Positions 1 through 64,000 of a stretch of DNA of 64,000 bases are shown here, piece after piece. The position numbers were made by a program, and so were the translations under genes. The stretch's first letter is position 1. The number at the start of each line of letters is the position of its first letter. The notes under the pieces are model-generated. The model saw only the letters and a list, made by a program, of their open reading frames with translations, was not told where the DNA came from and did no database searches. Source of the DNA: Methylocystis sp. H62 (GTDB lineage: Bacteria; Pseudomonadota; Alphaproteobacteria; Rhizobiales; Beijerinckiaceae); contig NZ_JADNQZ010000056.1 in assembly GCF_015709515.1 (NCBI RefSeq), positions 62,001 through 126,000 of the forward strand, given 5' to 3'.

Positions 1-469
<469 letters not shown>

Positions 470-515
470 CGCCGTGCTCCTTTGAAGAGTACCTGTCGCC
501 CCGTCGCGTTCGAGA

Positions 516-2591
<2,076 letters not shown>

Positions 2592-2602
2592 GACGGTTGT
2601 CC

Positions 2603-3456
<854 letters not shown>

Positions 3457-3951
3457 TCAATAGGGTCCTTCGCGTGATTGCGAATGGCGGATGTCAAGGG
3501 ATCCCGCCGCGCATGGCCCTTAAAGGCACGCGCAAACGAGCGAAGCGCCGATGGCCGTAAGGGCCAAGGCGCTTCTAACGCAGAGGATCCCGTCGCCGGG
3601 ATCGTGCCTTCCTGTCAGTCGCTTTCGCGACGTGCTGATTACCAACTACATTTGGCGGTCACAGGCAAGGCGACAGCGTTTAAGTTCGAAGGATCGAGAG
3701 CGAGGCGCTCGCCGACGGCATGAACTTACGGCCTGTCGAAAGTGGGCGGAACCTAATCGCGACGTTGGGCGGCGTCAAGCGGAGAATGTCACGCTGATTC
3801 CAAAAAAAGCTATGTTCTTGCTCGAGCCTTCAAAGCCGCATAGCATTCGCCTTAGCGACGCGTTCCGTTTTTTAACATTGAGAGGAACCTCCCCACCAGG
3901 GATGTCCCCCCCATTTGAATGCCTTCTTGCAGGCCGTTTGGCCGGAATGAC
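3457..3951. promoter_or_regulatory. Intergenic leader/promoter region of the str operon
   Basis: These 495 bp lie between rpsL (leftward) and the glycosyltransferase gene (rightward). No convincing gene is seen. On the minus strand a TTGACA match lies at 3492-3497, a possible -35 box for rpsL, but no clear -10 box follows at the right distance. A near-perfect stem-loop occurs at 3542-3575. The part from about 3760 to 3950 is noticeably more AT-rich than its surroundings and probably carries the promoter of the rightward gene. Confidence 0.5.
3542..3575. other. Strong stem-loop upstream of rpsL
   Basis: The arms GAAGCGCC (3542-3549) and GGCGCTTC (3568-3575) pair perfectly, with an inner GGCC/GGCC pair, so a long compact hairpin is possible in either transcript. 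It lies about 85 bp before rpsL on the minus strand and could sit in the str-operon leader. No T-run follows on either strand, so it is not a classical terminator. Function is inferred only from position. Confidence 0.4.
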
Positions 3952-5670
3952 ATGCTGAAACCCGCCGTACGATTCTCGTGTGTCGTTGACAACGAACCTA
4001 TTTTTCTTGCGCAAGCGATGAGATGGGCGCGAAGCCTAATTGAAATCGCGAAGGTTCCGCCCGAAGATCTTGTGGTGCATTACATTCTAGGGCTGGGCCA
4101 GGATTGTGTGGCGAGCTTTTCGCCGCTCGGCGTCAGAACGACAGAAGTGCAGGCGGTTTCGCGGCGGCGTCCGCATCTCAACAAACTCGCACAATTGCGG
4201 TCGGCGCTGCTGCGCGACGCCGACCTGGCTGTGTTATGCGACTGCGACACGCTCTTTGTCGCCGATCCGCGACCCTATTTCGCGAAGAACCTGGTCGCGG
4301 CCGCGGTCGTGGACCGGCCGAACCCGCCGATCGAACTCTGGGACATCATGCTCCGGCGCGCCGGGCTGACGCGTCGGCGACCCGACATCGCCGTGGCTTC
4401 GGACGCCGCCACGACTATTTTCGAGAACAGAAACGGCGGCCTCTACGTGCTGCCCGGCACGCTGCTTGGCGAACTCGACGAGCCTTGGCGCAAATGGGCT
4501 CAGTGGCTCGAGGCGCAGGGGGATGTTCTTGGCGACTACGTGTTTCACATCGATCAGATCGCGTTCGCGCTGACCTGCCTAGAGCTGCGCATTGAACCGG
4601 AACTGCTGCCGAAAGCCCTGAACTTTCCAACCCATCTGCCGGCGGCCGACATTGGCGACGGCGCGCCGATCATACTGCACTACCATCGTCAGGTGGACGA
4701 CAGCGGCATGCTTCAGCCGCTGGGCCAGCCTACGGTCGATCGAGCGGTCGCCTTCGTCAACGAGAGCCTGGCCAAACCCGCGATGATACGCCGGAAGCGG
4801 CGGTTGTTGCTCCATGTCGGATTGCCCAAGACCGGCACCAGCGCGCTACAGAGATGGTGCTATGCGAATTCCGGCCGGTTCCTTGAGCAGAGCATCCGCT
4901 ACCCGACGCCCAGCGCCGACACGGAGATGCCAAAACACCAGTTCATCGTTTCGGACCTGATGACTGGCGATCTTTCCCGCACCGCCCGGGCGGTCGCCGA
5001 AGGCGGCGAAGAATGCACGGTCCTCACCACCGAGGGGTTGACCAATCATCTCTATGATTTTCGTCCGATCGGGCTGGAGAAGATCCGCGACCTTTTCGAA
5101 GCGTTTCACCTGACAGCGTTCCTGGTTCACCGGAAACCGGAAGACTGGCTGAGGTCGTATCACAAGCAGTGCGCGATCAATCCGCGGATTGCCGAATACT
5201 GCTATGGAACGGGCCTGGATCTCCATGGGTTCGGTGAGTTGCCCCGCGTTCGCAAGCTGATGAATGTCCCCAACCTCGGCCAGGACTGCGCCGCGGCGTT
5301 TGGCGCGCAAGAGGTCGTCACGGCGGATTACGGGTCCGATTGGCTGGCGCGTTTTCTTGGTCTCTGCGGCTACACGCCGACTGAAAAGGTCGAACTGGAA
5401 GTCACCAACGAGAGCCTGCCCGACTGGCTCTTCGAGGCGGTCCTGCGGATCAACCGCCAACCCTTCAGCGACCACGCCCGCATCGCGTGGCTAGGCTCGC
5501 TGCAGCGCTTCGCCAGCTCCCGGCATATCGGCCTGAGGAAGCACGAAGCGACTGCGCATTCCTGCGACCTGTGGCGGGAACTCGATCCAAAGCTGGTTGA
5601 CAGGATTGCATCCCCGGACGCCCGCTGGGCGGGCTACCAAGAGCTCCTGAGCGAACTGAGCCGGCGCTAG
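3952..5670 (+). CDS. Glycosyltransferase (GT-A-like) fused to a sulfotransferase-like domain
   Basis: A 572-residue cytoplasmic protein with two apparent enzyme modules. Residues 1 to about 270 resemble nucleotide-sugar transferases of the GT-A fold, with a DCD (DxD-type metal site) at 97-99 in the context VLCDCDTLFVADP. From about residue 285 a sulfotransferase-like P-loop segment begins (LLLHVGLPKTGTSALQ), the usual 5'-phosphosulfate-binding loop of PAPS-dependent enzymes, followed by a typical HRKPEDWLRSYHKQ segment. I chose ATG 3952 over the in-frame ATG 3919 because the conserved-looking sequence begins there. The gene stands alone. It may build and sulfate a cell-surface glycan, but substrates are unknown; the C-terminal part could be a non-sulfating relative. 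Confidence 0.7.
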   Translation: MLKPAVRFSCVVDNEPIFLAQAMRWARSLIEIAKVPPEDLVVHYILGLGQDCVASFSPLGVRTTEVQAVSRRRPHLNKLAQLRSALLRDADLAVLCDCDTLFVADPRPYFAKNLVAAAVVDRPNPPIELWDIMLRRAGLTRRRPDIAVASDAATTIFENRNGGLYVLPGTLLGELDEPWRKWAQWLEAQGDVLGDYVFHIDQIAFALTCLELRIEPELLPKALNFPTHLPAADIGDGAPIILHYHRQVDDSGMLQPLGQPTVDRAVAFVNESLAKPAMIRRKRRLLLHVGLPKTGTSALQRWCYANSGRFLEQSIRYPTPSADTEMPKHQFIVSDLMTGDLSRTARAVAEGGEECTVLTTEGLTNHLYDFRPIGLEKIRDLFEAFHLTAFLVHRKPEDWLRSYHKQCAINPRIAEYCYGTGLDLHGFGELPRVRKLMNVPNLGQDCAAAFGAQEVVTADYGSDWLARFLGLCGYTPTEKVELEVTNESLPDWLFEAVLRINRQPFSDHARIAWLGSLQRFASSRHIGLRKHEATAHSCDLWRELDPKLVDRIASPDARWAGYQELLSELSRR

Positions 5671-5721
5671 AGCGCGGCTGGCGAAAAAGTGGCAACCGGT
5701 TGTTCGTATAGAGCGCGCTCT
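5669..5721. repeat. Rhizobiales-type intergenic palindromic element
   Basis: Imperfect inverted repeat directly at the stop codon of the preceding gene: AGAGCGCG at the left and CGCGCTCT at the right enclose a core with AAAAAGTGGCAACCGGTT. This core (AAGTGG..ACCGGTT) is the hallmark of a short palindrome scattered through rhizobial and related genomes. A diverged relative lies at 15144-15194. Confidence 0.6.
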
Positions 5722-5817
5722 GAACTTTTGGAATCAATCACGCTGCAATGAGCGATTCCGCCCAAATGCAGCGTTCTCTTCAGCGCCCGGCGCGAGCGCC
5801 GCGCGCCGCCGTTTCGG

Positions 5818-6426
5818 TCAGTTGCGCGATGGAAAGATGCCTTGCAGCGCAACGCACCACATCATGGTGAGATAGGGTCCCCTTTGGCTCACCGGCTGGC
5901 CGCCCCCGCTGGGCTGGATCATGTCGCCGGCCATGACGCGGTTGGGCGGACCATCGTGGTAGGTGTCGTCGGAGCCGACGCCGCCGCCAAGATACCGGCC
6001 GTCCGGGCCGCCCTTGTCGGCGGTGGCGTTGGTCGCCTGCACGCCGTGATTGTGAGCCGGCATCTGGCTGGTTGTGATGGTGAAGTTCTCGCGGCCGCCG
6101 ACCTGGCCCTCGACATAATTGGAAAGGCCCGGCCCGGTCCCCTGGTGGATCGGCGCGCGGCCGCGAAGGTCGGGCAGGGCGAAGGTGGTCGAGCCGTTGC
6201 CGCCATAGGTCGTGCCGTACAGGGAAAACAGCGCCGTGTTCTGCGAAATGGACAGAAGCTGGCCGTCCGCCTGCGCCCAATTGCGGGGACAGAAGGTCGC
6301 GCCCGTGAGCATCAGCTGGCCGAGGAAAGGCTCGGCCTGCGCCGCGGCAGGGGATATCGATGCGAAAGTCGCGACGACCGACAATGAAGCGGCGATCGGG
6401 AGAACTGCAAAGAGTCTGTGCGACAT
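5818..6426 (-). CDS. Secreted phage-tail-collar domain protein
   Basis: A 202-residue protein with a signal peptide (MSHRLFAVLPIAASLSVVAT then an AAAQA cleavage region) followed by a tail-collar domain: EPFLGQLMLTGATFCPRNWA, GQLLSISQNTALFSLYGTTY and FALPDLRGRAPIHQG. The C-terminal PAHNHGVQATN and GPYLTMMWCVALQGIFPSRN segments are typical of the microcystin-dependent-protein (MdpB-like) family. ATG 6426 is preferred over ATG 6474 because the signal peptide starts there. No phage genes surround it and phage collar proteins do not carry signal peptides, so this is a host-borne exported version. Its function is not known. Confidence 0.85.
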   Translation of the reverse strand: MSHRLFAVLPIAASLSVVATFASISPAAAQAEPFLGQLMLTGATFCPRNWAQADGQLLSISQNTALFSLYGTTYGGNGSTTFALPDLRGRAPIHQGTGPGLSNYVEGQVGGRENFTITTSQMPAHNHGVQATNATADKGGPDGRYLGGGVGSDDTYHDGPPNRVMAGDMIQPSGGGQPVSQRGPYLTMMWCVALQGIFPSRN

Positions 6427-6843
6427 ATTGTTTCCCTCAAATATTATCATTGTTGCAACGCCCCAGGTTAGCATCGAGTTTTCTGAAGTTACAGGGGGCG
6501 GCGCAATTAAATTGCGGATGCAACCAAGCCAATTCTGCCGATGAATCGAATCCTTGTTTTTTATTCATGTTCATTCGGCGTCGGAGTGGCCTGCGCCTTC
6601 GCCATTCTGGACGCTGCATGCTACGGTTGGATCGAAACCGCCCCGAGATTCTGGCCGACCGATCGCAACCGTGTGGCGCCGGCGCGCCGTTGGCTCGGGA
6701 CGAGCAAGCGCCCAACCCGTAGACGTCGACTCATCTGCGCAGTTTGGTCGCATGCCGACGGCATTGCGCCGGGCGCAAGCCGGTAACATCATCCCCCACT
6801 GCGACGGCGACGCCGCCAAAGTTGATCAAGGAAGGAAGCTCGA
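6427..6843. other. Gene-free stretch before the YdcH-like gene
   Basis: These 417 bp lie between two diverging genes. The part near 6430-6560 is AT-rich and may hold promoters for the leftward collar-domain gene. Short open frames exist on both strands (for example 6541-6786), but they lack a ribosome site and recognisable sequence. A GGAAGGAAG ribosome site at about 6830-6838 serves the YdcH-like gene. Confidence 0.4.
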
Positions 6844-7083
6844 ATGAGCCATGTTGCGCATGAGTTGCACGAAGAATTTCCCGAACAGGCCGAGGCCATT
6901 CACGCCTTGAAGGCCAGCAATGCCCACTTCGCGCGCCTCACCGAGGAATATCACACGCTCAATCGCGCCATTCACCGCATGGAGACCAATGTCGAGCCGG
7001 CGGATGACGCAACGATCGAAGATTTGAAAAGGAAGCGGCTCGCGCTCAAGGATGAGATCGCCGGCTTCCTGGCGACGGTTTAA
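6844..7083 (+). CDS. YdcH/DUF465-family small coiled-coil protein
   Basis: A 79-residue soluble protein. The central motif (HALKASNAHFARLTEEYHTL, then NRAIHRMET) and the C-terminal basic helix (IEDLKRKRLALKDEIAGFL) match the DUF465/YdcH family of short antiparallel helical hairpins. These are widespread in proteobacteria and their role is not established. The start ATG 6844 has a clear GGAAGGAAG ribosome site about 6 bases upstream. It appears monocistronic and is followed by a pair of palindromic repeats. Confidence 0.9.
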   Translation: MSHVAHELHEEFPEQAEAIHALKASNAHFARLTEEYHTLNRAIHRMETNVEPADDATIEDLKRKRLALKDEIAGFLATV

Positions 7084-7269
7084 GACCCCCTCCCCGTCCC
7101 TCCCCCGCTGCGCGGGAGAGGGAGCGGGCGCCGCACTTCATCGCCTTTCCTAGCCTCGACTTTCATCATCATTCTGGGCCTTTGGAAGATTCAGCCGAGA
7201 CGCCGTTCCTCCCCTCTCCCGCGTAGCGGGGGAGGTGGCGAGCGCAGCGAGCCGGAGGGGGCGCAAATC
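7084..7269. repeat. Pair of related GC-rich palindromic repeats
   Basis: Two related palindromes fill this 186-bp gap between convergent genes. The left one (about 7085-7130) is built on CCCTCCCCCGC / GCGGGAGAGGG; the right one (about 7205-7262) on CCCCTCTCCCGC / GCGGGGGAGG followed by GAGCGCAGCGAGCCGGAGG. The CTCCCGC..GCGGGGGAG core is a common dispersed intergenic repeat of Rhizobiales. They could form hairpins at the 3' ends of both genes. Confidence 0.6.
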
Positions 7270-7695
7270 TTATCGATATTGCGCAGGCGCCTGCGGATTG
7301 TTCGCGGGGTTGCTGTCGTGCTTGGTCAGGCGGGCGACCAGCGGGCCGCCGACCAGGTGCTGAAGCTCCGCCTCCAGCGCGTCGGCGACGTCCTTTCCAT
7401 AGATTTCCTCACCGGCGACATGGATCGAGAAAGCTTTGCTGTGCTTCTCGATTTTCGCCGGATCTTCAATCACCGCCTTTGTCCATTTGTAGAGCGGGAA
7501 ATTCTCCTCGCCGCGCTGTTCGGCCGCGGCGACATAGTCGGCAAAGGCGTCGAGCTGGTTCCGAAGCTTCGCGTTATGTTGGGCCAGAATATCGCTGAGC
7601 GGCTTGAGCGCCGGATTTTCCGGATCCTTGCGGGCGAGCTTGGCCGCCGCGTCGGCGAGATTGACCCGAACCTGATATGCCCACTCTTCGCTCAT
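7270..7695 (-). CDS. Conserved-looking hypothetical protein
   Basis: A 141-residue, hydrophilic and mostly helical protein with no signal peptide or membrane segment. It begins MSEEWAYQVRVNLADAAAKL and ends in a proline/asparagine-rich tail (NPANNPQAPAQYR). I do not recognise the family. Codon use is like that of its neighbours, and the stop at 7270 lies just inside the palindromic repeat region. The open frame, ordinary ATG at 7695 and length support a real gene; its function cannot be stated. Confidence 0.7.
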   Translation of the reverse strand: MSEEWAYQVRVNLADAAAKLARKDPENPALKPLSDILAQHNAKLRNQLDAFADYVAAAEQRGEENFPLYKWTKAVIEDPAKIEKHSKAFSIHVAGEEIYGKDVADALEAELQHLVGGPLVARLTKHDSNPANNPQAPAQYR

Positions 7696-8198
7696 TGCTC
7701 CGCTCCCTGGGACTAACGCCGCGCGCCGCGCCTTCTTTTCACGCGCGCCTCACTTGCGCCTTATGAGCCGAGCGGCGTCGGGTCTGAAAGAACCTATAGA
7801 AGATTGGCGAAAACCCGAGATTTTCCAAGCCCCCGGGGCGCCGCCAGCTGTCGCGCCCGCCGAGCTATCCCCTTGTCGCGCTTACGTTTAGTCGGGCATG
7901 CCCAGGCATAAGGTGATTTTTTTGGCAATACTGTGTATAAGCGCTCTAGCGGCATCGAGGCGGCGCCGCCTTGTGGGAACGGACGTCGGCCACATTTCAG
8001 CCGCCTTGGCCTCGGACTTTGTCGGGTCGACCGGCGCGCCTTTCGAAAGTCCGGCTGTCGAGTCGATATGAGTGTCGACTGTTGAGCATCGACGTCGCGC
8101 CCTTCGAGGAGTCGGGGGCGGCCGTATCGCGCGGAAAGCGCAGTCACGTCGCGCCGGCCCGGACGTTAAATTGCGGCCGCAAATAGCAAAGGGTGAAG
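7696..8198. promoter_or_regulatory. Gene-free region upstream of chvI
   Basis: About 500 bp between a leftward gene and chvI. No coherent gene is visible. The stretch around 7910-7945 is AT-rich (a TTTTTTTGGCAATACTGTGTAT-type run) and is the best place for a promoter. In many rhizobia pckA lies divergently upstream of chvI; it is not present here. A ribosome site AAAGGG at 8188-8193 decides the chvI start. Confidence 0.4.
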
Positions 8199-8897
8199 AT
8201 GCCGACCATCGCTCTCGTCGACGACGATCGAAACATTCTCACCTCTGTCTCCATCGCTCTGGAGGGCGAGGGGTATCGCGTCCAGACCTATACCGACGGC
8301 GCGCAGGCGCTCGACGGGCTGCGCGCCAATCCGCCCGATCTGGCGATCTTCGACATTAAGATGCCGCGGATGGACGGCATGGAGCTTCTGCGTCGACTGC
8401 GGCAGAAGTCGGACCTCCCGGTGATTTTCCTCACCTCCAAAGACGAGGAAATCGACGAGCTGTTCGGCCTGAAGATGGGGGCGGACGACTTCATTCATAA
8501 GCCTTTCTCGCAACGGCTGCTCGTCGAGCGGGTCAAGGCGATTCTGCGGCGCTCCAATCCAAAGGAGGCTGCGGCTCAGAAGGAATCGGAGGCCAAGGTC
8601 CTGGAGCGCGGCGCGCTGCTGATGGACCCTGAGCGCCACACCTGCACCTGGCGAGGCGATCCGGTGGTGCTGACGGTCACGGAATTCCTGATTTTGCAGT
8701 CGCTGGCGCAGCGTCCCGGCGTCGTGAAGAGCCGCAACGCGCTCATGGATGCGGCCTACGACGACCAGGTCTATGTCGACGATCGAACGATCGACAGCCA
8801 CATCAAGCGTTTGCGCAAGAAATTCAAGGTCGCGGACAACGACTTCGAAATGATCGAGACGCTCTATGGCGTGGGCTATCGATTCAAGGAAGCCTGA
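8199..8897 (+). CDS. chvI: Two-component response regulator ChvI
   Basis: OmpR-class DNA-binding response regulator, 232 residues. The receiver domain starts [20 protein letters not shown] and carries the phospho-acceptor aspartate in [12 protein letters not shown] and the lysine in DDFIHKPFS. The C-terminal winged helix has the [14 protein letters not shown] and [10 protein letters not shown] motifs. ATG 8199 is chosen over GTG 8193 because it follows AAAGGG at a proper distance and gives the usual family N-terminus. chvG follows 22 bp later. In rhizobia ChvG-ChvI (with the periplasmic inhibitor ExoR) responds to acid or envelope stress and controls exopolysaccharide and motility genes; ExoR is not in the window. 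Confidence 0.95.
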
Positions 8898-8919
8898 GTT
8901 CTCGCGGAGGGGACGCGAG

Positions 8920-10839
8920 ATGGACGCAAGCGTCGAGGGAGACGGCGACGTGACCGCCGTCGGCGACCAGGTTGCGGAAGCGCCGCGTCCGGCGGTCCCG
9001 GCGACCGCTCCAGCGCGAGACGCCGCGGCGGCGCGGGCCCGCCTGTGGCGGACGATCTCCGTCCGTTTGGCGCGGGCGCAGCGCACGGTGCAGCGAACCG
9101 TCCAGTCGCATCTTTCATCCTCGCTCACCCGCCGCATCGTCGTTCTCAATCTTGGCGGGCTGGTCGCGCTGCTGGCCGGGTTCCTCTACCTCAACCAGTT
9201 TCGCGAAGGTCTCATCGACGCCCGCGTGCAAAGCCTGCAAACGCAGGGCGAGATCATCGCCGCGGCGGTGGCGGCGTCAGCGACGGTCGACACCGACGCC
9301 ATCTCCATCGATCCCGAGAAGCTGTTGAAGCTTGCGCCGGGAGAAAGCGCGAGCGACGCCGACGGCTCCCCGCTGGAGTTTTCGCTCAACCCCGAACGCG
9401 TCGGCCCGCTGCTACGGCGACTGGTGTCCCCGACGCGGCTGCGGGCGCGCATTTACGACCGCGACGGCTTTCTGCTGCTCGATTCGCGCTCCGTCTCCGG
9501 TCGTTCGAACATTCTGCGCTTCGAGCTGCCGCCCGCGGGCGGCCAGCCCACCACATTCGACGCATCGTCATTCCTCGAACGGTCGCTGGAGTTTGTCCAG
9601 CGCCTGTCACATCGGCCGGAGCTGCCGCTTTACGAAGACATCGGCATGGGCAATGGCAAAGCCTATCCTGAGGTCGGCAGCGCGCTCGGCGGCCATATTC
9701 ATTCGGTGGTGCGCGCCAACGCCAGGGGCGAAACCATCATTTCCGTCGCCGTCCCGGTTCAGCGTTACCGGTCGGTGCGCGGGGCGCTGCTCCTCTCGAC
9801 CATGGGCGGCGACATCGACGCCGTCATCGTCACGGAACGCTGGGGCATCATCCGCATCTTTCTGGTCTCGGCCGGCGTGATGCTGCTGATTTCGCTGTTC
9901 TTCACCAACACGATCACCGAACCGATGCGCCGCCTCGCCGAAGCGGCCGAGCGGGTGCGGCGCGGCGTCAAATCCCGCCAGGAGATCCCGGACTTCTCGG
10001 ACCGGCCCGACGAGATCGGCCATCTTTCGGGCGCGCTGCGCGACATGACGAAGGCGCTCTACAACCGCATCGACGCGATCGAGCATTTCGCCGCCGATGT
10101 CGCGCATGAACTGAAGAATCCGTTGACGTCTCTGCGCAGCGCCGTCGAGACGCTGCCGATCGCCAAGACCGAGGAGTCGCGCGACAGGCTGCTCGCCGTC
10201 ATCAAGCATGACGTCGGCCGGCTCGACCGTTTGATCAGCGATATTTCCGACGCGTCCCGTCTCGACGCCGAACTCGCGCGCGCCGACATGGACGTCGTCG
10301 ATCTCTTGGCGGCGCTGTCGACCGTCGTCGACTTGGCGCGCGCGGTGGAGCGCGGCGACGGCGTCACCATTCAGCTGACCGTGCGCTCCTCTCCCTACGA
10401 CGCGCCGCGCAGCCGCTGGCGCGTTCTCGGCAATGACTCGCGCCTCGGTCAGGTGTTCAACAATCTGATCGACAACGGCCGCTCGTTTTCAAAGCCCGGC
10501 GGCGTCGTGCGGGTGCTGCTGTGGCCGGAGCGGGCGAAGGGGCCGGGCGGCCAGCAGATCGAAGGCTTCGAGATCATCGTCGACGACGACGGCCCCGGCA
10601 TTCCCGACGGCGCGTTCGAACGCATTTTCGAGCGTTTCTACACCGACCGGCCGGAACAGGGGTTTGGCCAGAACTCCGGGCTCGGGCTCTCGATCTCCCG
10701 CCAAATCATCGAGGCGCATGGCGGACGCGTCCGCGCCCTCAACCGCACCCGGGCGCATCCGCAGGGCACTGACGAGCCCCACCCTGGCGACGCCGTGCTC
10801 GGCGCGCGCTTTGTCGTCTGGTTGCCGTCGGCGCGATGA
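8920..10839 (+). CDS. chvG: Sensor histidine kinase ChvG
   Basis: Inner-membrane partner of ChvI, 639 residues. A first membrane helix (IVVLNLGGLVALLAGFLYL) precedes a periplasmic sensor domain of about 200 residues. A second helix (IFLVSAGVMLLISLFF) leads into a HAMP region, then the H-box (FAADVAHELKNPLTSLRSAV), N-box (NNLIDNGRSFS), and G-boxes (DDDGPGIPDGAFERIFERFY and GLGLSISRQI). ATG 8920 has a GGAGGGGA ribosome site; the frame stays open upstream into chvI, but that part is overlap. The stop overlaps the start of hprK by 4 bases, so kinase and HPr kinase are translationally coupled. Confidence 0.95.
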   Translation: MDASVEGDGDVTAVGDQVAEAPRPAVPATAPARDAAAARARLWRTISVRLARAQRTVQRTVQSHLSSSLTRRIVVLNLGGLVALLAGFLYLNQFREGLIDARVQSLQTQGEIIAAAVAASATVDTDAISIDPEKLLKLAPGESASDADGSPLEFSLNPERVGPLLRRLVSPTRLRARIYDRDGFLLLDSRSVSGRSNILRFELPPAGGQPTTFDASSFLERSLEFVQRLSHRPELPLYEDIGMGNGKAYPEVGSALGGHIHSVVRANARGETIISVAVPVQRYRSVRGALLLSTMGGDIDAVIVTERWGIIRIFLVSAGVMLLISLFFTNTITEPMRRLAEAAERVRRGVKSRQEIPDFSDRPDEIGHLSGALRDMTKALYNRIDAIEHFAADVAHELKNPLTSLRSAVETLPIAKTEESRDRLLAVIKHDVGRLDRLISDISDASRLDAELARADMDVVDLLAALSTVVDLARAVERGDGVTIQLTVRSSPYDAPRSRWRVLGNDSRLGQVFNNLIDNGRSFSKPGGVVRVLLWPERAKGPGGQQIEGFEIIVDDDGPGIPDGAFERIFERFYTDRPEQGFGQNSGLGLSISRQIIEAHGGRVRALNRTRAHPQGTDEPHPGDAVLGARFVVWLPSAR

Positions 10840-11303
10840 CGCCGCCGCCGCAAGCGTCAGAGTATGTTCACGCCAATGCGCTGGTTCTCGGCGCGTTCGG
10901 CCTGCTGCTGCGCGGACCGTCCGGCGCCGGCAAGAGCGCGCTGACCTTGCAGCTTGTCGCCGACTGGCGGGCGCACGGCGCTTTCGCGGCGCTCGTCGGC
11001 GACGACCGGGTCGCGCTCGAAGCGCTCAACGACCGGCTGATCGCAAGGCCGCATCCGTCGATCCGCGGGATCATCGAGGCGCGCGGCCTCGGGCTGATGC
11101 GCGTCGCCTATGAGCCCGCCTGCGTCTTGCGGGCCGTCGTCGACCTCCTCGCGTCCGGAGAGTCGCCGAAGCGATATCCCGATGAGGCCGACGCGACCAC
11201 TGAGTTGAGCGGCGTGACGCTGCCGCGTATGTTCGAAAACGCCGCAAACGTCGGAGCGGTGGCGCGAATTGCAGCTTACATTCAGAACGTTGCGACAAAT
11301 TGA
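10836..11303 (+). CDS. hprK: HPr kinase/phosphorylase, short alphaproteobacterial form
   Basis: Phosphorylates (and dephosphorylates) the regulatory serine of HPr. At 155 residues it holds only the catalytic C-terminal domain, the normal short form in alphaproteobacteria. The Walker A loop is GPSGAGKSALTLQL at about 27-40, followed by LVGDDRVAL and the family signature RGIIEARGLGLMRV. Its ATG overlaps the chvG stop by 4 bases. The EIIA and HPr genes follow after a 189-bp gap, in the same direction. This linkage ties the PTS phospho-relay to the ChvG-ChvI envelope sensor. Confidence 0.93.
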   Translation: MTPPPQASEYVHANALVLGAFGLLLRGPSGAGKSALTLQLVADWRAHGAFAALVGDDRVALEALNDRLIARPHPSIRGIIEARGLGLMRVAYEPACVLRAVVDLLASGESPKRYPDEADATTELSGVTLPRMFENAANVGAVARIAAYIQNVATN

Positions 11304-11492
11304 CGGGGCCCTGCTGTTTTCGCTTGCCTATTTCGCCGCGTTGCACAAAATGTCGCCCCTGTTGAGCGGGGCGATCACGGCGGGCGCAACGGCTCCTCCT
11401 GGGATGCAATTTGGCTCCGTTCGCCCTTGCGGGCCGACGCATTTTACGAGACATCGGCGCGCAAGAGACGTCTTCATGAGTGGTAGGGTCGT

Positions 11493-11894
11493 ATGATCGG
11501 AATGGTCTTGGTGACCCATGGCCACCTTGCCACTGAGTTTCGCGCGGCGCTCGAACACGTCGTCGGACCTCAAAAGCAGATTGCGGCGATCTCGATTGGG
11601 CCCGAGGACGATATGGAGCGCCGACGCGGGGATATTATTGACGCGATCCGCGAGGCCGACAGCGGCGAAGGCGTGGTGCTGCTCACCGATATGTTCGGCG
11701 GCACGCCCTCCAATCTTGCAATATCCGTCATGGATGGCGGAAAGGTGGAGGTTCTCGCGGGGGTCAACCTGCCAATGCTGATCAAGCTCGCTTCGGTCCG
11801 CGATACGCAACCTTTGGAGCAGGCGGTGCTGCAGGCGCAGGACGCCGGCCGCAAATATGTTTACATCGCCAGCAAAGTGCTCAACGCCAAATGA
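11493..11894 (+). CDS. PTS system mannose-type EIIA component
   Basis: Cytoplasmic phosphocarrier of the mannose EIIA fold, 133 residues. The phosphorylatable histidine is in MVLVTHGHLATEF near residue 9, and the LLTDMFGGTPSNLAISVM segment is family-typical. No sugar-transport EIIB/EIIC/EIID genes accompany it, so this is most likely a regulatory PTS branch that receives phosphate from HPr. It overlaps the ptsH start by 4 bases. The ribosome site is GGTAGGGT just before the ATG. Confidence 0.93.
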   Translation: MIGMVLVTHGHLATEFRAALEHVVGPQKQIAAISIGPEDDMERRRGDIIDAIREADSGEGVVLLTDMFGGTPSNLAISVMDGGKVEVLAGVNLPMLIKLASVRDTQPLEQAVLQAQDAGRKYVYIASKVLNAK

Positions 11895-12208
11895 ATGATC
11901 TCGTGACCGATAAATTTCATCAGGCTGCGGCCGAAGACTCCATGTCGCGGGAGCTCCCGATCATCAATAAGAAGGGGCTGCACGCCCGCGCAACCGCCAA
12001 ATTCGTGCAGTGCTGCGAAAAATTCGACGCCGTCATCACTGTTTCAAGAGGCGACGAAACCGTTGGCGGCAGCTCGATCATGGGCATTCTGACGCTGGGC
12101 GCCAGCCAGGGCACGACGATCGCCGTCACCGCGACTGGCCCCCAGGCGAAGGCGGCGCTCGACGCGCTGGAGACGCTCGTCGCCAACCGCTTCGGCGAGG
12201 ACGAATAG
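11891..12208 (+). CDS. ptsH: Phosphocarrier protein HPr
   Basis: Small phosphocarrier of the PTS. The active-site histidine is in KKGLHARATAKFVQ, and the regulatory serine recognised by HPr kinase is in the VGGSSIMGILTL segment. Starting at ATG 11891, which overlaps the EIIA stop as ATGA, gives 105 residues with about 17 extra N-terminal residues compared with standard HPr. ATG 11942 (MSRELPIINKKG) would give the usual length and is an alternative. It completes the hprK-EIIA-HPr relay. No ahcY follows, unlike in many relatives; a glucan exporter comes next. Confidence 0.93.
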   Translation: MNDLVTDKFHQAAAEDSMSRELPIINKKGLHARATAKFVQCCEKFDAVITVSRGDETVGGSSIMGILTLGASQGTTIAVTATGPQAKAALDALETLVANRFGEDE

Positions 12209-12381
12209 CTCGGCGAGACCCCGCCGGAAGCCGATCGCAAGATCTCACTCGCAAAACTTGCGCGCGAGCGGCCAGCCCTGTACAGCGCGTCCGCCACAAT
12301 CGCCATGTTATTCGAAGCAAACGCGCAAGTTGCGATCCGTCGCAGGTTTGCTGAACCTTCCCCTGCTGGCAGGCGTCGTCC

Positions 12382-14196
12382 ATGTCCGTCTTTAAAGTTT
12401 ACGTGCGCGTGCTGGGGCTGTTGCGGCCTCAGGCGCGGCTTGCGCTCATACTGGTCGCGGCCAATCTGGCGCTCGCGATCTCGGCCTTCGCCGAGCCGAT
12501 GCTCTTTGGGCGCATCATCGACCGCATGACGCGCGCGCAAGCGCCCGGCGCGACTTTGACATGGAGCGATCTGCTGCCGCTCGTGTCCGCCTGGGCCGCC
12601 TTCGGCCTGTTCTCGATCGGCGGCGCCATTCTCGTCGGCCTCAACGCCGATCGGCTCGCGCATCGCCGGCGGCTCGCGATCATGTCGGATTATTTCGACC
12701 ACGTTCTCAGCCTGCCGCTGAGTTTTCACACCAACGTCCACTCCGGGCGTCTCTTAAAGATCATGCTCGACGGGGCGAACGCCATGTCGGGGCTGTGGCT
12801 GTCGTTCTTTCGCGAGAACTGCGCGTCCTTCGTTGCGCTCTTCGTGCTCTTGCCGGCGACGCTGTTCTTCAATTGGCGGCTCGGCTCGCTGCTCATGGCG
12901 CTCGTCGTGATCTTTTATTTCGTGACGAGCTTCGTCCTGCGACGCACGGAAGATCTGCAGGGTCAGGTCGAGCGCTACAATTCGACGCTCGCCGAACATG
13001 CGTCGGATGCGCTTGGTAACATCCCAGTGGTGCAGAGCTTTACGCGCATCGAAAGCGAGTCGCATGCGCTGAACCGCATCATCGACGACGTCATCGCGGC
13101 GCAGATGCCGGTTCTCTCCTGGTGGGCCTTCGTCGCCGTCGCCAGCCGCGCCTCGGCGACGCTGACGATTCTGGCGATTTTCCTGCTCGGCGTCTGGCTG
13201 CATTTGCGCGGACAGGCGACGATCGGCGAGATCGTCGCCTTCATGAGCTTTGCAACGATGCTGATCGCCCGCCTCGAACAGGCGGTCGGCTTCGTCAATG
13301 TCCTGTTCCAGCAGTCCGCGAAGATTGCGGACTTCTTCGGCGTCCTCGACACGCCGCCGAGCGTCGCCGATCGCCCGCATGCCCGCGACGCGGAGCGGCT
13401 TGTGGGCGCGGTCGAGTTCGACGCCGTCACCTTCGCCTACGACGGGCGACGGCCGGCGGTGCGCGACGTTTCGTTTACGGCGAAGCCCGGAGAGACGATC
13501 GCGCTCGTCGGCGCGACGGGCTCAGGCAAATCGACGACGCTCGGGCTCTTGCATCGGGCCTTCGATCCAGACAGCGGCGCGGTGAAAATCGACGGCGTCG
13601 ACATCCGCGAATTCACCTTGAGTTCGCTTCGCCGCAATATCGGCGTCGTCTTTCAGGAGCCGATGCTGTTTGCGCGATCGATCGAGAAAAACCTGCGCAT
13701 CGGCAATCCGGACGCGACGGACGAGGAGATCGCCCATGCGCTCGAACTGGCGCAGGCGACGGAATTCGTTGCGCATCAGAGCGACGGGCGGGCGACGCGC
13801 GTCGGCGAACGCGGCCGCTCGCTCTCGGGCGGCGAGCGCCAGCGGCTCTCGATCGCAAGGGCGCTGTTGAAAAACCCGCCGATCATGGTGTTCGACGAGG
13901 CGACCTCGGCGCTCGACGCGACGACCGAGCGGCTAATTCAGAAGGCGCTGGAGGCGGCGATGAAGGGCCGCACGACCTTCGTCATCGCCCATCGGCTGGC
14001 CACGGTGCGCAACGCCGACCGCATCCTCGTCTTCGATCAGGGCGAGATCGTCGAGAGCGGCGGCTTCGACGAATTGGTCGCCAAGGGCGGTCGTTTCGCG
14101 ATGCTCGCGGCGGCGCAGTTCATGACCGAGCCCACCGTTTCGACGACGCCGCTCGACGGGGTTTACGAAGCCGGCGCGCAGCAGCCGGCGGAGTGA
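12382..14196 (+). CDS. ndvA: Cyclic beta-1,2-glucan ABC exporter (NdvA/ChvA type)
   Basis: Fused half-transporter of 604 residues: an N-terminal six-helix membrane domain (about 20-300) and a nucleotide-binding domain (about 345-580). The latter has Walker A GATGSGKST, signature LSGGERQRLSIARALL and Walker B IMVFDEATSALD. The N-terminus (MSVFKVYVRVLGLL) and overall length match the rhizobial NdvA/ChvA exporters that move cyclic beta-1,2-glucan to the periplasm for osmotic adaptation and host interaction. The glucan synthase NdvB/ChvB is not in the window. It lies 173 bp after ptsH. Substrate assignment rests on family resemblance, as lipid A-type exporters share the fold. Confidence 0.85.
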   Translation: MSVFKVYVRVLGLLRPQARLALILVAANLALAISAFAEPMLFGRIIDRMTRAQAPGATLTWSDLLPLVSAWAAFGLFSIGGAILVGLNADRLAHRRRLAIMSDYFDHVLSLPLSFHTNVHSGRLLKIMLDGANAMSGLWLSFFRENCASFVALFVLLPATLFFNWRLGSLLMALVVIFYFVTSFVLRRTEDLQGQVERYNSTLAEHASDALGNIPVVQSFTRIESESHALNRIIDDVIAAQMPVLSWWAFVAVASRASATLTILAIFLLGVWLHLRGQATIGEIVAFMSFATMLIARLEQAVGFVNVLFQQSAKIADFFGVLDTPPSVADRPHARDAERLVGAVEFDAVTFAYDGRRPAVRDVSFTAKPGETIALVGATGSGKSTTLGLLHRAFDPDSGAVKIDGVDIREFTLSSLRRNIGVVFQEPMLFARSIEKNLRIGNPDATDEEIAHALELAQATEFVAHQSDGRATRVGERGRSLSGGERQRLSIARALLKNPPIMVFDEATSALDATTERLIQKALEAAMKGRTTFVIAHRLATVRNADRILVFDQGEIVESGGFDELVAKGGRFAMLAAAQFMTEPTVSTTPLDGVYEAGAQQPAE

Positions 14197-14249
14197 GAGG
14201 CCGGCGGCGCGCGACGCGAGCAGCAAGCCGGCTCCGAACGCCAATGGTG

Positions 14250-14284
14250 AAAACAAAAAAGCCGCGCCCCTTTCGGGGCGCGGC
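14250..14284 (-). terminator. Rho-independent terminator of rpsF-rpsR
   Basis: The GC-rich stem GCCGCGCCCC / GGGGCGCGGC with a TTTC loop at 14261-14284 is followed, reading leftward, by a T-rich run (complement of 14250-14260). It lies 25 bp after the rpsR stop. The run of A on the plus strand before the stem means it may partly serve the convergent ndvA transcript as well. Confidence 0.9.
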
Positions 14285-14309
14285 CACAGGCTTCAAACAC
14301 GCGATCTTC

Positions 14310-14546
14310 TTAGCGGATCACGTAAGGCAGCAGGCCCAAGAAGCGGGCGCGCTTGATCGCCTGGGCGAGTTCGCGCTGCTTCTTGGCCGAAACGGCGGTG
14401 ATGCGCGAGGGCACGATCTTGCCGCGCTCGCTGATGTAGCGGGACAGCAGACGCGTGTCCTTGTAGTCGATCTTCGGCGCGTTGGCGCCGGTGAACGGGC
14501 AGGACTTGCGGCGGCGGAAGAAGGGGCGGCGCGGGGCGGTGCTCAT
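14310..14546 (-). CDS. rpsR: 30S ribosomal protein S18
   Basis: Small-subunit protein that pairs with S6 on the platform. It is 78 residues, with the usual [20 protein letters not shown] and the [20 protein letters not shown] segment. Its start overlaps the rpsF stop by 4 bases, so the pair is translationally coupled. A terminator directly follows, so rplI, which usually comes third in this operon, is not adjacent here. Confidence 0.97.
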
Positions 14547-14998
14547 TCGACCTCTCCTTCAACCTTGCCTTCTTCACGGCGCGGGCGACGCTCGGGACGA
14601 TCTCCGCGATCGCCGCGGTCTCCACGATCGCCTCTGTCGCCGCGCGGGCCGCGGCGATCGCCGCGGTCGTCGTCTTCACGTTTGCGAAGCTGCGCGGAGG
14701 GACCCTCCTCCAGCTCGTCGACGCGCAGCGTCAGCACGCGCAAAATATCTTCGTTGATGCTCTGCTGGCGCTGCATCTCGGCGAGCGCCGCCGGCGGCGC
14801 ATCGATGTTCATCAGGGTGAAATGCGCCTTGCGGTTCTTGTTGATCCGATAGGCGAGCGACTTGACGCCCCAATATTCGGTCTTGCCGACCGTGCCGCCG
14901 AGCGACGCGATGACGTTTTTGAACTGCGCGGTCAGAGCCTCCACCTGCTGGGGAGAAACGTCCTGACGCGCGAGATAGACATGCTCGTACAGAGGCAT
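14543..14998 (-). CDS. rpsF: 30S ribosomal protein S6 with an acidic-basic RGD-rich tail
   Basis: Small-subunit protein S6, 151 residues. The globular core ([15 protein letters not shown], then [20 protein letters not shown]) ends near residue 100. The rest is a low-complexity tail with repeated RGD units (positions about 113-135) and then basic and glutamate-rich stretches. Such charged tails are known in alphaproteobacterial S6, but the four RGD units in tandem are striking. ATG 14998 is chosen over the upstream in-frame ATG at 15040 because the family N-terminus begins there. Confidence 0.95.
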
Positions 14999-15348
14999 GG
15001 ATTTTCGCCTTTCCGTTGCCGCGAGCCGCTCCGGCGCCAAGCCCTTCGAGCGCTTCTTGGGGACCTGCCCCCGGAAAGGCTCGAGAAGGAAAGTTCGAAG
15101 GCGGAGGCACGGGAAGACAGGATTTAAAACCCTCGCTCGATTTAGCGCATATCCTTGCCCGAAAACCGCTATGCACTTTTCGGGGATATGCGCTCAAGCG
15201 CTTCCGTTCAGCCCCCGGCCGGGAACGTCGCGATCGGCGGTTTATACGCGGCTTTAAGCAGGATGCAAGAGCGCAAGGCCTCGCGGCTTGCCGCAGGGCG
15301 GCTCGGCCAGTATGGTCGCGCCGTCAAGCCGCCGCCAGGAGAGACGAG
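14999..15348. promoter_or_regulatory. Divergent intergenic region rpsF / small lipoprotein
   Basis: 350 bp without a gene. It must contain the rpsF promoter on the minus strand. It also holds a palindromic repeat at 15144-15194. No -35/-10 pair is clear. An AGGAGAG ribosome site lies just before the small rightward gene at 15349. Confidence 0.5.
15144..15194. repeat. Palindromic intergenic element
   Basis: The arms AGCGCATATCC and GGATATGCGCT form an 11-bp inverted repeat around a core with CCGAAAACCG and CACTTTTCGG. The core layout resembles the Rhizobiales palindrome at 5669-5721. It lies upstream of rpsF, outside its coding region. Confidence 0.65.
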
Positions 15349-15486
15349 ATGACGCGGAAAATCCGAGTGTTCGCGCTGCTGGCGGCCCTCTCCGCGCTGC
15401 TCTCCGCCTGCGACAAATGCGGCGGCTTCCAGGAAATCCGCGTTCCCGGCCAGCCGCACGCCTGCCGGGATGGCGTGGCGCGCTGA
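15349..15486 (+). CDS. Very small predicted lipoprotein (45 aa)
   Basis: A 45-residue protein with a complete lipoprotein signal: basic start MTRKIRVF, hydrophobic core ALLAALSALLSA, then the lipobox cysteine at about residue 21. The mature part has only about 25 residues and three further cysteines (DKCGGFQEIR, HAC). AGGAGAG stands 5-6 bases before the ATG, supporting translation. It precedes panB by 71 bp. No known family is recognised. It could be an envelope peptide. Confidence 0.6.
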   Translation: MTRKIRVFALLAALSALLSACDKCGGFQEIRVPGQPHACRDGVAR

Positions 15487-15557
15487 CGCCTTCAAAGCCA
15501 GCGCCAGCCATCTGATATAGAGTGCCGTCCTGACGATTAGGCGCGCCGGAGCCCCCA

Positions 15558-16385
15558 TTGCCCAACGCCAGCACCTTCCTCGACATGAAGCGCCGAGGCG
15601 AGAAGATCGTGGTCGTCACCGCCTATGACGCGCCGACCGCACGCATCGAGGCGGAGGCCGGCGTCGACATTATCCTCGTCGGCGACAGCGTCGGAGTGAA
15701 TGTTCTTGGCTATGCGCATGAGCGCGAGGTGACGCTCGCCGATATGGCGCATCACATCGCCGCGGTGCGGCGCGGCGCGCCCGAAATCTACATCATCGGC
15801 GATTTGCCCTATGCGACCTATGACACGCCCCAGCAGGCGATCGAGAGTTCGCGCCTGCTGCGCGAATCTGGCGCCGATTGCGTGAAATTCGAAGGCGCGC
15901 AGCCCGACATCATGCGCGCCTTGACGGCGGCGGGCTTCGACGCGTGCTCACATCTGGGCCTCGAATCGCAGCATCACGACGTGAAGCGGCGCCAGGGCAA
16001 GACCGCGGAGGCCGCCGCGAAACTTTATCAGGACGCGTTGGCGCTCGACGCCGCCGGACAGAAGTTTGTGGTGCTGGAGCTCGTGCCGCAGGAGCTCGCG
16101 GCGCAGATCACGCAAGCGATCGGCGCGCCGACGATCGGCATCGGCGCCGGCGCGGCGACGGATGGACAGGTGCTCGTCGTCAACGATCTCGCAGGGATCA
16201 CCGCGCGTGAATTCAAGCACAACCGCCGCTACGGCGCCGTTGGCGCGGCGCTGCGCGACGCCGTCGAGGCCTATGCGCGCGACGTTCGCGCCGGGCTCTT
16301 TCCGGCGGACGAGCACGCCTTTCATATGGCCGACGACGAACGCTCCGCCTTCGAGCGCGCGGCGAGTCTTAGTCCGCTCCGATGA
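15558..16385 (+). CDS. panB: 3-methyl-2-oxobutanoate hydroxymethyltransferase
   Basis: First committed step of pantothenate and coenzyme A synthesis: transfers a hydroxymethyl group from methylene-tetrahydrofolate to 2-oxoisovalerate to give ketopantoate. It is 275 residues, a typical length. It has the metal-binding VGDSVG motif after VDIILVGDSV, the MKRRGEKIVVVTAYDAPTAR start, and the late IGIGAGAATDGQVLVVND segment. TTG 15558 is chosen because a GGAG site lies 6 bases before it; ATG 15585 is an alternative. panC is not nearby. Its 3' end overlaps a convergent gene by 17 bp. Confidence 0.95.
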   Translation: MPNASTFLDMKRRGEKIVVVTAYDAPTARIEAEAGVDIILVGDSVGVNVLGYAHEREVTLADMAHHIAAVRRGAPEIYIIGDLPYATYDTPQQAIESSRLLRESGADCVKFEGAQPDIMRALTAAGFDACSHLGLESQHHDVKRRQGKTAEAAAKLYQDALALDAAGQKFVVLELVPQELAAQITQAIGAPTIGIGAGAATDGQVLVVNDLAGITAREFKHNRRYGAVGAALRDAVEAYARDVRAGLFPADEHAFHMADDERSAFERAASLSPLR

Positions 16386-17724
16386 CCACGGGCGGCGCGC
16401 CGGCGAGACGCCGCCGCCACATGTCTTCGAACAGCGATTCCAGCGCGCGCGTGTAGGCGTAGACGTCGAAAAGCGCCGTCGTCAGGCGATTGGCGGCGAG
16501 CTTCGCCCGCAGTTCGGCGCAACGCACGGGATCGTCCGCCAAGACCAGCGCGATCTCCAAATATTCGTCAAAATCCGCCGCGATCAACTCCGGCAATCCG
16601 ATCGCATGCAAGAGGCTCCCGGCCACGCGCGAGGGAAAGGTGTCCCCGGCGCAGGTCACGATCGGCACGCCCGCCCACAGCGCGTCGCTCGCCGTCGTAT
16701 GCGATCCGAAGGGCGCCGTGTCGAGCGCGAGATCGGCGAGTTGCAGGCGCGCCAGATGTTCGGCCTGCGGCAAATGCGGCGCGAAGATCATCCGCGCCGC
16801 GTCAATTCCGCGTCTGCGCATTTCATTGCGCAGATTGCCCTCCGCCAGCATCGCCGCCGAGAGCCACAGCACCGCGCCCGGCGTCGCCTCGAGCAGTCGC
16901 GCCCAAAGATCGAAGATAAAGGGCGTGAGCTTATAGGCCTGATTGAAACAGCAATAGACGAAGCCTTCCGCCGGCAGACCGGCGGCGGCCCGCGACGGTG
17001 GCGCGCACAGCGGCGTCCCGCGCCCGTGCGGCTGATAGGCGTGCGGCAGATAGGCGAAGGCTTCCGAATAGGCCGACGCCGAAGAGGGCGGCGTGACATA
17101 GCGATCGGTCACGATGTAATCGCACACGCCCGTTCCGAGCGTGCCTGGATAGCCAAGATAATTGACCTGAACAGGCGCCGGCCGCAGCATCATCACGCTG
17201 GTGCGCGCGCCATGGGTGAAACCCTTGAGGTCGATCAGAATATCGACGCCATCCGCATTGATGAGGCGCGCCGCCTCGGCGTCGGTCAGCTGCGAAATGT
17301 CGACGAAATCGTCGAAGGCGGCCCGCAGCCGCGTTCGCATCGCCCCCTCGACGCCGCAATAGCTGTAAGCGCGAAACTCGAAGCGGGCGCGATCATGCGC
17401 CTCCAGCGTCTCGACGAGAAGATGCGCGGTCGCATGCTCGTGGAAGTCGTTTGACAGATAGCCGACGCGGATCCTGCTGCGGGTGGAGAGGTCGAAGCGC
17501 ATCGCGAGGCTGGCGCGCAGCGGCCCGGCCGCCAACAGCCGCGCGGCTGTCCAGCTCTCGGAACAGGCGCGCTGTTCGCCGGCGGTGATGCCAGGCTCCG
17601 ACAGCAGGAGGAAGGGGGGCGTAGCCGGCCCATCGGACAAGGCCAGCGCCGCGCGAATTTGCGGCGCGGCGGTGTCGAAATCGTCCCATTCGCACATGGC
17701 GCGGCTGCGAGATATGGATTTCAT
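16369..17724 (-). CDS. OGT/SPINDLY-type O-linked GlcNAc transferase domain protein without TPR repeats
   Basis: A 451-residue cytoplasmic glycosyltransferase of the GT41 fold. It shows IRVGYLSNDFHEHATAHLL, the DILIDLKGFTHGAR segment, VQVNYLGYPGTLG, FVYCCFNQAYKLTP and the C-terminal PFGSHTTASDALWAGVPIVT donor-site block. Bacterial relatives usually carry several hundred residues of TPR repeats in front of the CDW-type segment. Here that segment (MCEWDDFDTAAPQI) is almost at the N-terminus, so the TPR arm is missing. ATG 17724 is chosen for an AAAGGG site four bases upstream; ATG 17697 is an alternative. Acceptor unknown; flagellin or other surface proteins are possible. Confidence 0.8.
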   Translation of the reverse strand: MKSISRSRAMCEWDDFDTAAPQIRAALALSDGPATPPFLLLSEPGITAGEQRACSESWTAARLLAAGPLRASLAMRFDLSTRSRIRVGYLSNDFHEHATAHLLVETLEAHDRARFEFRAYSYCGVEGAMRTRLRAAFDDFVDISQLTDAEAARLINADGVDILIDLKGFTHGARTSVMMLRPAPVQVNYLGYPGTLGTGVCDYIVTDRYVTPPSSASAYSEAFAYLPHAYQPHGRGTPLCAPPSRAAAGLPAEGFVYCCFNQAYKLTPFIFDLWARLLEATPGAVLWLSAAMLAEGNLRNEMRRRGIDAARMIFAPHLPQAEHLARLQLADLALDTAPFGSHTTASDALWAGVPIVTCAGDTFPSRVAGSLLHAIGLPELIAADFDEYLEIALVLADDPVRCAELRAKLAANRLTTALFDVYAYTRALESLFEDMWRRRLAGAPPVVIGAD

Positions 17725-17896
17725 GGCGCCCTTTCGCGAGGGGCCAATCCGCACATCCGCCGGCCTTTGTGCGCGAAGCGATTTCCATGCCGCGCGACGA
17801 TCCTCATCTGGCGAGTTGCCAGAACCGCCGCCGCCGCTAGAAGATGTTCTTTTGCCGCGCCGCGATCCGGGCGGGCGGTCCGCAACAAGGCTCATC

Positions 17897-18904
17897 ATGA
17901 CGTCAGCCACGGTATCGAGAGAAGCGCCGGTCGGACTCCTTCTCGTCAATCTCGGCACGCCTGATGCGCCCGATGTCGCGGCGGTGCGGCGCTATCTGGC
18001 GGAATTTCTGTCCGACCGCAGAGTCGTCGACCTCCCGCGCGCGCTATGGCTGCCGATCCTCTACGGCGTCGTGCTCAACACCCGCCCCGCGCGCTCGGCG
18101 AAGCTCTATGAGTCGATCTGGAACAGCGACACGGGCGAGGGTCCGCTGAAAACCTTCACCCGCCTGCAAGCCGAGAAGCTGCAGGCGCGGATTGGCGCTT
18201 CGAACCTCATCATCGACTACGCGCTGCGGTACGGCGCGCCGTCGATCGCGACGCGGATCGAATCGCTGATCGTCAAAGGCTGCGAGCGGATCGCGGTGCT
18301 GCCGCTCTACCCGCAATATGCGTCGTCGACCACGGGCTCCGCCGCCGACGCCGCATTCGACGCGCTGCGCGAGATGCGCAAGCAGCCGGCGCTCCGCATC
18401 GGCGCGCCCTATTACGACGACCCCGCCTATATCGACGCGCTCGCGACGAATATTACGCGCGCGCGCGCCGCGCTCGATTTCGAACCAGAGGTCATCATCG
18501 CCTCGTTCCATGGCCTTCCGCAGGCGCAGATCGATCGCGGCGATCCTTATCGCGCGCACTGCGAAGCGACGTGGCGACTGCTCTGCGAACGGCTCGGGAT
18601 GAACGCCCAAAGCCTGCGTCTCGCCTTTCAGTCGCGCTTTGGGCGCGCGCGGTGGATCGAGCCCTATACGTCGGATGTGGTGACCGAGCTTGCCGGCGCC
18701 GGCGTCAAGCGCATCGCCGTCGTCGCGCCGGGGTTCGCCGCCGACTGCCTGGAGACGATCGAAGAGCTTGGCGTCGAAATTCGCGATCTCTTTCTCGAGA
18801 AAGGCGGCGAGAAATTCGCCCGCCTGCCCTGTCTCAACGAGAGCGACGAAGGCATGGCGCTGATCGAGACTCTGGCGAAGCGCGAGATCGCGGGATGGAT
18901 ATAA
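17897..18904 (+). CDS. hemH: Ferrochelatase
   Basis: Last step of protoheme synthesis: inserts ferrous iron into protoporphyrin IX at the inner membrane. It is 335 residues, a normal length. The LLLVNLGTPDAPDVAAVRRY start and EGPLKTFTRLQAEKLQ segment are typical. The catalytic histidine is in IASFHGLPQAQIDRGDPY, and the ferrochelatase signature region follows (FQSRFGRARWIEPYT). ATG 17897 gives the family N-terminus. It reads divergently from the OGT-like gene and is followed by a dispersed inverted repeat. Confidence 0.96.
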   Translation: MTSATVSREAPVGLLLVNLGTPDAPDVAAVRRYLAEFLSDRRVVDLPRALWLPILYGVVLNTRPARSAKLYESIWNSDTGEGPLKTFTRLQAEKLQARIGASNLIIDYALRYGAPSIATRIESLIVKGCERIAVLPLYPQYASSTTGSAADAAFDALREMRKQPALRIGAPYYDDPAYIDALATNITRARAALDFEPEVIIASFHGLPQAQIDRGDPYRAHCEATWRLLCERLGMNAQSLRLAFQSRFGRARWIEPYTSDVVTELAGAGVKRIAVVAPGFAADCLETIEELGVEIRDLFLEKGGEKFARLPCLNESDEGMALIETLAKREIAGWI

Positions 18905-18938
18905 CAGGGATTCAGGCTGATCCATTCGCTCCGACCCT

Positions 18939-19035
18939 GTCATTCCCGCAGGCCGAAGGCCTGACGTGGAATCCAGAGCCGATCTAACAATGTTGGTTTT
19001 GCTCTGGATTCCCGATCGCGCGCGTCGGGAATGAC
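18939..19035. repeat. Dispersed inverted repeat, copy A
   Basis: About 97 bp with termini GTCATTCCCG and CGGGAATGAC and an internal pair GGAATCCAGAGC / GCTCTGGATTCCC. A second copy lies at 41450-41552 and a third begins at the right window edge (63989). Flanking bases upstream (TGATCC, TTCGC, GACC) also resemble copy B on its opposite side, so the true element may be about 25 bp longer on each side. It is too short to encode a transposase and looks like a non-autonomous, MITE-like repeat. Confidence 0.75.
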
Positions 19036-19090
19036 ATCCGAAGCCGTGCAAAGAGAAGCGCGTCACGCGCGAATTGCCGACATTCGCTCG

Positions 19091-21370
19091 CTATCTTCGC
19101 GACGATTCGGTCAGCATTCCGCGCAGCGGCTGAAAGTCGAAGCGCACCTCATGGCGCCCTTCCGGAATCGCGACGGCGCGGAACATGACATTCGCGCGCA
19201 GAATCGGCGCTTCCACGCCGTCGAGGTTCGCGAACCACCACGGATGCCAGACGTCGTGCAAAACAAGCCAGCCTCCGCCCGGAGGCGCGCTGGCCTCGGC
19301 GACGATGCGATCGTTCTCGTAGGAGAGGATTTTCGCCGTCGCCGGCGGCGCATTTTTGCGCGTATGGCAAATCGGCGGCGTCTCCAGGAGCACCGTCTCG
19401 CGATAGTCCGCCTCCGGCCACTCGCCGCTCTTCGTCATCGCCGCGAAATCGACGTGGATGGCGCAGGTTGCGAGTATGACGCGCGGCATGGCGCGGGGAT
19501 TTTCGTAAATGTGAACGTCGCCAATGCGTGTGAGTTCGACGAAGTCGCCCGACTTGTAATTCTCATCGATCTCTTCAATGGGCACGCCGGTCGCGATAAA
19601 TCGCAGGCCGAGCATGTCCGACAGGATTGAGCGATAGGCAGGATAGAGCTTGGAAAACTGGCGCTGCTCGGGAAGCGCGAGATGGTCTCCGGCGCCGGTT
19701 ACGTCTTCGAAGAGCCGCAACCGGATGGGATTGTAACCGAGAACATGATCGAAGCCGTGGACGAGCGACGCGTTCGGCCAATGAAAATCGATCGCCGCAA
19801 GTTCGACGCGGTCGCGACGATCCGGCCCCGCCGTCTCCTTTAGCTTCCCGCGCAGATAGGCGATCACCGGATCCTTGCCGTTGACCCGCAAGGCGTCGAA
19901 CTGCTCAGGCGGCAAGGCCGTCGATTCATTGGGACCGTTGCCGATCGTCAGATCGACGCTCATCAACGTGGCGACCGCCGCGAGCAGATACGGGCCGCGC
20001 AACAACCTGTCGCGAGTGGCGAGGATAAGCGCGACGGCGAGCGCGGCGAGAATCGCGCTTGTCGCGAGCGGCCAGAAGGCTTGGTTGAGATGGCCCTTCA
20101 CGCCCGCGACAAGCAGCGCGACCGCGAACAGCGCGGCGACGGCGCCGACAAGCCAAGCCGTGCGCGGCGTGGCCTCGCCCCGCTCGACGAGATTGAAGCC
20201 ATAGCCCGCGAGGATCGCGAGCGTCGCGCCGAGCAAGAATGTAGCGTCGGCCGGCCGCCGCCAAAGGTCGACGCCCGGCAGATGATAGAAGAAGGCGAAG
20301 GCTGGCGTATAGCGGCCCAGGGCGTAGAGGGCGAAAAACAGCGCGGCGGCGGCGAAGAAGCGGATTTCCTTATTTGAGAAAAAGCGCCTGCCCAGCGCCG
20401 CGATCAACGATACGAGCGTCAGTTCGCCCAAATAAACATTGGTCATGTTGCGCGCGAGGAACAGGTCGCGCTCGCCCGCCGGTGGCCCCCAGAAGTTTTT
20501 GAGCGGACCATCCGTTCCGAACATATTGGCCGAGATCAGCGTCCAGAAGGAGCCCGGCGGCAACGAGCCCTTGAAGGCGCCGTCGAGATCGATCTCGGGT
20601 CGGTTTGAATGCGCGGCGAGATCCAGCGTGAACGCAAGCGGCACGGCGATGATTGTCAAACCGACGAGCGCGCCCGCCGCGAGCGGCGTAACCGCGCCGA
20701 GTTTGGGCGATTCATCCGTAGCGACGCGATAGGCGGCATAAGCGGAAAGCATCAGCACGCCTAGGAACGCGACCTGGTCCCGTCCCAGCACCAGCAGTGC
20801 GGCGGCGGCGCCCGCAGCGGCGCCATAGAGGGCCGAGCGCCGATCGAGCCCCCGCGCCAGCAGCCACAGCGTGACCGGGAGCCACGCGAGACTCATGATC
20901 TGCCCGACATGCTGAATGCGCCACGCCGCCGAGCCGCCAAAGGCGAATGCGAGAGCAGCGAGCAATCCCCCCGCGGCGCTCCAGCCGCGATCGCGAAAAT
21001 AGGCGATGAGCGCAAGGCCGCCCATGGCCAGCATCGCGAAGACGATCGCGTCGGCGAGGACGAAGGACGGCTCGGGAACGAGCGCCGCCGCCATCAGGAA
21101 AAACGGAGAGAAGATCAGCGATTGCGGATCGGCGATCTGCGGCATCCCCGCAAAGACGTGCGGCGTCCAGAACGGCGACTGGCCGCTGTGTAACGCATGG
21201 GCGAGAAAGGCGAACTGCGGAAAAAAATGCGCTTTCGCGTCCCAGGGAATGGTGACGCGCCCGGAAAGCCAGGGAAAGGCGAGCGCCAGCGCGCAGACGA
21301 GGAAAAACGCCGCCGCGAGGGCGTAGGGCTGACCTTCCGGGCGGCCGGCGCTTCTACCGATTCGTTGCAT
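19091..21370 (-). CDS. YfhO-like multi-pass membrane protein
   Basis: A 759-residue inner-membrane protein with about 12 hydrophobic helices in the first 480 residues and a soluble C-terminal domain. The N-terminal part (DAKAHFFPQFAFLAHALHSG, then SPFWTPHVFAGMPQIADPQS) is typical of YfhO-type and related GT-C-fold proteins, which are thought to glycosylate lipid-linked or surface polymers. ATG 21370 is chosen because the hydrophobic start follows; the frame remains open upstream. It lies 31 bp downstream of the TetR gene on the same strand, so the two may be co-transcribed. Substrate unknown. Confidence 0.75.
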   Translation of the reverse strand: MQRIGRSAGRPEGQPYALAAAFFLVCALALAFPWLSGRVTIPWDAKAHFFPQFAFLAHALHSGQSPFWTPHVFAGMPQIADPQSLIFSPFFLMAAALVPEPSFVLADAIVFAMLAMGGLALIAYFRDRGWSAAGGLLAALAFAFGGSAAWRIQHVGQIMSLAWLPVTLWLLARGLDRRSALYGAAAGAAAALLVLGRDQVAFLGVLMLSAYAAYRVATDESPKLGAVTPLAAGALVGLTIIAVPLAFTLDLAAHSNRPEIDLDGAFKGSLPPGSFWTLISANMFGTDGPLKNFWGPPAGERDLFLARNMTNVYLGELTLVSLIAALGRRFFSNKEIRFFAAAALFFALYALGRYTPAFAFFYHLPGVDLWRRPADATFLLGATLAILAGYGFNLVERGEATPRTAWLVGAVAALFAVALLVAGVKGHLNQAFWPLATSAILAALAVALILATRDRLLRGPYLLAAVATLMSVDLTIGNGPNESTALPPEQFDALRVNGKDPVIAYLRGKLKETAGPDRRDRVELAAIDFHWPNASLVHGFDHVLGYNPIRLRLFEDVTGAGDHLALPEQRQFSKLYPAYRSILSDMLGLRFIATGVPIEEIDENYKSGDFVELTRIGDVHIYENPRAMPRVILATCAIHVDFAAMTKSGEWPEADYRETVLLETPPICHTRKNAPPATAKILSYENDRIVAEASAPPGGGWLVLHDVWHPWWFANLDGVEAPILRANVMFRAVAIPEGRHEVRFDFQPLRGMLTESSRR

Positions 21371-21401
21371 GGCCACAGTTCTAGCGGCTCCAGACCCTGG
21401 C

Positions 21402-21953
21402 TCAAAGCCGCGCTTCAGGCGACCGCCTGAGGCCGAAGCGCGCAGCGAGCGCGTCGATATCCACAGCCGCACGGCGCTTGTCATCCGATTCCAGCAGGAG
21501 GCGCAACCCCATGCCGCGCAGCATGTCAATAAAGGCGCTGATATCAGGATCGTCGGCGGTCCGGCCGAAGACCGGCGCGAGCTGCTCGGCCACGCCTCGG
21601 GCGTGCGCAGCGAGCGTCGCCCGAATGTCCGATTGGTCGCTCGCCTGAGCCACGACGCTCACGAAGAAGCGCATCCTGTTGCGCTCGAACATGAGCGCGC
21701 GCACCGCTTCGACGGGATCGACGTCGCTTCCGATCGAACCGCGCTTGGGCTTATGCGCCTGCGCATGCGACGCTTCGAGCGTCGCGGCGAGCAAATCCGT
21801 CTTACGCGGAAAATAATAGGTCAAATGCGACTGCCGCAGTCCGGCCGCAGCGGCGACGCGGGTTTGGGTCAGCGCGGAGACGCCTTCCTTCCTGAGGATT
21901 TTGAGCGCAGCGTCCAGAATGCGCTGACGCGCGCTTTTTTCCACCATCGCCAT
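21402..21953 (-). CDS. TetR-family repressor, likely controls the divergent uptake cluster
   Basis: A 183-residue regulator. The N-terminal helix-turn-helix is typical: RQRILDAALKILRKEG, LTQTRVAAAAGLRQSHLTYY, FPRKTDLLAAT. The C-terminal two thirds is the helical ligand-binding domain. It is divergent from the uptake cluster, and a 15-bp palindrome lies 87 bp from its start in the shared promoter region; an identical site precedes the next gene of the cluster. That arrangement is what a TetR repressor controlling itself and its neighbours looks like. Inducer unknown; copper or a related molecule is inferred from the context only. ATG 21947 is an alternative start. Confidence 0.9.
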   Translation of the reverse strand: MAMVEKSARQRILDAALKILRKEGVSALTQTRVAAAAGLRQSHLTYYFPRKTDLLAATLEASHAQAHKPKRGSIGSDVDPVEAVRALMFERNRMRFFVSVVAQASDQSDIRATLAAHARGVAEQLAPVFGRTADDPDISAFIDMLRGMGLRLLLESDDKRRAAVDIDALAARFGLRRSPEARL

Positions 21954-22039
21954 TCGCGTTCATTCAACCTTTGCCGCGCCAGCGTCGTATCAAAAAAAAC
22001 GCGCCGCGGAAACGCCTCTGACGCTTGCGCCACATTCTA

Positions 22040-22054
22040 TTGGTAATATACCAA
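22040..22054. promoter_or_regulatory. 15-bp palindromic operator, site 1
   Basis: TTGGTAATATACCAA is a near-perfect inverted repeat (arms TTGGTA/TACCAA) in the 134-bp region between tetR and the uptake-associated gene, ending 34 bp before the latter's ATG. The AT-rich core probably overlaps a -10 region. The exact reverse complement occurs again at 22617-22631. Assigned to the adjacent TetR-type regulator by inference. Confidence 0.75.
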
Positions 22055-22087
22055 CCTAGCGCGCCACGCTAACGTTGGAGAAGATCG

Positions 22088-22537
22088 ATGAGATTATTTC
22101 TTATTGGGATGATCAGTGCAGCGGCGTGCCTGAGCGCGCGGGCCGACGAAGGATCCGAGGCGGCGCGCCGCCTGCTGTTCGAAACGTTCGACAAGCCGGA
22201 AACGCGCCTGTTCGTCGACGCAATCGTCGTCGAAGGCGACGTCGCCATCGCCGACTGGCGCCAGGGCGAACTCGGCGGCCGGGCGTTTCTGACGCGTAAG
22301 GGCGATGCGTGGAGCATCTCGCTTTGCGCCGGCGACGCCTTGAAAGACAGCGCCACGCTGGAAAAGCTCGGCGTTTCCAAAGCAAATGCGGAAACGCTTT
22401 CAAGACGGCTGGCGGCCGAAGAAACGCGGCTATCCCCCGACGTCATCGAGCGTTTCTCCCGATTTGACGGCATGGCCGCCATCGAGGCGGATGGGAGCCA
22501 TTCGCCGCTCGATCCCCATCACAAGCCCATTCCCTGA
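22088..22537 (+). CDS. Secreted copper-uptake-system-associated protein
   Basis: A 149-residue exported protein: signal peptide MRLFLIGMISAAACLSARAD, then a domain that matches my recollection of the family named copper uptake system-associated protein. Typical parts are LLFETFDKPETRLFVDAIVV, VAIADWRQGELGGRAF, the WSISLCAGDALKDSATLEKL segment with a conserved cysteine, and RFSRFDG. Members are usually found beside DUF2946 proteins and TonB-dependent receptors, exactly as here. ATG 22088 has GGAGAAG upstream. The histidine-rich end (DPHHKPIP) is suggestive but not proof of metal binding. Site 1 of the presumed operator lies just before it. Confidence 0.65.
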   Translation: MRLFLIGMISAAACLSARADEGSEAARRLLFETFDKPETRLFVDAIVVEGDVAIADWRQGELGGRAFLTRKGDAWSISLCAGDALKDSATLEKLGVSKANAETLSRRLAAEETRLSPDVIERFSRFDGMAAIEADGSHSPLDPHHKPIP

Positions 22538-22616
22538 CTGTCGCTCACTGTTGCGCCGGAGCAACAGCAACCGAAAATGCGCCCGTCGGACCCGGCAAAG
22601 CGTTGCCCCACGTAAT

Positions 22617-22631
22617 TTGGTATATTACCAA
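22617..22631. promoter_or_regulatory. 15-bp palindromic operator, site 2
   Basis: TTGGTATATTACCAA is the exact reverse complement of the site at 22040-22054 and lies in the 168-bp gap before the DUF2946-like gene and the receptor. It implies a second promoter under the same regulator. It is 75 bp upstream of the ATG at 22706. Confidence 0.75.
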
Positions 22632-22705
22632 CAATCAGGTTCGGCGCTCTGAACGCCCTTCCTTCACGCCTTCGGCGAGACGCAGCCACGAGGATCCGAG
22701 ACAAG

Positions 22706-23092
22706 ATGACGGCCCTTGCGAGAATGCCTCGCTCGATGATTTTGCGGCGCATCGGGGCCCTTTGCATCGCGCTGCTCTTCGCGCTCGCGGCCATTTCATC
22801 TTCGGCGCCGGCGCATGCCGCGCATGCGCCGCAGGGGACGGCCGTGCACTGTCCGGACACTTCCCAACCTGCGCCGACGAAGCATCCATGTGGCGGCGAG
22901 CAATGCTGCTCGCTCTGCGGTCACAGCCAGAAAGACCTGGTTTCTCCTTTTATTGAGTCTGCATCGGGCGCCATCGCCTATGCGCCTCCGCGCGCCGCAA
23001 GCCGCGCATTCTGCGCCATTCAGGCGCCGGCCAGAAAAACCGTCCGCGCACATTCGCGCGCCGCCCCGCGCGCGCCGCCCCGCTTCTCCTGA
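22706..23092 (+). CDS. DUF2946-like Cys-rich secreted protein
   Basis: A 128-residue protein with an N-terminal hydrophobic signal segment (RRIGALCIALLFALAAI) and a short Cys/His cluster (VHCPDTSQ, HPCGGEQCCSLCGH) at about 48-73. The C-terminal part is basic and low in complexity. The layout resembles DUF2946 proteins, which occur beside copper-linked TonB receptors, and the receptor gene follows 56 bp later. A role in metal handling at the envelope is inference. ATG 22736 (MILRRIG) is an alternative start. Confidence 0.65.
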   Translation: MTALARMPRSMILRRIGALCIALLFALAAISSSAPAHAAHAPQGTAVHCPDTSQPAPTKHPCGGEQCCSLCGHSQKDLVSPFIESASGAIAYAPPRAASRAFCAIQAPARKTVRAHSRAAPRAPPRFS

Positions 23093-23148
23093 TCGCGACA
23101 GCCTTCCCCTAACGATCGCGCGGCGAGAGGCCGCTCAGGAGAGATTCC

Positions 23149-25503
23149 ATGTTTCGGACCGGCTTGCTGCGCGGCGCGTCCGCCGTCGCCCTCATTCTTT
23201 CGCTCGCGGATTCGAGCGCTCTTGCGCAACAGAGTCTGCCGACCATCGACATTGGCGGCGCCAAGCCGCGCGTCGTCGGACGCGGCGGCGGCCGCGCCCC
23301 GGCCACGGCGACGGCGCCAGTCCCCGCCACCTGGACGCAAACCGGCGGAGGCGGCTCGCTCACAGTGCCGTCAGTCGCCCAGCAGCGCCGCGAACTCGAG
23401 CGCAGCGTCGGCTCGGTCGCCTTCGTCGACGCCAATACGCCTGAAATTCAAACCCGCTACGTTCATGACCTGCGCGACGCGCTCAAGGACGTCCCGGGCG
23501 TCTATGTCGAAAGCCGCTACGGACAGGAACTGCGTCTTTCGATCCGCGGCTCAAATCTGACGCGCGACTTCCATCTGCGCGGACTGGAGCTGCTGCAGGA
23601 CGGCATTCCGATGAACTACGCCGACGGCGGCGGCGACATGTATCAGATCGATCCCAAATATTTTCGCGCGATCGAAGTCATGAAAGGCGGCAACGCCCTC
23701 GCCTATGGCTCCTCGACGCTCGGCGGCGCGATCAATTTCATCTCGCCCACCGCCTATACGGCGCTCGCGCCGAACATGGCGTCGCTCGAGGGCGGCAGTT
23801 ATGGGACGGTGCGCGGGCAAGCGCAGATGTCGCGCATCATCGGCAATTTCGATTTTCTCATCAACGGCACGTTCACCCATGCCGACAATTACAGAAAACA
23901 TTCGACGACGGACTACACGCAGCTCAACGGCAATCTCGGCTATCGCTTCTCCAACGATCTCGAAACGCGGTTCTACTTCGGCGTCTATGACACGTGGCAA
24001 TTGCTGCCGGGGCAACTCAACGAATTCGATGCGCGCAACAATCCGCGATTGTCACTGCCGCCGTTTCCGCCGGGGTTCGGACCGGACGGCTTTGGCGCCA
24101 ATCAGGCGCGCAACGTCAAGAACTGGCGCATTTCGAACAAGACCACGATCCTGAGCGAAATCGGCCGCATCGACCTCAATAGCTGGTACACGCACAACTA
24201 TCTCTATCATCCGATTTTCGTGGTCATCGAACAGGAAGGCGGGACCTGGGGATTCACCCCGCGCCTCACCTCGAATTTCCTGGTCGACGGCCACCCCAAT
24301 GAACTCATCCTTGGCGGCCGCGTCTGGGGCGGATCGTCGAGCGACAATTGGGCCGACAACTACAATGGCATGCGGCTCAATCCCTACGGCGGGATCCCCG
24401 CCAATTTCGGCAACGCGCAGTTCTCCTTTCCACCCTATTCGTTCAATGGACTCGCGCAATTTGGCGCGGCGAATTCCTGCTTCGGTTTCTGCGGCCTGTT
24501 CATCAATCCCGGATTGGATCCGCGTCTGCGCAACAATCGCGCGACGGCGCTCAATCTCGAAGCCTATTTCGAGGATCGCCTGCACATCACGCCGCAGCTC
24601 ATCTTCATGTTCGGCGCCAAGCTTTTCGCCGACACGCGGCGCTATGCGGTTCTCGGCGGCATTCCCTTCGAGCCAGTTCCCGGCGTATCGGACCAAGTCT
24701 TCCGCGGCATCGTGCCCAAGGTCGGTCTGATGTACGAACCGACGCCGGACATTCAGTTCTTCGCCGACATGACCGGAAGCCGCGACGTGCCGGACTTCAT
24801 CGACCTGACGCAAGGCGTGTTTCCGCCGCCGCGCGACGGCACCAAATTCACGCCGCTCGCGGCGCAGAAAGCCTGGACCGGGGAGCTCGGCGCGCGCGGC
24901 AGATGGGACCGCTACACCTGGGATGTGACCTTCTACCATTCGGAACTGCAGGACGAACTCTTAAAATTCACCACCAATCCCGGCCTCGGCATTCCGGCGA
25001 CGACCTTCAATGCGAAACGCACCATGCACCAGGGCGTCGAATTCGCTGCGAGCGCCGAACTCCTGCGCGATATTTTCGCGCCGGATGCGGGCGACGCGCT
25101 AAAGCTGTCGCAGGTCTGGACCTGGAACGATTTCCGCTTCGTCGGCGATCGCGACTTCGGCGACAATACGCTGGCCGGCATTCCGCGCCACGTCTTGCGC
25201 ACCACGCTGTCCTATTGGCGGCCCGACGGCCTCTATCTCGCGCCGCAGATGGATTGGGTTCCCGGAGGCGCTTTCGTCGACTACGCCAATACGCTGCAGG
25301 CGCCCGGCTATGTCTTGCTGGGCGTCCAGGCGGGCATGAAGCTGCCCTACGGGCTCTCGTTCTTTGTCGAGGCGCGCAATCTGACCAATCGCCACTACAT
25401 CAGCGACGTGACCACGATCGTCGACGCCCGCGGTCTCGATCCGAGGGTCTTCTATCCGGGCACGGGACGGGTGATCTACGGAGGCTTGCGCCTCGCGTTC
25501 TAG
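23149..25503 (+). CDS. TonB-dependent outer-membrane receptor, module 1
   Basis: A 784-residue outer-membrane transporter. After the signal peptide the mature end begins AQQSLPTIDIGG, a likely TonB box. The plug domain (about 85-220) has LRDALKDVPGVYVESRYGQE, LRLSIRGSNLTRDF, LELLQDGIPMNYADGGGDMY and the IEVMKGGNALAYGSSTLGGA motif. A 22-strand barrel follows and closes with the canonical terminal aromatic (RVIYGGLRLAF). It is energised through TonB-ExbB-ExbD, for which the genes lie at 59.6-61.5 kb. Neighbours suggest copper or a copper chelate as ligand; siderophore-type use is possible. The next genes encode an ABC pair, so imported ligand may be handled by a linked system. Confidence 0.93.
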   Translation: MFRTGLLRGASAVALILSLADSSALAQQSLPTIDIGGAKPRVVGRGGGRAPATATAPVPATWTQTGGGGSLTVPSVAQQRRELERSVGSVAFVDANTPEIQTRYVHDLRDALKDVPGVYVESRYGQELRLSIRGSNLTRDFHLRGLELLQDGIPMNYADGGGDMYQIDPKYFRAIEVMKGGNALAYGSSTLGGAINFISPTAYTALAPNMASLEGGSYGTVRGQAQMSRIIGNFDFLINGTFTHADNYRKHSTTDYTQLNGNLGYRFSNDLETRFYFGVYDTWQLLPGQLNEFDARNNPRLSLPPFPPGFGPDGFGANQARNVKNWRISNKTTILSEIGRIDLNSWYTHNYLYHPIFVVIEQEGGTWGFTPRLTSNFLVDGHPNELILGGRVWGGSSSDNWADNYNGMRLNPYGGIPANFGNAQFSFPPYSFNGLAQFGAANSCFGFCGLFINPGLDPRLRNNRATALNLEAYFEDRLHITPQLIFMFGAKLFADTRRYAVLGGIPFEPVPGVSDQVFRGIVPKVGLMYEPTPDIQFFADMTGSRDVPDFIDLTQGVFPPPRDGTKFTPLAAQKAWTGELGARGRWDRYTWDVTFYHSELQDELLKFTTNPGLGIPATTFNAKRTMHQGVEFAASAELLRDIFAPDAGDALKLSQVWTWNDFRFVGDRDFGDNTLAGIPRHVLRTTLSYWRPDGLYLAPQMDWVPGGAFVDYANTLQAPGYVLLGVQAGMKLPYGLSFFVEARNLTNRHYISDVTTIVDARGLDPRVFYPGTGRVIYGGLRLAF

Positions 25504-25591
25504 CTCGGCGACGTTTGGGCGATCGGCGCGGCGGGCCATATATAGGGCTGGCGCGCCGGCCGCCTTCGCCGGTCCGATCAGGGCGCATGGT

Positions 25592-26305
25592 TTGTCGATT
25601 CACGCGACGCCGGAAAATCTCGCCGCTGGGCGGACAAGCGCGCCGATGCTGCGCGTCGATGGGCTTAAAAAATCCTATCCGACGCCGCAGGGCCGCATTC
25701 CCGTGCTGCGCGGCGTGGACTTCACGCTCGCCGCCGGCGCCAGTCTCGCGCTGACCGGCGAATCGGGCAGCGGCAAGAGCACGCTGCTGCATCTGGTCGG
25801 CGCGCTCGACGACGCCGATTCCGGCGAGATCGTTCTCGATGGCGTCGTGCTGACGCGGCTATCGGAAACAGCGCGGGCCGCCATGCGGCGTGAAAGCATT
25901 GGCGTCGTCTTTCAGCAGTTCAATTTGATTCCGAGCCTGACCGTCGGCGAAAATCTGGGCTTCCAGGCGCGACTCGCCGGGCGCTACGATCCGTCGTGGC
26001 AGGAAGAGCTCACCGCGCGTCTTGGCCTTGCGACGCTGGCCGCCCGCTATCCTGAGGAGCTGTCCGGCGGACAGCAGCAGCGCGTCGCCATCGGCCGCGC
26101 CCTCGCCGTACGCCCGAGGCTTCTCCTCGCGGACGAACCGACCGGCAATCTCGACGAAGCGACCGGAGACGCCGTCATGGCGCTGGCGCTCGACCTCGTC
26201 GCCGCGACTGGCTGCGCCTTTCTGATGGCGACGCACAGCGAACGGCTTGCCGGCCGGCTGCAACGCCGCGTGCGGCTGGAGGCCGGTCTTCTGGCGGCGC
26301 AATGA
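25592..26305 (+). CDS. ABC transporter ATPase, LolD/MacB type
   Basis: Nucleotide-binding subunit, 237 residues from TTG 25592 or about 219 from ATG 25646; the start is uncertain and the conserved part begins at LRVDGLKKSYPTPQGRIPVL. It has Walker A GESGSGKSTLLHLVGALD, the Q-loop FQQFNLIPSLTV, signature LSGGQQQRVAIGRALA and Walker B LLLADEPTGNLDE. The LolD-class features fit the FtsX-like permease that overlaps by 4 bases. Together with the AttH-like protein this resembles the AttEFGH-type group known from Agrobacterium and Nitrosomonas. It probably moves or extracts a lipid or lipophilic product rather than importing sugar. Confidence 0.92.
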   Translation: MSIHATPENLAAGRTSAPMLRVDGLKKSYPTPQGRIPVLRGVDFTLAAGASLALTGESGSGKSTLLHLVGALDDADSGEIVLDGVVLTRLSETARAAMRRESIGVVFQQFNLIPSLTVGENLGFQARLAGRYDPSWQEELTARLGLATLAARYPEELSGGQQQRVAIGRALAVRPRLLLADEPTGNLDEATGDAVMALALDLVAATGCAFLMATHSERLAGRLQRRVRLEAGLLAAQ

Positions 26306-28770
26306 GAGAGACGCTCTGGACGCTCGCCGCGCTGATCAGCCACTGGCGCCGACGGCCCGGGAACCTCGCGACGCTCGTGCTGGGTCTCGCCATCGCCACG
26401 GCGCTGTGGAGCGGCGTGCAGGCGCTGAACGCTCAGGCGCGCAACAGTTATGACGCCGCGGCGAACGCGATTTCGGGCGGCGGCGCCAGAACGCTCGTCG
26501 CCGCGCGCGGCGGCCTGTTTGACCAGGAGCTCTTCGTAAGGCTGCGCCGCGCCGGCGTCACCGTCTCGCCCGTCTTGGAAGGCGCCGTCCGGATCGGCGA
26601 GAAGAATATTCGGATCATCGGCGTCGAACCGCTGTCGCTGCCGCGCCGCTCGCCGATCGCCGACCGGCGGACGCGATCGGATGTGATCGAAGATTTCTTT
26701 TCCGGCCCAGGCCGTAGCTTTGTCGCGCCGCAGACGTTGCGCCGGCTCGATCTCGCCGAGGGCGCGCAGCCGCAAACCGAGCGCGGTCAGCAGCTCCCGC
26801 CGCTTGCCGCGCTCGCCGAAGCGCCGCCCGGCGCAATCATCGTCGACATTGGCGTCGCGCAACGCCTGCTCGATCGACCCGGAAAGCTCTCGCGACTCGT
26901 TATCCTCGATGAGGAGACATTCGACGAGGCGCGGCTTAAGCCAATCGCCGGCGATGCGCTGCGGCTGGTCGCGCCGGATGATGAGAGTGATCTCGCCCGC
27001 CTGACCGACAGTTTTCACCTCAATCTCACCGCCTTCGGCTTTCTTGCGTTCCTGGTCGGTCTGTTCATCGTGCACGCCGCTTACGGCCTCGCCTTCGAAC
27101 AACGGCTGCCGACCCTGCGCACCTTGCGCGCGCTCGGCGTTGGGCCGCCCCATCTCGTCGCGGCGATGGCCTGCGAAATCGCCGTCCTGACGCTGATCGC
27201 GGGGGGCGCGGGCGTCCTCGGCGGTCACGCGATCGCGCAGGCGCTTCTGCCGGATGTCGTAAAAAGTCTCGAGAGCCTCTACGGCGCGCAAATCTCCGAT
27301 CGCCTTGCGCTCGATGCGCGCTGGTGGCTCTCCGGCCTTGCGATGGCGGGCGCCGGCGCGGCGCTTGCGGCGGCGAGCGGCCTGACGAAAGCATTGCGGC
27401 TGCCGGCGCTGTCGTTCGCGCGTCCCATGGCCTGGCGCGGCGCGCATCACCGCTATTTGCGACGGCAGGCCGCGCTCGCGGCGCTTGCTCTTGTCGCGGC
27501 GGCCGGCGCATACCGCTTTGGCGAAGGACTTGCGTCAGGCTTCGCGATCATCGGCTTGGCGCTTCTTGCCGCGGCGCTCATTCTGCCCGTCGGACTTGCC
27601 GGCGCCTTGGCGCTCGCCGAGCGTTTTGCGCGCCGGCCGCTCACCCGCTGGTTCTTCGCCGACGGACGCCAGGAAATTTCCGGTCTTTCGCTTGCGCTGA
27701 TGGCGCTGCTGATTGCGCTTGCGACCAACATCGGGGTCGGCGGCATGGTCGAGGGCTTTCGCCAGACGTTCGATCGCTGGCTCGACGCGCGCCTCGTCGC
27801 CGAGGTCTATTTCGAAGCGGCGACGCCCGCCGATGCGCGCGACATCGAGGCGTGGGCGCGCACGCAGCCCGACATCGCCACGATCCTGCCGATCTGGCGC
27901 GCGAAGACGCGCATCGGCGGATGGCCCGTCGACGTGCTCGGCATGACGCCTCACGAAACCTATACGGCGCATTTTCCCTTGATCGACGCCACGTCGGACG
28001 TGTGGACGGCGCTGCACGCGCAGGACGCCGTTCTCGTCAGCGAGCAGTTGGCGCGCCGCCTCAGTCTCGCGATCGGCGAGACGCTCGACATTCCGACGTC
28101 GGGACGAGACTTGCGCGCGCGCATCGTCGGCGTCTTTCCCGATTACGGCAATCCGAAAGGCCAGCTGCGCATCGATCACGAAAAGCTGACGCGCTATTTC
28201 GACGACGCTTCCGGCGTGCATTACAGCCTGCGCGTCGATCCCGGCGCCACGACGCGCGTCATCGAAAACATGCAGCAGCGCTTCGGCGGAAAAATCGCGC
28301 GCATCGTCGATCAGGCCGAAGTCAAAACGCTGTCGACGGACATCTTCGAGCGCACATTCGCCGTCACGACGGCGTTGAACACGCTCACGCTGATCGTGTC
28401 CGGCGTCGCGCTTTTCGCCAGCCTGCTGACGCTCAGCGACATGCGGCGCGCCCGCATCGCGCCAGTCTGGGCCCTGGGCGCGACGCGGCGAAAGCTGGCG
28501 GCGCTGGAAATGGCGCGGATCGTGGCGTTCGCCGCCGGCGCCGCGGCTTTCGCGATCCCGCTTGGACTGTTCATGACCTGGAGCCTTGTCGCGATCGTCA
28601 ATGTCGCCGCCTTCGGATGGCGGCTGCCATTCCATATGTTTCCGGCGCAGTGGCTTGTGGTTTCCAGCATCGCGCTCTGCGCCGCGTTCTTTGCGGCGCT
28701 CATCCCCGTCGTTCGGCTCGCACGCGTTTCGCCGACCGAACTGCTCAGGGTCTTCTCGAATGAACGCTAG
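26302..28770 (+). CDS. FtsX-like ABC permease (two FtsX modules)
   Basis: An 822-residue inner-membrane permease. One hydrophobic helix near the N-terminus and a large periplasmic part are followed by an FtsX-type four-helix unit (FLAFLVGLFIVHAAYGLAFE and onward). A second periplasmic part and a second FtsX unit (LTLIVSGVALFASLLTL to the end) follow. This is the duplicated architecture of YbbP/AttF-type permeases. It overlaps the ATPase gene by 4 bases (ATGA) and the following gene by 11 bases, so the three are tightly coupled. Transport direction is inferred from the LolCDE-type family: substrate taken from the membrane toward the periplasm. Confidence 0.88.
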   Translation: MRETLWTLAALISHWRRRPGNLATLVLGLAIATALWSGVQALNAQARNSYDAAANAISGGGARTLVAARGGLFDQELFVRLRRAGVTVSPVLEGAVRIGEKNIRIIGVEPLSLPRRSPIADRRTRSDVIEDFFSGPGRSFVAPQTLRRLDLAEGAQPQTERGQQLPPLAALAEAPPGAIIVDIGVAQRLLDRPGKLSRLVILDEETFDEARLKPIAGDALRLVAPDDESDLARLTDSFHLNLTAFGFLAFLVGLFIVHAAYGLAFEQRLPTLRTLRALGVGPPHLVAAMACEIAVLTLIAGGAGVLGGHAIAQALLPDVVKSLESLYGAQISDRLALDARWWLSGLAMAGAGAALAAASGLTKALRLPALSFARPMAWRGAHHRYLRRQAALAALALVAAAGAYRFGEGLASGFAIIGLALLAAALILPVGLAGALALAERFARRPLTRWFFADGRQEISGLSLALMALLIALATNIGVGGMVEGFRQTFDRWLDARLVAEVYFEAATPADARDIEAWARTQPDIATILPIWRAKTRIGGWPVDVLGMTPHETYTAHFPLIDATSDVWTALHAQDAVLVSEQLARRLSLAIGETLDIPTSGRDLRARIVGVFPDYGNPKGQLRIDHEKLTRYFDDASGVHYSLRVDPGATTRVIENMQQRFGGKIARIVDQAEVKTLSTDIFERTFAVTTALNTLTLIVSGVALFASLLTLSDMRRARIAPVWALGATRRKLAALEMARIVAFAAGAAAFAIPLGLFMTWSLVAIVNVAAFGWRLPFHMFPAQWLVVSSIALCAAFFAALIPVVRLARVSPTELLRVFSNER

Positions 28771-29863
28771 ATCCCCGAACAGTTCCCCGGAACGGCGCTC
28801 GGCGATTTCGAGGCGATCGGCGCTGCTTCTTGCGCTGTCGTCGAGCGGCGCGTTGGCGCAAGGCTTCGGCGGACTTGGCGCGACGGCGCCCGGCTTCGCA
28901 ATTCCCCGACCTGGAACGCCGCTCGCATTTCCAAGTGACCATGGCGCGCATCCCGATTTTCGTACCGAATGGTGGTACGTCACCGCAAATCTAAAAAGCG
29001 ATGACGGCGCCGCCTATGGCCTGCAGTGGACGCTTTTTCGCTTTGCACTGCAGCCGAACGCGGCGCGAGCCGGCTGGGACGACCGCAATGTGTGGATGGG
29101 CCATGCGGCGGCGACGAGCGCGAACGAACATCTCTTCGCGCAAAAATTCGCGCGTGGCGGCATTGGCCAGGCGGGCGTCGAGGCGGCGCCCTTTCGCGCT
29201 TTCATCGACCACTGGGTTTTGGAAACGCGCGACGATTCCGTGGACGCCGGAATCGAGCGGCTGCGCGTTTCCGCGGGCGACAGGAATTTCGCCTATGCGC
29301 TCGATCTCACAGCGAAGGGACCGATCGTTTTGCAAGGCGAGGGCGGCTACAGCCGCAAGTCCGAGGCTGGACAGGCCTCCTATTATTTCAGCCAACCATT
29401 CTTCGAGGCGAAAGGCTCGTTGTCGATGAACGGACGCAAAATCCAGGTTTCCGGCCGCGCCTGGATGGATCGCGAATGGTCGAGTCAGCCGCTCGGCGCT
29501 GATCAAAAAGGCTGGGACTGGTTTTCGCTGCATCTTGAGGGCGGCGCCAGACTGATGCTGTATCGCATGCGCAGCGTCGAGGCGCCGTCGTTTCTCTTTG
29601 GGAATTGGATCGACGCCGATGGCGCAACATCCATACTCGCGCGCGAAGACATCTTCCTCGAGCCTTTAGAGACGATACGCATCGCAGATCGGGACGTGCC
29701 GGTCCGCTGGCGCGTGAAGATTAAAAACCGCGACGTTGACATTGAGACGCGGCCGCTCAATCCAAGAAGCTGGATGGGAACCGATTTCGCCTATTGGGAA
29801 GGTCCGATCCGCTTTACGGGTTCGCACAGCGGCGAGGGCTATCTCGAAATGACGGGCTATTGA
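28760..29863 (+). CDS. AttH/CrtC-like secreted lipocalin-fold protein
   Basis: A 367-residue exported protein. The N-terminus (ISRRSALLLALSSSGALAQG) looks like a twin-arginine-type signal. The body matches the AttH-like predicted hydrolase/lipocalin family, with DHGAHPDFRTEWWYVTANLK, WTLFRFAL, GHAAATS and AWMDREWSSQPLGADQKGWD. ATG 28760 overlaps the permease stop by 11 bases. The AttH family is regularly encoded with the ABC pair seen here. The substrate is likely a lipid or isoprenoid, as in CrtC, but this is family inference. The 3' end overlaps the convergent MarR gene by 7 bases. Confidence 0.85.
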   Translation: MNARSPNSSPERRSAISRRSALLLALSSSGALAQGFGGLGATAPGFAIPRPGTPLAFPSDHGAHPDFRTEWWYVTANLKSDDGAAYGLQWTLFRFALQPNAARAGWDDRNVWMGHAAATSANEHLFAQKFARGGIGQAGVEAAPFRAFIDHWVLETRDDSVDAGIERLRVSAGDRNFAYALDLTAKGPIVLQGEGGYSRKSEAGQASYYFSQPFFEAKGSLSMNGRKIQVSGRAWMDREWSSQPLGADQKGWDWFSLHLEGGARLMLYRMRSVEAPSFLFGNWIDADGATSILAREDIFLEPLETIRIADRDVPVRWRVKIKNRDVDIETRPLNPRSWMGTDFAYWEGPIRFTGSHSGEGYLEMTGY

Positions 29864-30303
29864 GCCCCCGTGGCCGTGCGAAAAAAGTTCAAAAGAGCGC
29901 CTCGCGTATCCCGAAGCTTTTTCAAATGCACGGCGGCGAGTTCCGACAGCCGCCGGTCGCCCGCCCGCGTGATGACCACCAGCGATCGACGACGGTCGGT
30001 CGGATCGGTCTTACGCCTGACAAGCTTCGCCTGCGCCAGGCGCGACACCAGCTCCGCCGCGCTGTGATCGCGGATCATCAGCTGGTCGGCGAGTTCGCCG
30101 ACGCTGATGTGTTTCGCGCCGCGAAAGGTGCGCACCACAAGAAGCGCCTGATACCATTGCACGGTCACGCCATGGTCGGCGGCGACCTGTTCGCTGAAGG
30201 CCAAAAACCTTCGCAAGTCGGAGCGAAATTGCGCGAGCGCGACCAGGTCGTCTTCACTTGGCGACTTGCGCGGAGTCCCTTGTGTCTGTTCGCAGAGATT
30301 CAA
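29857..30303 (-). CDS. MarR-family transcriptional regulator
   Basis: A 148-residue winged-helix dimer. The DNA-binding core reads HISVGELADQLMIRDHSAAE and LVRRKTDPTDRRRSLVVIT, with the DxRxx-type wing. The start is read as TTG 30303, because AAGAGG lies 7 bases before it and no ATG occurs before the conserved part. It is convergent with the AttH-like gene. A regulatory target cannot be named; the divergent or upstream region shows no clear palindrome. Confidence 0.88.
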   Translation of the reverse strand: MNLCEQTQGTPRKSPSEDDLVALAQFRSDLRRFLAFSEQVAADHGVTVQWYQALLVVRTFRGAKHISVGELADQLMIRDHSAAELVSRLAQAKLVRRKTDPTDRRRSLVVITRAGDRRLSELAAVHLKKLRDTRGALLNFFRTATGAQ

Positions 30304-30413
30304 ATGAAACCTCTTACTTCCCGAGTCGTTCTCGCGCTGGGCGACTCATTTGGAGTAAAGAAACAATGCGCGCGCAGCGCCGGCGGGTCAATTCTTGTCG
30401 GCGTCAAAGCGCC

Positions 30414-31751
30414 TCATAATTGCGCGATGAATTCATCAATCTTTGCAAAAAAAACATTGGGATCAGACTCTCCTCTACTGATGCGCGCAAGCGCCGCGCG
30501 ACGACGCGGCGACTGCGGCGTCGAATAGTCGCGAACCGCTTGCAGCCATCCAAGTCCGTCGAGCGGATCGACATAGTCGATCGCGTCGCCGCCGACTTCG
30601 CGGAAGGCTTCGATGTCAGAGGCGATGACCGGCGTTCCCGCCGCAAGCGCTTCTGCGACGGGCAGACCAAAGCCTTCCGCAAAGGAAGGCATGAGCAGCG
30701 CGCGCGCGCCGGCCAGCAGGCTGCGCAGTCCCGGCGTGGAAAGTCCGCCCGCCTCAATGACGTGAGGACGCAAGGCGGCGCTGCGTTCCAGCATTTCGAT
30801 CACGGCGGCGCTGAGCCAGCCGCGCTTGCCGACGATGATGAGCTTTGGCGGAGCCGTATCTCGCGCCAACACGCGCCATACGTTCAGCAGCGTCAAAAGA
30901 TTCTTGCGCGGTTCGATCGTGCCGCAAACAACGAAATAGTTGACGCCGTCGAGCGCCGCCGGCGGCTCGGCGCGCGATGAAAAGACCGGCGATACCGGGA
31001 GACGGGCGACGCAGATCGGCAGTTCGGGCCTTCCGCATTCGGCGGCGAATTGACGAAGGCGCCCGGCGACGGCTTGCGATCCGACGACAACGCCTGCGCC
31101 ATAGCGGCAGACATTGCTCATGCGTCGGGGATGCAGCATCGCTTCTCTTGCGCGAAAGAACTCCGGCGCCTCGATGGGAAGCAGGTCGTGGACGAAGAAC
31201 ACCGGCTTCACATCCGGCCGCGCCGTCAGCCAGCGCAGATACCAGCTTCGATCGACAAGAAATTGCGTGACGTTGAAATAGATCGCGCCACGCGGCGCCT
31301 CGGCCGTTGGCCTTCCAAGATAAGGCGCCCAGCGCCGCATCGCCTGCCAGTTTCGCTCAAGGAAAGAGAGATTCGGCGATCTTCTGACGCGAGTCATCGA
31401 GGCCCGAGCGGCGCCGTTGGAGAGAAGCGCCGCGACGACGGCGCGATAGACCTCATCCTCCCCGGCGTCGCCATCTTCGCGCCAGAGACTTTCGACGCCT
31501 TCGATCGTCTCAAGCGCGCTGTCGGGATCGGCGAGGCGCGGGCCGATCGCCGTACAAATGAGCGCGCCTCGCTCGCCTGCGCTGCGCGCAAGAAAATGCC
31601 TTGCGAGAGCGAAATCGACGCGATCGATGCCATTTGGCGCCGCATTCAGCGCGCGTGTCACGATTCTCGTGACGTCATAGATGACGGTGCTGCGCGCCGC
31701 GTCAGTCGCCGTCGACGTCAGTTGCGGCACTTCGTCTCGTCCAAACGACAT
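30414..31751 (-). CDS. Glycosyltransferase family 4 (GT-B)
   Basis: A 445-residue cytoplasmic glycosyltransferase. The C-terminal GT4 domain has VCGTIEPRKNLLTLLNVWRV, KLIIVGKRGW and the nucleotide-sugar-binding EX7E motif in MPSFAEGFGLPVAEALAAG. The N-terminal half is less conserved, with NGIDRVDFALARHFL. ATG 31751 is chosen over the upstream TTG 31757. It overlaps a small secreted-protein gene by 34 bp. It is the first gene of a cluster of envelope and polysaccharide genes on this strand, so it likely adds a sugar to an exopolysaccharide or lipid-linked glycan. Confidence 0.85.
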   Translation of the reverse strand: MSFGRDEVPQLTSTATDAARSTVIYDVTRIVTRALNAAPNGIDRVDFALARHFLARSAGERGALICTAIGPRLADPDSALETIEGVESLWREDGDAGEDEVYRAVVAALLSNGAARASMTRVRRSPNLSFLERNWQAMRRWAPYLGRPTAEAPRGAIYFNVTQFLVDRSWYLRWLTARPDVKPVFFVHDLLPIEAPEFFRAREAMLHPRRMSNVCRYGAGVVVGSQAVAGRLRQFAAECGRPELPICVARLPVSPVFSSRAEPPAALDGVNYFVVCGTIEPRKNLLTLLNVWRVLARDTAPPKLIIVGKRGWLSAAVIEMLERSAALRPHVIEAGGLSTPGLRSLLAGARALLMPSFAEGFGLPVAEALAAGTPVIASDIEAFREVGGDAIDYVDPLDGLGWLQAVRDYSTPQSPRRRAALARISRGESDPNVFFAKIDEFIAQL

Positions 31752-32035
31752 CGCCAAATCTCTATCGCGTCATTGGCTTCTCGAACAGCGCGTTCCGTTT
31801 CTCTTTCGAGACACTCCCGATAGCGAAAAACCATTTTTGTAAAGAGCTGCACTTCTTCATCACAAGCGGCCATCGCGAGTGCGGCGGCGGACGTATCAAT
31901 GCAGCTGGGGCGTGACGGCGGCGCGCAGTAGGTGACGCCTCGAAGCGCTTGCGCGGCGACCGGCTGCGCATGCGTCAGGAAAGCAGCCGCAGTCGCAAGC
32001 GCGGCGCTGCACATGCTCCTCCCGGAGAACCGCAT
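31718..32035 (-). CDS. Small secreted Cys-rich hypothetical protein
   Basis: A 105-residue protein with a signal peptide (CSAALATAAAFLTHAQPVAA). The mature part has five cysteines (YCAPPSRPSC, ACDEEVQLF, ECLERETE, WRCRLDETKC; one per short segment) and is otherwise helical and charged. ATG 32035 is preferred over an upstream ATG at 32158 because the signal peptide begins there. The end overlaps the glycosyltransferase start by 34 bp. Unknown function; possibly a periplasmic partner of the polysaccharide genes. Confidence 0.6.
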   Translation of the reverse strand: MRFSGRSMCSAALATAAAFLTHAQPVAAQALRGVTYCAPPSRPSCIDTSAAALAMAACDEEVQLFTKMVFRYRECLERETERAVREANDAIEIWRCRLDETKCRN

Positions 32036-32163
32036 CGAACCCACTCCGGTTGTCGAGCGTTTATCGAGCGCATTGGGATACGTGATCGATAAGGAATCGC
32101 TCAAAATCAAAATGCTGGAGCAAGTCCCAAAGAGAAAGTCTGTGAACTTTTTCGGCACTTGCT

Positions 32164-33150
32164 CTATGCGCCGCGGCTAGCGAACCAATGCACCGCATCG
32201 GCGACTGCATCGGCTGGCGGCCGCGTCTTGTAGCCGAGCGTGCGGCGCGCCTTGGAATCGTCGAAGAACATGCGCTTCCCCGAAAGCCGCAAGCTCTCCC
32301 GATTGAGAAACGGCTCCGAGCCGGCAAAGCGCGCGACGATTTCATTGGCGTAGGCGAGCGGCATGAGCGGCCAGCGCGGCAATTTCGCCCAAGGCGGCGG
32401 CCGCCCCGTGATCCGCGATATTTCAACGAGCAGGTCGCGCAAGGTCAGATTCTCGCCTCCGAGAATATAACGCTCGCCGATCCCGCCGATTTTCATCGCG
32501 GCGATGTGGCCCGCGGCGACATCCTCCACGTGAACGATGTTGAGTCCGGTATCGACGTAGGCCGGCATGCCGCCGCGCATCGCCTCGCAGACGATCCTGC
32601 CGGTTGGCGTCGGCCGAACGTCGCCGGAGCCGAGCGGCGCGGAGGGGCACACGATGACGGCAGGCAGTCCTTCATCTCGGATCATGCCTTCAACCAACCG
32701 CTCGGACAGGATTTTGCTGAGCTTGTAGGCGCCGATCGCCCGTTCTGGAATCAACCGGTTGAATTCCGTGCAGGGCGCCGAATCAGGATCAAGCGTCGCG
32801 ACGCTGCTCGTATGCACGACGCGCTGCACGCCGGCCCGCAGCGCCTCCCGCATGACGATCTCGGTCCCGCTCACATTGACGCGCATCACCGGTTCTGGAT
32901 CGGGAGCCCAAAGGCGATAGTTCGCTGCAAGGTGAAAGAGAGCCGAGACGCCGGTCATGGCGCGCCGGACGCTCTCGCGATCAGTGACGTCGCCTTCGAC
33001 GATCTCGCAATCCGGCGGCACATTGCCGCGCGGACTCGATCCGCGCAGAAGCGCGCGTACGCAGAATCCTTCCGCCAGCAAACCTCTCGCGACAGCGCCG
33101 CCGATGAAACCGCTTGCGCCCGTGACAAGTACCGTTCCGCGAGAAACCAT
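32164..33150 (-). CDS. hpnA: NAD-dependent epimerase/dehydratase, HpnA type
   Basis: A 328-residue extended short-chain dehydrogenase. The Rossmann motif is VLVTGASGFIGGAVARGLL, the FHLAANYRLWAPDPEPVMRV segment is characteristic of hopanoid-associated HpnA, and the catalytic tyrosine-lysine pair is in IGAYKLSKILSE. The AANYRLW motif distinguishes it from ordinary sugar epimerases. HpnA is linked to making the extended side chain of bacteriohopanepolyols; the other hpn genes are not in the window. It sits in an envelope cluster on the minus strand. A different sugar-nucleotide role is possible. Confidence 0.8.
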   Translation of the reverse strand: MVSRGTVLVTGASGFIGGAVARGLLAEGFCVRALLRGSSPRGNVPPDCEIVEGDVTDRESVRRAMTGVSALFHLAANYRLWAPDPEPVMRVNVSGTEIVMREALRAGVQRVVHTSSVATLDPDSAPCTEFNRLIPERAIGAYKLSKILSERLVEGMIRDEGLPAVIVCPSAPLGSGDVRPTPTGRIVCEAMRGGMPAYVDTGLNIVHVEDVAAGHIAAMKIGGIGERYILGGENLTLRDLLVEISRITGRPPPWAKLPRWPLMPLAYANEIVARFAGSEPFLNRESLRLSGKRMFFDDSKARRTLGYKTRPPADAVADAVHWFASRGA

Positions 33151-33302
33151 GCTCCTTCCCTGCCCCAGCGCCAGCGCCCTCTTAAAGAGCCCAGACTCCT
33201 TCGCCTCTCATTGTTGATGGAATCGACAGAGAATGCCGCTTCACGGAAAATGGGCGGCGACCCCGTGAGGTCTAGATCTGGCCATGCGCTCGTCAGCGGC
33301 CG

Positions 33303-34052
33303 TCAGTTCGCGGCAGGCTCAATCAGACTTTGATCATCTACGTCCAGTATGGATGGCTCGTGCGCCGCCAACGCCGGTGGGAGCGATTCCATAATCTCGC
33401 GCTCCTCGCGCTGCATCCGCGCAAGATCCTTCTGTATGACGACGACGAAGCCAAGGAAGGTCAACCCGGACAGGCCGCCGATCACGAGATCCAGCACCAC
33501 GAAACCATAGGCCTGCGCCGTCGTCGCGCTGGAACCGAGCCAAGCTGCAAAAAGCGCCCAGGACGCGACGAGAAGTCGAAACTCCGTCGCGCCCATGCCG
33601 CCGTAAGACAACCGATGCACCCGCTCCGTGACGACCCTCAGATAGGTGTAGGAACTCATCAGCAGATAAAGCGAGAGCACCAGCAGCGATGAGCCGAGCG
33701 TGAAATAAGGCGACACGCCCAGACCGACAACGATCAGAGTCTGAGCGATGAGATCGGACGAATGGTCGATGAAATAGCCATAATGCGGCCGTTCGATCGA
33801 ACGATGTCGCGCAAGCGTGCCATCGAGAGAATCGCCGAACCAGTTGAGAAACAGGCCTCCAACGACCAGGACGAGAAATCCATTTGACCAGTGACAGCCG
33901 ATGAAGCCGAGCAGGGTCAGGCCCGCGCCGAACAATCCTATCGCTGTTAGATGATCCGGGGTCGCCCAGTCGGGCAAACGCCGCACCAAGGCCAACAGCA
34001 CAGCGCGCTCCTTGAGCGCGAGAAAACTTTGGTTGATGCGCTGATTGGCCAC
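33303..34052 (-). CDS. CDP-alcohol phosphotransferase family membrane protein
   Basis: A 249-residue integral membrane enzyme with about six helices. The full active-site motif D-x2-D-G-x2-A-R-x9-G-x3-D-x3-D is intact: D74, D77, G78, A81-R82, G92, D96 and D100. It would transfer a phosphate-alcohol group from a CDP-alcohol (lipid or polyol acceptor unknown). The start is GTG 34052, with GAGGGG 5-6 bases upstream. A paralogue with the same layout but a degenerate site lies at 36103-36798. The genes flank a polysaccharide-export protein, so a role in a phospho-alcohol decoration of a glycan or lipid is suggested. Confidence 0.85.
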   Translation of the reverse strand: MANQRINQSFLALKERAVLLALVRRLPDWATPDHLTAIGLFGAGLTLLGFIGCHWSNGFLVLVVGGLFLNWFGDSLDGTLARHRSIERPHYGYFIDHSSDLIAQTLIVVGLGVSPYFTLGSSLLVLSLYLLMSSYTYLRVVTERVHRLSYGGMGATEFRLLVASWALFAAWLGSSATTAQAYGFVVLDLVIGGLSGLTFLGFVVVIQKDLARMQREEREIMESLPPALAAHEPSILDVDDQSLIEPAAN

Positions 34053-34258
34053 GAGAACCCCTCAAAAGCGTTCAACAAGTCAGCGTCTGCGCAATTTCCG
34101 ATGACGCTCAAGCGAACAACCGATCATATCCCAGCCATATTACGGACGAAACAGGCAAAACGATGACATATTCAGAACTTAACCGGCACTAACCAAAATT
34201 CAAAAACTGTAATGCATCGGCATTTTCGGTCTCGAATGCGAAGCAAGCTTTATGCCTA

Positions 34259-35440
34259 TCAGTACAAAACTCGGGTAACGGCGACGCCCTGAATTGCCGG
34301 CTGCCCAACCGTGCCGACGAGCTGCATGAGCTTGCTGATGTCGGAGAACGGGGCGTTGCTGACGTAAAGAATGTCTTTGTCGCGAATGGGGAAGCGGCGC
34401 GCCGCAAACAACGCCGCGGGTTCGCGAAGATTGAGGTGATAGGCGACCGGCACCAGCCCTAGCGCAAGCAGATGCGGCGAGACCTGCGGATATTCGCGCG
34501 CGAGACTTGCCGGCTCGTAGCGCAGAATGAAAACCCCATCGGGGTCGGCGCGTGAATCGGTCAGGCCGCCGGCCCTGCCGATCGCCTCTTCGAGCGTGAT
34601 TCCGCGTGCATCGAATGGAACGACCGCGTTGGACCCGGTCGCCCCCATGACGGTAAACGTCTGCGGCGTGCGCTCGACGGTCAAAATGTCGCCCGCCCGC
34701 AAATAGATGTCTTCGCGAGGATTGACGAGCAGCGCCTGAATGGGCGCCCGCGCCGTGCGGTTGCCTCGCGTCAAGGTCACGAAAGTTTCGTGGACGGGCG
34801 AGCGATAGCCGCCGGCCGCGGCGATGACGTCCATGATGCGATCGCCGCCGAGCGTCAGCGGAACGCGCGAACCATTGGAGACTTCGCCGGTGACCGTGAC
34901 GGCGTTGGTGATGTTGCGAGTCACATTGACCACGACCTGCGGCTCAATCGCCTTGCCGCGAAGCCGCTCAATGATGGCCGACTCGACTTCCTGCTGATTG
35001 CGGCCGGCGACCTGGATGCGGCCGGCGTAGGGCACGGTGACCGAACCGTCGCGCCCGACCATCTGGTCCGGAATCGCGGCGGATCGAGATCCAGGGCTCA
35101 TCCGATCGGCGACGGGCGCCGAGAACAATCCGCCGGAAGCGGCCTCCCAAACAGTGATTTGAACCGAGTCGCCAATTCCGATCGCTTGGGCGGCGGCGGG
35201 CCGGTAATCGCCAAAGTAGCCCCGCAATGTCGGCGGCGCACGGCGGGCGAGCACGCCCAGCGAATTTCCGTCGATCTCGACCAGCGCAAAGCTCGGCTCC
35301 GGCGTCGCCAACGTCGGCGCCATACTCTCTACAATGTCCTTACGGGATGGACCTGCCGCCGGAAAAATCGAGCACCCCGCCAGCTGCAATCCGAGAGCGA
35401 GCGCAAGGCAGAGCCGCAGCGGGGGAATGGCAATCGTCAA
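34259..35440 (-). CDS. Wza-type polysaccharide export outer-membrane lipoprotein
   Basis: A 393-residue exported lipoprotein. The N-terminus (TIAIPPLRLCLALALGLQLA, then GCS lipobox) is followed by a PES-like export domain (IGIGDSVQITVWEAASGGLF, VTVPYAGRIQVAGRNQQEVE) and SLBB-type repeats (ITNAVTVTGEV, TVMGATGSNAVVPF). The start is read as TTG 35440 with a GGAG 5 bases upstream. It would be the outer-membrane channel for an exported polysaccharide. No polymerase, flippase or chain-length regulator is in the window. Its promoter region (35441-35636) is AT-rich. Confidence 0.9.
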   Translation of the reverse strand: MTIAIPPLRLCLALALGLQLAGCSIFPAAGPSRKDIVESMAPTLATPEPSFALVEIDGNSLGVLARRAPPTLRGYFGDYRPAAAQAIGIGDSVQITVWEAASGGLFSAPVADRMSPGSRSAAIPDQMVGRDGSVTVPYAGRIQVAGRNQQEVESAIIERLRGKAIEPQVVVNVTRNITNAVTVTGEVSNGSRVPLTLGGDRIMDVIAAAGGYRSPVHETFVTLTRGNRTARAPIQALLVNPREDIYLRAGDILTVERTPQTFTVMGATGSNAVVPFDARGITLEEAIGRAGGLTDSRADPDGVFILRYEPASLAREYPQVSPHLLALGLVPVAYHLNLREPAALFAARRFPIRDKDILYVSNAPFSDISKLMQLVGTVGQPAIQGVAVTRVLY

Positions 35441-35579
35441 AGTCGCTCCAATATATGCGCCCGCCGGCGCGAATTATTGAACACAGAGGAAGAGCCCTCC
35501 CAGAGACGCCGGGAGCTTGTGCGGGCCAACGGAATATGCCGGCTATATGGCGGAAATACCACCAGTTTTGTGAAGGATC

Positions 35580-35592
35580 GTAAAAATTTTAC
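35580..35592. promoter_or_regulatory. Small inverted repeat in AT-rich intergenic DNA
   Basis: GTAAAA-A-TTTTAC lies in the 196-bp region between two minus-strand genes, about 140 bp upstream of the export lipoprotein start and in an otherwise GC-rich neighbourhood. It could be an operator, but it is short and unsupported by a second copy. Confidence 0.25.
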
Positions 35593-35636
35593 CAATATGT
35601 GTGGATGGTTAACCGACCCGCCAGAATCGCCGGTTT

Positions 35637-36065
35637 TCAATCAGTTTCGTCGAACATTCTTAGCGAGAGCGCGCGCACGCGGGCATCCGGTAGACGCTCG
35701 AAATCGATCGGGCTGTGGCGCTGGCCTTCGGCGCCGCGAAACACGAAAACGCCGCCTCGCGTCACGATCAGATCGTTATAACGAAGGGTGGGATCTTCAA
35801 GCGCCGCCAAGAGCGGGTCCAACGAGGTCGGCGCGCCAGCGCGCGTTGGCCGCCCCACGCGCAGCTCGGATTCCGCACGCGCGGCGAAGGCTTCATAGCG
35901 TTGCCGCGCCGCTTCGACTTTCAGACGCCAGCTCGTATAGGCTGCGGGCGCGTCTCTCGCTTCAAGCGCTGAAGGAGAAGGGGAGGCGGGGCGTGCGCTG
36001 GCGGTTGCCCCAACGGCTCCCAGCAGAACTCCAATGACTGTCATCGTCAGGAAGGCGGCGCGCAT
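35637..36065 (-). CDS. Secreted hypothetical protein
   Basis: A 142-residue protein with a signal peptide (MRAAFLTMTVIGVLLGAVGA). The mature part has no cysteine and reads as mostly helical, with a final block TLRYNDLIVTRGGVFVFRGA. The open frame, ordinary ATG at 36065 and position within a minus-strand polysaccharide cluster support a real gene. No known family is recognised. Confidence 0.65.
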   Translation of the reverse strand: MRAAFLTMTVIGVLLGAVGATASARPASPSPSALEARDAPAAYTSWRLKVEAARQRYEAFAARAESELRVGRPTRAGAPTSLDPLLAALEDPTLRYNDLIVTRGGVFVFRGAEGQRHSPIDFERLPDARVRALSLRMFDETD

Positions 36066-36102
36066 GAAGGTAAATGCGCCCGCTTGACGAAAGTTCCAGC
36101 GA

Positions 36103-36798
36103 TTACTCGTCGCTGCTTTGCGCGGAGGCTGCCGCGATCCGGCGCCCGTCCTTGAACAGCTTGCCGAAAAGCCCGAGGACCGAGACCAGCGCCAGCCCGA
36201 TCACCGCGACGTCGATCGCAGGCAGCGGATCGTGCTGACTTGCGGGAACGCCGAGCGCGATCGCGGCGAAAGGCCAGAAGGCCAGAAGTATGCGGAACTC
36301 CGTCACGCCGAGACCGATGTAGGCCATCTGCTGAACGTGGCGCGTCGCGGCGCGAATGTAGCCATAGGAGGAGAATAGCAGGTAGCAGACGAGCACCGCA
36401 GCAGCAGCGCGCAGCGTCAGAAACGGCGAAAATCCGTAGGCGATGATGAGCAGTATGTGCGAGAAGAGTTCAGAGACGTGATGCGACATGCCGGCGCCCG
36501 GCCGTTCGCCGCCGCGCAGCCGCGCCAGCGGAAGATCCGTCGTCAGGCCGAACCAGTTGACCAACATCGCCGGCGGCACGAGCCAGACCAACTCAGGCCA
36601 TGAGCGGCAGCCAACCAGCGCCGCCGCCGCGAGCGCCGCGCCGCCCGCGCCGATCATCGACAGATGTGCAGGCGCGATCCAGCGCGGCGCGGCGCGCGCC
36701 ATGCTTTGGACCAGGCGTTGTTCCGCGGCGTAGAGGAAGCTCTGCCCGCGCCCGGGTGAACCGCCAAATAACCGATTGGCCACCTCGCCGAAATTCAT
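36103..36798 (-). CDS. CDP-alcohol phosphotransferase paralogue with a degenerate active site
   Basis: A 231-residue membrane protein, homologous along its length to the neighbour at 33303 (QSFLYAAEQRLVQS, then PAHLSMIG; SPFLTL; GVTEFRILLAFWPF). The motif positions read G-L-T-T-D-L-P-L-A-R at 84-93: the first aspartate is L85 and the glycine after D88 is L89. The third and fourth catalytic aspartates are H107 and L111 (with E110 next to it), so only one of four aspartates is kept. It probably does not catalyse the standard reaction. ATG 36798 is preferred by alignment with the neighbour; ATG 36864 and TTG 36897 are alternatives. Confidence 0.75.
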   Translation of the reverse strand: MNFGEVANRLFGGSPGRGQSFLYAAEQRLVQSMARAAPRWIAPAHLSMIGAGGAALAAAALVGCRSWPELVWLVPPAMLVNWFGLTTDLPLARLRGGERPGAGMSHHVSELFSHILLIIAYGFSPFLTLRAAAAVLVCYLLFSSYGYIRAATRHVQQMAYIGLGVTEFRILLAFWPFAAIALGVPASQHDPLPAIDVAVIGLALVSVLGLFGKLFKDGRRIAAASAQSSDE

Positions 36799-37000
36799 GA
36801 CGCGCACGCCCTTGCTGCTATGGGGTCGGAAAAACGGCGCCCCAGCCGTCGCCAATCTCAACATGCTGAAATCTACGCGCTTGCGGCGCTGCTGCAAGTC
36901 GCCGATGATCTTCGGCCCTGGCGCCGCATTTAACCTATCTCAGGGAATTTCTTCAAAACTTTGGCGAAGCTCGCCGCAGCGAGCTGATCCGGAGACCTTT

Positions 37001-37750
37001 ATGTCGGAAAAGATCATCGTTTCGAGGGATGCCGGGGTGCTGCGCCTGCTGCTGAACCGCCCCGAAAAAAAGAACGCGCTGAACCGCGAAATGTATCGCG
37101 CATTGATCGCCGCTCTTGATGGAGCGGCCCGAGACGAGACGGTGCATGCCGTCGTCTTCGCCGGCGCGGGCGGAAATTTCACGGCGGGCAATGATCTCGC
37201 CGACTTTCGAGATTTTGCTCCTGGCGCAGAAACATTTCCGGCGCTGACCTTCGTTCGCGCGGCGGCGGCCTTCGAGAAGCCGCTCGTCGCCGCCGTGACC
37301 GGGGACGCCGTCGGCGTGGGGACCACCCTGCTCTTCCATTGCGACCTCGTCTACGCCAGCCCAGAAGCGCGTTTCAAAATGCCGTTCATCGATCTCGCCC
37401 TGCCGCCGGAGGGCGGCGCCAGCCTGCTCGTCCCACAGCGGTTCGGGATGGCCAAGGCGTCCCAATATCTCCTGCTTGGCGAGAGTTTCGATGGTGCGGA
37501 AGCCCTCCGTCTTGGCCTCGTCAACGCTCTCGCCTCCCCGGAAGACGTCCTCGACCTTGGGATGGAGGCCGCGCGCCGCCTGGCCGCAAAGCCCCGTGAG
37601 GCGCTTCTCGCAGCGCGGCGGCTGATGCGCGGCGAACCAAACGACATACTGTCGCGCATCGACGCGGAAGCCGCGCTTTTCGCCAAGGCGCTGACGTCGC
37701 CCGAAGCGCGCGAGCGCTTTGCCGCCTTTTTTGCTTCCCGGGCGCGCTAG
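37001..37750 (+). CDS. Enoyl-CoA hydratase/isomerase family protein
   Basis: A 249-residue cytoplasmic crotonase-fold enzyme. The oxyanion-hole segments GAGGNFTAGNDLADF and GDAVGVGTTLLFHCDLVYAS are present, followed by FIDLALPPEGGASLLVPQRF, which holds the glutamate in the usual place for hydratase/isomerase members. Residue pattern is closest to PaaG-like and other 2-enoyl or isomerase relatives, so the exact substrate is open. ATG 37001 has a GGAG site 7 bases before it. The upstream promoter is probably in the 200-bp gap shared with the divergent CDP-alcohol family gene. Confidence 0.88.
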   Translation: MSEKIIVSRDAGVLRLLLNRPEKKNALNREMYRALIAALDGAARDETVHAVVFAGAGGNFTAGNDLADFRDFAPGAETFPALTFVRAAAAFEKPLVAAVTGDAVGVGTTLLFHCDLVYASPEARFKMPFIDLALPPEGGASLLVPQRFGMAKASQYLLLGESFDGAEALRLGLVNALASPEDVLDLGMEAARRLAAKPREALLAARRLMRGEPNDILSRIDAEAALFAKALTSPEARERFAAFFASRAR

Positions 37751-37870
37751 GCTTCAGCGCGACGCGACCTTCGCCGCTTGCGTTGCGAACAGGCTTCTCC
37801 CAAATAATAGGGCGGACATACGCGCCCGCGCCGCCAAGGGCGGGCGCTCACATGGGCTGATTGGAAGATT

Positions 37871-38851
37871 ATGCGCGATCCTTACGACGTTCTCGGCGTG
37901 CCCAAATCGGCGAGTCACGCCGAAATCAAGAAGGCCTATCGCCAGCTCGCCAAGAAATTCCACCCTGACCGCAACAAGGACGACACGAAAGCCAAGGAGC
38001 GATTCACGGAAATCAACTCCGCCTATGAAATCGTCGGCGACGAGACGAAGAAGGCGCAGTTCGACAAGGGCGAGATCGGTCCGGACGGGAAACCTCGCTT
38101 CACCGGCTTCGAGGGCTTCGGCGCGGGCGGAGGCGCCGCCCCCGGCGCCCGCGGCTGGCGCCCCGGCGGCGGAGCGCCCGGCGGCGATCAGCATTTCGAG
38201 TTTCACTTCGGCAACGAGGCGCCCGGCGGCGGCGGGCGCGCGGGCTTCGACCCTTCCGACCTCTTCGCCGATCTCTTCGGCGCCGGCGGACGCCGTCGCG
38301 CCGGCCCGCAGCCGACCCGAGGCGACGACGTCGTCGCCACCGCCACCGTGCCGCTCGAAACGGTCGCTCATGGCGGCTCGGCCCGCGTCATTCTGCCCAG
38401 CGGCCGCACGCTGGACGTCAAGATTCCGGCGGGCATCGAAGACGGCAAGCAAATTCGGCTGCGCGGCCAGGGCCAGCCCGGCTCCATGGGGGGCGAACCC
38501 GGCGACGCGATGATCACCGTGAAGGTCGCGCCCCATCCTTACTTCAAGCTGGATGGCCGCGATTTGCGGCTGGAGCTGCCGGTGACGGTTTATGAAGCGG
38601 CGCTCGGCGGACGGGTCGAGACCCCGACGCTGGATGGCAAGGTGGAGCTAAGCATCCCGCCGCACTCCAACAGCGGGCGCGTGCTGCGGCTGCGCGGCAA
38701 GGGGCTGCCAGCGAGCGACGGCAAAATAGCCGGCGACCTCTATGTCTCGCTGAGGATCATGCTGCCGGAAACGGCGTCGAGCGATCTCGACGCGCGGATG
38801 CGGGAATGGCGCGACGCGCAGCCCTATGATCCACGCGCCAAAATGTCTTGA
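37871..38851 (+). CDS. DnaJ-class co-chaperone, CbpA-like (no zinc finger)
   Basis: A 326-residue Hsp40. The J domain (about 1-70) contains [20 protein letters not shown] and the essential HPD in [11 protein letters not shown] Gly/Phe-rich linker follows ([19 protein letters not shown] and onward to about 150). The C-terminal peptide-binding domains start at [20 protein letters not shown], without the four CxxCxGxG zinc repeats of true DnaJ. That makes it a CbpA/DjlB-type partner of DnaK. It stands alone, 119 bp after the enoyl-CoA hydratase gene. Confidence 0.93.
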
Positions 38852-38860
38852 GGTCCTCGA

Positions 38861-39754
38861 TTATTTAACTTCGGCTGGCGTCGCCGCGACCGCGGCGGCG
38901 GCGGCTTCCGCAGCGGCCTGCATGACGTCGGGGGGCAAGGCGCCAACGAGCACGAAGGCGAAGCCGCCAGCGCGCCATTCGATAACCGAAACGCCCTGAC
39001 CGCGCTGACCCGCCGGCGCGGCGAGGGCCTCCGCCCGCTCGAAATAAAGACCGATCCGCCCACCATCGTCGCGCTCATAGACGAGAAACGCCGCCGGCGC
39101 CGCGACGCCGGGCGCGACGCGTCCGCCAAGCAGCCGCAATCCAACGCCGCTCAAATCCGGCGCGCGTGAAAACCCCACGCGCTCCTGAAGCCATGCGAGA
39201 AGTTCGCCGCGCCGGCTGGCCTCGACCTCCACGGGTCGCGGGTCAAGAATGTAAGTCGCGTAGGTCAAGCCCGCCCGCGCGGCATAGCTCGTGGCGGCGA
39301 TGGCGCGCGTCGTCGGACTTTGCGCCGGGGGCCGGCTTGCCAGAAACAGCAACGCCGCCGCAGCGACGGCCGCGCCGGCGATGAGCGTCAGCAGCGTCGA
39401 CGCGAGCGCCTGGCGCCGACGGCTGGCGCGGATTTCATCGAGCTTGCGCGTCGGACGCGGCGCCGCGCCGGGCCGCCCCCAGTGGATGGCGCCGGTTTCG
39501 ATCGGTCCCTGACCCGCAGGCGGGGCCGGCGGGCGCGCCGCCGCCTCCCGCAGCGACAGCGGCGGCGTCTCGAGCGCCACCGGCTCGAAAGCGGCGCGCA
39601 ACGCCGCGTTCTGTCGCCGCCAGCCTTCAACGAGCGCGGCGTCCTCGGGATGCTGCAGGAGATGGTCTTCGACCTTGCGCCGCTGCTCGGGGTCGAGTTC
39701 GCCGTCGACGAGGGCGTGCAAATCGGCTTCTTCGATCAAGGCCGAGGGCGTCAT
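38861..39754 (-). CDS. Anti-sigma factor (membrane-anchored, zinc-less ZAS-like N-terminus)
   Basis: A 297-residue protein. The N-terminal ADLHALVDGELDPEQRRKVE segment is typical of anti-sigma domains that bind ECF sigma factors. A membrane helix follows (ASTLLTLIAGAAVAAAALLF, about 115-138), then a periplasmic domain with YATYILDPRPVEVEASRRGE and SGVGLRLLGGRV. The gene starts 2 bp after the sigma-factor stop (TAAGGATG layout), so the pair is translationally coupled. It presumably releases the sigma factor on an envelope signal; the signal cannot be inferred. Confidence 0.9.
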   Translation of the reverse strand: MTPSALIEEADLHALVDGELDPEQRRKVEDHLLQHPEDAALVEGWRRQNAALRAAFEPVALETPPLSLREAAARPPAPPAGQGPIETGAIHWGRPGAAPRPTRKLDEIRASRRRQALASTLLTLIAGAAVAAAALLFLASRPPAQSPTTRAIAATSYAARAGLTYATYILDPRPVEVEASRRGELLAWLQERVGFSRAPDLSGVGLRLLGGRVAPGVAAPAAFLVYERDDGGRIGLYFERAEALAAPAGQRGQGVSVIEWRAGGFAFVLVGALPPDVMQAAAEAAAAAVAATPAEVK

Positions 39755-39756
39755 CC

Positions 39757-40257
39757 TTACTTCACGACCCGCAGATGCGAAGCGGCGCGGCGGCCGCCCT
39801 CCGACGACGCGACGGGCCGCAAGCCCTCGGCGCCGAGCGCCGCGCGGGCGCGCATCAGCCGCGCCAGCGCCGTTTCCCGGCTCGCGCCGACGATGCGCGC
39901 CGAGGCGTCATAGCCGAAGCCCTCGAGCGAAACGAGCAGCAGCATGGCGCGCTCGTCGAAACAGAGACTTGCAAGCCCATGCACGACCGGCGGGTGGCGC
40001 GACGCCGGACCTGGCGCATCTGCGAGCTTTTTCTGAGCGAGCCCGACAAGCGCCGCATAGGCCTCGATGCGCGCTTCGGCGAGATCGGCGGGGCGCAGCG
40101 CGCGCGCCCGAATCCGCGCGCCCACCGACTGCAGCGCGCTTTGCACGAGATCGTCGGCGATCGCCGGTCCAGCGCCGGCGCAGAGCGCGCGCGCATAGCG
40201 TCTCAGGGCCGGAGTCGCTCCGCCCAGATCCGCTATGATGTCGGCTCTTCTGCCCAT
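39757..40257 (-). CDS. ECF sigma-70 family factor
   Basis: A 166-residue sigma factor. A region-2-like segment (PALRRYARALCAGAGPAIAD, then DLVQSALQSVGARIRARALR) and a region-4 helix-turn-helix (LVSLEGFGYDASARIVGASR, then ETALARLMRARAAL) are recognisable; the linker is short. ATG 40257 gives a normal ECF length, although the frame is open further upstream. The anti-sigma gene follows directly. The region-2 sequence is diverged from the best-known ECF groups, so promoter specificity cannot be named. Confidence 0.85.
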   Translation of the reverse strand: MGRRADIIADLGGATPALRRYARALCAGAGPAIADDLVQSALQSVGARIRARALRPADLAEARIEAYAALVGLAQKKLADAPGPASRHPPVVHGLASLCFDERAMLLLVSLEGFGYDASARIVGASRETALARLMRARAALGAEGLRPVASSEGGRRAASHLRVVK

Positions 40258-40475
40258 GCGGCCCGCTCCGCTCGGTCTTCTCGCCAGTCTGCGAAGCCAA
40301 TGACGTTTCCTATGGGATGATAGGGCATCGCCGCGCAATTGGCTATGCTTGGCCGCTCCGGCGCGTGCGATTTCACATCCGCCGCCGCCCGTGGCGCGAG
40401 GGTTTCCTTTGCGCCCAAACCACGCTAAACGGCGCGAGCCGCCGAGCACCTTCCTCGCCCAGGATATAGACACGC

Positions 40476-41336
<861 letters not shown>

Positions 41337-41659
41337 GCCACGGCAGAAGTGGCGCGCTTGCCGCGCCACGCCCGCGCGCGTCGCGGGCATCTTGCATCCG
41401 GGCGCGCTTCTAAAGCTGAGTTTATCAAGTCCGTTTGAACGGCTCGGATGTCATTCCCGACGCGCGAAGCGCGATCGGGAATCCAGAGCAAACCCAGCAT
41501 TCTTGGATTGGCTCTGGATTCCCGGTCAGGCCTTCGGCCTGCCGGGAATGACAAGGTCCATGCGAACGGATCAAACGGCATCCGTGCTATCTGCCTGAAA
41601 GAGCTTTATTGCTAAATTCATTGTCGCCACGCCGCATTTTTGAAGGGCGAGTTATTGTC
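41337..41659. other. Gene-free stretch holding a dispersed repeat
   Basis: About 320 bp between fabI and the XRE-like gene. After a GC-rich hairpin (GTGGCGCG / CGCGCCAC at 41349-41369) the dispersed inverted repeat copy B fills 41450-41552. No gene is seen. The remaining AT-richer bases just before 41660 probably carry the promoter of the XRE-like gene. Confidence 0.5.
41450..41552. repeat. Dispersed inverted repeat, copy B
   Basis: About 103 bp with the same termini (GTCATTCCCG / CGGGAATGAC) and internal GGAATCCAGAGC / GCTCTGGATTCCC pair as copy A at 18939. The inner spacer sequence differs. The palindromic arms next to each end are shuffled between copies (GACGCGCGAAGCGCG- versus AGGCCTTCGGCCT-type), which suggests interchange or inversion. 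It sits between fabI and the XRE-like gene. Confidence 0.75.
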
Positions 41660-41929
41660 ATGACGAAGCAAACTAACCGGCATGTCGGCTCGACCTTAGA
41701 GAGCTGGCTCGATGAGCAGGGCATACGCGAGGAAGTCACCGCCGCCGCCATCGAGGAAGTGCTTGCGCAACAGCTCGCCGCCAAGATGAAGAAGAAGGGC
41801 ATCACCAAGTCGCGCATGGTCGAGATGATGGAGACCAGCCGCGCGCAAATCGACCGCTTGCTCGACCCAAAGAATAGCAGCGCGACCTGCATCTCGATCT
41901 TCGTCGAGGCGTCGAAGCGCAGCGCATAG
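41660..41929 (+). CDS. XRE-family antitoxin-like regulator with a replaced C-terminus
   Basis: An 89-residue protein of the small HTH_37/COG5606 antitoxin-like family, with HVGSTLESWLDEQGIREEVT, AKMKKKGITKSRMVEMMETS and RAQIDRLLDPKNSSATC forming the helix-turn-helix. Family members continue with about 20 residues that form a final helix. Here the sequence switches near residue 79 to ISIFVEASKRSA, which is encoded by a 49-bp segment also present in the M16 peptidase gene (44422-44470, 46 of 49 bases identical). So the native 3' end has been lost. No toxin gene is adjacent. It may be a decayed antitoxin or a functional short form. Confidence 0.7.
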   Translation: MTKQTNRHVGSTLESWLDEQGIREEVTAAAIEEVLAQQLAAKMKKKGITKSRMVEMMETSRAQIDRLLDPKNSSATCISIFVEASKRSA

Positions 41930-41943
41930 GAGCCGGTGAGGAA
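41895..41943. repeat. 49-bp duplication from an M16 peptidase gene
   Basis: Runs from the 3' end of the XRE-like gene through its TAG into non-coding DNA. It matches 44422-44470 in the same orientation with three mismatches. The reverse strand of this fragment still encodes the peptidase segment GSYALRFD-STKI. It marks a past recombination between the two sites, 2.5 kb apart. Confidence 0.8.
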
Positions 41944-42009
41944 CTGTCGGTCCTCTATTGTCTCTGAGGTCCGAAAAGGGCGGTCGCTACCGTGGGATCG
42001 GAGAAGGGT

Positions 42010-42140
42010 TTCCTCATCCTGAGGAGCGTGCGAAGCACGCGTCTCGAAGGACGAGGAAGCCCGTTTTCGCGTATTTTTCCTCACCCTCGCCCTTCGAGAC
42101 GCCGCCTGCGGCGGCTCCTCAGGATGAGGGTGAGGAAAAC
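42010..42140. repeat. Rhizobiales-type inverted repeat
   Basis: Arms TCCTCATCCTGAGGAGC (from 42011) and GCTCCTCAGGATGAGG (to about 42129), with internal GTCTCGAAGGACGAGG / CCTTCGAGACGC. This TCATCCTGAGGAGC..GTCTCGAAGGA design is a known dispersed intergenic repeat in Rhizobiales and methylotroph relatives. It sits 3' of the M3 peptidase gene and may form a long hairpin in its transcript. Confidence 0.75.
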
Positions 42141-42159
42141 AATTCTCTAGACGGCTCGT

Positions 42160-44205
42160 CTACCCCGCCAGCTCCGCAAATCCTCGTTGCCTTAGCAGCG
42201 GCTCCACCGTCGGCATTCGCCCGCGGAACGCCACATAGGCGTCCGCCGCGTCCTGCTTGCCGCCTGCGGCGTAGATGTGATCGCGCAGGCGCTGCGCGAC
42301 CTCGGGCGCGAAGGGGTCGCCCGTCTCCTTGAAGGCCTCGAAAGCGTCGGCGTCGAGCGTTTCTGCCCAGAGATAGCTGTAATAGCCGGCCGAATAGCCG
42401 TCGCCGGAGAAGATATGCGAGAAATGCGGCAAGCGGTGTCGCATGACGATTTCCGGCGGCATGGAAATCCCCGCGAGGCTGTCCGCCTCGAAGGCGCCGG
42501 CGTCGAAATCCGGCGCGACGCTTTGCGCGTGAATGTCGAGATCAACATGGGCCGAGGCGCAGAACTCGACCGTCGCGAAGCCCTGATTGAAATGGCGCGC
42601 GGCGGTGATGCGCGCGACGAGATCATCGGGAATGGGCGCGCCCGTCTCGGCGTGCAGCGCGAATTTCTTCAGCACCGCCGGCTCCAGCAGCCAGTGCTCG
42701 TAAAGCTGCGAGGGCAGCTCGACGAAATCGCGCGCGACATTGGTGCCCGCGACCGAAGGATAGGTCACGTCCGACAGCATGCCATGCAAGCCATGGCCGA
42801 ACTCGTGGAACAGCGTGCGCGCGTCGTCGACGCTGAGCAGCGTCGGCGCGCCATCGGCGCCTTTGGTGAAATTCATCACATTGACGATGATCGGCCTGGT
42901 TTCGCCATCGAGCTTATGCTGCGCGCGAAAGTCCGACATCCAGGCGCCGCCGCGTTTCGACGGCCGCGCAAAATAATCGGCAAGGAACAGCGCGACATGC
43001 TTGCCGCTGCTGTCCAGCACATCGAAGGCGCGCACATCCGGATGGTAGAGCGGCAGGCCCTTCTGCTCGACGAAGCGGAGGCCGAAGAGTTTTTGCGCGA
43101 CGTCGAAAGCCGCGGCGATCATGTTGTCGAGCTGGAAATAAGGACGCAGCGCGGCCTGATCGAGATCGTAGCGCTTGGCGCGCACGCGCTCGGCGTAGAA
43201 GCGCCAGTCATGCGCCGCGACGGTGAAATTCGCGCCCTCTTCTTCGACCATCGCCTGGATCTGAGCGCGTTCCTCGGCGGCGCGCATCAGCGCCGGCGCC
43301 CAGATGCGATTGATCAATTCGCGCACGGCGTCCGGCGTCTTCGCCATCGTGTCGTCGAGTTTGAAAGCGGCGAAACTGTCGAAACCAAGCAGCTTCGCGC
43401 GCTCTTCGCGCAATTGCAGGATTTCGCGGATGAGCGGGCGGTTGTCGGTCGCGCCCGCCTTCTCGCCGCGGCTCGCGAAGGCGCGAAACACCGTCTCGCG
43501 CAGATCGCGCCGCGTTGAGCTTTGCAGAAAGACTTCAGCGCTGGAGCGCGACAACGTCACGCCATATCTGCCGGGCGATCCACGCTCCGCCGCGATGCGC
43601 GCGGCGCCGGCGCGAAAGTCCGGCGAAAGCCCGTCGAGATCGCTCTCGTCGAGCAGCAGCAGCCATGAGGATTCATCGGCCAGCACATTTTGCGAAAACT
43701 GCGTCGAGAGGCCCGCCAGCCGCTCGAGGATCGCCTTGAGACGCGCCTTGTCGGCGTCGTTCAGCGTCGCGCCGGCGCGCACGAAGTTCTTGTAGGTCAG
43801 CTTGAGAACGCGAAGCCGCTCCGGCGTCAATTCGATCGCCCCGCGCGTCTCGTAAAGCGCCTCGATCCGGCGAAACAGCGCGGGATTCATCGAGATGTCG
43901 CTCGAGTGACGCGAAAAGGCGCCGGCCATATCGCGCTCGATCGCCTGCAACTTTGGCGTCGTGTCGGTGGCGGCGAGATTCCAGAACACCGCGCCAACAT
44001 CGGTGAGACGTCGCCCCGCCCGCTCCAGCGCGCCGATGACATTGTCGAAACTCGGCGGCGACGGGTCGTTGGCGATCTTGCCAATTTCGGCCTTGTGCTC
44101 GGCGAAGGCTCTTTCGAACGCCTCGCGGAAATGCGCGGGCTCAATCGCGTTGAAAGGCGGCAGGCGGAAAGGGCCGCTCCAGGCCGTTAGGAGAGGATTA
44201 TCCAT
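42160..44205 (-). CDS. M3-family oligopeptidase (oligopeptidase A/Dcp type)
   Basis: A 681-residue cytoplasmic zinc peptidase. The active-site motif HEFGH is at about 466 in ARTLFHEFGHGLHGMLSDV, with the third zinc ligand expected in the following helical part. The N-terminal helical domain and the C-terminal SGDGYSAGYYSYLWAETLDA segment are typical of the family, which degrades short peptides such as cleaved signal peptides. A PrlC- or Dcp-type assignment cannot be decided by eye. It is the last of three peptidase genes on this strand and lies 46 bp after the M16 pair. Confidence 0.9.
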   Translation of the reverse strand: MDNPLLTAWSGPFRLPPFNAIEPAHFREAFERAFAEHKAEIGKIANDPSPPSFDNVIGALERAGRRLTDVGAVFWNLAATDTTPKLQAIERDMAGAFSRHSSDISMNPALFRRIEALYETRGAIELTPERLRVLKLTYKNFVRAGATLNDADKARLKAILERLAGLSTQFSQNVLADESSWLLLLDESDLDGLSPDFRAGAARIAAERGSPGRYGVTLSRSSAEVFLQSSTRRDLRETVFRAFASRGEKAGATDNRPLIREILQLREERAKLLGFDSFAAFKLDDTMAKTPDAVRELINRIWAPALMRAAEERAQIQAMVEEEGANFTVAAHDWRFYAERVRAKRYDLDQAALRPYFQLDNMIAAAFDVAQKLFGLRFVEQKGLPLYHPDVRAFDVLDSSGKHVALFLADYFARPSKRGGAWMSDFRAQHKLDGETRPIIVNVMNFTKGADGAPTLLSVDDARTLFHEFGHGLHGMLSDVTYPSVAGTNVARDFVELPSQLYEHWLLEPAVLKKFALHAETGAPIPDDLVARITAARHFNQGFATVEFCASAHVDLDIHAQSVAPDFDAGAFEADSLAGISMPPEIVMRHRLPHFSHIFSGDGYSAGYYSYLWAETLDADAFEAFKETGDPFAPEVAQRLRDHIYAAGGKQDAADAYVAFRGRMPTVEPLLRQRGFAELAG

Positions 44206-44251
44206 GACAGTCTCTTAGCAAGATGCCGACCAGCGGCCCCGTGGCCGGCCG

Positions 44252-45535
44252 CTAAACCCCCGCGGGCTTCCCCACCACCGTGACCAGCAGATCGCCGTCG
44301 CCGAGCAGCCGCTTCGCGCCGCGCTGACAATCCTCCATCGTCACCGCGGCGATCTTGCCGTTGCGCTCGTCGAGGAAGCTCGGCTCGAATCCGTCGAGCT
44401 GCAGATTGACGAGCTGGCTCGCGATTTTCGTCGAGGTGTCGAAGCGCAGCGCATAGGAGCCGATGAGGAATTTCTTGGCCTTGTCCAATTCGTCTTCGGT
44501 CGGACCATCGGCGACGAAGTTTCTGAATTCCTCCTGGATCACGCCGATCGCTTCGCCGGCGCGCTCGTTCTTGGTCGCGGCGGCGCCGATCAGCATCGGG
44601 CAATGGTCATATTCATTGAGATGCGAATAGACCGAATAGGCCATGCCGCGCTTCTCGCGCACCTCGCGGAACAGCCGCGACGTGAAGGTGCCGCCGCCCA
44701 GAATGTGATTGGCGACGACCACGGCGTAATAGTCGGGATCGTGCTTGGTGATCGACGGGCGTCCGAAGCGGATCGTCGATTGCGGCACGTCGAGTTCGAC
44801 GACTTGGCGCATGCCGACATTGGCGACGGCGATCTTGGGGACCGGCGCGAGATCGTTTTGCAGCGCGAGGCCGCCGAACGTCGCGTCCAGCAGCTCCGAG
44901 AGCCGCGTCGCGTCGATCGCGCCGACGACGCCGATCTTGAGATCGCGTCGCGCGAAGAGCCGCTCGCGCAGGGCAATCAAATCTTCGCGCGAGAGCGTGT
45001 CGATCGACGCAAGATCGCCGCGCACCGGGCGCCCATAGGGATGGTTCGGGAAGGCCGCTTCACGGAAGGCTTTCGACGCCATCGAGTCGGGGTCATTGGC
45101 GTCGCGCTTCAATTCCGCGGCGAGTTGGCTGCGCACGCGCGCGACGTCGCCGGCTTCGAGCCGCGCATCGTTGAGCGCGAGCTTTAAGAGGCCGAACGCC
45201 TTGTCGACATTGCGCGAGAGCGTCTGCAGATGGCCAGAGATCGCGTCGCGATCGGCGCCGAAGCCGACATGGATCGCGAGATCGTCGATGGCGCGATGGA
45301 AACCGCGCGCGTCATAGGGGCCGGCGCCTTCGTCGAGCGTCGACGCGAGCAGCGTCGCCAGTCCGGGCTTCTCGCAAGGGTCCTGCGACGCGCCGCCGGG
45401 AATCGCGAATTCGAGCGCGACGAGCGGCACGGCGTGGCTCTCCACGAGCCAGGCCTCAAGGCCGGCCGGCGTCGTGATCCGCTGCACATGTTCGGCGCGG
45501 GAGGCGATGGTGACGATGGGCGCGTGAGCGGTCAT
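44252..45535 (-). CDS. M16-family peptidase subunit lacking the zinc motif
   Basis: A 427-residue exported or periplasmic subunit of the insulinase fold. The position of the HxxEH motif reads GLATLLASTLDEGAG, so the zinc ligands are absent. It keeps the substrate-binding arginine/tyrosine-type segment RGMAYSVYSHLNEYDHCPML and the VELDVPQSTIRFGRPS stretch. Such non-catalytic partners pair with an active subunit; here it lies 87 bp downstream of the active one. Together they act as a heterodimeric processing or peptide-degrading peptidase. No signal peptide is evident in this subunit. Confidence 0.9.
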   Translation of the reverse strand: MTAHAPIVTIASRAEHVQRITTPAGLEAWLVESHAVPLVALEFAIPGGASQDPCEKPGLATLLASTLDEGAGPYDARGFHRAIDDLAIHVGFGADRDAISGHLQTLSRNVDKAFGLLKLALNDARLEAGDVARVRSQLAAELKRDANDPDSMASKAFREAAFPNHPYGRPVRGDLASIDTLSREDLIALRERLFARRDLKIGVVGAIDATRLSELLDATFGGLALQNDLAPVPKIAVANVGMRQVVELDVPQSTIRFGRPSITKHDPDYYAVVVANHILGGGTFTSRLFREVREKRGMAYSVYSHLNEYDHCPMLIGAAATKNERAGEAIGVIQEEFRNFVADGPTEDELDKAKKFLIGSYALRFDTSTKIASQLVNLQLDGFEPSFLDERNGKIAAVTMEDCQRGAKRLLGDGDLLVTVVGKPAGV

Positions 45536-45622
45536 TTCAGTTCCTAACGGAGGTCGGCGGTAGGTCTTGGGCAGTCGAGTCAGGCGTCGGCTTTACGCCG
45601 ACAGCCTGACGCGATCGCGGTC

Positions 45623-46948
45623 TCAGGCCGGAAGCAGAAAGCCCGTAACGGCCCTGCGCTTGTCGAGCCATTTGCGCGCGGCGTTCTGCACGCTCTCGGC
45701 CGTCACCTGCTCCATGCGCTCGGGCCAGGCGACGACGTCGTCGATGGTGAGGCCGGTGGCCAGCGCCTCGCCATACCAGCGGGCAAGCGAGGCTTGGCTA
45801 TCCTGCGCGTAGATGGCGTCGGCGATCAGCCGGGTTTTGGCGCGCTGCAGATGTTCCGCGTCGATCGGTTCTTCGGCGAAGCGTCGCAGCACGCGATCAA
45901 TCGCGACGTCGAGGTCCTGGAGCGAAACGTCCGGCGCGGGCGTCGCATAGACCCAGAGCCGCGTGTCGTCGACGGCGGAGCCCATGTAATATGCGCCGGC
46001 GCCGACCGCGACCTGCTCTTCGACGACCAGCGTGTCATAGAGCGCGCTCGTTGGTCCGCCGCCGAGCATATAGGCGAGCGTCTCCAGCGCCTCGGCTTCG
46101 CCGGGCTTCGCCGTGCTGTAGGACGGCACGAGATAGACCTGCTCATGCGCCGGCTGCTCGACCTTCTCATCGCGCAGCGTCACCAGACGGTGGGCGCGGT
46201 GCGGCGGCTCCTGGGCGCGGGCGCGCCGCGGCGGCGCAGCCTGCGCGGGAACCTTGCCGTAGGTGTCCTTGGCGAGACGCTCGACCTCGTCGGCCTCGAC
46301 GTCGCCGGCGACGATCAGGATGGCGTTTTCCGGCGTATAGAAGCGTTGGTAATAGGCGAGCGCATGTGCGCGCCCAAGCCCCTCGATCTCGTGGTTCCAG
46401 CCGATGATCGGGATGCCGTAGGGATGATGCGCGAAGAGCGCCGCCTGTACCGCCTCGTCGAGCTGCGCCGAGGGGTCGCTGTCGGTGCGCATGCGGCGCT
46501 CTTCAAGCACCACGTCGCGCTCCGGATCGACGACCTCGTCGGTCAGGACCAGATTGCGCATGCGATCGGCCTCGAACGCCATCAGCGTGGCGAGATGCTC
46601 CTTGCCGATGCGCTGGAAATAGGCCGTGTAATCGTAGCTGGTGAAAGCGTTCTCCTGGCCGCCGAGTTCCGCGACAAGATTGGAGAACTCGCCCTGCGGA
46701 TGCTCCGCCGTGCCTTTGAACATCAGATGTTCAAGAAAATGCGCGATGCCCGACTGGCCAAGCGGGTCGTCGGCGGCGCCGTTTTTGTACCAGACCATAT
46801 GCGTGACGACAGGCGTTCGCGCGTCCGGGATGACGACGACCTCCATGCCGTTGCCGAGCGTGAAGCTCGTAATGCTCGCGCGCGCAGGCCCCGGCGCGGC
46901 GGCCCCGGGCGCAAGCGAAACGGCTGACGCCTTCGTCTCAAATGACAT
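45623..46948 (-). CDS. M16-family zinc peptidase, catalytic subunit
   Basis: A 441-residue catalytic subunit. The inverted zinc motif HFLEH is at 70-74 in SGIAHFLEHLMFKGTAEHP, followed by the downstream glutamate region ENAFTSYDYTAYFQRIGKEH. The C-terminal inactive half follows as in the family. ATG 46948 gives the usual N-terminus. It sits upstream of its non-catalytic partner and of the M3 peptidase. The N-terminus has no clear signal peptide. Its substrates are unknown. Confidence 0.92.
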   Translation of the reverse strand: MSFETKASAVSLAPGAAAPGPARASITSFTLGNGMEVVVIPDARTPVVTHMVWYKNGAADDPLGQSGIAHFLEHLMFKGTAEHPQGEFSNLVAELGGQENAFTSYDYTAYFQRIGKEHLATLMAFEADRMRNLVLTDEVVDPERDVVLEERRMRTDSDPSAQLDEAVQAALFAHHPYGIPIIGWNHEIEGLGRAHALAYYQRFYTPENAILIVAGDVEADEVERLAKDTYGKVPAQAAPPRRARAQEPPHRAHRLVTLRDEKVEQPAHEQVYLVPSYSTAKPGEAEALETLAYMLGGGPTSALYDTLVVEEQVAVGAGAYYMGSAVDDTRLWVYATPAPDVSLQDLDVAIDRVLRRFAEEPIDAEHLQRAKTRLIADAIYAQDSQASLARWYGEALATGLTIDDVVAWPERMEQVTAESVQNAARKWLDKRRAVTGFLLPA

Positions 46949-47011
46949 GAACGGCCTTTCCCGCGGCGGCGGCCGCGTCTCGGAGAGTGGTTCTCCTATA
47001 TAGGCCGGAAT

Positions 47012-47716
47012 TTAATTCTTGTCAGAACCTCTCAGGAAGCTCGGCATCATGCTCGACAGGCCGCCGCCGCTTGAGCGGGCGACTGTACTTGGCGCGTTCG
47101 GATTGCCGGTCTGGGCGACGGGATCGCTGTCGGCGCCGCCACCACCGCCCCAACTTAACGGATTCCACCAGCTCTTGCCGGACTTCTCGTTGTTATAACT
47201 GCTCAAGTCCTTCGTGGGTTGGCGATACCCATCCGGGGGTTCGACGAGCATCCGGCGCGGCGCCACGTCTGGCTCGGCCGCAGCGTTACGGGCACGCGAC
47301 GAGAGCACGCGTTGCAGGAAGCCCGGCTCATCGTCGGTTCCAGGCGCCGCCGTTGGACGCGGACCGCGGATGCGTTCGAGAAGGCCTTTCTTTTTTTCTT
47401 CTGGCGGCGCGTCGGGAACGCGCGCATAGCGATCGACGTTACGGCGGCGCTCCGATGAAAGTTCGGTTGGCCATTCGCCCGACCGGGCGCCCCGCTCGCG
47501 CGGCGCCGGGAGGCCGCCGGCGCTCGGCGGCAAAACGAGCTTGGGCCGTTCGCTATAATCGATTTTGCCGACGCCCTCGTCCGAAGACGCGCCGACCATC
47601 TCCATCACCGCCGACCATGTGGTTTTATCGTCGCCGGCTAAAGCTGGTGCGGCCTGGACCGCCGCGAGACCGGCGAGAGCGCAAAGGGCGCAGCGCTGCG
47701 ACTGAGCAAGCTTCAT
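47012..47716 (-). CDS. Exported low-complexity protein of unknown function
   Basis: A 234-residue protein with a signal peptide (KLAQSQRCALCALAGLAAVQ, then AAPALA). The mature part is proline- and charge-rich, with IDYSERPKLVLPPSAGGLPA, DAPPEEKKKGLLERIRGPRP and a C-terminal glycine/serine tail (GGGGGADSD). Similar proteins with the DYSERPKLVLPP segment occur in Rhizobiales next to lspA, as here. No function is known. ATG 47716 is chosen for the signal peptide. Confidence 0.75.
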   Translation of the reverse strand: MKLAQSQRCALCALAGLAAVQAAPALAGDDKTTWSAVMEMVGASSDEGVGKIDYSERPKLVLPPSAGGLPAPRERGARSGEWPTELSSERRRNVDRYARVPDAPPEEKKKGLLERIRGPRPTAAPGTDDEPGFLQRVLSSRARNAAAEPDVAPRRMLVEPPDGYRQPTKDLSSYNNEKSGKSWWNPLSWGGGGGADSDPVAQTGNPNAPSTVARSSGGGLSSMMPSFLRGSDKN

Positions 47717-47816
47717 CTGTCGGACTCCATTCGGGCTCCGGTTATATGCGGCTACATGGACGCGACTTATTGGCGATTTAGTGGCGAAGGCTGGGCCACC
47801 CTCGACCAGAGCGCGT

Positions 47817-48326
47817 TCAGGTCTCGGCGCGCCGCTCCTGGGGCAAGAAAAACCCCTCAATGACCAGCAGCGCCACGCCCGCCGTAATGAAGACATCGGC
47901 GAGGTTAAACACGTAGTTGGCGAGAGGTCCGACGGGCAGGCTGGTGTGCAGGTAGAAGAAATCGGCGACCGCTCCGCGTGTGATGCGGTCGGCGGCGTTG
48001 CCGAGCGCGCCGCCAATGATCAGCCCGAGCGCCACAGCCGTCGCGCGGCTTTCCGTGCGCACCATCCAGATCGCCAGCCCAGCGATGATGGCGCCTTGCA
48101 TGGTCAACAGCGCGAGGCGGGTTAGGGCCTCGTGGGCGGGAAACAGCGAATAGGAGACGCCGTAGTTCCAGGACAGGACGATGTCCAGGAACGGCGTAAG
48201 GCTCATCGCCGGCCGCGCGGCGACGTCAAATATATTCAGCATCCAGAATTTATGCGCCTGGTCGAAGGCCAGAGCGGCGAGCGCCGCGGCAAGGCCGAGC
48301 GCGCGAGGGGAAAGTCTGCCAGACAA
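47817..48326 (-). CDS. lspA: Lipoprotein signal peptidase (signal peptidase II)
   Basis: Inner-membrane aspartyl protease that removes the signal peptide from diacylated prolipoproteins. It is 169 residues, with four membrane helices and the two catalytic aspartates in GGALGNAADRITRG and FNLADVFITAG, plus the family DQAHKFWML near the N-terminus. The start is set at TTG 48326, because GGAG stands seven bases before it and the resulting length fits. The in-frame ATG at 48452 would add 42 residues with no family match. The upstream exported protein gene lies 100 bp downstream on this strand. Confidence 0.92.
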   Translation of the reverse strand: MSGRLSPRALGLAAALAALAFDQAHKFWMLNIFDVAARPAMSLTPFLDIVLSWNYGVSYSLFPAHEALTRLALLTMQGAIIAGLAIWMVRTESRATAVALGLIIGGALGNAADRITRGAVADFFYLHTSLPVGPLANYVFNLADVFITAGVALLVIEGFFLPQERRAET

Positions 48327-48633
48327 GCGTGATCTCCGTGACGCCAACGCAGCATTAAGCCGGATCAATGCGAAAAAGAAAGCGCTCCCCGCGCGTGCGT
48401 CGATCAGGCGTCGCGCTGGCGCTCGAGGCGGCGAAATGTGCGGGAAACCCATCCAGAACGGAGCCGCCGAAGGCGCGATCCGATAGCTCTCTGCACCGAA
48501 ATCGATTGCCCGGGCAAACGGACGGTTCGGGGCGCGGCGCCCGACCCGTCGTTCATCTAATGGCTAAGATCAATCTTTTGGCTGCGCTGTAGCTGCGTCG
48601 CGGCAGAACGGAAAATTCTACGCCTGTCCCCAA

Positions 48634-48660
48634 CTTGACAGAGATTGGCCTCGCCCATAT
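48634..48660 (+). promoter_or_regulatory. RpoH (sigma-32)-like promoter of groESL
   Basis: A -35 box CTTGAC (48634-48639) and a -10 box CCCATAT (48654-48660) separated by 14 bases match the heat-shock sigma pattern (CTTG / CCCATNT). It is directly upstream of the CIRCE element, giving dual control. Confidence 0.65.
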
Positions 48661-48674
48661 CTGTGTGGCGCCTG

Positions 48675-48701
48675 CTGGCACTCATCTCAGGCGAGTGCCA
48701 A
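48675..48701. promoter_or_regulatory. CIRCE operator (HrcA binding)
   Basis: A 9-9-9 inverted repeat CTGGCACTC / GAGTGCCAA separated by nine bases, with a single mismatch between arms. It lies 65 bp before groES. This is the classical target of the HrcA repressor; hrcA itself is not in the window. Confidence 0.93.
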
Positions 48702-48765
48702 CAAGCCTTCGGATATCCCTTTTTGGCGGGCTAACCCCGTCAGGTCAGAAAAGGAAAGATTAACA

Positions 48766-49053
48766 ATGACGTTCCGTCCCCTCCACGACCGCGTCGTGGT
48801 CAAGCGACTCGAAGGCGAGGAAAAAACCAAAGGCGGCATCATCATTCCGGACACCGCCAAAGAGAAGCCGCAAGAGGGCAAGGTCGTTTCCGTCGGCCCC
48901 GGCGCTCGCGACGAAAACGGCAAGCTGAACCCGCTGGACGTCAAGTCCGGCGACCGCGTGCTCTTCGGCAAATGGTCCGGCACCGAAGTCAAGATCGACG
49001 GCGACGACCTGCTCATCATGAAGGAAAGCGACATCCTCGGCATCGTCGACTGA
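48766..49053 (+). CDS. groES: Co-chaperonin GroES
   Basis: The 10-kDa lid of the GroEL chamber, 95 residues, the normal size. The start [20 protein letters not shown], the mobile loop [20 protein letters not shown] and the end SDILGIVD are typical. The operon promoter combines a RpoH-like site with CIRCE. groEL follows after 42 bp. Confidence 0.98.
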
Positions 49054-49095
49054 CTCGACGCCGCCGTTCGCTTCCAACCCCCAGGAGAATTGTAA

Positions 49096-50733
<1,638 letters not shown>

Positions 50734-50760
50734 AGTCCGCACGCTCACTGCGAACAAAAC

Positions 50761-50791
50761 AAAGCCCCGGGCGAAAATCCGGGGCTTTTTT
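50761..50791 (+). terminator. Rho-independent terminator of groESL
   Basis: The stem AAAGCCCCGG / CCGGGGCTTT with a GCGAAAAT loop is followed by TTT on the plus strand. It begins 28 bp after the groEL stop. It is symmetric enough to act for the convergent dehydrogenase gene as well. Confidence 0.9.
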
Positions 50792-50813
50792 GCGTGCGGG
50801 CCTCATCGAGCGG

Positions 50814-51605
50814 CTACTGACCTGCCGTGCCCGGCGCGGTCATCTGCGCATGTTTCTTCGCGAGGATCTGCGCCGGGGTGATGTTCGCCGTCGCAACCTG
50901 CAATTTGTTGCGCCAGCCGCTGATGATCTCTGCGTCGCCGCGCATCATCGCCTCGAAACCATCCATCGCCACTTCTTGCGCGGACGCCTTTTCGGACCGT
51001 CCGACCTTCGTGTCCATCAGATCCGCGCGCTCGAAGAAATCGGTCGCGGTCACACCCGGCATTAGGCACGTGACGGTGACGCCTGAATCTTCGAGTTCCT
51101 CGCGCAGCGCGAAGCAGAAGCTGTTGAGAAAAGACTTCGTCGCGTTGTAGACGGCCTGATACGAGCCCGGAATAAAGCCGGCGATGGAGCCCGTGACGAG
51201 AATGCGGCCGGCCGCGCGCGTCCGCATGTCGCGCGCAACCTTGTGAAGCAGATAAATCGTGCCGGTGATATTCGTGTCGAGCACATGCCGCTCGGCCGAG
51301 AAGTCTTGATCGAGAAAGCCGCGACCCAATCCGTGCCCGGCGTTGGCGAGAAGCGCGTCGATCGGTCGTCCCTCAGCTGCAGCGCATAACCGGTCGACTC
51401 CGTCGGTTGTCGAGAGGTCGGTTTCGACCTCGGCCACATTCGCCCCGAGCTCCCGAAATCGAGCGGCTGCGCCGTGAATTTCTGGGCGATCGGCCGCGAT
51501 CACCAGATCGTAGCCGCGCTGGGCGCAGATCAGGGCGAGTTCGTAACCGATCCCCGAGGAGGCCCCCGTCACCACGGCGAGAGGCTTTTGCGAAGTCTGG
51601 TTCAT
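50814..51605 (-). CDS. Short-chain dehydrogenase/reductase
   Basis: A 263-residue Rossmann-fold oxidoreductase. The nucleotide motif is VVTGASSGIGYELAL, the NAG motif appears as LLANAGHGLG, and the catalytic tyrosine and lysine are in SYQAVYNATKSFLNSFCFAL. This class has wide substrate range (keto groups, sugars, fatty acyl). The residue NITGTIYLLHKVARD is typical. ATG 51605 is used rather than GTG 51611. It is 53 bp from the ferritin-like gene on the same strand; both may be a stress-related unit. Confidence 0.9.
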   Translation of the reverse strand: MNQTSQKPLAVVTGASSGIGYELALICAQRGYDLVIAADRPEIHGAAARFRELGANVAEVETDLSTTDGVDRLCAAAEGRPIDALLANAGHGLGRGFLDQDFSAERHVLDTNITGTIYLLHKVARDMRTRAAGRILVTGSIAGFIPGSYQAVYNATKSFLNSFCFALREELEDSGVTVTCLMPGVTATDFFERADLMDTKVGRSEKASAQEVAMDGFEAMMRGDAEIISGWRNKLQVATANITPAQILAKKHAQMTAPGTAGQ

Positions 51606-51664
51606 TTTCACGTCAGCGGCGCCGCCCGAGGACGACGCCGATGCTCCTATTCGGGGCCCTCGTG

Positions 51665-52168
51665 TCAGGCGGCCTTACGGTTGATCCGCCCTTCGGCGAG
51701 CGACGAGAGCTTCTTGTCAGCGTTCTTTTCTTCCGCGAGCGTCTCCGACAGAACCTGCGCGCAGTCCTCGCGGCCAAGCTCCTTCGCCCAGGCGATCAGC
51801 GTGCCGTAGCGCGTGATCTCATAATGCTCGACCGCCTGCGCGCTCGCGATCAGCGCCGCGTCCAACACTTCATTGTCAGCGGTTTCGCCGGAGATTTCGT
51901 CGGCCTCTTCGAGGATGCCGTCGATCGCCGGGCAGTTGACGCCCTTGGGCGCCACGCCATGCAGCTGAAAGACTTTCTCGAGCCGGCGCAGCTGATTTTC
52001 CGTCTCGCCAAGGTGCTGCTCGAAGGCTTCCCTCAGCTGCGGATCGGAGGCCTTCTCGACCATATCGGGCAGCGCTTTCAGGATCTGATTTTCGGCATAG
52101 TAGATGTCGCGCAGCGTGTGCACGAACAGATCGTCGATCGTCTTGATGTCTTTGGAAAAGAGACCCAT
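51665..52168 (-). CDS. YciE/DUF892-family ferritin-like protein
   Basis: A 167-residue four-helix protein. It contains IDDLFVHTLRDIYYAENQIL and the later QAVEHYEITRYGTLIAWAKE, with the glutamate and histidine ligands of a ferritin-type di-metal site. Members accumulate under osmotic or general stress, with a role not settled. ATG 52168 gives the family N-terminus MGLFSKDIKT, although the frame is open upstream. It may be co-transcribed with the dehydrogenase. Confidence 0.92.
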   Translation of the reverse strand: MGLFSKDIKTIDDLFVHTLRDIYYAENQILKALPDMVEKASDPQLREAFEQHLGETENQLRRLEKVFQLHGVAPKGVNCPAIDGILEEADEISGETADNEVLDAALIASAQAVEHYEITRYGTLIAWAKELGREDCAQVLSETLAEEKNADKKLSSLAEGRINRKAA

Positions 52169-52436
52169 CGTCCCGCTCCGGTTTTGCGATGTGGGGGAAG
52201 CCCGCGGGCCGCAGGCGTGCAGTGGAACGCCGCCGATGCGCGAATGTTCCCCTGCAGGCGGAGAGACGCGCTGAGCTCCCGAAAGGTCCACGTTCGGTTT
52301 CGGCCTCGCTTGCCCTGCGCGTCGGGGCGCCGCAGCTTTCCGAAGCTTCAGGCCGTTGCCCTATGGCTTCCGCTCGTTTAGCATCAGCTTCGCACGCGGA
52401 GTCACGCGCGCATCAGCAAGAATCGGGAGGAGCGAA

Positions 52437-52583
52437 ATGGCGAGCTTGCGCACGCCGGCGGAGTCGAACGGCGACTGGGCCGAGCATCTAAGGACTTACA
52501 ACTCATTCTTGTTGCTGCTGAAGATCGGCGCGGCAAGCACGGCGGTCCTGCTGCTCCTGCTGTATTTCTTCGTCGCGCGCTAG
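52437..52583 (+). CDS. aa3-type cytochrome c oxidase subunit IV-like peptide
   Basis: A 48-residue single-span membrane peptide: MASLRTPAESNGDWAEHLRT, then YNSFLLLLKIGAASTAVLLL and a short FVAR end. This layout matches the aa3-type oxidase subunit IV-like family of alphaproteobacteria. The ATG 52437 has a GGGAGGAG site. It is too short to be obvious without the ribosome site. It lies 71 bp upstream of pntAA, an arrangement common in Rhizobiales, which suggests a link with transhydrogenase or with membrane respiration. Confidence 0.8.
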   Translation: MASLRTPAESNGDWAEHLRTYNSFLLLLKIGAASTAVLLLLLYFFVAR

Positions 52584-52654
52584 GTTCAGAGCCTCCGCTT
52601 TTACCGCTGTCGGCGACGCTGGCGGCGACGGTTTTTCCACAACCGGAGTTCGTT

Positions 52655-53782
52655 ATGCGCATCGCCGTATTGGCTGAAACGGATAAATCCGAGCCGCGCG
52701 TCGCGGCCACACCCGAGACCGTCAAGAAATTCATCGGGCTGGGGGCCGACGTCGTGGTCGAGGCCCGCGCGGGCGCCGTCGCCGGCTTCTCCGACAGCGA
52801 CTACGCCGTCGCCGGCGCGACGATCGCCGATAACGCGGCGGCCGCGCTAACGGGCGCCGACGTCGCGCTGCGCGTGCGCCGTCCTTCGGCGGCGGAGCTT
52901 GCGGGCGCAAAATCCAATCTCGCGGTGATCGCGATCATGGATCCCTTTGGCGCGGGGGCTCAGCTCGCCGATCTCGCCAAAAGCGGCGCGATCGCCTTTG
53001 CCATGGAGCTCATGCCGCGCATCACGCGCGCGCAAACCATGGACGTGCTGTCGTCCCAAGCCAATCTCGCCGGCTATCGCGCGGTTATTGACGCGATGGC
53101 CGAATATGGCCGCTCCTTTCCGATGATGATGACCGCCGCCGGCACCGTTCCGGCGGCAAGAGTTTTTATCATGGGCGTCGGCGTCGCCGGTCTGCAGGCG
53201 ATCGCCACGGCGCGGCGCATGGGCGCGATCGTCACCGCCACCGACGTGCGGCCGGCGACGAAGGAGCAGGTCGAATCGCTCGGCGCGAAATTCATCGCCG
53301 TCGAGAACGAAGAGTTCAAACAGGCCGAGACCTCCGGCGGCTACGCCAAGGAGATGTCGCCTGAATATCAACAGGCGCAGGCCGAACTCGTCGCTGCGCA
53401 TATCGCCAAGCAGGACATCGTCATCACCACGGCGCTGATCCCCGGACGGCCGGCGCCCAAGCTCATCTCGGCCGAGATGGTGCGCTCCATGCGCGCCGGT
53501 TCGGTCATCGTCGATCTTGCGGCCGAGCGCGGCGGCAATTGCGAATTGACCAAGCCCGGCGAAACCGCGGTCGTCGACGGCGTGAAGATCTTAGGCGCGC
53601 TCAACCTCGCCGGCCGCATGGCGTCGACGGCTTCGAGCCTCTACGCCAAAAATCTGCTGGCCTTCGTCGAGACGCTCGTCTCGAAGGACACCAAGCAGCT
53701 CGCCATCAATTGGGACGACGAATTGGTGAAGGCGACCGCGCTGACCCGCGACGGCGCCGTGGTCGACGAGCGTTTTAAATAG
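52655..53782 (+). CDS. pntAA: NAD(P) transhydrogenase alpha subunit part 1
   Basis: The NAD(H)-binding domain I polypeptide of proton-translocating transhydrogenase, 375 residues, soluble on the cytoplasmic side. The dinucleotide loop is FIMGVGVAGLQAIATARRMG; AAGTVPAARV precedes it. The RQD-loop region (MLPRITRAQTMDVLSSQANL region at about 125) is normal. The enzyme transfers hydride between NADH and NADP while moving protons through pntB. The split into alpha1, alpha2 and beta is as in Rhodospirillum rubrum. A GGAG site stands six bases before the ATG. Confidence 0.96.
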   Translation: MRIAVLAETDKSEPRVAATPETVKKFIGLGADVVVEARAGAVAGFSDSDYAVAGATIADNAAAALTGADVALRVRRPSAAELAGAKSNLAVIAIMDPFGAGAQLADLAKSGAIAFAMELMPRITRAQTMDVLSSQANLAGYRAVIDAMAEYGRSFPMMMTAAGTVPAARVFIMGVGVAGLQAIATARRMGAIVTATDVRPATKEQVESLGAKFIAVENEEFKQAETSGGYAKEMSPEYQQAQAELVAAHIAKQDIVITTALIPGRPAPKLISAEMVRSMRAGSVIVDLAAERGGNCELTKPGETAVVDGVKILGALNLAGRMASTASSLYAKNLLAFVETLVSKDTKQLAINWDDELVKATALTRDGAVVDERFK

Positions 53783-53819
53783 CCGCCTGCGCGCATATCA
53801 AACTAAGGGGCGTTAAGCG

Positions 53820-54272
53820 ATGACCGACTCTACGCAACAATTGCTCGAGAAGGCGCAGGCGGCGGCCGAGGCCGCCCGCCATCTGGCCGAACAGGCGCAA
53901 CACTATTCGGACGAACTCGCACATACCGCCGCCGCCGCCGCGGCGCACGGGCTCGCCGGCGGCGCGATCGATCCCTTCGTCTTCCGCGTGGCGATCTTCG
54001 CCATGGCGGTTTTCGTCGGCTATTACGTCGTCTGGTCGGTGACGCCGGCGCTGCATACGCCGCTGATGTCGGTCACCAACGCCATTTCCTCCGTCATCAT
54101 CGTCGGCGCGCTGCTCGCGGCGGGCGTCGAGGGCATGACCGCCGCCGAGGCTTCAGGCTCCTGGTGGGCAAACGCCTTCGGTTTCATCGCGGTCATTCTC
54201 GCGAGCGTGAACATCTTCGGCGGCTTCCTCGTCACCGAACGCATGCTCTCCATGTACAAGAAGAAGGGCTGA
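53820..54272 (+). CDS. pntAB: NAD(P) transhydrogenase alpha subunit part 2
   Basis: A 150-residue membrane polypeptide supplying the first transmembrane helices of domain II. After an alanine-rich amphipathic start come four helices: [60 protein letters not shown] and the end [20 protein letters not shown]. It lies between pntAA (37-bp gap) and pntB (4-bp gap). The sequence is ordinary for the split form. Confidence 0.96.
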
Positions 54273-54276
54273 CGCC

Positions 54277-55674
54277 ATGAGCGCCAATATCGCGGCCCTT
54301 CTCTATCTCGTCGCCGGCGTGCTGTTCATCTTCGCGCTGCGCGGCCTCTCCTCGCCCGCCACCTCACGCGAGGGCAATCGCTACGGCATGATCGGCATGG
54401 CGATCGCCGTGGCGACGACGCTGCTGACGCATTTCCCCTCCTTCGGCGGCCTGCTGATGATCGTGATCGGCGTCGCCATCGGCGGCGGCGCGGGCGCGTT
54501 CATCGCCCAGCGCGTTCCGATGACGAAGATGCCCGAACTTGTCGCGGGCTTCCACGCGCTGGTCGGCCTGGCCGCGGTGCTTGTCGCGGCCGGCGCCTTT
54601 TTCGCGCCGCGCGCTTTCGGCATCGGCGACGCGCATGAGATTCACGCCGGCAGCCTCGTCGAAATGTCGCTCGGCGCGGCCATCGGCGCGATCACCTTCA
54701 CCGGATCGATCGTCGCCTTCCTAAAACTTTCCGAGCGCATGACCGGCAAGCCGATCCTGCTGCCGGAACGCCATACCATCAACATCATGCTCGGCGTCTC
54801 CCTGCTGGCGCTGACGGCGCTCTTCGTCGGCACGCAGAGCGGCGTCTGGCTGTTCCTGCTGATTCTCGCCTCCTTCGCGCTGGGCGTGACGCTGATCATT
54901 CCGATCGGCGGCGCGGACATGCCGGTGGTCGTCTCCATGCTCAACTCCTATTCGGGTTGGGCGGCGGCGGGCATCGGCTTCACGCTGGGCAATCTCGCGC
55001 TGATCATCACCGGCGCACTTGTCGGCTCGTCGGGCGCGATCCTCTCCTACATCATGTGCAAGGGGATGAACCGCAGCTTCATCTCCGTCATTCTCGGCGG
55101 CTTCGGCGGCGAGGTGGCGGGGCCTGCCGGCGGCAAGGAGACGCGCAACGTCAAGCAGGGCTCGGCGGAAGACGCCGCCTACATCATGCAGAACGCCGGC
55201 AAGATCATCATCGTGCCGGGCTATGGCATGGCGGTCGCGCAGGCGCAGCATGCGCTGCGCGAAATGGCCGACATACTCAAGAAGGAAGGCGTCGACATCA
55301 AATACGCCATCCATCCGGTCGCCGGCCGCATGCCGGGCCATATGAATGTGCTGCTCGCCGAGGCCAACGTGCCCTATGACGAAGTGTTCGAACTCGAGGA
55401 CATCAACTCCGAATTCGGACAGGCGGACGTCGCCTTCGTCATCGGCGCCAACGATGTGACCAATCCCGCCGCCAAGACCGACAAGACGTCGGCGATCTAC
55501 GGCATGCCGATTCTCGACGTCGAAAAGGCGAAGACGGTCCTGTTCTTGAAACGCGGCATGGGATCAGGCTATGCCGGCGTCGAGAACGAGCTGTTCTTCC
55601 GGCCCAACACCATGATGCTGTTCGGCGACGCCAAGAAGACCGTCGAGTCGATCGTCAAATCGCTGGCGCATTAA
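54277..55674 (+). CDS. pntB: NAD(P) transhydrogenase beta subunit
   Basis: A 465-residue protein: about nine membrane helices in the first 260 residues forming most of the proton channel, then the NADP-binding domain III. The latter has KIIIVPGYGMAVAQAQHALR, KYAIHPVAGRMPGHMNVLLA, VIGANDVTNPAAKTDKTSAI and YAGVENELFF. It completes the pntAA-pntAB-pntB operon. Its length is normal. A strong terminator follows at 55692. Confidence 0.97.
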   Translation: MSANIAALLYLVAGVLFIFALRGLSSPATSREGNRYGMIGMAIAVATTLLTHFPSFGGLLMIVIGVAIGGGAGAFIAQRVPMTKMPELVAGFHALVGLAAVLVAAGAFFAPRAFGIGDAHEIHAGSLVEMSLGAAIGAITFTGSIVAFLKLSERMTGKPILLPERHTINIMLGVSLLALTALFVGTQSGVWLFLLILASFALGVTLIIPIGGADMPVVVSMLNSYSGWAAAGIGFTLGNLALIITGALVGSSGAILSYIMCKGMNRSFISVILGGFGGEVAGPAGGKETRNVKQGSAEDAAYIMQNAGKIIIVPGYGMAVAQAQHALREMADILKKEGVDIKYAIHPVAGRMPGHMNVLLAEANVPYDEVFELEDINSEFGQADVAFVIGANDVTNPAAKTDKTSAIYGMPILDVEKAKTVLFLKRGMGSGYAGVENELFFRPNTMMLFGDAKKTVESIVKSLAH

Positions 55675-55691
55675 GCCTCTTCAACGACGCC

Positions 55692-55734
55692 AAAACAAAA
55701 AAACGCCCGGGAGTTTCTCCCGGGCTTTTTTGTT
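55692..55734. terminator. Bidirectional rho-independent terminator
   Basis: The stem GCCCGGGAG / CTCCCGGGC with a TTT loop (55705-55725) has A-runs on its left and a T-run on its right, so it can terminate both pntB and the convergent TonB-receptor gene. It is 30 bp from the pntB stop. Confidence 0.92.
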
Positions 55735-55811
55735 TGTCACGCGGCGTTTGAAAACTGACGTGGCTGGAGAGATTGCGGAAAGCGTGCGCCTCCCACTTCG
55801 CGACCCGGACC

Positions 55812-58412
55812 TCACCAGTTCCAGGCGACCGGCTGGAACCAAGAGCCGAAATCCGGCCAGCCGCCTTCATTGCCCGTGTAGAACAGGCCTGGCTCCCCCT
55901 TGGTCTCGCCGAACTGATACCGTCCGGAGACATAGAAGGTTCTTTGCGGGAACGGATGGAACAGGAAGTATCGATAGTTGCCGATATTATCGACGCCGAA
56001 ATCGGCGGAGAACCGTTCGTTCCATTTGTAATGGATCTTGGTGTCGACGACGAAGAACGGATCGAAGGCGAAATAGATTCCGTAGGCGCGGTCATTGTTC
56101 GCCAGAGTGCGCCACAGCTTGCTCTGATATCTGCCGGCCACCGTGAATGCCCAGTGATCGTCCGGCCGATAGGTAAAGGCGAGCGTTCCGCGCCATTCAG
56201 GAACGTTCGGCACGGTCTTGCCGGCGACGGACGTCGCCCAGGGGAACTCGAAATTCGAAACGTTTGGCGCCCAGGTCGGGTCGGAGATGACCCGCGCATT
56301 GAGCCAGGTGGCGCTGCCGAGCACCTCGAGCCCCCTGAAGCCGAAGTTGTCTTTCTGGAACGCCACTTCGACGCCGCTGTTGCGGATGCGCTGAACATTG
56401 GTCGGCGTTTGCACCAGCTGCGCGGCTGAACCGGGCACGGAAACCAGCTGGTTGATGATCGCGTCGCGCACTTCTTCGTCGAAAAAGGAGACGCGCGCGG
56501 TTCCATCCGGTCCGAGCCGGCGCTCGATCATCAGCTCTTTGCTGAGCGCCGACTCGGGACGCAAATTGGGATTTGGGTTGGTCGCGACGCCATTAACGCC
56601 GACGGTCGCGAGGTTGTAGAGTTCGCGCACGGTCGGAAAACGGTTCGCCATGCCTATAGATCCGACGGCGCGCCAATCCTCATCGAACCTGTATTCGAGC
56701 GATCCTTTGGGCGAGAAGCGGGTGCTGTAGAGATTGGGCTGGTAGATCGGCAGCCATGAGCGTGTCGAGCCTGTCAGCCCGGTGCCGAAATTGTTGACGC
56801 CCGCCGCCTGATTGTAGCCGTCCGACGCCTGCCAGTGCTCGCCGCGAAGACCGGCCGTGAACTTCAGATCCGGCGTAATGAAGAAGGCGTCCTGGAACCA
56901 CAGCGCCTGCGTGCGCGTCGTGCCCTGAGCGATCGTCACCGCGGCGCCTGTGCTTGCACCGGTCCCCGCGGTCCAGTTTGTCGTCAGCCAGACGGGATTG
57001 TTCAGGTGAAACTGATCGCCGTGCACGCCGAAGGATATGTCGTGGCCCTGCAAGATTCCTTCTGGCGGCCGCACGATGCCCTTCGCGTCGAAGAGCGTCC
57101 AATAAGTGCCGGTGAAGACCGTATCGCGGCCAGTCTGCGTGTAGCCGCCAAAGGGCACGGCGGCTGACCAGGGCGAAATCTGATCCGACTGCAAATAGGT
57201 GAAATTCGAGGCCGAAACTTCGAAGTCGAACGGACCGCCGCTGTTTGAGCGCAACGCCGCGGCGTTGACCATGATCTTTTCCTGGATCCGGTAACGGCCC
57301 TGCGTCGCGAAATTCTGCAAAATGGCGTTGCTCAGGCCGCGCCCGGTGGTCGTCACGCCCCAGTAGGGGGCATTGCCCGCAGTAAGGTAGTTCTCGGGAT
57401 AAGACTGGCCGTCGTTGGACCAGAAGCCGAATGTGTACGTGCCGCGGATCGTGTTGGTGAAGTCATAAGCGAACTTGAGTTTCGCATTGATCTGATCGTT
57501 GGCGAGATTGCCTGTCGAGCCGATGACGTTGGCGAATGTGGTGCCGTAGACGTTCGTCGCCAGATAGCCGCCGGGATAGAAATTCGGCGTCGTGACATAG
57601 GTGAGCGGCTGCTGCGATCCGCGCTGCCAGTTGCCGGACACCGTCCAGAGAAAGTCGCCGACCTTATCGCCGATAAAAAAGCTCGAGACGTTATTGACGA
57701 AGCCTCTCGACGTTCCCCACTGGGAGAAATCCTGGATCGTGGTGGTGTTCCTGACCGAGACTTCGAGCTTTTCGGGCATGCGCGTCGTGATTTTCAACAC
57801 GCCGCCAAGCGAGTTGCCGGGGTACTGCGCCGCGAACGGTCCGTAGAGGAAATCGACGCGCTCTATTTCCTCCGGCGCGACGAGGCCCCAGCGCGGCGCG
57901 CCGATCGTGTTGTCATTGCCGATAAGCGCCGTCAGCAGCAGATCGTCCGCATAGACGAGACTGCGCGCCGAGGAGGCGACGCCCCAGGTGCGCGTCTGCA
58001 AAACCGCCTGAGTGTCGCCGCTATTGCGTTTGCGCACGAACAGGCTCGGCATGTATCTGACCGCGTCTTCCGTGTCGACGATGTTGATTGTGCGATTGAT
58101 CTGCTGACGCGTGACGCTCGCGACCGTGTTGGGCAATTGCCACTTCTGAACAAAGGCCGGCTTGCCGTCGGGAAGCGTCGCCGCCCATATCGATGGCGGC
58201 GAAGGCGCTGCGGACGGGCTCGGAGCCAGGTTTGTGCCGGTCCCAGGGCCTGCGACGCGCTGAGTTCCACGCGGAACGCCGCGGCGCTGACCGCCGACGT
58301 CGATGGTCGGCAGCGATTGCTGCGCGGCGGCAGGGGCGGGCCAAAATTCGGAAAGCGCAAGGACGGTGAGAGCGCCGATCGAAACGCCGCGCAGGAGCGA
58401 GTAGCGAGACAT
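55812..58412 (-). CDS. TonB-dependent outer-membrane receptor, module 2
   Basis: An 866-residue outer-membrane transporter. After the signal peptide the mature end begins QQSLPTIDVGG, nearly identical to the module 1 receptor. The plug contains VASVTRQQINRTINIVDTED, VRYMPSLFVRKRNSGDTQAV and the IERVDFLYGPFAAQYPGNSL segment; the barrel follows. The usual last strand ends at FYVSGRYQF, but about 30 further residues, ending in FQPVAWNW, extend it. ATG 58412 has AAGGAAG upstream. It shares its upstream region with a small Cys-rich gene. Copper or a copper chelate is the likely ligand by context. Confidence 0.93.
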   Translation of the reverse strand: MSRYSLLRGVSIGALTVLALSEFWPAPAAAQQSLPTIDVGGQRRGVPRGTQRVAGPGTGTNLAPSPSAAPSPPSIWAATLPDGKPAFVQKWQLPNTVASVTRQQINRTINIVDTEDAVRYMPSLFVRKRNSGDTQAVLQTRTWGVASSARSLVYADDLLLTALIGNDNTIGAPRWGLVAPEEIERVDFLYGPFAAQYPGNSLGGVLKITTRMPEKLEVSVRNTTTIQDFSQWGTSRGFVNNVSSFFIGDKVGDFLWTVSGNWQRGSQQPLTYVTTPNFYPGGYLATNVYGTTFANVIGSTGNLANDQINAKLKFAYDFTNTIRGTYTFGFWSNDGQSYPENYLTAGNAPYWGVTTTGRGLSNAILQNFATQGRYRIQEKIMVNAAALRSNSGGPFDFEVSASNFTYLQSDQISPWSAAVPFGGYTQTGRDTVFTGTYWTLFDAKGIVRPPEGILQGHDISFGVHGDQFHLNNPVWLTTNWTAGTGASTGAAVTIAQGTTRTQALWFQDAFFITPDLKFTAGLRGEHWQASDGYNQAAGVNNFGTGLTGSTRSWLPIYQPNLYSTRFSPKGSLEYRFDEDWRAVGSIGMANRFPTVRELYNLATVGVNGVATNPNPNLRPESALSKELMIERRLGPDGTARVSFFDEEVRDAIINQLVSVPGSAAQLVQTPTNVQRIRNSGVEVAFQKDNFGFRGLEVLGSATWLNARVISDPTWAPNVSNFEFPWATSVAGKTVPNVPEWRGTLAFTYRPDDHWAFTVAGRYQSKLWRTLANNDRAYGIYFAFDPFFVVDTKIHYKWNERFSADFGVDNIGNYRYFLFHPFPQRTFYVSGRYQFGETKGEPGLFYTGNEGGWPDFGSWFQPVAWNW

Positions 58413-58487
58413 GGGATTCTTCCTTCTGGCGCCGGTCAAAGCGGCGCGACTGACCTGAACGGCTTTCGCCGTCGTACGTTCGGCAGA

Positions 58488-58865
58488 TCAGACGAAGGAA
58501 GGAGGTCCCCGCGGAGGGGCGCTGCGGTTTGGCCGCGAAGGGACAAAGGCCTGCGTTGGCGGCGCCCGCGGCGCGAGATTGTGTTCGACGCCACGGATCG
58601 CAAAAACGGCATCCGCCGGCGGCGGCGCGCTCCAGCCGATCTGGCAGAGCGCGCAGGCGCAGCCCTCGTCACGATCCATGTCGCCCGCAGGCGCTTGATC
58701 CGCATCGCCCTTGGCGAGAGACGGCGCGCTCGCCAGCAAATGGCACTTGGCGATCGGCGCGTTCGGCGCGTCAACGGATCTCGACGCCATCGCCTCGCAG
58801 GGCGATACTAGCCTCGCGACGAGCGCAAGGAGAGCGAGGAGAGTGAGGAGTTGGCGAATGCGCAT
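58488..58865 (-). CDS. DUF2946-like Cys-rich secreted protein, module 2, copy 1
   Basis: A 125-residue protein. The N-terminal hydrophobic segment RIRQLLTLLALLALVARLVS resembles a signal peptide. It has a central Cys cluster (AKCHLLASA, EGCACALCQIGWS) and a proline/arginine-rich end. The layout matches DUF2946-like proteins, which usually neighbour copper-linked TonB receptors. It precedes the receptor gene on the same strand, with a 75-bp gap, and diverges from the related gene at 58989. Confidence 0.6.
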   Translation of the reverse strand: MRIRQLLTLLALLALVARLVSPCEAMASRSVDAPNAPIAKCHLLASAPSLAKGDADQAPAGDMDRDEGCACALCQIGWSAPPPADAVFAIRGVEHNLAPRAPPTQAFVPSRPNRSAPPRGPPSFV

Positions 58866-58988
58866 AGGCTCTTGCGAATTCGACGCCGTTAACTTTAGCG
58901 ACGCCGTAATCGCACATGAACCTGTAAACCGAGACTTTCCAAGCCTGCGCGCGTTGTCAAAGGTTAAAAAATCAACTAAGAGACAATT
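58866..58988. promoter_or_regulatory. Divergent promoter region of module 2
   Basis: A 123-bp region between two diverging Cys-rich genes. It contains a direct repeat CGACGCCGTTAA (58881-58892) and CGACGCCGTAA (58899-58909), spaced 18 bp apart, and an AT-rich part near 58960. The 15-bp palindrome of module 1 is not present, so regulation differs. Confidence 0.45.
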
Positions 58989-59417
58989 ATGTCACAGTTG
59001 CGCGCCATGCGTCGGGAATTCCGCGCGGCATTTGCCGTCGCGGCCGCTTGCGCGCTGATGTTCTCGCTTCTTTTATCTGGCGCGGCGCGGCCGGCGCACG
59101 CATTCGCGGACCAAGGCGGAATCGCCTGCGATCATGCCGCTTATGTTGCAGGCCTGCACGCAAACGCCGTACAGAAGGAAGGGGCGACGCAGCGCGACGG
59201 CTCGCCGACGCATTCTACGCATAGATGTCCGGACTGCTGCCTGACCGCCCATGCCGCGCCCGCGGTTCTTCCAGAGCGCGTCGCTTCGGCGACGCAGCCA
59301 GCCGCAGAGCGCCCTTCTGAAATTCGGCATTGCGCCGTCGCCACGCAGCCGCCCGAGAGTTTCGCCGCGAATGGCGCGAATGGCGCGCGCGCCCCACCCT
59401 CGAGTCATATTTCCTGA
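58989..59417 (+). CDS. DUF2946-family secreted protein, module 2, copy 2
   Basis: A 142-residue protein with a signal-like segment (FAVAAACALMFSLLLSGAAR) and a Cys/His cluster (IACDHAAYV, STHRCPDCCLTAHAAPAVLP) typical of DUF2946. The C-terminal third is low in complexity. The ExbB gene follows after 154 bp in the same direction, so it may lead the ExbBD-TonB operon. ATG 59007 is an alternative start. Confidence 0.7.
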   Translation: MSQLRAMRREFRAAFAVAAACALMFSLLLSGAARPAHAFADQGGIACDHAAYVAGLHANAVQKEGATQRDGSPTHSTHRCPDCCLTAHAAPAVLPERVASATQPAAERPSEIRHCAVATQPPESFAANGANGARAPPSSHIS

Positions 59418-59571
59418 ATTTGCGTTAGACTCCATTGCGCCGCGCAGGAGTCTAACTGCGGGCTTTCGCCGCTCAGCGGCCTCTCCTCTCGCGAAGACAT
59501 AACAAAACAAAAACTGACGCTTCGCCTGCGCGGTCGCCGCTGGCGCGTCCTCATGAAACGAGTGAGTGAAA

Positions 59572-60216
59572 ATGGATTACAACACGCTCTCCCCTCTCGC
59601 CATGTTCCTCAACGCCGGTCCTGTCGGAAAGGCCGTCATGGCGCTGCTGCTGCTCGCGTCGATCTGGACGTGGGTGCTCATCGTCGAAGGCGTGGTGGCC
59701 GTCACCCGCATCGCCAAGTCGGCCCGCTCCGCCCGTGCGGGAGGAGACGTCGGCGTTCTCGCGCCCGTCGCCGAAGCAGGCCGCGAAGGTTTTGCCCTCG
59801 ATCTTCCCGACGAAACGATCGGCGACAAGCGCGCCCGCATCGCCGACCATATGAGCCGCGCGGCGCGCGAGTTCCTGACCAAGGCGGAGGGCGGCCTGCC
59901 GAATCTCGCCGTCATCTCGTCGGTCGCGCCCTTCGTCGGCCTGTTTGGCACGGTGTGGGGAATCATGACGAGCTTCGCCAGCATCGCTCAGTCGCAGGAC
60001 ACGAGCCTCGCGGTCGTCGCGCCCGGCATCGCCGAGGCGCTTGCGGCCACGGCCTATGGACTTGCCGCCGCCATCCCCGCCTCCGTCGGCTACAACCGCA
60101 TCGGCGCGGCCTTCGCGCGAACCGGGCAGCAGGTCGCGCATTACATCGAAGACGAGTCTCTCCTGATGTGCAGCGGCCATCAGTCGCGTCCGCGTCGCGA
60201 TCGGGAGGCTGCATAA
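59572..60216 (+). CDS. exbB: ExbB (MotA/TolQ/ExbB proton channel family)
   Basis: A 214-residue inner-membrane protein of three helices, forming the proton channel that energises TonB. The first helix (KAVMALLLLASIWTWVLIVE) and the later pair (LAVISSVAPFVGLFGTVWGI; AAIPASVGYNRIGAAF) carry the family motif GLFGTVWGIMTSF. ATG 59572 is preferred over GTG 59566. Its stop overlaps the exbD ATG (TAATG). It starts an exbB-exbD-tonB group with two TonB-domain genes and a sialidase-like gene downstream. Confidence 0.93.
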   Translation: MDYNTLSPLAMFLNAGPVGKAVMALLLLASIWTWVLIVEGVVAVTRIAKSARSARAGGDVGVLAPVAEAGREGFALDLPDETIGDKRARIADHMSRAAREFLTKAEGGLPNLAVISSVAPFVGLFGTVWGIMTSFASIAQSQDTSLAVVAPGIAEALAATAYGLAAAIPASVGYNRIGAAFARTGQQVAHYIEDESLLMCSGHQSRPRRDREAA

Positions 60217-60746
60217 TGGGCATGCCCTCACGCCAGCGCCAGAGCGCAACCGAAGGACTTTATCAGCCGCTCGCCGATATCAATGTGACGCCGCTCGTCG
60301 ACGTCATGCTCGTGCTGCTGATCATTTTCATGATCACGGCGCCATTGCTCGCCAAGGGCGTCAAGGTGAACTTGCCGCAGGCGAGCGCCGCGATGCCGAT
60401 CAACCAAAAAGACCCGATCGTCGTGACAGTGGGCAAGGACGGCAAGATCGCGCTTGGCGCGGACGAGCTCTCAGCCGAGGCGCTCATCGACGGCATCAAG
60501 GTGATGATGGGCGACGACCAGTCGCGCGTCGTTCATATCCGCGGCGACACGGAGGCGGTCTATGGCGAGGTCGTTGCGGTGATGGATAAGCTTGCGACGA
60601 ATGGCATCACCCATATCGCGATCATGACCAACTCGCGCAGCAAGACCGGCGCAGGCATGAAAGCCGCGCCTGGACGCGCTGCGCCCGCCGCCGTCGGCGC
60701 TCCGCCGGCGCAGGCTCCCGCCACAGCCGCAGGGGCAAAAAAATGA
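60216..60746 (+). CDS. exbD: ExbD (TolR/ExbD family)
   Basis: A 176-residue single-span protein that couples proton flow to TonB. The membrane helix with the essential aspartate is in INVTPLVDVMLVLLIIFMIT. The periplasmic domain contains VKVNLPQASAAM and VVHIRGDTEAVYGEVVAVMD. The C-terminal tail is an Ala/Pro-rich low-complexity stretch of about 35 residues. The start overlaps exbB by one base and the stop overlaps tonB by four. Confidence 0.94.
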   Translation: MGMPSRQRQSATEGLYQPLADINVTPLVDVMLVLLIIFMITAPLLAKGVKVNLPQASAAMPINQKDPIVVTVGKDGKIALGADELSAEALIDGIKVMMGDDQSRVVHIRGDTEAVYGEVVAVMDKLATNGITHIAIMTNSRSKTGAGMKAAPGRAAPAAVGAPPAQAPATAAGAKK

Positions 60747-61462
60747 CGGATCTCGCGCTAAGTCCCCATGACATGGCGCGGGAGGGCGACCACCACCCGC
60801 CCTCGGGTCCGGAGCCGGTCAAGCCGGGTTGGCTGCGCTCGGTGACGACCGTCCTCGTCATCGCGGCGCATGTCATGGTCTTCGGCATACTCGCCTATTC
60901 GGCGAAGCCAACGGCGGTATCGCTCGACTCGGTCAGCATGGACCTCGTGCCGGAAGGCGACTTCTTTGAGCAGGAGGAAGTCGCCGAGGCCGACGACACG
61001 CCGCCGCCCGAAGCGGTCGAGGAGCCGGACATCGCGCTTCCGCCGCCGGTGGTGATGGCGCCGGACGCCGTGCCCTTGCCGGCCAAGAAGGAAGACGTCG
61101 ACAAGGTCAAGAAGAAGGTCGAGCAGCAACAGGTCCAGCGCGCGCAGCAACGTCAGGAGGCGCAGGCGCGTCGACGCTACGGCGCGCCTGAGGGACAGGC
61201 CGGGAATTCGGGCGCATCGCAGGCGACGTGTCTTGCCCATATCGCCGCCGCGCTTCGCCGGCATACGCCTGGCTCAACGAGCCTCGGCTCCGGCAACGCG
61301 CATGTGACGTTCCACGTCAATGCGGGCGGCGGTCTGTCGGGCATCACGGCTTCGGGATCGACTCCGGCGCATGCGGCGCTGGCGCGGCGGATCGTATCCT
61401 CCGCGCGCGGCCCGGGCATGTGCAGCTCGGCCTTCGTGAGCCAAGCTTTCGCCTTCCATTAA
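60743..61462 (+). CDS. tonB: TonB energy transducer
   Basis: A 239-residue protein: one N-terminal membrane helix (TTVLVIAAHVMVFGILAYSA, about 35-54), a Pro/Glu-rich spacer (TPPPEAVEEPDIALPPPVVM), a charged coil (KVKKKVEQQQVQRAQQRQEA), then a C-terminal TonB domain (HVTFHVNAGGGLSGITASGS). The C-terminal domain has two cysteines, C163 and C227, that could form a disulfide, which is unusual for TonB. It spans the periplasm and energises the TonB-dependent receptors. Its gene overlaps exbD by 4 bases. Confidence 0.93.
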   Translation: MTDLALSPHDMAREGDHHPPSGPEPVKPGWLRSVTTVLVIAAHVMVFGILAYSAKPTAVSLDSVSMDLVPEGDFFEQEEVAEADDTPPPEAVEEPDIALPPPVVMAPDAVPLPAKKEDVDKVKKKVEQQQVQRAQQRQEAQARRRYGAPEGQAGNSGASQATCLAHIAAALRRHTPGSTSLGSGNAHVTFHVNAGGGLSGITASGSTPAHAALARRIVSSARGPGMCSSAFVSQAFAFH

Positions 61463-61522
61463 CCATAGGCGGCGGACGCTCGCGCCCGCCGCCTATGACC
61501 GTTTCGGATATTCGGGGGCAAG

Positions 61523-62017
61523 ATGAAGTTCGCGCGACTCCTTCCAATCGCCGCGGCGCTCGCCGCTTGCGCCGCGCACGCCGAGGACGCCAAGCCCGCG
61601 CCCACGGGGCCGGCGCCCATGACGGCCGCGCCCATGACGGCCGCGCCCGCGCCAGCACGACTCGCAGCGCCAACGCAAACCACAGCGCCGGCGCGCGCCG
61701 CTGCGCCGGCGACGACGGGCGGCGCAGCCGCGCCCGCCGCGGCTCCGGCGATGTCAGAGAGCAAATTCCTCGGCGTGCTCTACACGGCGATCGCCAAGCA
61801 AACGCCTTCGGAAAGTCCTGCCGGCGACGGCGAGGTGACGGCCAGCTTTCACGTCAATGCGCAAGGCAAGATCGACAAGGTGACGATCGACAAAACGACA
61901 AGCCCAGCGCTTTCAGAAACGGTGAAGAAGATCCTGTCGAGCGTCGAAGCGCCATCGCCGCCGGGCGGCTCCATGGATGTGGGACAAACTTTCAAATTTC
62001 GCGGGACGCCGAAATGA
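61523..62017 (+). CDS. Secreted TonB C-terminal-domain protein, copy 1
   Basis: A 164-residue exported protein. A signal peptide (KFARLLPIAAALAACAAHAE) is followed by an Ala/Pro-rich linker and a TonB C-terminal-type domain (FLGVLYTAIAKQ, VTASFHVNAQGKIDKVTIDK, SPPGGSMDVGQTFKFRG). It lacks the transmembrane anchor and coil of TonB, so cannot itself be coupled to ExbB-ExbD in the usual way. The fold could bind the receptor's TonB box or peptidoglycan. It follows tonB after 60 bp. Confidence 0.75.
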   Translation: MKFARLLPIAAALAACAAHAEDAKPAPTGPAPMTAAPMTAAPAPARLAAPTQTTAPARAAAPATTGGAAAPAAAPAMSESKFLGVLYTAIAKQTPSESPAGDGEVTASFHVNAQGKIDKVTIDKTTSPALSETVKKILSSVEAPSPPGGSMDVGQTFKFRGTPK

Positions 62018-62099
62018 GTCGTCACGCCGTTTAAATTCAGTCCGTCGCTGAAAGATCCATGCGCATGAGGCCCGCGCATTTTTAGAGAAGGAGAAGGAA

Positions 62100-62621
62100 A
62101 TGCGGCATATTTCTCGACTGACCCTGAGTCTTTCTGCATTGGCGTTCGCCTGCGCGCTTGGCGCAATCGAACCGGCGCGCGCGCTCGACGAGGCGCAAAA
62201 GCCGAAAGCCGAAGACAGCGCCGAACCGAAGCGCGAAGAGAGCAAGGATACGAAATCCGAGGAGAAGATCGAAAAGCGCGAGGTTAAAACCGACGCCGGG
62301 CGCGAACAGAAACCGAAGGCCGCGCGGGACGAGAAGGCCGAGAAGGCCGCCGATAAAAAGAAACATGCCGACACCAGCGCCTATCTGCGCAAGCTCGGTC
62401 AAATGATCCGGGCGCGCTCGCCGGGCGTGACGAATCTCGGCGAGGGAAGCGCCGTCGTTCGCTTCCGTCTTGGCGCCTCAGGCGCGCCGAGCACGGTCAC
62501 CCTCGTTTCCGCTTCGACGCCCCGTCATGGGCAATTGGCGCGCTCCATCGTTTCGGGCCTGCGCGCGCCGCCGCCGCCCGGCGGCTCCTACGACGGCGTG
62601 CAGAGTTTCAGATTTCACTAG
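62100..62621 (+). CDS. Secreted TonB C-terminal-domain protein, copy 2
   Basis: A 173-residue exported protein. After a signal peptide (RHISRLTLSLSALAFACALG) comes a strongly charged lysine/glutamate linker (about 30-95), then a TonB-type domain (YLRKLGQMIRARSPGVTNLG, VVRFRLGASGAPSTVTLVSA, PPPPGGSYDGVQSFRFH). It aligns well with copy 1 and with the end of TonB. No membrane anchor is present. It is the second anchor-less paralogue in a row. Confidence 0.75.
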   Translation: MRHISRLTLSLSALAFACALGAIEPARALDEAQKPKAEDSAEPKREESKDTKSEEKIEKREVKTDAGREQKPKAARDEKAEKAADKKKHADTSAYLRKLGQMIRARSPGVTNLGEGSAVVRFRLGASGAPSTVTLVSASTPRHGQLARSIVSGLRAPPPPGGSYDGVQSFRFH

Positions 62622-62687
62622 CGCCTCGGCGCCATTTCACGGCCGCCTCTAAAAGCGTCCGCCTTGGGCCGCAAACAGGAGAGAAGA

Positions 62688-63980
62688 ATGAAGCGCATCG
62701 CCTTTGCCCTGCTCGCCCTTTGCGTCCCCGGCACGCTGACCGCGCAAGAAGCGCCGCGCGCGTCCGCAGACGCTCCTAAGGACACGGCGACGCCGGCGCA
62801 ATCAGCGCCGCCGGCGGCGATGAGTCACCATCCCGCCGCCGCCTGCGCCGAAGCGAAGGTGGATTGCGCGGCGACCGCGGTTCCCGCCTTTGCGAAGGAC
62901 GGACGGCTGTGGGTCGCCTTCTCCGTCGGCAAGAGCCTTTACGCAGCCGCCTCCTCGGATAATGGCGCGACGTTTTCCGCGCCGACCGCCATCGCCACGG
63001 TCGGCGACGGAATGATCGACGCGCATGGCGACGCGCGTCCGAAAATCGTCGCGCTCAAAGACGGGACGCTGCTCGCGAGCTATACGACACGGCCCGACAA
63101 GCAGATGATCGGCACGATCTTCACCGCTCGCTCGACGGACGGCGGCAAGACCTTTTCAGCGCCGCAGGCGCTTCTGAGCGAAGGCGGTCAGCGCTTCGAC
63201 AGCATCGTCGTCAATCGCAAGGGGCGCATCTACGCCGGTTGGCTCGACAAGACGCATGCGCTCAAAGCCAAGGCCGAAGGCAAGGAGTTTCTCGGCAGCG
63301 GCGTCGCCTTCGCCTATTCGGATGACGGCGGCAAGACCTTCAAAGGCAAGTCGATCCTGATCGATCACGCCTGCGAATGCTGCCGCATGTCGAGTGCGCT
63401 CGATAAGGACGGAACGCCGGTCTTCGCCTGGCGACAGGTGCTGGATGGCAATGTTCGCGACCATATGGTCGCGAAGCTTTCCGCGGACGCCGCGCAAGCG
63501 ACGGCGACGCGCGTTTCCGACGACGACTGGGCGATCAACAGCTGCCCGCATCATGGACCATCGATCGCGATCGACGCCGCCGGCGATTGGCATGTGGTCT
63601 GGTTCACCAAGGGCAAGAAGCGCCAGGGGCTCTATTACGCGCGCAGCCTCGACGCGGGCAAAAGCTTCTCGGAGCCGGAGAAATTCGGCGACGACGCGCG
63701 CGCCGCCGGACATCCGACGCTGATCGCGGCCAAGGGCCGCCTGTATCGCGTCTGGAAGGAATTCGACGGCACGACGACGACGATCGCCATGCAAATGTCG
63801 CGCGACAACGGCAAGAGCTGGAGCGCGCCGCGCGTCGTGGCGCAAACCTTGGACGCCTCCGACCATCCGGAGCTCATCGCCCATAATGGCGCGGCGTATC
63901 TGTCGTGGCTGACGCATAAGGAAGGCTATCGCCTGATGCCGCTGCCGCGAGACGAAAAAAGCGCGGCCGCCTTGCGCTGA
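62688..63980 (+). CDS. Secreted sialidase-fold (Asp-box propeller) protein with Cys motifs
   Basis: A 430-residue exported protein with a signal peptide (KRIAFALLALCVPGTLTAQE). It has five Asp boxes (SxDxGxTF type: SSDNGATF, STDGGKTF, SDDGGKTF, SLDAGKSF, SRDNGKSW) typical of BNR-type beta-propellers. Unusual features are a CECC motif at 229-232 (IDHACECCRM), a CxxxxxxC pair at 53/60, and SCPHHGP (C286, H288-H289). These could bind metal. The sialidase active-site arginines are not evident, so it is probably not a sialidase. It ends the TonB operon; ATG 62688 has a clear AGGAGAG site. Confidence 0.75.
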   Translation: MKRIAFALLALCVPGTLTAQEAPRASADAPKDTATPAQSAPPAAMSHHPAAACAEAKVDCAATAVPAFAKDGRLWVAFSVGKSLYAAASSDNGATFSAPTAIATVGDGMIDAHGDARPKIVALKDGTLLASYTTRPDKQMIGTIFTARSTDGGKTFSAPQALLSEGGQRFDSIVVNRKGRIYAGWLDKTHALKAKAEGKEFLGSGVAFAYSDDGGKTFKGKSILIDHACECCRMSSALDKDGTPVFAWRQVLDGNVRDHMVAKLSADAAQATATRVSDDDWAINSCPHHGPSIAIDAAGDWHVVWFTKGKKRQGLYYARSLDAGKSFSEPEKFGDDARAAGHPTLIAAKGRLYRVWKEFDGTTTTIAMQMSRDNGKSWSAPRVVAQTLDASDHPELIAHNGAAYLSWLTHKEGYRLMPLPRDEKSAAALR

Positions 63981-63988
63981 TGTCGCGC

Positions 63989-64000
63989 GTCATTCCCGAC
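63989..64000. repeat. Start of dispersed inverted repeat, copy C (cut by window edge)
   Basis: GTCATTCCCGAC at the right edge matches the terminus of copies A and B (18939 and 41450). It lies nine bases after the sialidase-like gene stop. Only the first 12 bases are visible. Confidence 0.6.

Follow-up and report, generated by a model that had tools for sequence, protein, structure and literature searches.

A TetR-family gene and a near-unique palindrome at a copper-type TonB uptake cluster of Methylocystis: a predicted local repressor with a likely leader-peptide second layer

Gene content and layout of the cluster

The window, that is, the whole analysed stretch of 64,000 nucleotides from Methylocystis sp. 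H62, carries a gene for a TetR-family regulator that is divergent from a gene of the NF033672 family, followed by a leader ORF and a gene for a TonB-dependent receptor (Table 1). Both 15-bp palindromes reported in the original prediction are present at the positions given there, and the layout it described, with the TetR gene divergent from the uptake-associated gene and a second site before the leader gene, agrees with the gene coordinates. Site 1 is 86 bp from the TetR start codon and the NF033672 gene starts 33 bp past it, while site 2 lies 79 bp past the NF033672 stop codon and 74 bp ahead of the leader ORF. The palindrome had further been said to occur in both orientations, which holds for the two spacers, ATA and TAT, but not for the arms; as TTGGTA and TACCAA form a perfect dyad that reads alike either way, a dimer would meet the same arms in either orientation of the site. 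Sigma-70-like promoters around the sites were not found by a scan (0 found, 0.3 expected), so that an overlap of site and promoter is not established, and no Rfam family reached its gathering score within positions 19000-30000 of the window.

Table 1. Genes, predicted operators and leader elements of the cluster (positions in the window)
Feature	Position	Strand	Description
TetR-family regulator	21402..21953	-	183 aa, without Cys; PF00440; predicted binder of both sites
Operator 1 (predicted)	22040..22054		TTGGTA-ATA-TACCAA, TTGGTAATATACCAA; between the divergent TetR and NF033672 genes
NF033672 'copper uptake system-associated protein' (mbn_chaper_assoc)	22088..22537	+	149 aa; first target unit
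Operator 2 (predicted)	22617..22631		TTGGTA-TAT-TACCAA, TTGGTATATTACCAA; in front of the leader-TonB unit
CruR/CutF-like leader ORF	22706..23092	+	128 aa; hydrophobic N-terminus, CXXC, RAPP end; second target
CSLC (CXXC) of leader	22907-22918	+	codons 68-71
RAPPRFS-stop	23069-23092	+	leader C-terminus
Anti-SD	23084..23092	+	TTCTCCTGA; last leader codons and stop; complementary to the receptor Shine-Dalgarno region
Shine-Dalgarno region of receptor gene	23135..23142	+	TCAGGAGA; predicted partner of the anti-SD
TonB-dependent receptor	23149..25503	+	784 aa; PF00593 and PF07715

The TetR-family assignment is based on the TetR_N domain (PF00440, 37.2 bits against a cut-off of 24) and on an AlphaFold model that is all-helical with a mean pLDDT of 85; none of the NCBIfam models reached its cut-off on this protein. 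The top Foldseek matches of the model are TetR-type regulators (best E 6e-5), although the TM scores by query are modest, 0.36-0.62 among the matches listed, and they include proteins solved with organic ligands (EbrR, RcdA, KstR). In the DNA-binding domain, Q41, S42 and T45-P49 do not vary among 63 rows, as a conserved operator would lead one to expect. The NF033672 protein scores 123.6 bits in NCBIfam against a cut-off of 50 and is the sole match in the genome, whereas the receptor stays far below the copper-receptor model TIGR01778 (OprC type; 19.7 against 472 bits). In the PDB, only YncD and a PQQ transporter match the receptor at E 1e-10 or better, and over residues 77-300 alone. The copper label of the cluster is derived from NF033672 and the CruR-like leader, the receptor itself failing the copper-receptor model.

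Distribution of the palindrome and of the TetR gene

In the 4.54-Mb Methylocystis genome, a whole-genome search found exactly two exact copies of the 15-bp palindrome, both at the cluster, where base composition predicts about 0.0006 exact 15-mers and about 0.05 exact-arm dyads genome-wide. Within the window, five matches with up to three mismatches were obtained, four of them being the two sites on both strands, where shuffles gave 0.08 on average. With up to one arm mismatch the genome holds four sites (about 2.4 expected), the additional two lying within an ORF and 3' of a gene, and with up to two mismatches a reversed control pattern gave 53 matches against 24 for the real one. The looser genomic matches are noise, and the exact search did not show the many unrelated copies that would have spoken against the original prediction. 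Of six g42 genomes searched, four likewise have just two sites when up to one mismatch is allowed, both of them in the cluster. In several of 12 genomes the reversed pattern matched as often as the real one when up to one mismatch was allowed, and weight was therefore given only to exact or clustered sites; at zero mismatches the reversed control matched in 2 of 39 genus genomes, once each.

Homologues of the TetR gene, at least 28, were identified in at least 26 of 397 genomes of the family, the best eight candidates per genome being scored in this set and at most the best nine elsewhere, so that relatives can be missed. A profile search at E 1e-25 in 385 genomes of the class matched only the genome studied here (up to nine best candidates each). 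Within the 300 bp upstream of each of the 28 TetR genes lies a site that agrees with 11-12 of the 12 arm bases (exact arms in 21, one mismatch in seven), a level reached by none of 2,800 shuffles; a conserved palindrome upstream of its own gene is what a local repressor or autoregulator would be expected to have. Within the genus, exact-arm sites were found in 17 of 19 TetR-positive and in 0 of 20 TetR-negative genomes. Among 30 fetched NF033672 loci, the site is present in 24/24 from TetR-positive genomes and in 0/6 others, a split to which a Fisher test was applied that ignores relatedness. The TetR gene adjoins in 23 of these 24 loci and is about 4 kb off in the remaining one (L012), and the best candidate in the six loci from genomes without a TetR match reaches 9/12 arm bases, in one locus. 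The 12 arm bases are kept across genomes while the 3-bp spacer and the flanks drift, and at the position of operator 2 the arms are exact in all 14 fetched genus loci where the leader gene of the window was matched. Loss of the site from relatives retaining the cluster, which the original prediction had regarded as a counterargument, was not seen in any fetched locus with both cluster and TetR gene.

Gene and site remain paired where the neighbourhood differs. Genomes G317 and G307 contain a second TetR gene elsewhere, which has a leader-TonB unit of its own with a separate site beside it, and their NF033672 loci are without the leader-TonB unit and without the second site; in G317, a 110-residue stretch resembling the receptor C-terminus is kept at this locus (L090), which suggests loss of the unit. 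TetR gene and site occur without NF033672 in G114, in G277 and in the second copies of G307 and G317, and in G223 the TetR gene is 4 kb away with its own site. As the site stays with the TetR gene despite changing neighbours, the palindrome is very probably the operator of the neighbouring TetR protein and the regulon local; co-occurrence in 28/28 genes and co-relocation thus favour the pairing that was originally proposed.

Two further readings were rejected. A global regulon does not agree with exact sites only at the cluster and one-mismatch sites in the positions given above; as no site lies within 80 kb of the methanobactin gene mbnB (C56:173203) even when two arm mismatches are allowed, the local sites do not amount to a global 'copper switch'. 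A strict tie to methanobactin makers is not borne out, 4/19 TetR-positive genomes having no MbnB above cut-off.

Exact-arm sites were also observed within an ORF in G272, within an ORF in another genus (L035) and, in a phage-like stretch of G317 (contig C92), as a tandem pair ahead of a recombinase-like gene. These were counted as background or as sites of another regulator.

The leader ORF and the receptor Shine-Dalgarno region

The leader of the window scores 11.1 bits with Pfam DUF2946, below the cut-off of 23.7, and is filed only as CruR/CutF-like for this reason; the gathering score was passed by one of seven leaders tested (L084, 31.1 bits). A CXXC (or CxxxC) motif and a RAPP-type C-terminus ahead of a copper-related gene are found in 26/26 rows, which represent 14 distinct sequences and have a gap of exactly 50 residues between the two motifs throughout; the gap is 48 in L081 and L084. 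As in CruR, RAPP lies three residues short of the C-terminal end. For CruR, however, the gap is given as 45 (+/- 1-2), and an increase of 5 weakened copper control (PMC9426467), so that the present leaders are not filed as CruR.

The anti-SD element and the receptor Shine-Dalgarno region share a Watson-Crick match of 7-10 nt in 18/18 chosen rows and are paired in the minimum-energy fold of 17, although the leader-end fold of the window does not exceed shuffles in stability (z -0.86, 39/200 shuffles as good). The pairing is not formed in L084 and is formed in one of two stretches folded for L093. The leaders of L086-L089 have a SATSPP end and are without the anti-SD, and the ends of L083 and L085 differ too. 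Given the complementarity in all 18 chosen rows, a second, leader-peptide control layer over the receptor is likely.

Regulatory model, alternatives and known relatives

It is quite probable, judging from the comparative sequence evidence, that the TetR protein is a local autoregulated repressor of the copper-type uptake cluster that acts through the dyad, with the leader as an additional layer. The protein would bind TTGGTA-N3-TACCAA, probably as a dimer; at operator 1 it would control both the TetR gene itself and the divergently transcribed NF033672 gene, and at operator 2 the leader ORF and TonB receptor. The second layer would act after the second promoter opens, when translation of the leader, with its CXXC metal motif and an arrest-like RAPP end at which ribosomes may stall, would decide whether the Shine-Dalgarno region pairs with the last codons. 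The signal may be copper status or a copper-carrier complex. A more specific version, in which Cu(I) or a copper-carrier complex serves as corepressor and is sensed by the Cys-free TetR protein via His63, His117 and Met94, the protein forming a two-step gate with a copper-sensing leader whose stop-codon region masks the receptor ribosome-binding site, is rather doubtful.

That two AT-rich palindromes look alike by chance or composition is scarcely credible: one-arm-mismatch sites do occur at chance rate, but the shuffles and the conservation of the arms over many genomes, together with the contrast between TetR-positive and TetR-negative genus genomes, refute such an origin. A hairpin, too, would be compatible with a perfect dyad whose loop drifts, and the link between the TetR protein and this DNA is one of association; the palindrome could therefore be a structural RNA or DNA element or the site of another regulator, with the TetR gene a mere neighbour, and no TetR homologue was matched on the 11.9-kb contig of G317 that bears the two sites before the recombinase-like gene. 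This is nevertheless very improbable, since site and TetR gene remain together through the neighbourhood changes in G114, G277, G307, G317 and G223 and exact-arm sites are absent from the TetR-negative genomes of the genus. The sign of regulation is not fixed by the sequence, nor were promoters located by the scan, and the TetR protein might act as an activator or mixed regulator needed when copper is scarce. This appears unlikely, as TetR proteins whose operator lies at a divergent start most commonly act by repression and autorepression, and as site 1, ending 33 bp ahead of the NF033672 start codon, is close for an activator site.

A further alternative concerns the signal only and is therefore compatible with the TetR-operator pairing, the likelihoods of the two not being exclusive: the switch would be real but respond to an organic ligand, such as a PQQ-like or metallophore cargo of the receptor, which the cluster would import. 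This is a real possibility, if somewhat short of an even one. The TetR protein is without Cys and hence has no thiolate copper site, its fold matches include the proteins with organic ligands named above, and the receptor, rather than matching the copper-receptor model, resembles YncD and receptors for PQQ and siderophores. On the other hand, the common partners, NF033672 and the CruR/CutF-like leader, are tied to copper by name or by experiments on relatives, and MbnB above cut-off occurs in 15/19 TetR-positive against 6/20 TetR-negative genomes. In addition, His63 and His117 are invariant in 63 TetR homologues and Met94 is found in 61/63, so a metal site stays possible.

Divergently encoded, autoregulated local repressors of the TetR family are a known class, with which the present system shares the TetR_N domain, a divergent target, a 15-bp palindrome and very few genomic sites; it differs in its target, a copper-type TonB cluster, and in reaching no NCBIfam cut-off. 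ComR (YcfQ) is by description also of TetR type, with a copper context and an outer-membrane target, but it is copper-released, has a target affecting copper permeability and is said not to self-regulate, whereas the present cluster has an uptake receptor, a leader ORF and a site that probably serves autoregulation. For the leader, CruR (Bp2923) is described as a copper-responsive upstream ORF of Bordetella pertussis (PMC9426467), a paper in whose main text 'TetR' is absent; besides the shorter motif gap, the leader-receptor distance of CruR is given as 162 nt (PMC9973294), compared with 55-56 nt in the group of the window and 74-75 nt in four others. CutF of Rhodobacter capsulatus is described in PMC9973294 as an exported, DUF2946-like leader that ends in a proline-rich stretch, the Shine-Dalgarno sequence of the next gene being shielded by a stem-loop, and the leader here is of a similar kind, with a predicted pairing of this sort; however, CutF favours a multicopper oxidase with copper, whereas an uptake receptor is the target here and the anti-SD is part of the leader's own final codons. 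In the same group of bacteria, a TonB receptor that serves copper acquisition is also controlled by MbnI/MbnR/MbnT, which govern methanobactin uptake, but according to PMC9601215 and PMC3621798 this occurs through cell-surface signalling with an ECF sigma and anti-sigma factor, in contrast to the one-component TetR protein and palindrome of the present cluster. The accessible portion of PMC3621798 states that a copper-binding negative regulator may exist and names none, and the cluster is not named in the accessible text of PMC12811070 on expression in Methylosinus trichosporium OB3b. Each layer thus has known relatives in autoregulated TetR repressors, ComR, CruR and CutF, while a limited open-access literature search found no description of this repressor or of its combination with a leader, in line with the original remark that no such repressor could be named.

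Copper is needed for methane oxidation by the particulate enzyme, and to our knowledge it is poorly known how methanotrophs turn copper import down. Laboratory strains could be used to test the gene, the exact site and the two target units named here. If the model is true, a repressor stacked on a copper-sensing leader would gate one receptor twice. In the more specific version, the TetR protein with its His/Met site would represent a new type of sensor among repressors of copper uptake, and a local negative regulator of copper acquisition such as has been predicted but not identified for methanotrophs.

Predicted operators and their co-occurrence with the TetR gene

The two 15-bp palindromes lie at the coordinates originally reported (Table), but the claim that they occur in two orientations holds only in part: both sites are present, yet their arms (TTGGTA/TACCAA) form a perfect dyad and the orientations differ in the 3-bp spacer only. 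These two are the only exact copies on either strand of the 4,540,521-base genome, where about 0.0006 exact 15-mers and about 0.05 exact-arm dyads are expected by chance from the base composition of the window. Among 24 aligned intergenic stretches between the TetR and NF033672 genes, the dyad arms form a conserved island with variable spacer and flanks. The promoter scan detected no sigma-70-like promoter around the sites. The terminator-like hairpin, whose A-rich stretch is kept in the window's group, may attenuate the TetR gene.

Features of the cluster in the window
Feature	Position	Strand	Detail
TetR protein gene	21402-21953	-	PF00440, 37.2 bits
Terminator-like hairpin and T run	22001-22015	-	same strand as the TetR gene, between its start codon and operator 1
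Operator 1 (predicted)	22040-22054		between the TetR and NF033672 genes
NF033672, "copper uptake system-associated protein"	22088-22537		123.6 bits, cut-off 50; only match in own genome
Operator 2 (predicted)	22617-22631		before the leader-TonB unit
Short leader-like ORF	22706-23092		
Leader end and Shine-Dalgarno region	23069-23151		leader end TCTCCTGA complementary to receptor Shine-Dalgarno region TCAGGAGA
TonB-dependent receptor	23149-25503		
ABC ATPase, MacB/FtsX-like permease, CrtC-like lipocalin protein	25592-29863		downstream of receptor

Of the 397 family genomes, 32 gave a match to NF033672, and 30 loci were retrieved. The TetR gene is adjacent in 23 of these and about 4 kb off in one (L012 of genome G223), where it has its own site. 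All 24 loci with the TetR gene have a site matching 11 or more of the 12 arm bases, and none of the six whose genomes gave no TetR match does. A TetR profile search of the family returned 28 genes in 26 of the 397 genomes, and each of the 28 has a site of this quality in the 300 bp ahead of it (exact in 21, one mismatch in seven); none of 2,800 dinucleotide shuffles reached 11 arm bases. Within the genus, 17 of 19 TetR-positive genomes and none of 20 TetR-negative ones contain an exact-arm site, although several of the 20 are incomplete and the relatedness of the genomes makes all these co-occurrence counts less independent than they appear; the two exceptions, G114 and G277, have a site with 11 of 12 arm bases. 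Named relatives point to Methylocystis as the genus: TetR genes 85-98% identical were found in 12 of 17 matched loci, mostly titled Methylocystis and including M. rosea SV97; the other five, short actinobacterial matches, were left out. The co-occurrence supports the pairing of site and TetR protein, and the repression and autoregulation that the original prediction ascribed to this protein are likely.

Relocated and rearranged loci

Site and TetR gene stay together where their surroundings differ. In G114, G277 and the second loci of G307 and G317, a TetR gene (about 50% identical) and a leader-TonB unit point away from each other, with the site between them and no NF033672 gene; the NF033672 locus of G307 and G317 has neither the leader-TonB unit nor operator 2. 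Operator 2 has exact arms in all 14 fetched genus loci with a match to the window's leader gene, whereas the second site has one mismatch in L081, L082, L083, L084 and L093 and only 10 of 12 arm bases in L034 (G128). With up to one mismatch, the cluster's two sites are the only genomic ones in G042, G078, G146 and G200, and G128 and G174 have one each, the G174 contig ending within the cluster. Across 13 larger stretches totalling 209,439 bases, 19 sites match 11 or more of the 12 arm bases, and each of them appears to precede a cluster gene.

Two exact-arm sites, 18 bp apart at 6639-6671 of L121 (G317, contig C92), stand ahead of a recombinase-like gene where the sequence looks phage-like, and this pair is probably another regulator's. 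The second TetR-site-leader-TonB units of G317 (L086) and G307 (L087) have leaders ending in WSATSPPRIS. In L089 (G277), about 3.2 kb resembling an IS66-type insertion lie between the leader ORF and the TonB receptor gene. L081, L082 and L093, from a group that is probably Methylosinus, have an alpha/beta-hydrolase-like gene between NF033672 and operator 2.

The leader ORF as a candidate second layer

The gene after operator 2 shows marks of CruR/CutF-type leaders: its N-terminus is hydrophobic, it has a CXXC motif, and RAPP stands three residues from the end. CXXC and RAPP are separated by exactly 50 residues in all 26 rows (14 distinct sequences, the others repeats) and by 48 in L081 and L084, both outside the 45 +/- 1-2 given for CruR (PMC9426467). 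The window's leader misses Pfam DUF2946 (11.1 bits), whereas among the seven leaders scored that of L084 (31.1 bits) alone matches it.

Complementarity of 7-10 nt between the leader's last codons (anti-SD) and the receptor's Shine-Dalgarno region was seen in all 18 rows chosen (14 of the window's group, plus L081, L082, L084 and L093, taken for their RAPP-x-F-S leader ends), and the minimum-energy fold pairs the two in 17 of the 18. It counts against such pairing that the window's own leader-end fold does not outperform shuffles (z -0.86) and that L083 and L085-L089 have leaders with other endings. By analogy with PMC9426467 and PMC9973294, a ribosome that stalls at RAPP would sit over the anti-SD. 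Leader control as a second layer is likely in kind, and unproven in detail.

The TetR protein and its candidate signal

In 63 aligned TetR rows (the window's and 62 hand-picked among 120 listed of 939 matches), His63, His117, Asp135, Asp143 and Arg146 never vary, while Met94 is kept in 61; 42 rows are free of Cys, 16 contain a single one and five contain two. The predicted model is all-helical (pLDDT 85), and the structures closest to it are those of TetR-type regulators, several of which were solved with organic ligands (TM by query 0.36-0.62 among the matches listed). A His/Met metal site is possible. The receptor's nearest PDB entries are YncD and a PQQ transporter, and it scored far under the cut-off of the TIGR01778 copper-receptor model. 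In L090 and L091, which have no full receptor gene, the ABC ATPase, permease and lipocalin genes come after NF033672.

MbnB matches above cut-off occur in 15 of 19 TetR-positive versus six of 20 TetR-negative genus genomes. In the own genome, an mbnB (methanobactin) gene scoring above cut-off lies outside the window at G000:C56:173203, about 89 kb from the cluster on the same contig, and the spacing is alike (79-89 kb) in G190, G203, G241, G267 and G272. Methylosinus regulates its methanobactin receptors through ECF sigma factors; a negative regulator has been proposed, with none named in the parts seen of PMC9601215 and PMC3621798. ComR is a copper repressor of the TetR type whose target lies in the outer membrane (PMC10141476). 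The parts seen of PMC9426467 and PMC9973294 describe CruR and CutF leaders without a TetR layer, "tetr" appearing twice in the latter in contexts not seen. No description of the repressor, the site or the combination of repressor and leader control was found among the titles and abstract openings listed in capped, mostly open-access searches. The chances that copper status is the signal appear about even, and a local TetR-operator switch, with binding predicted from sequence, is very likely.
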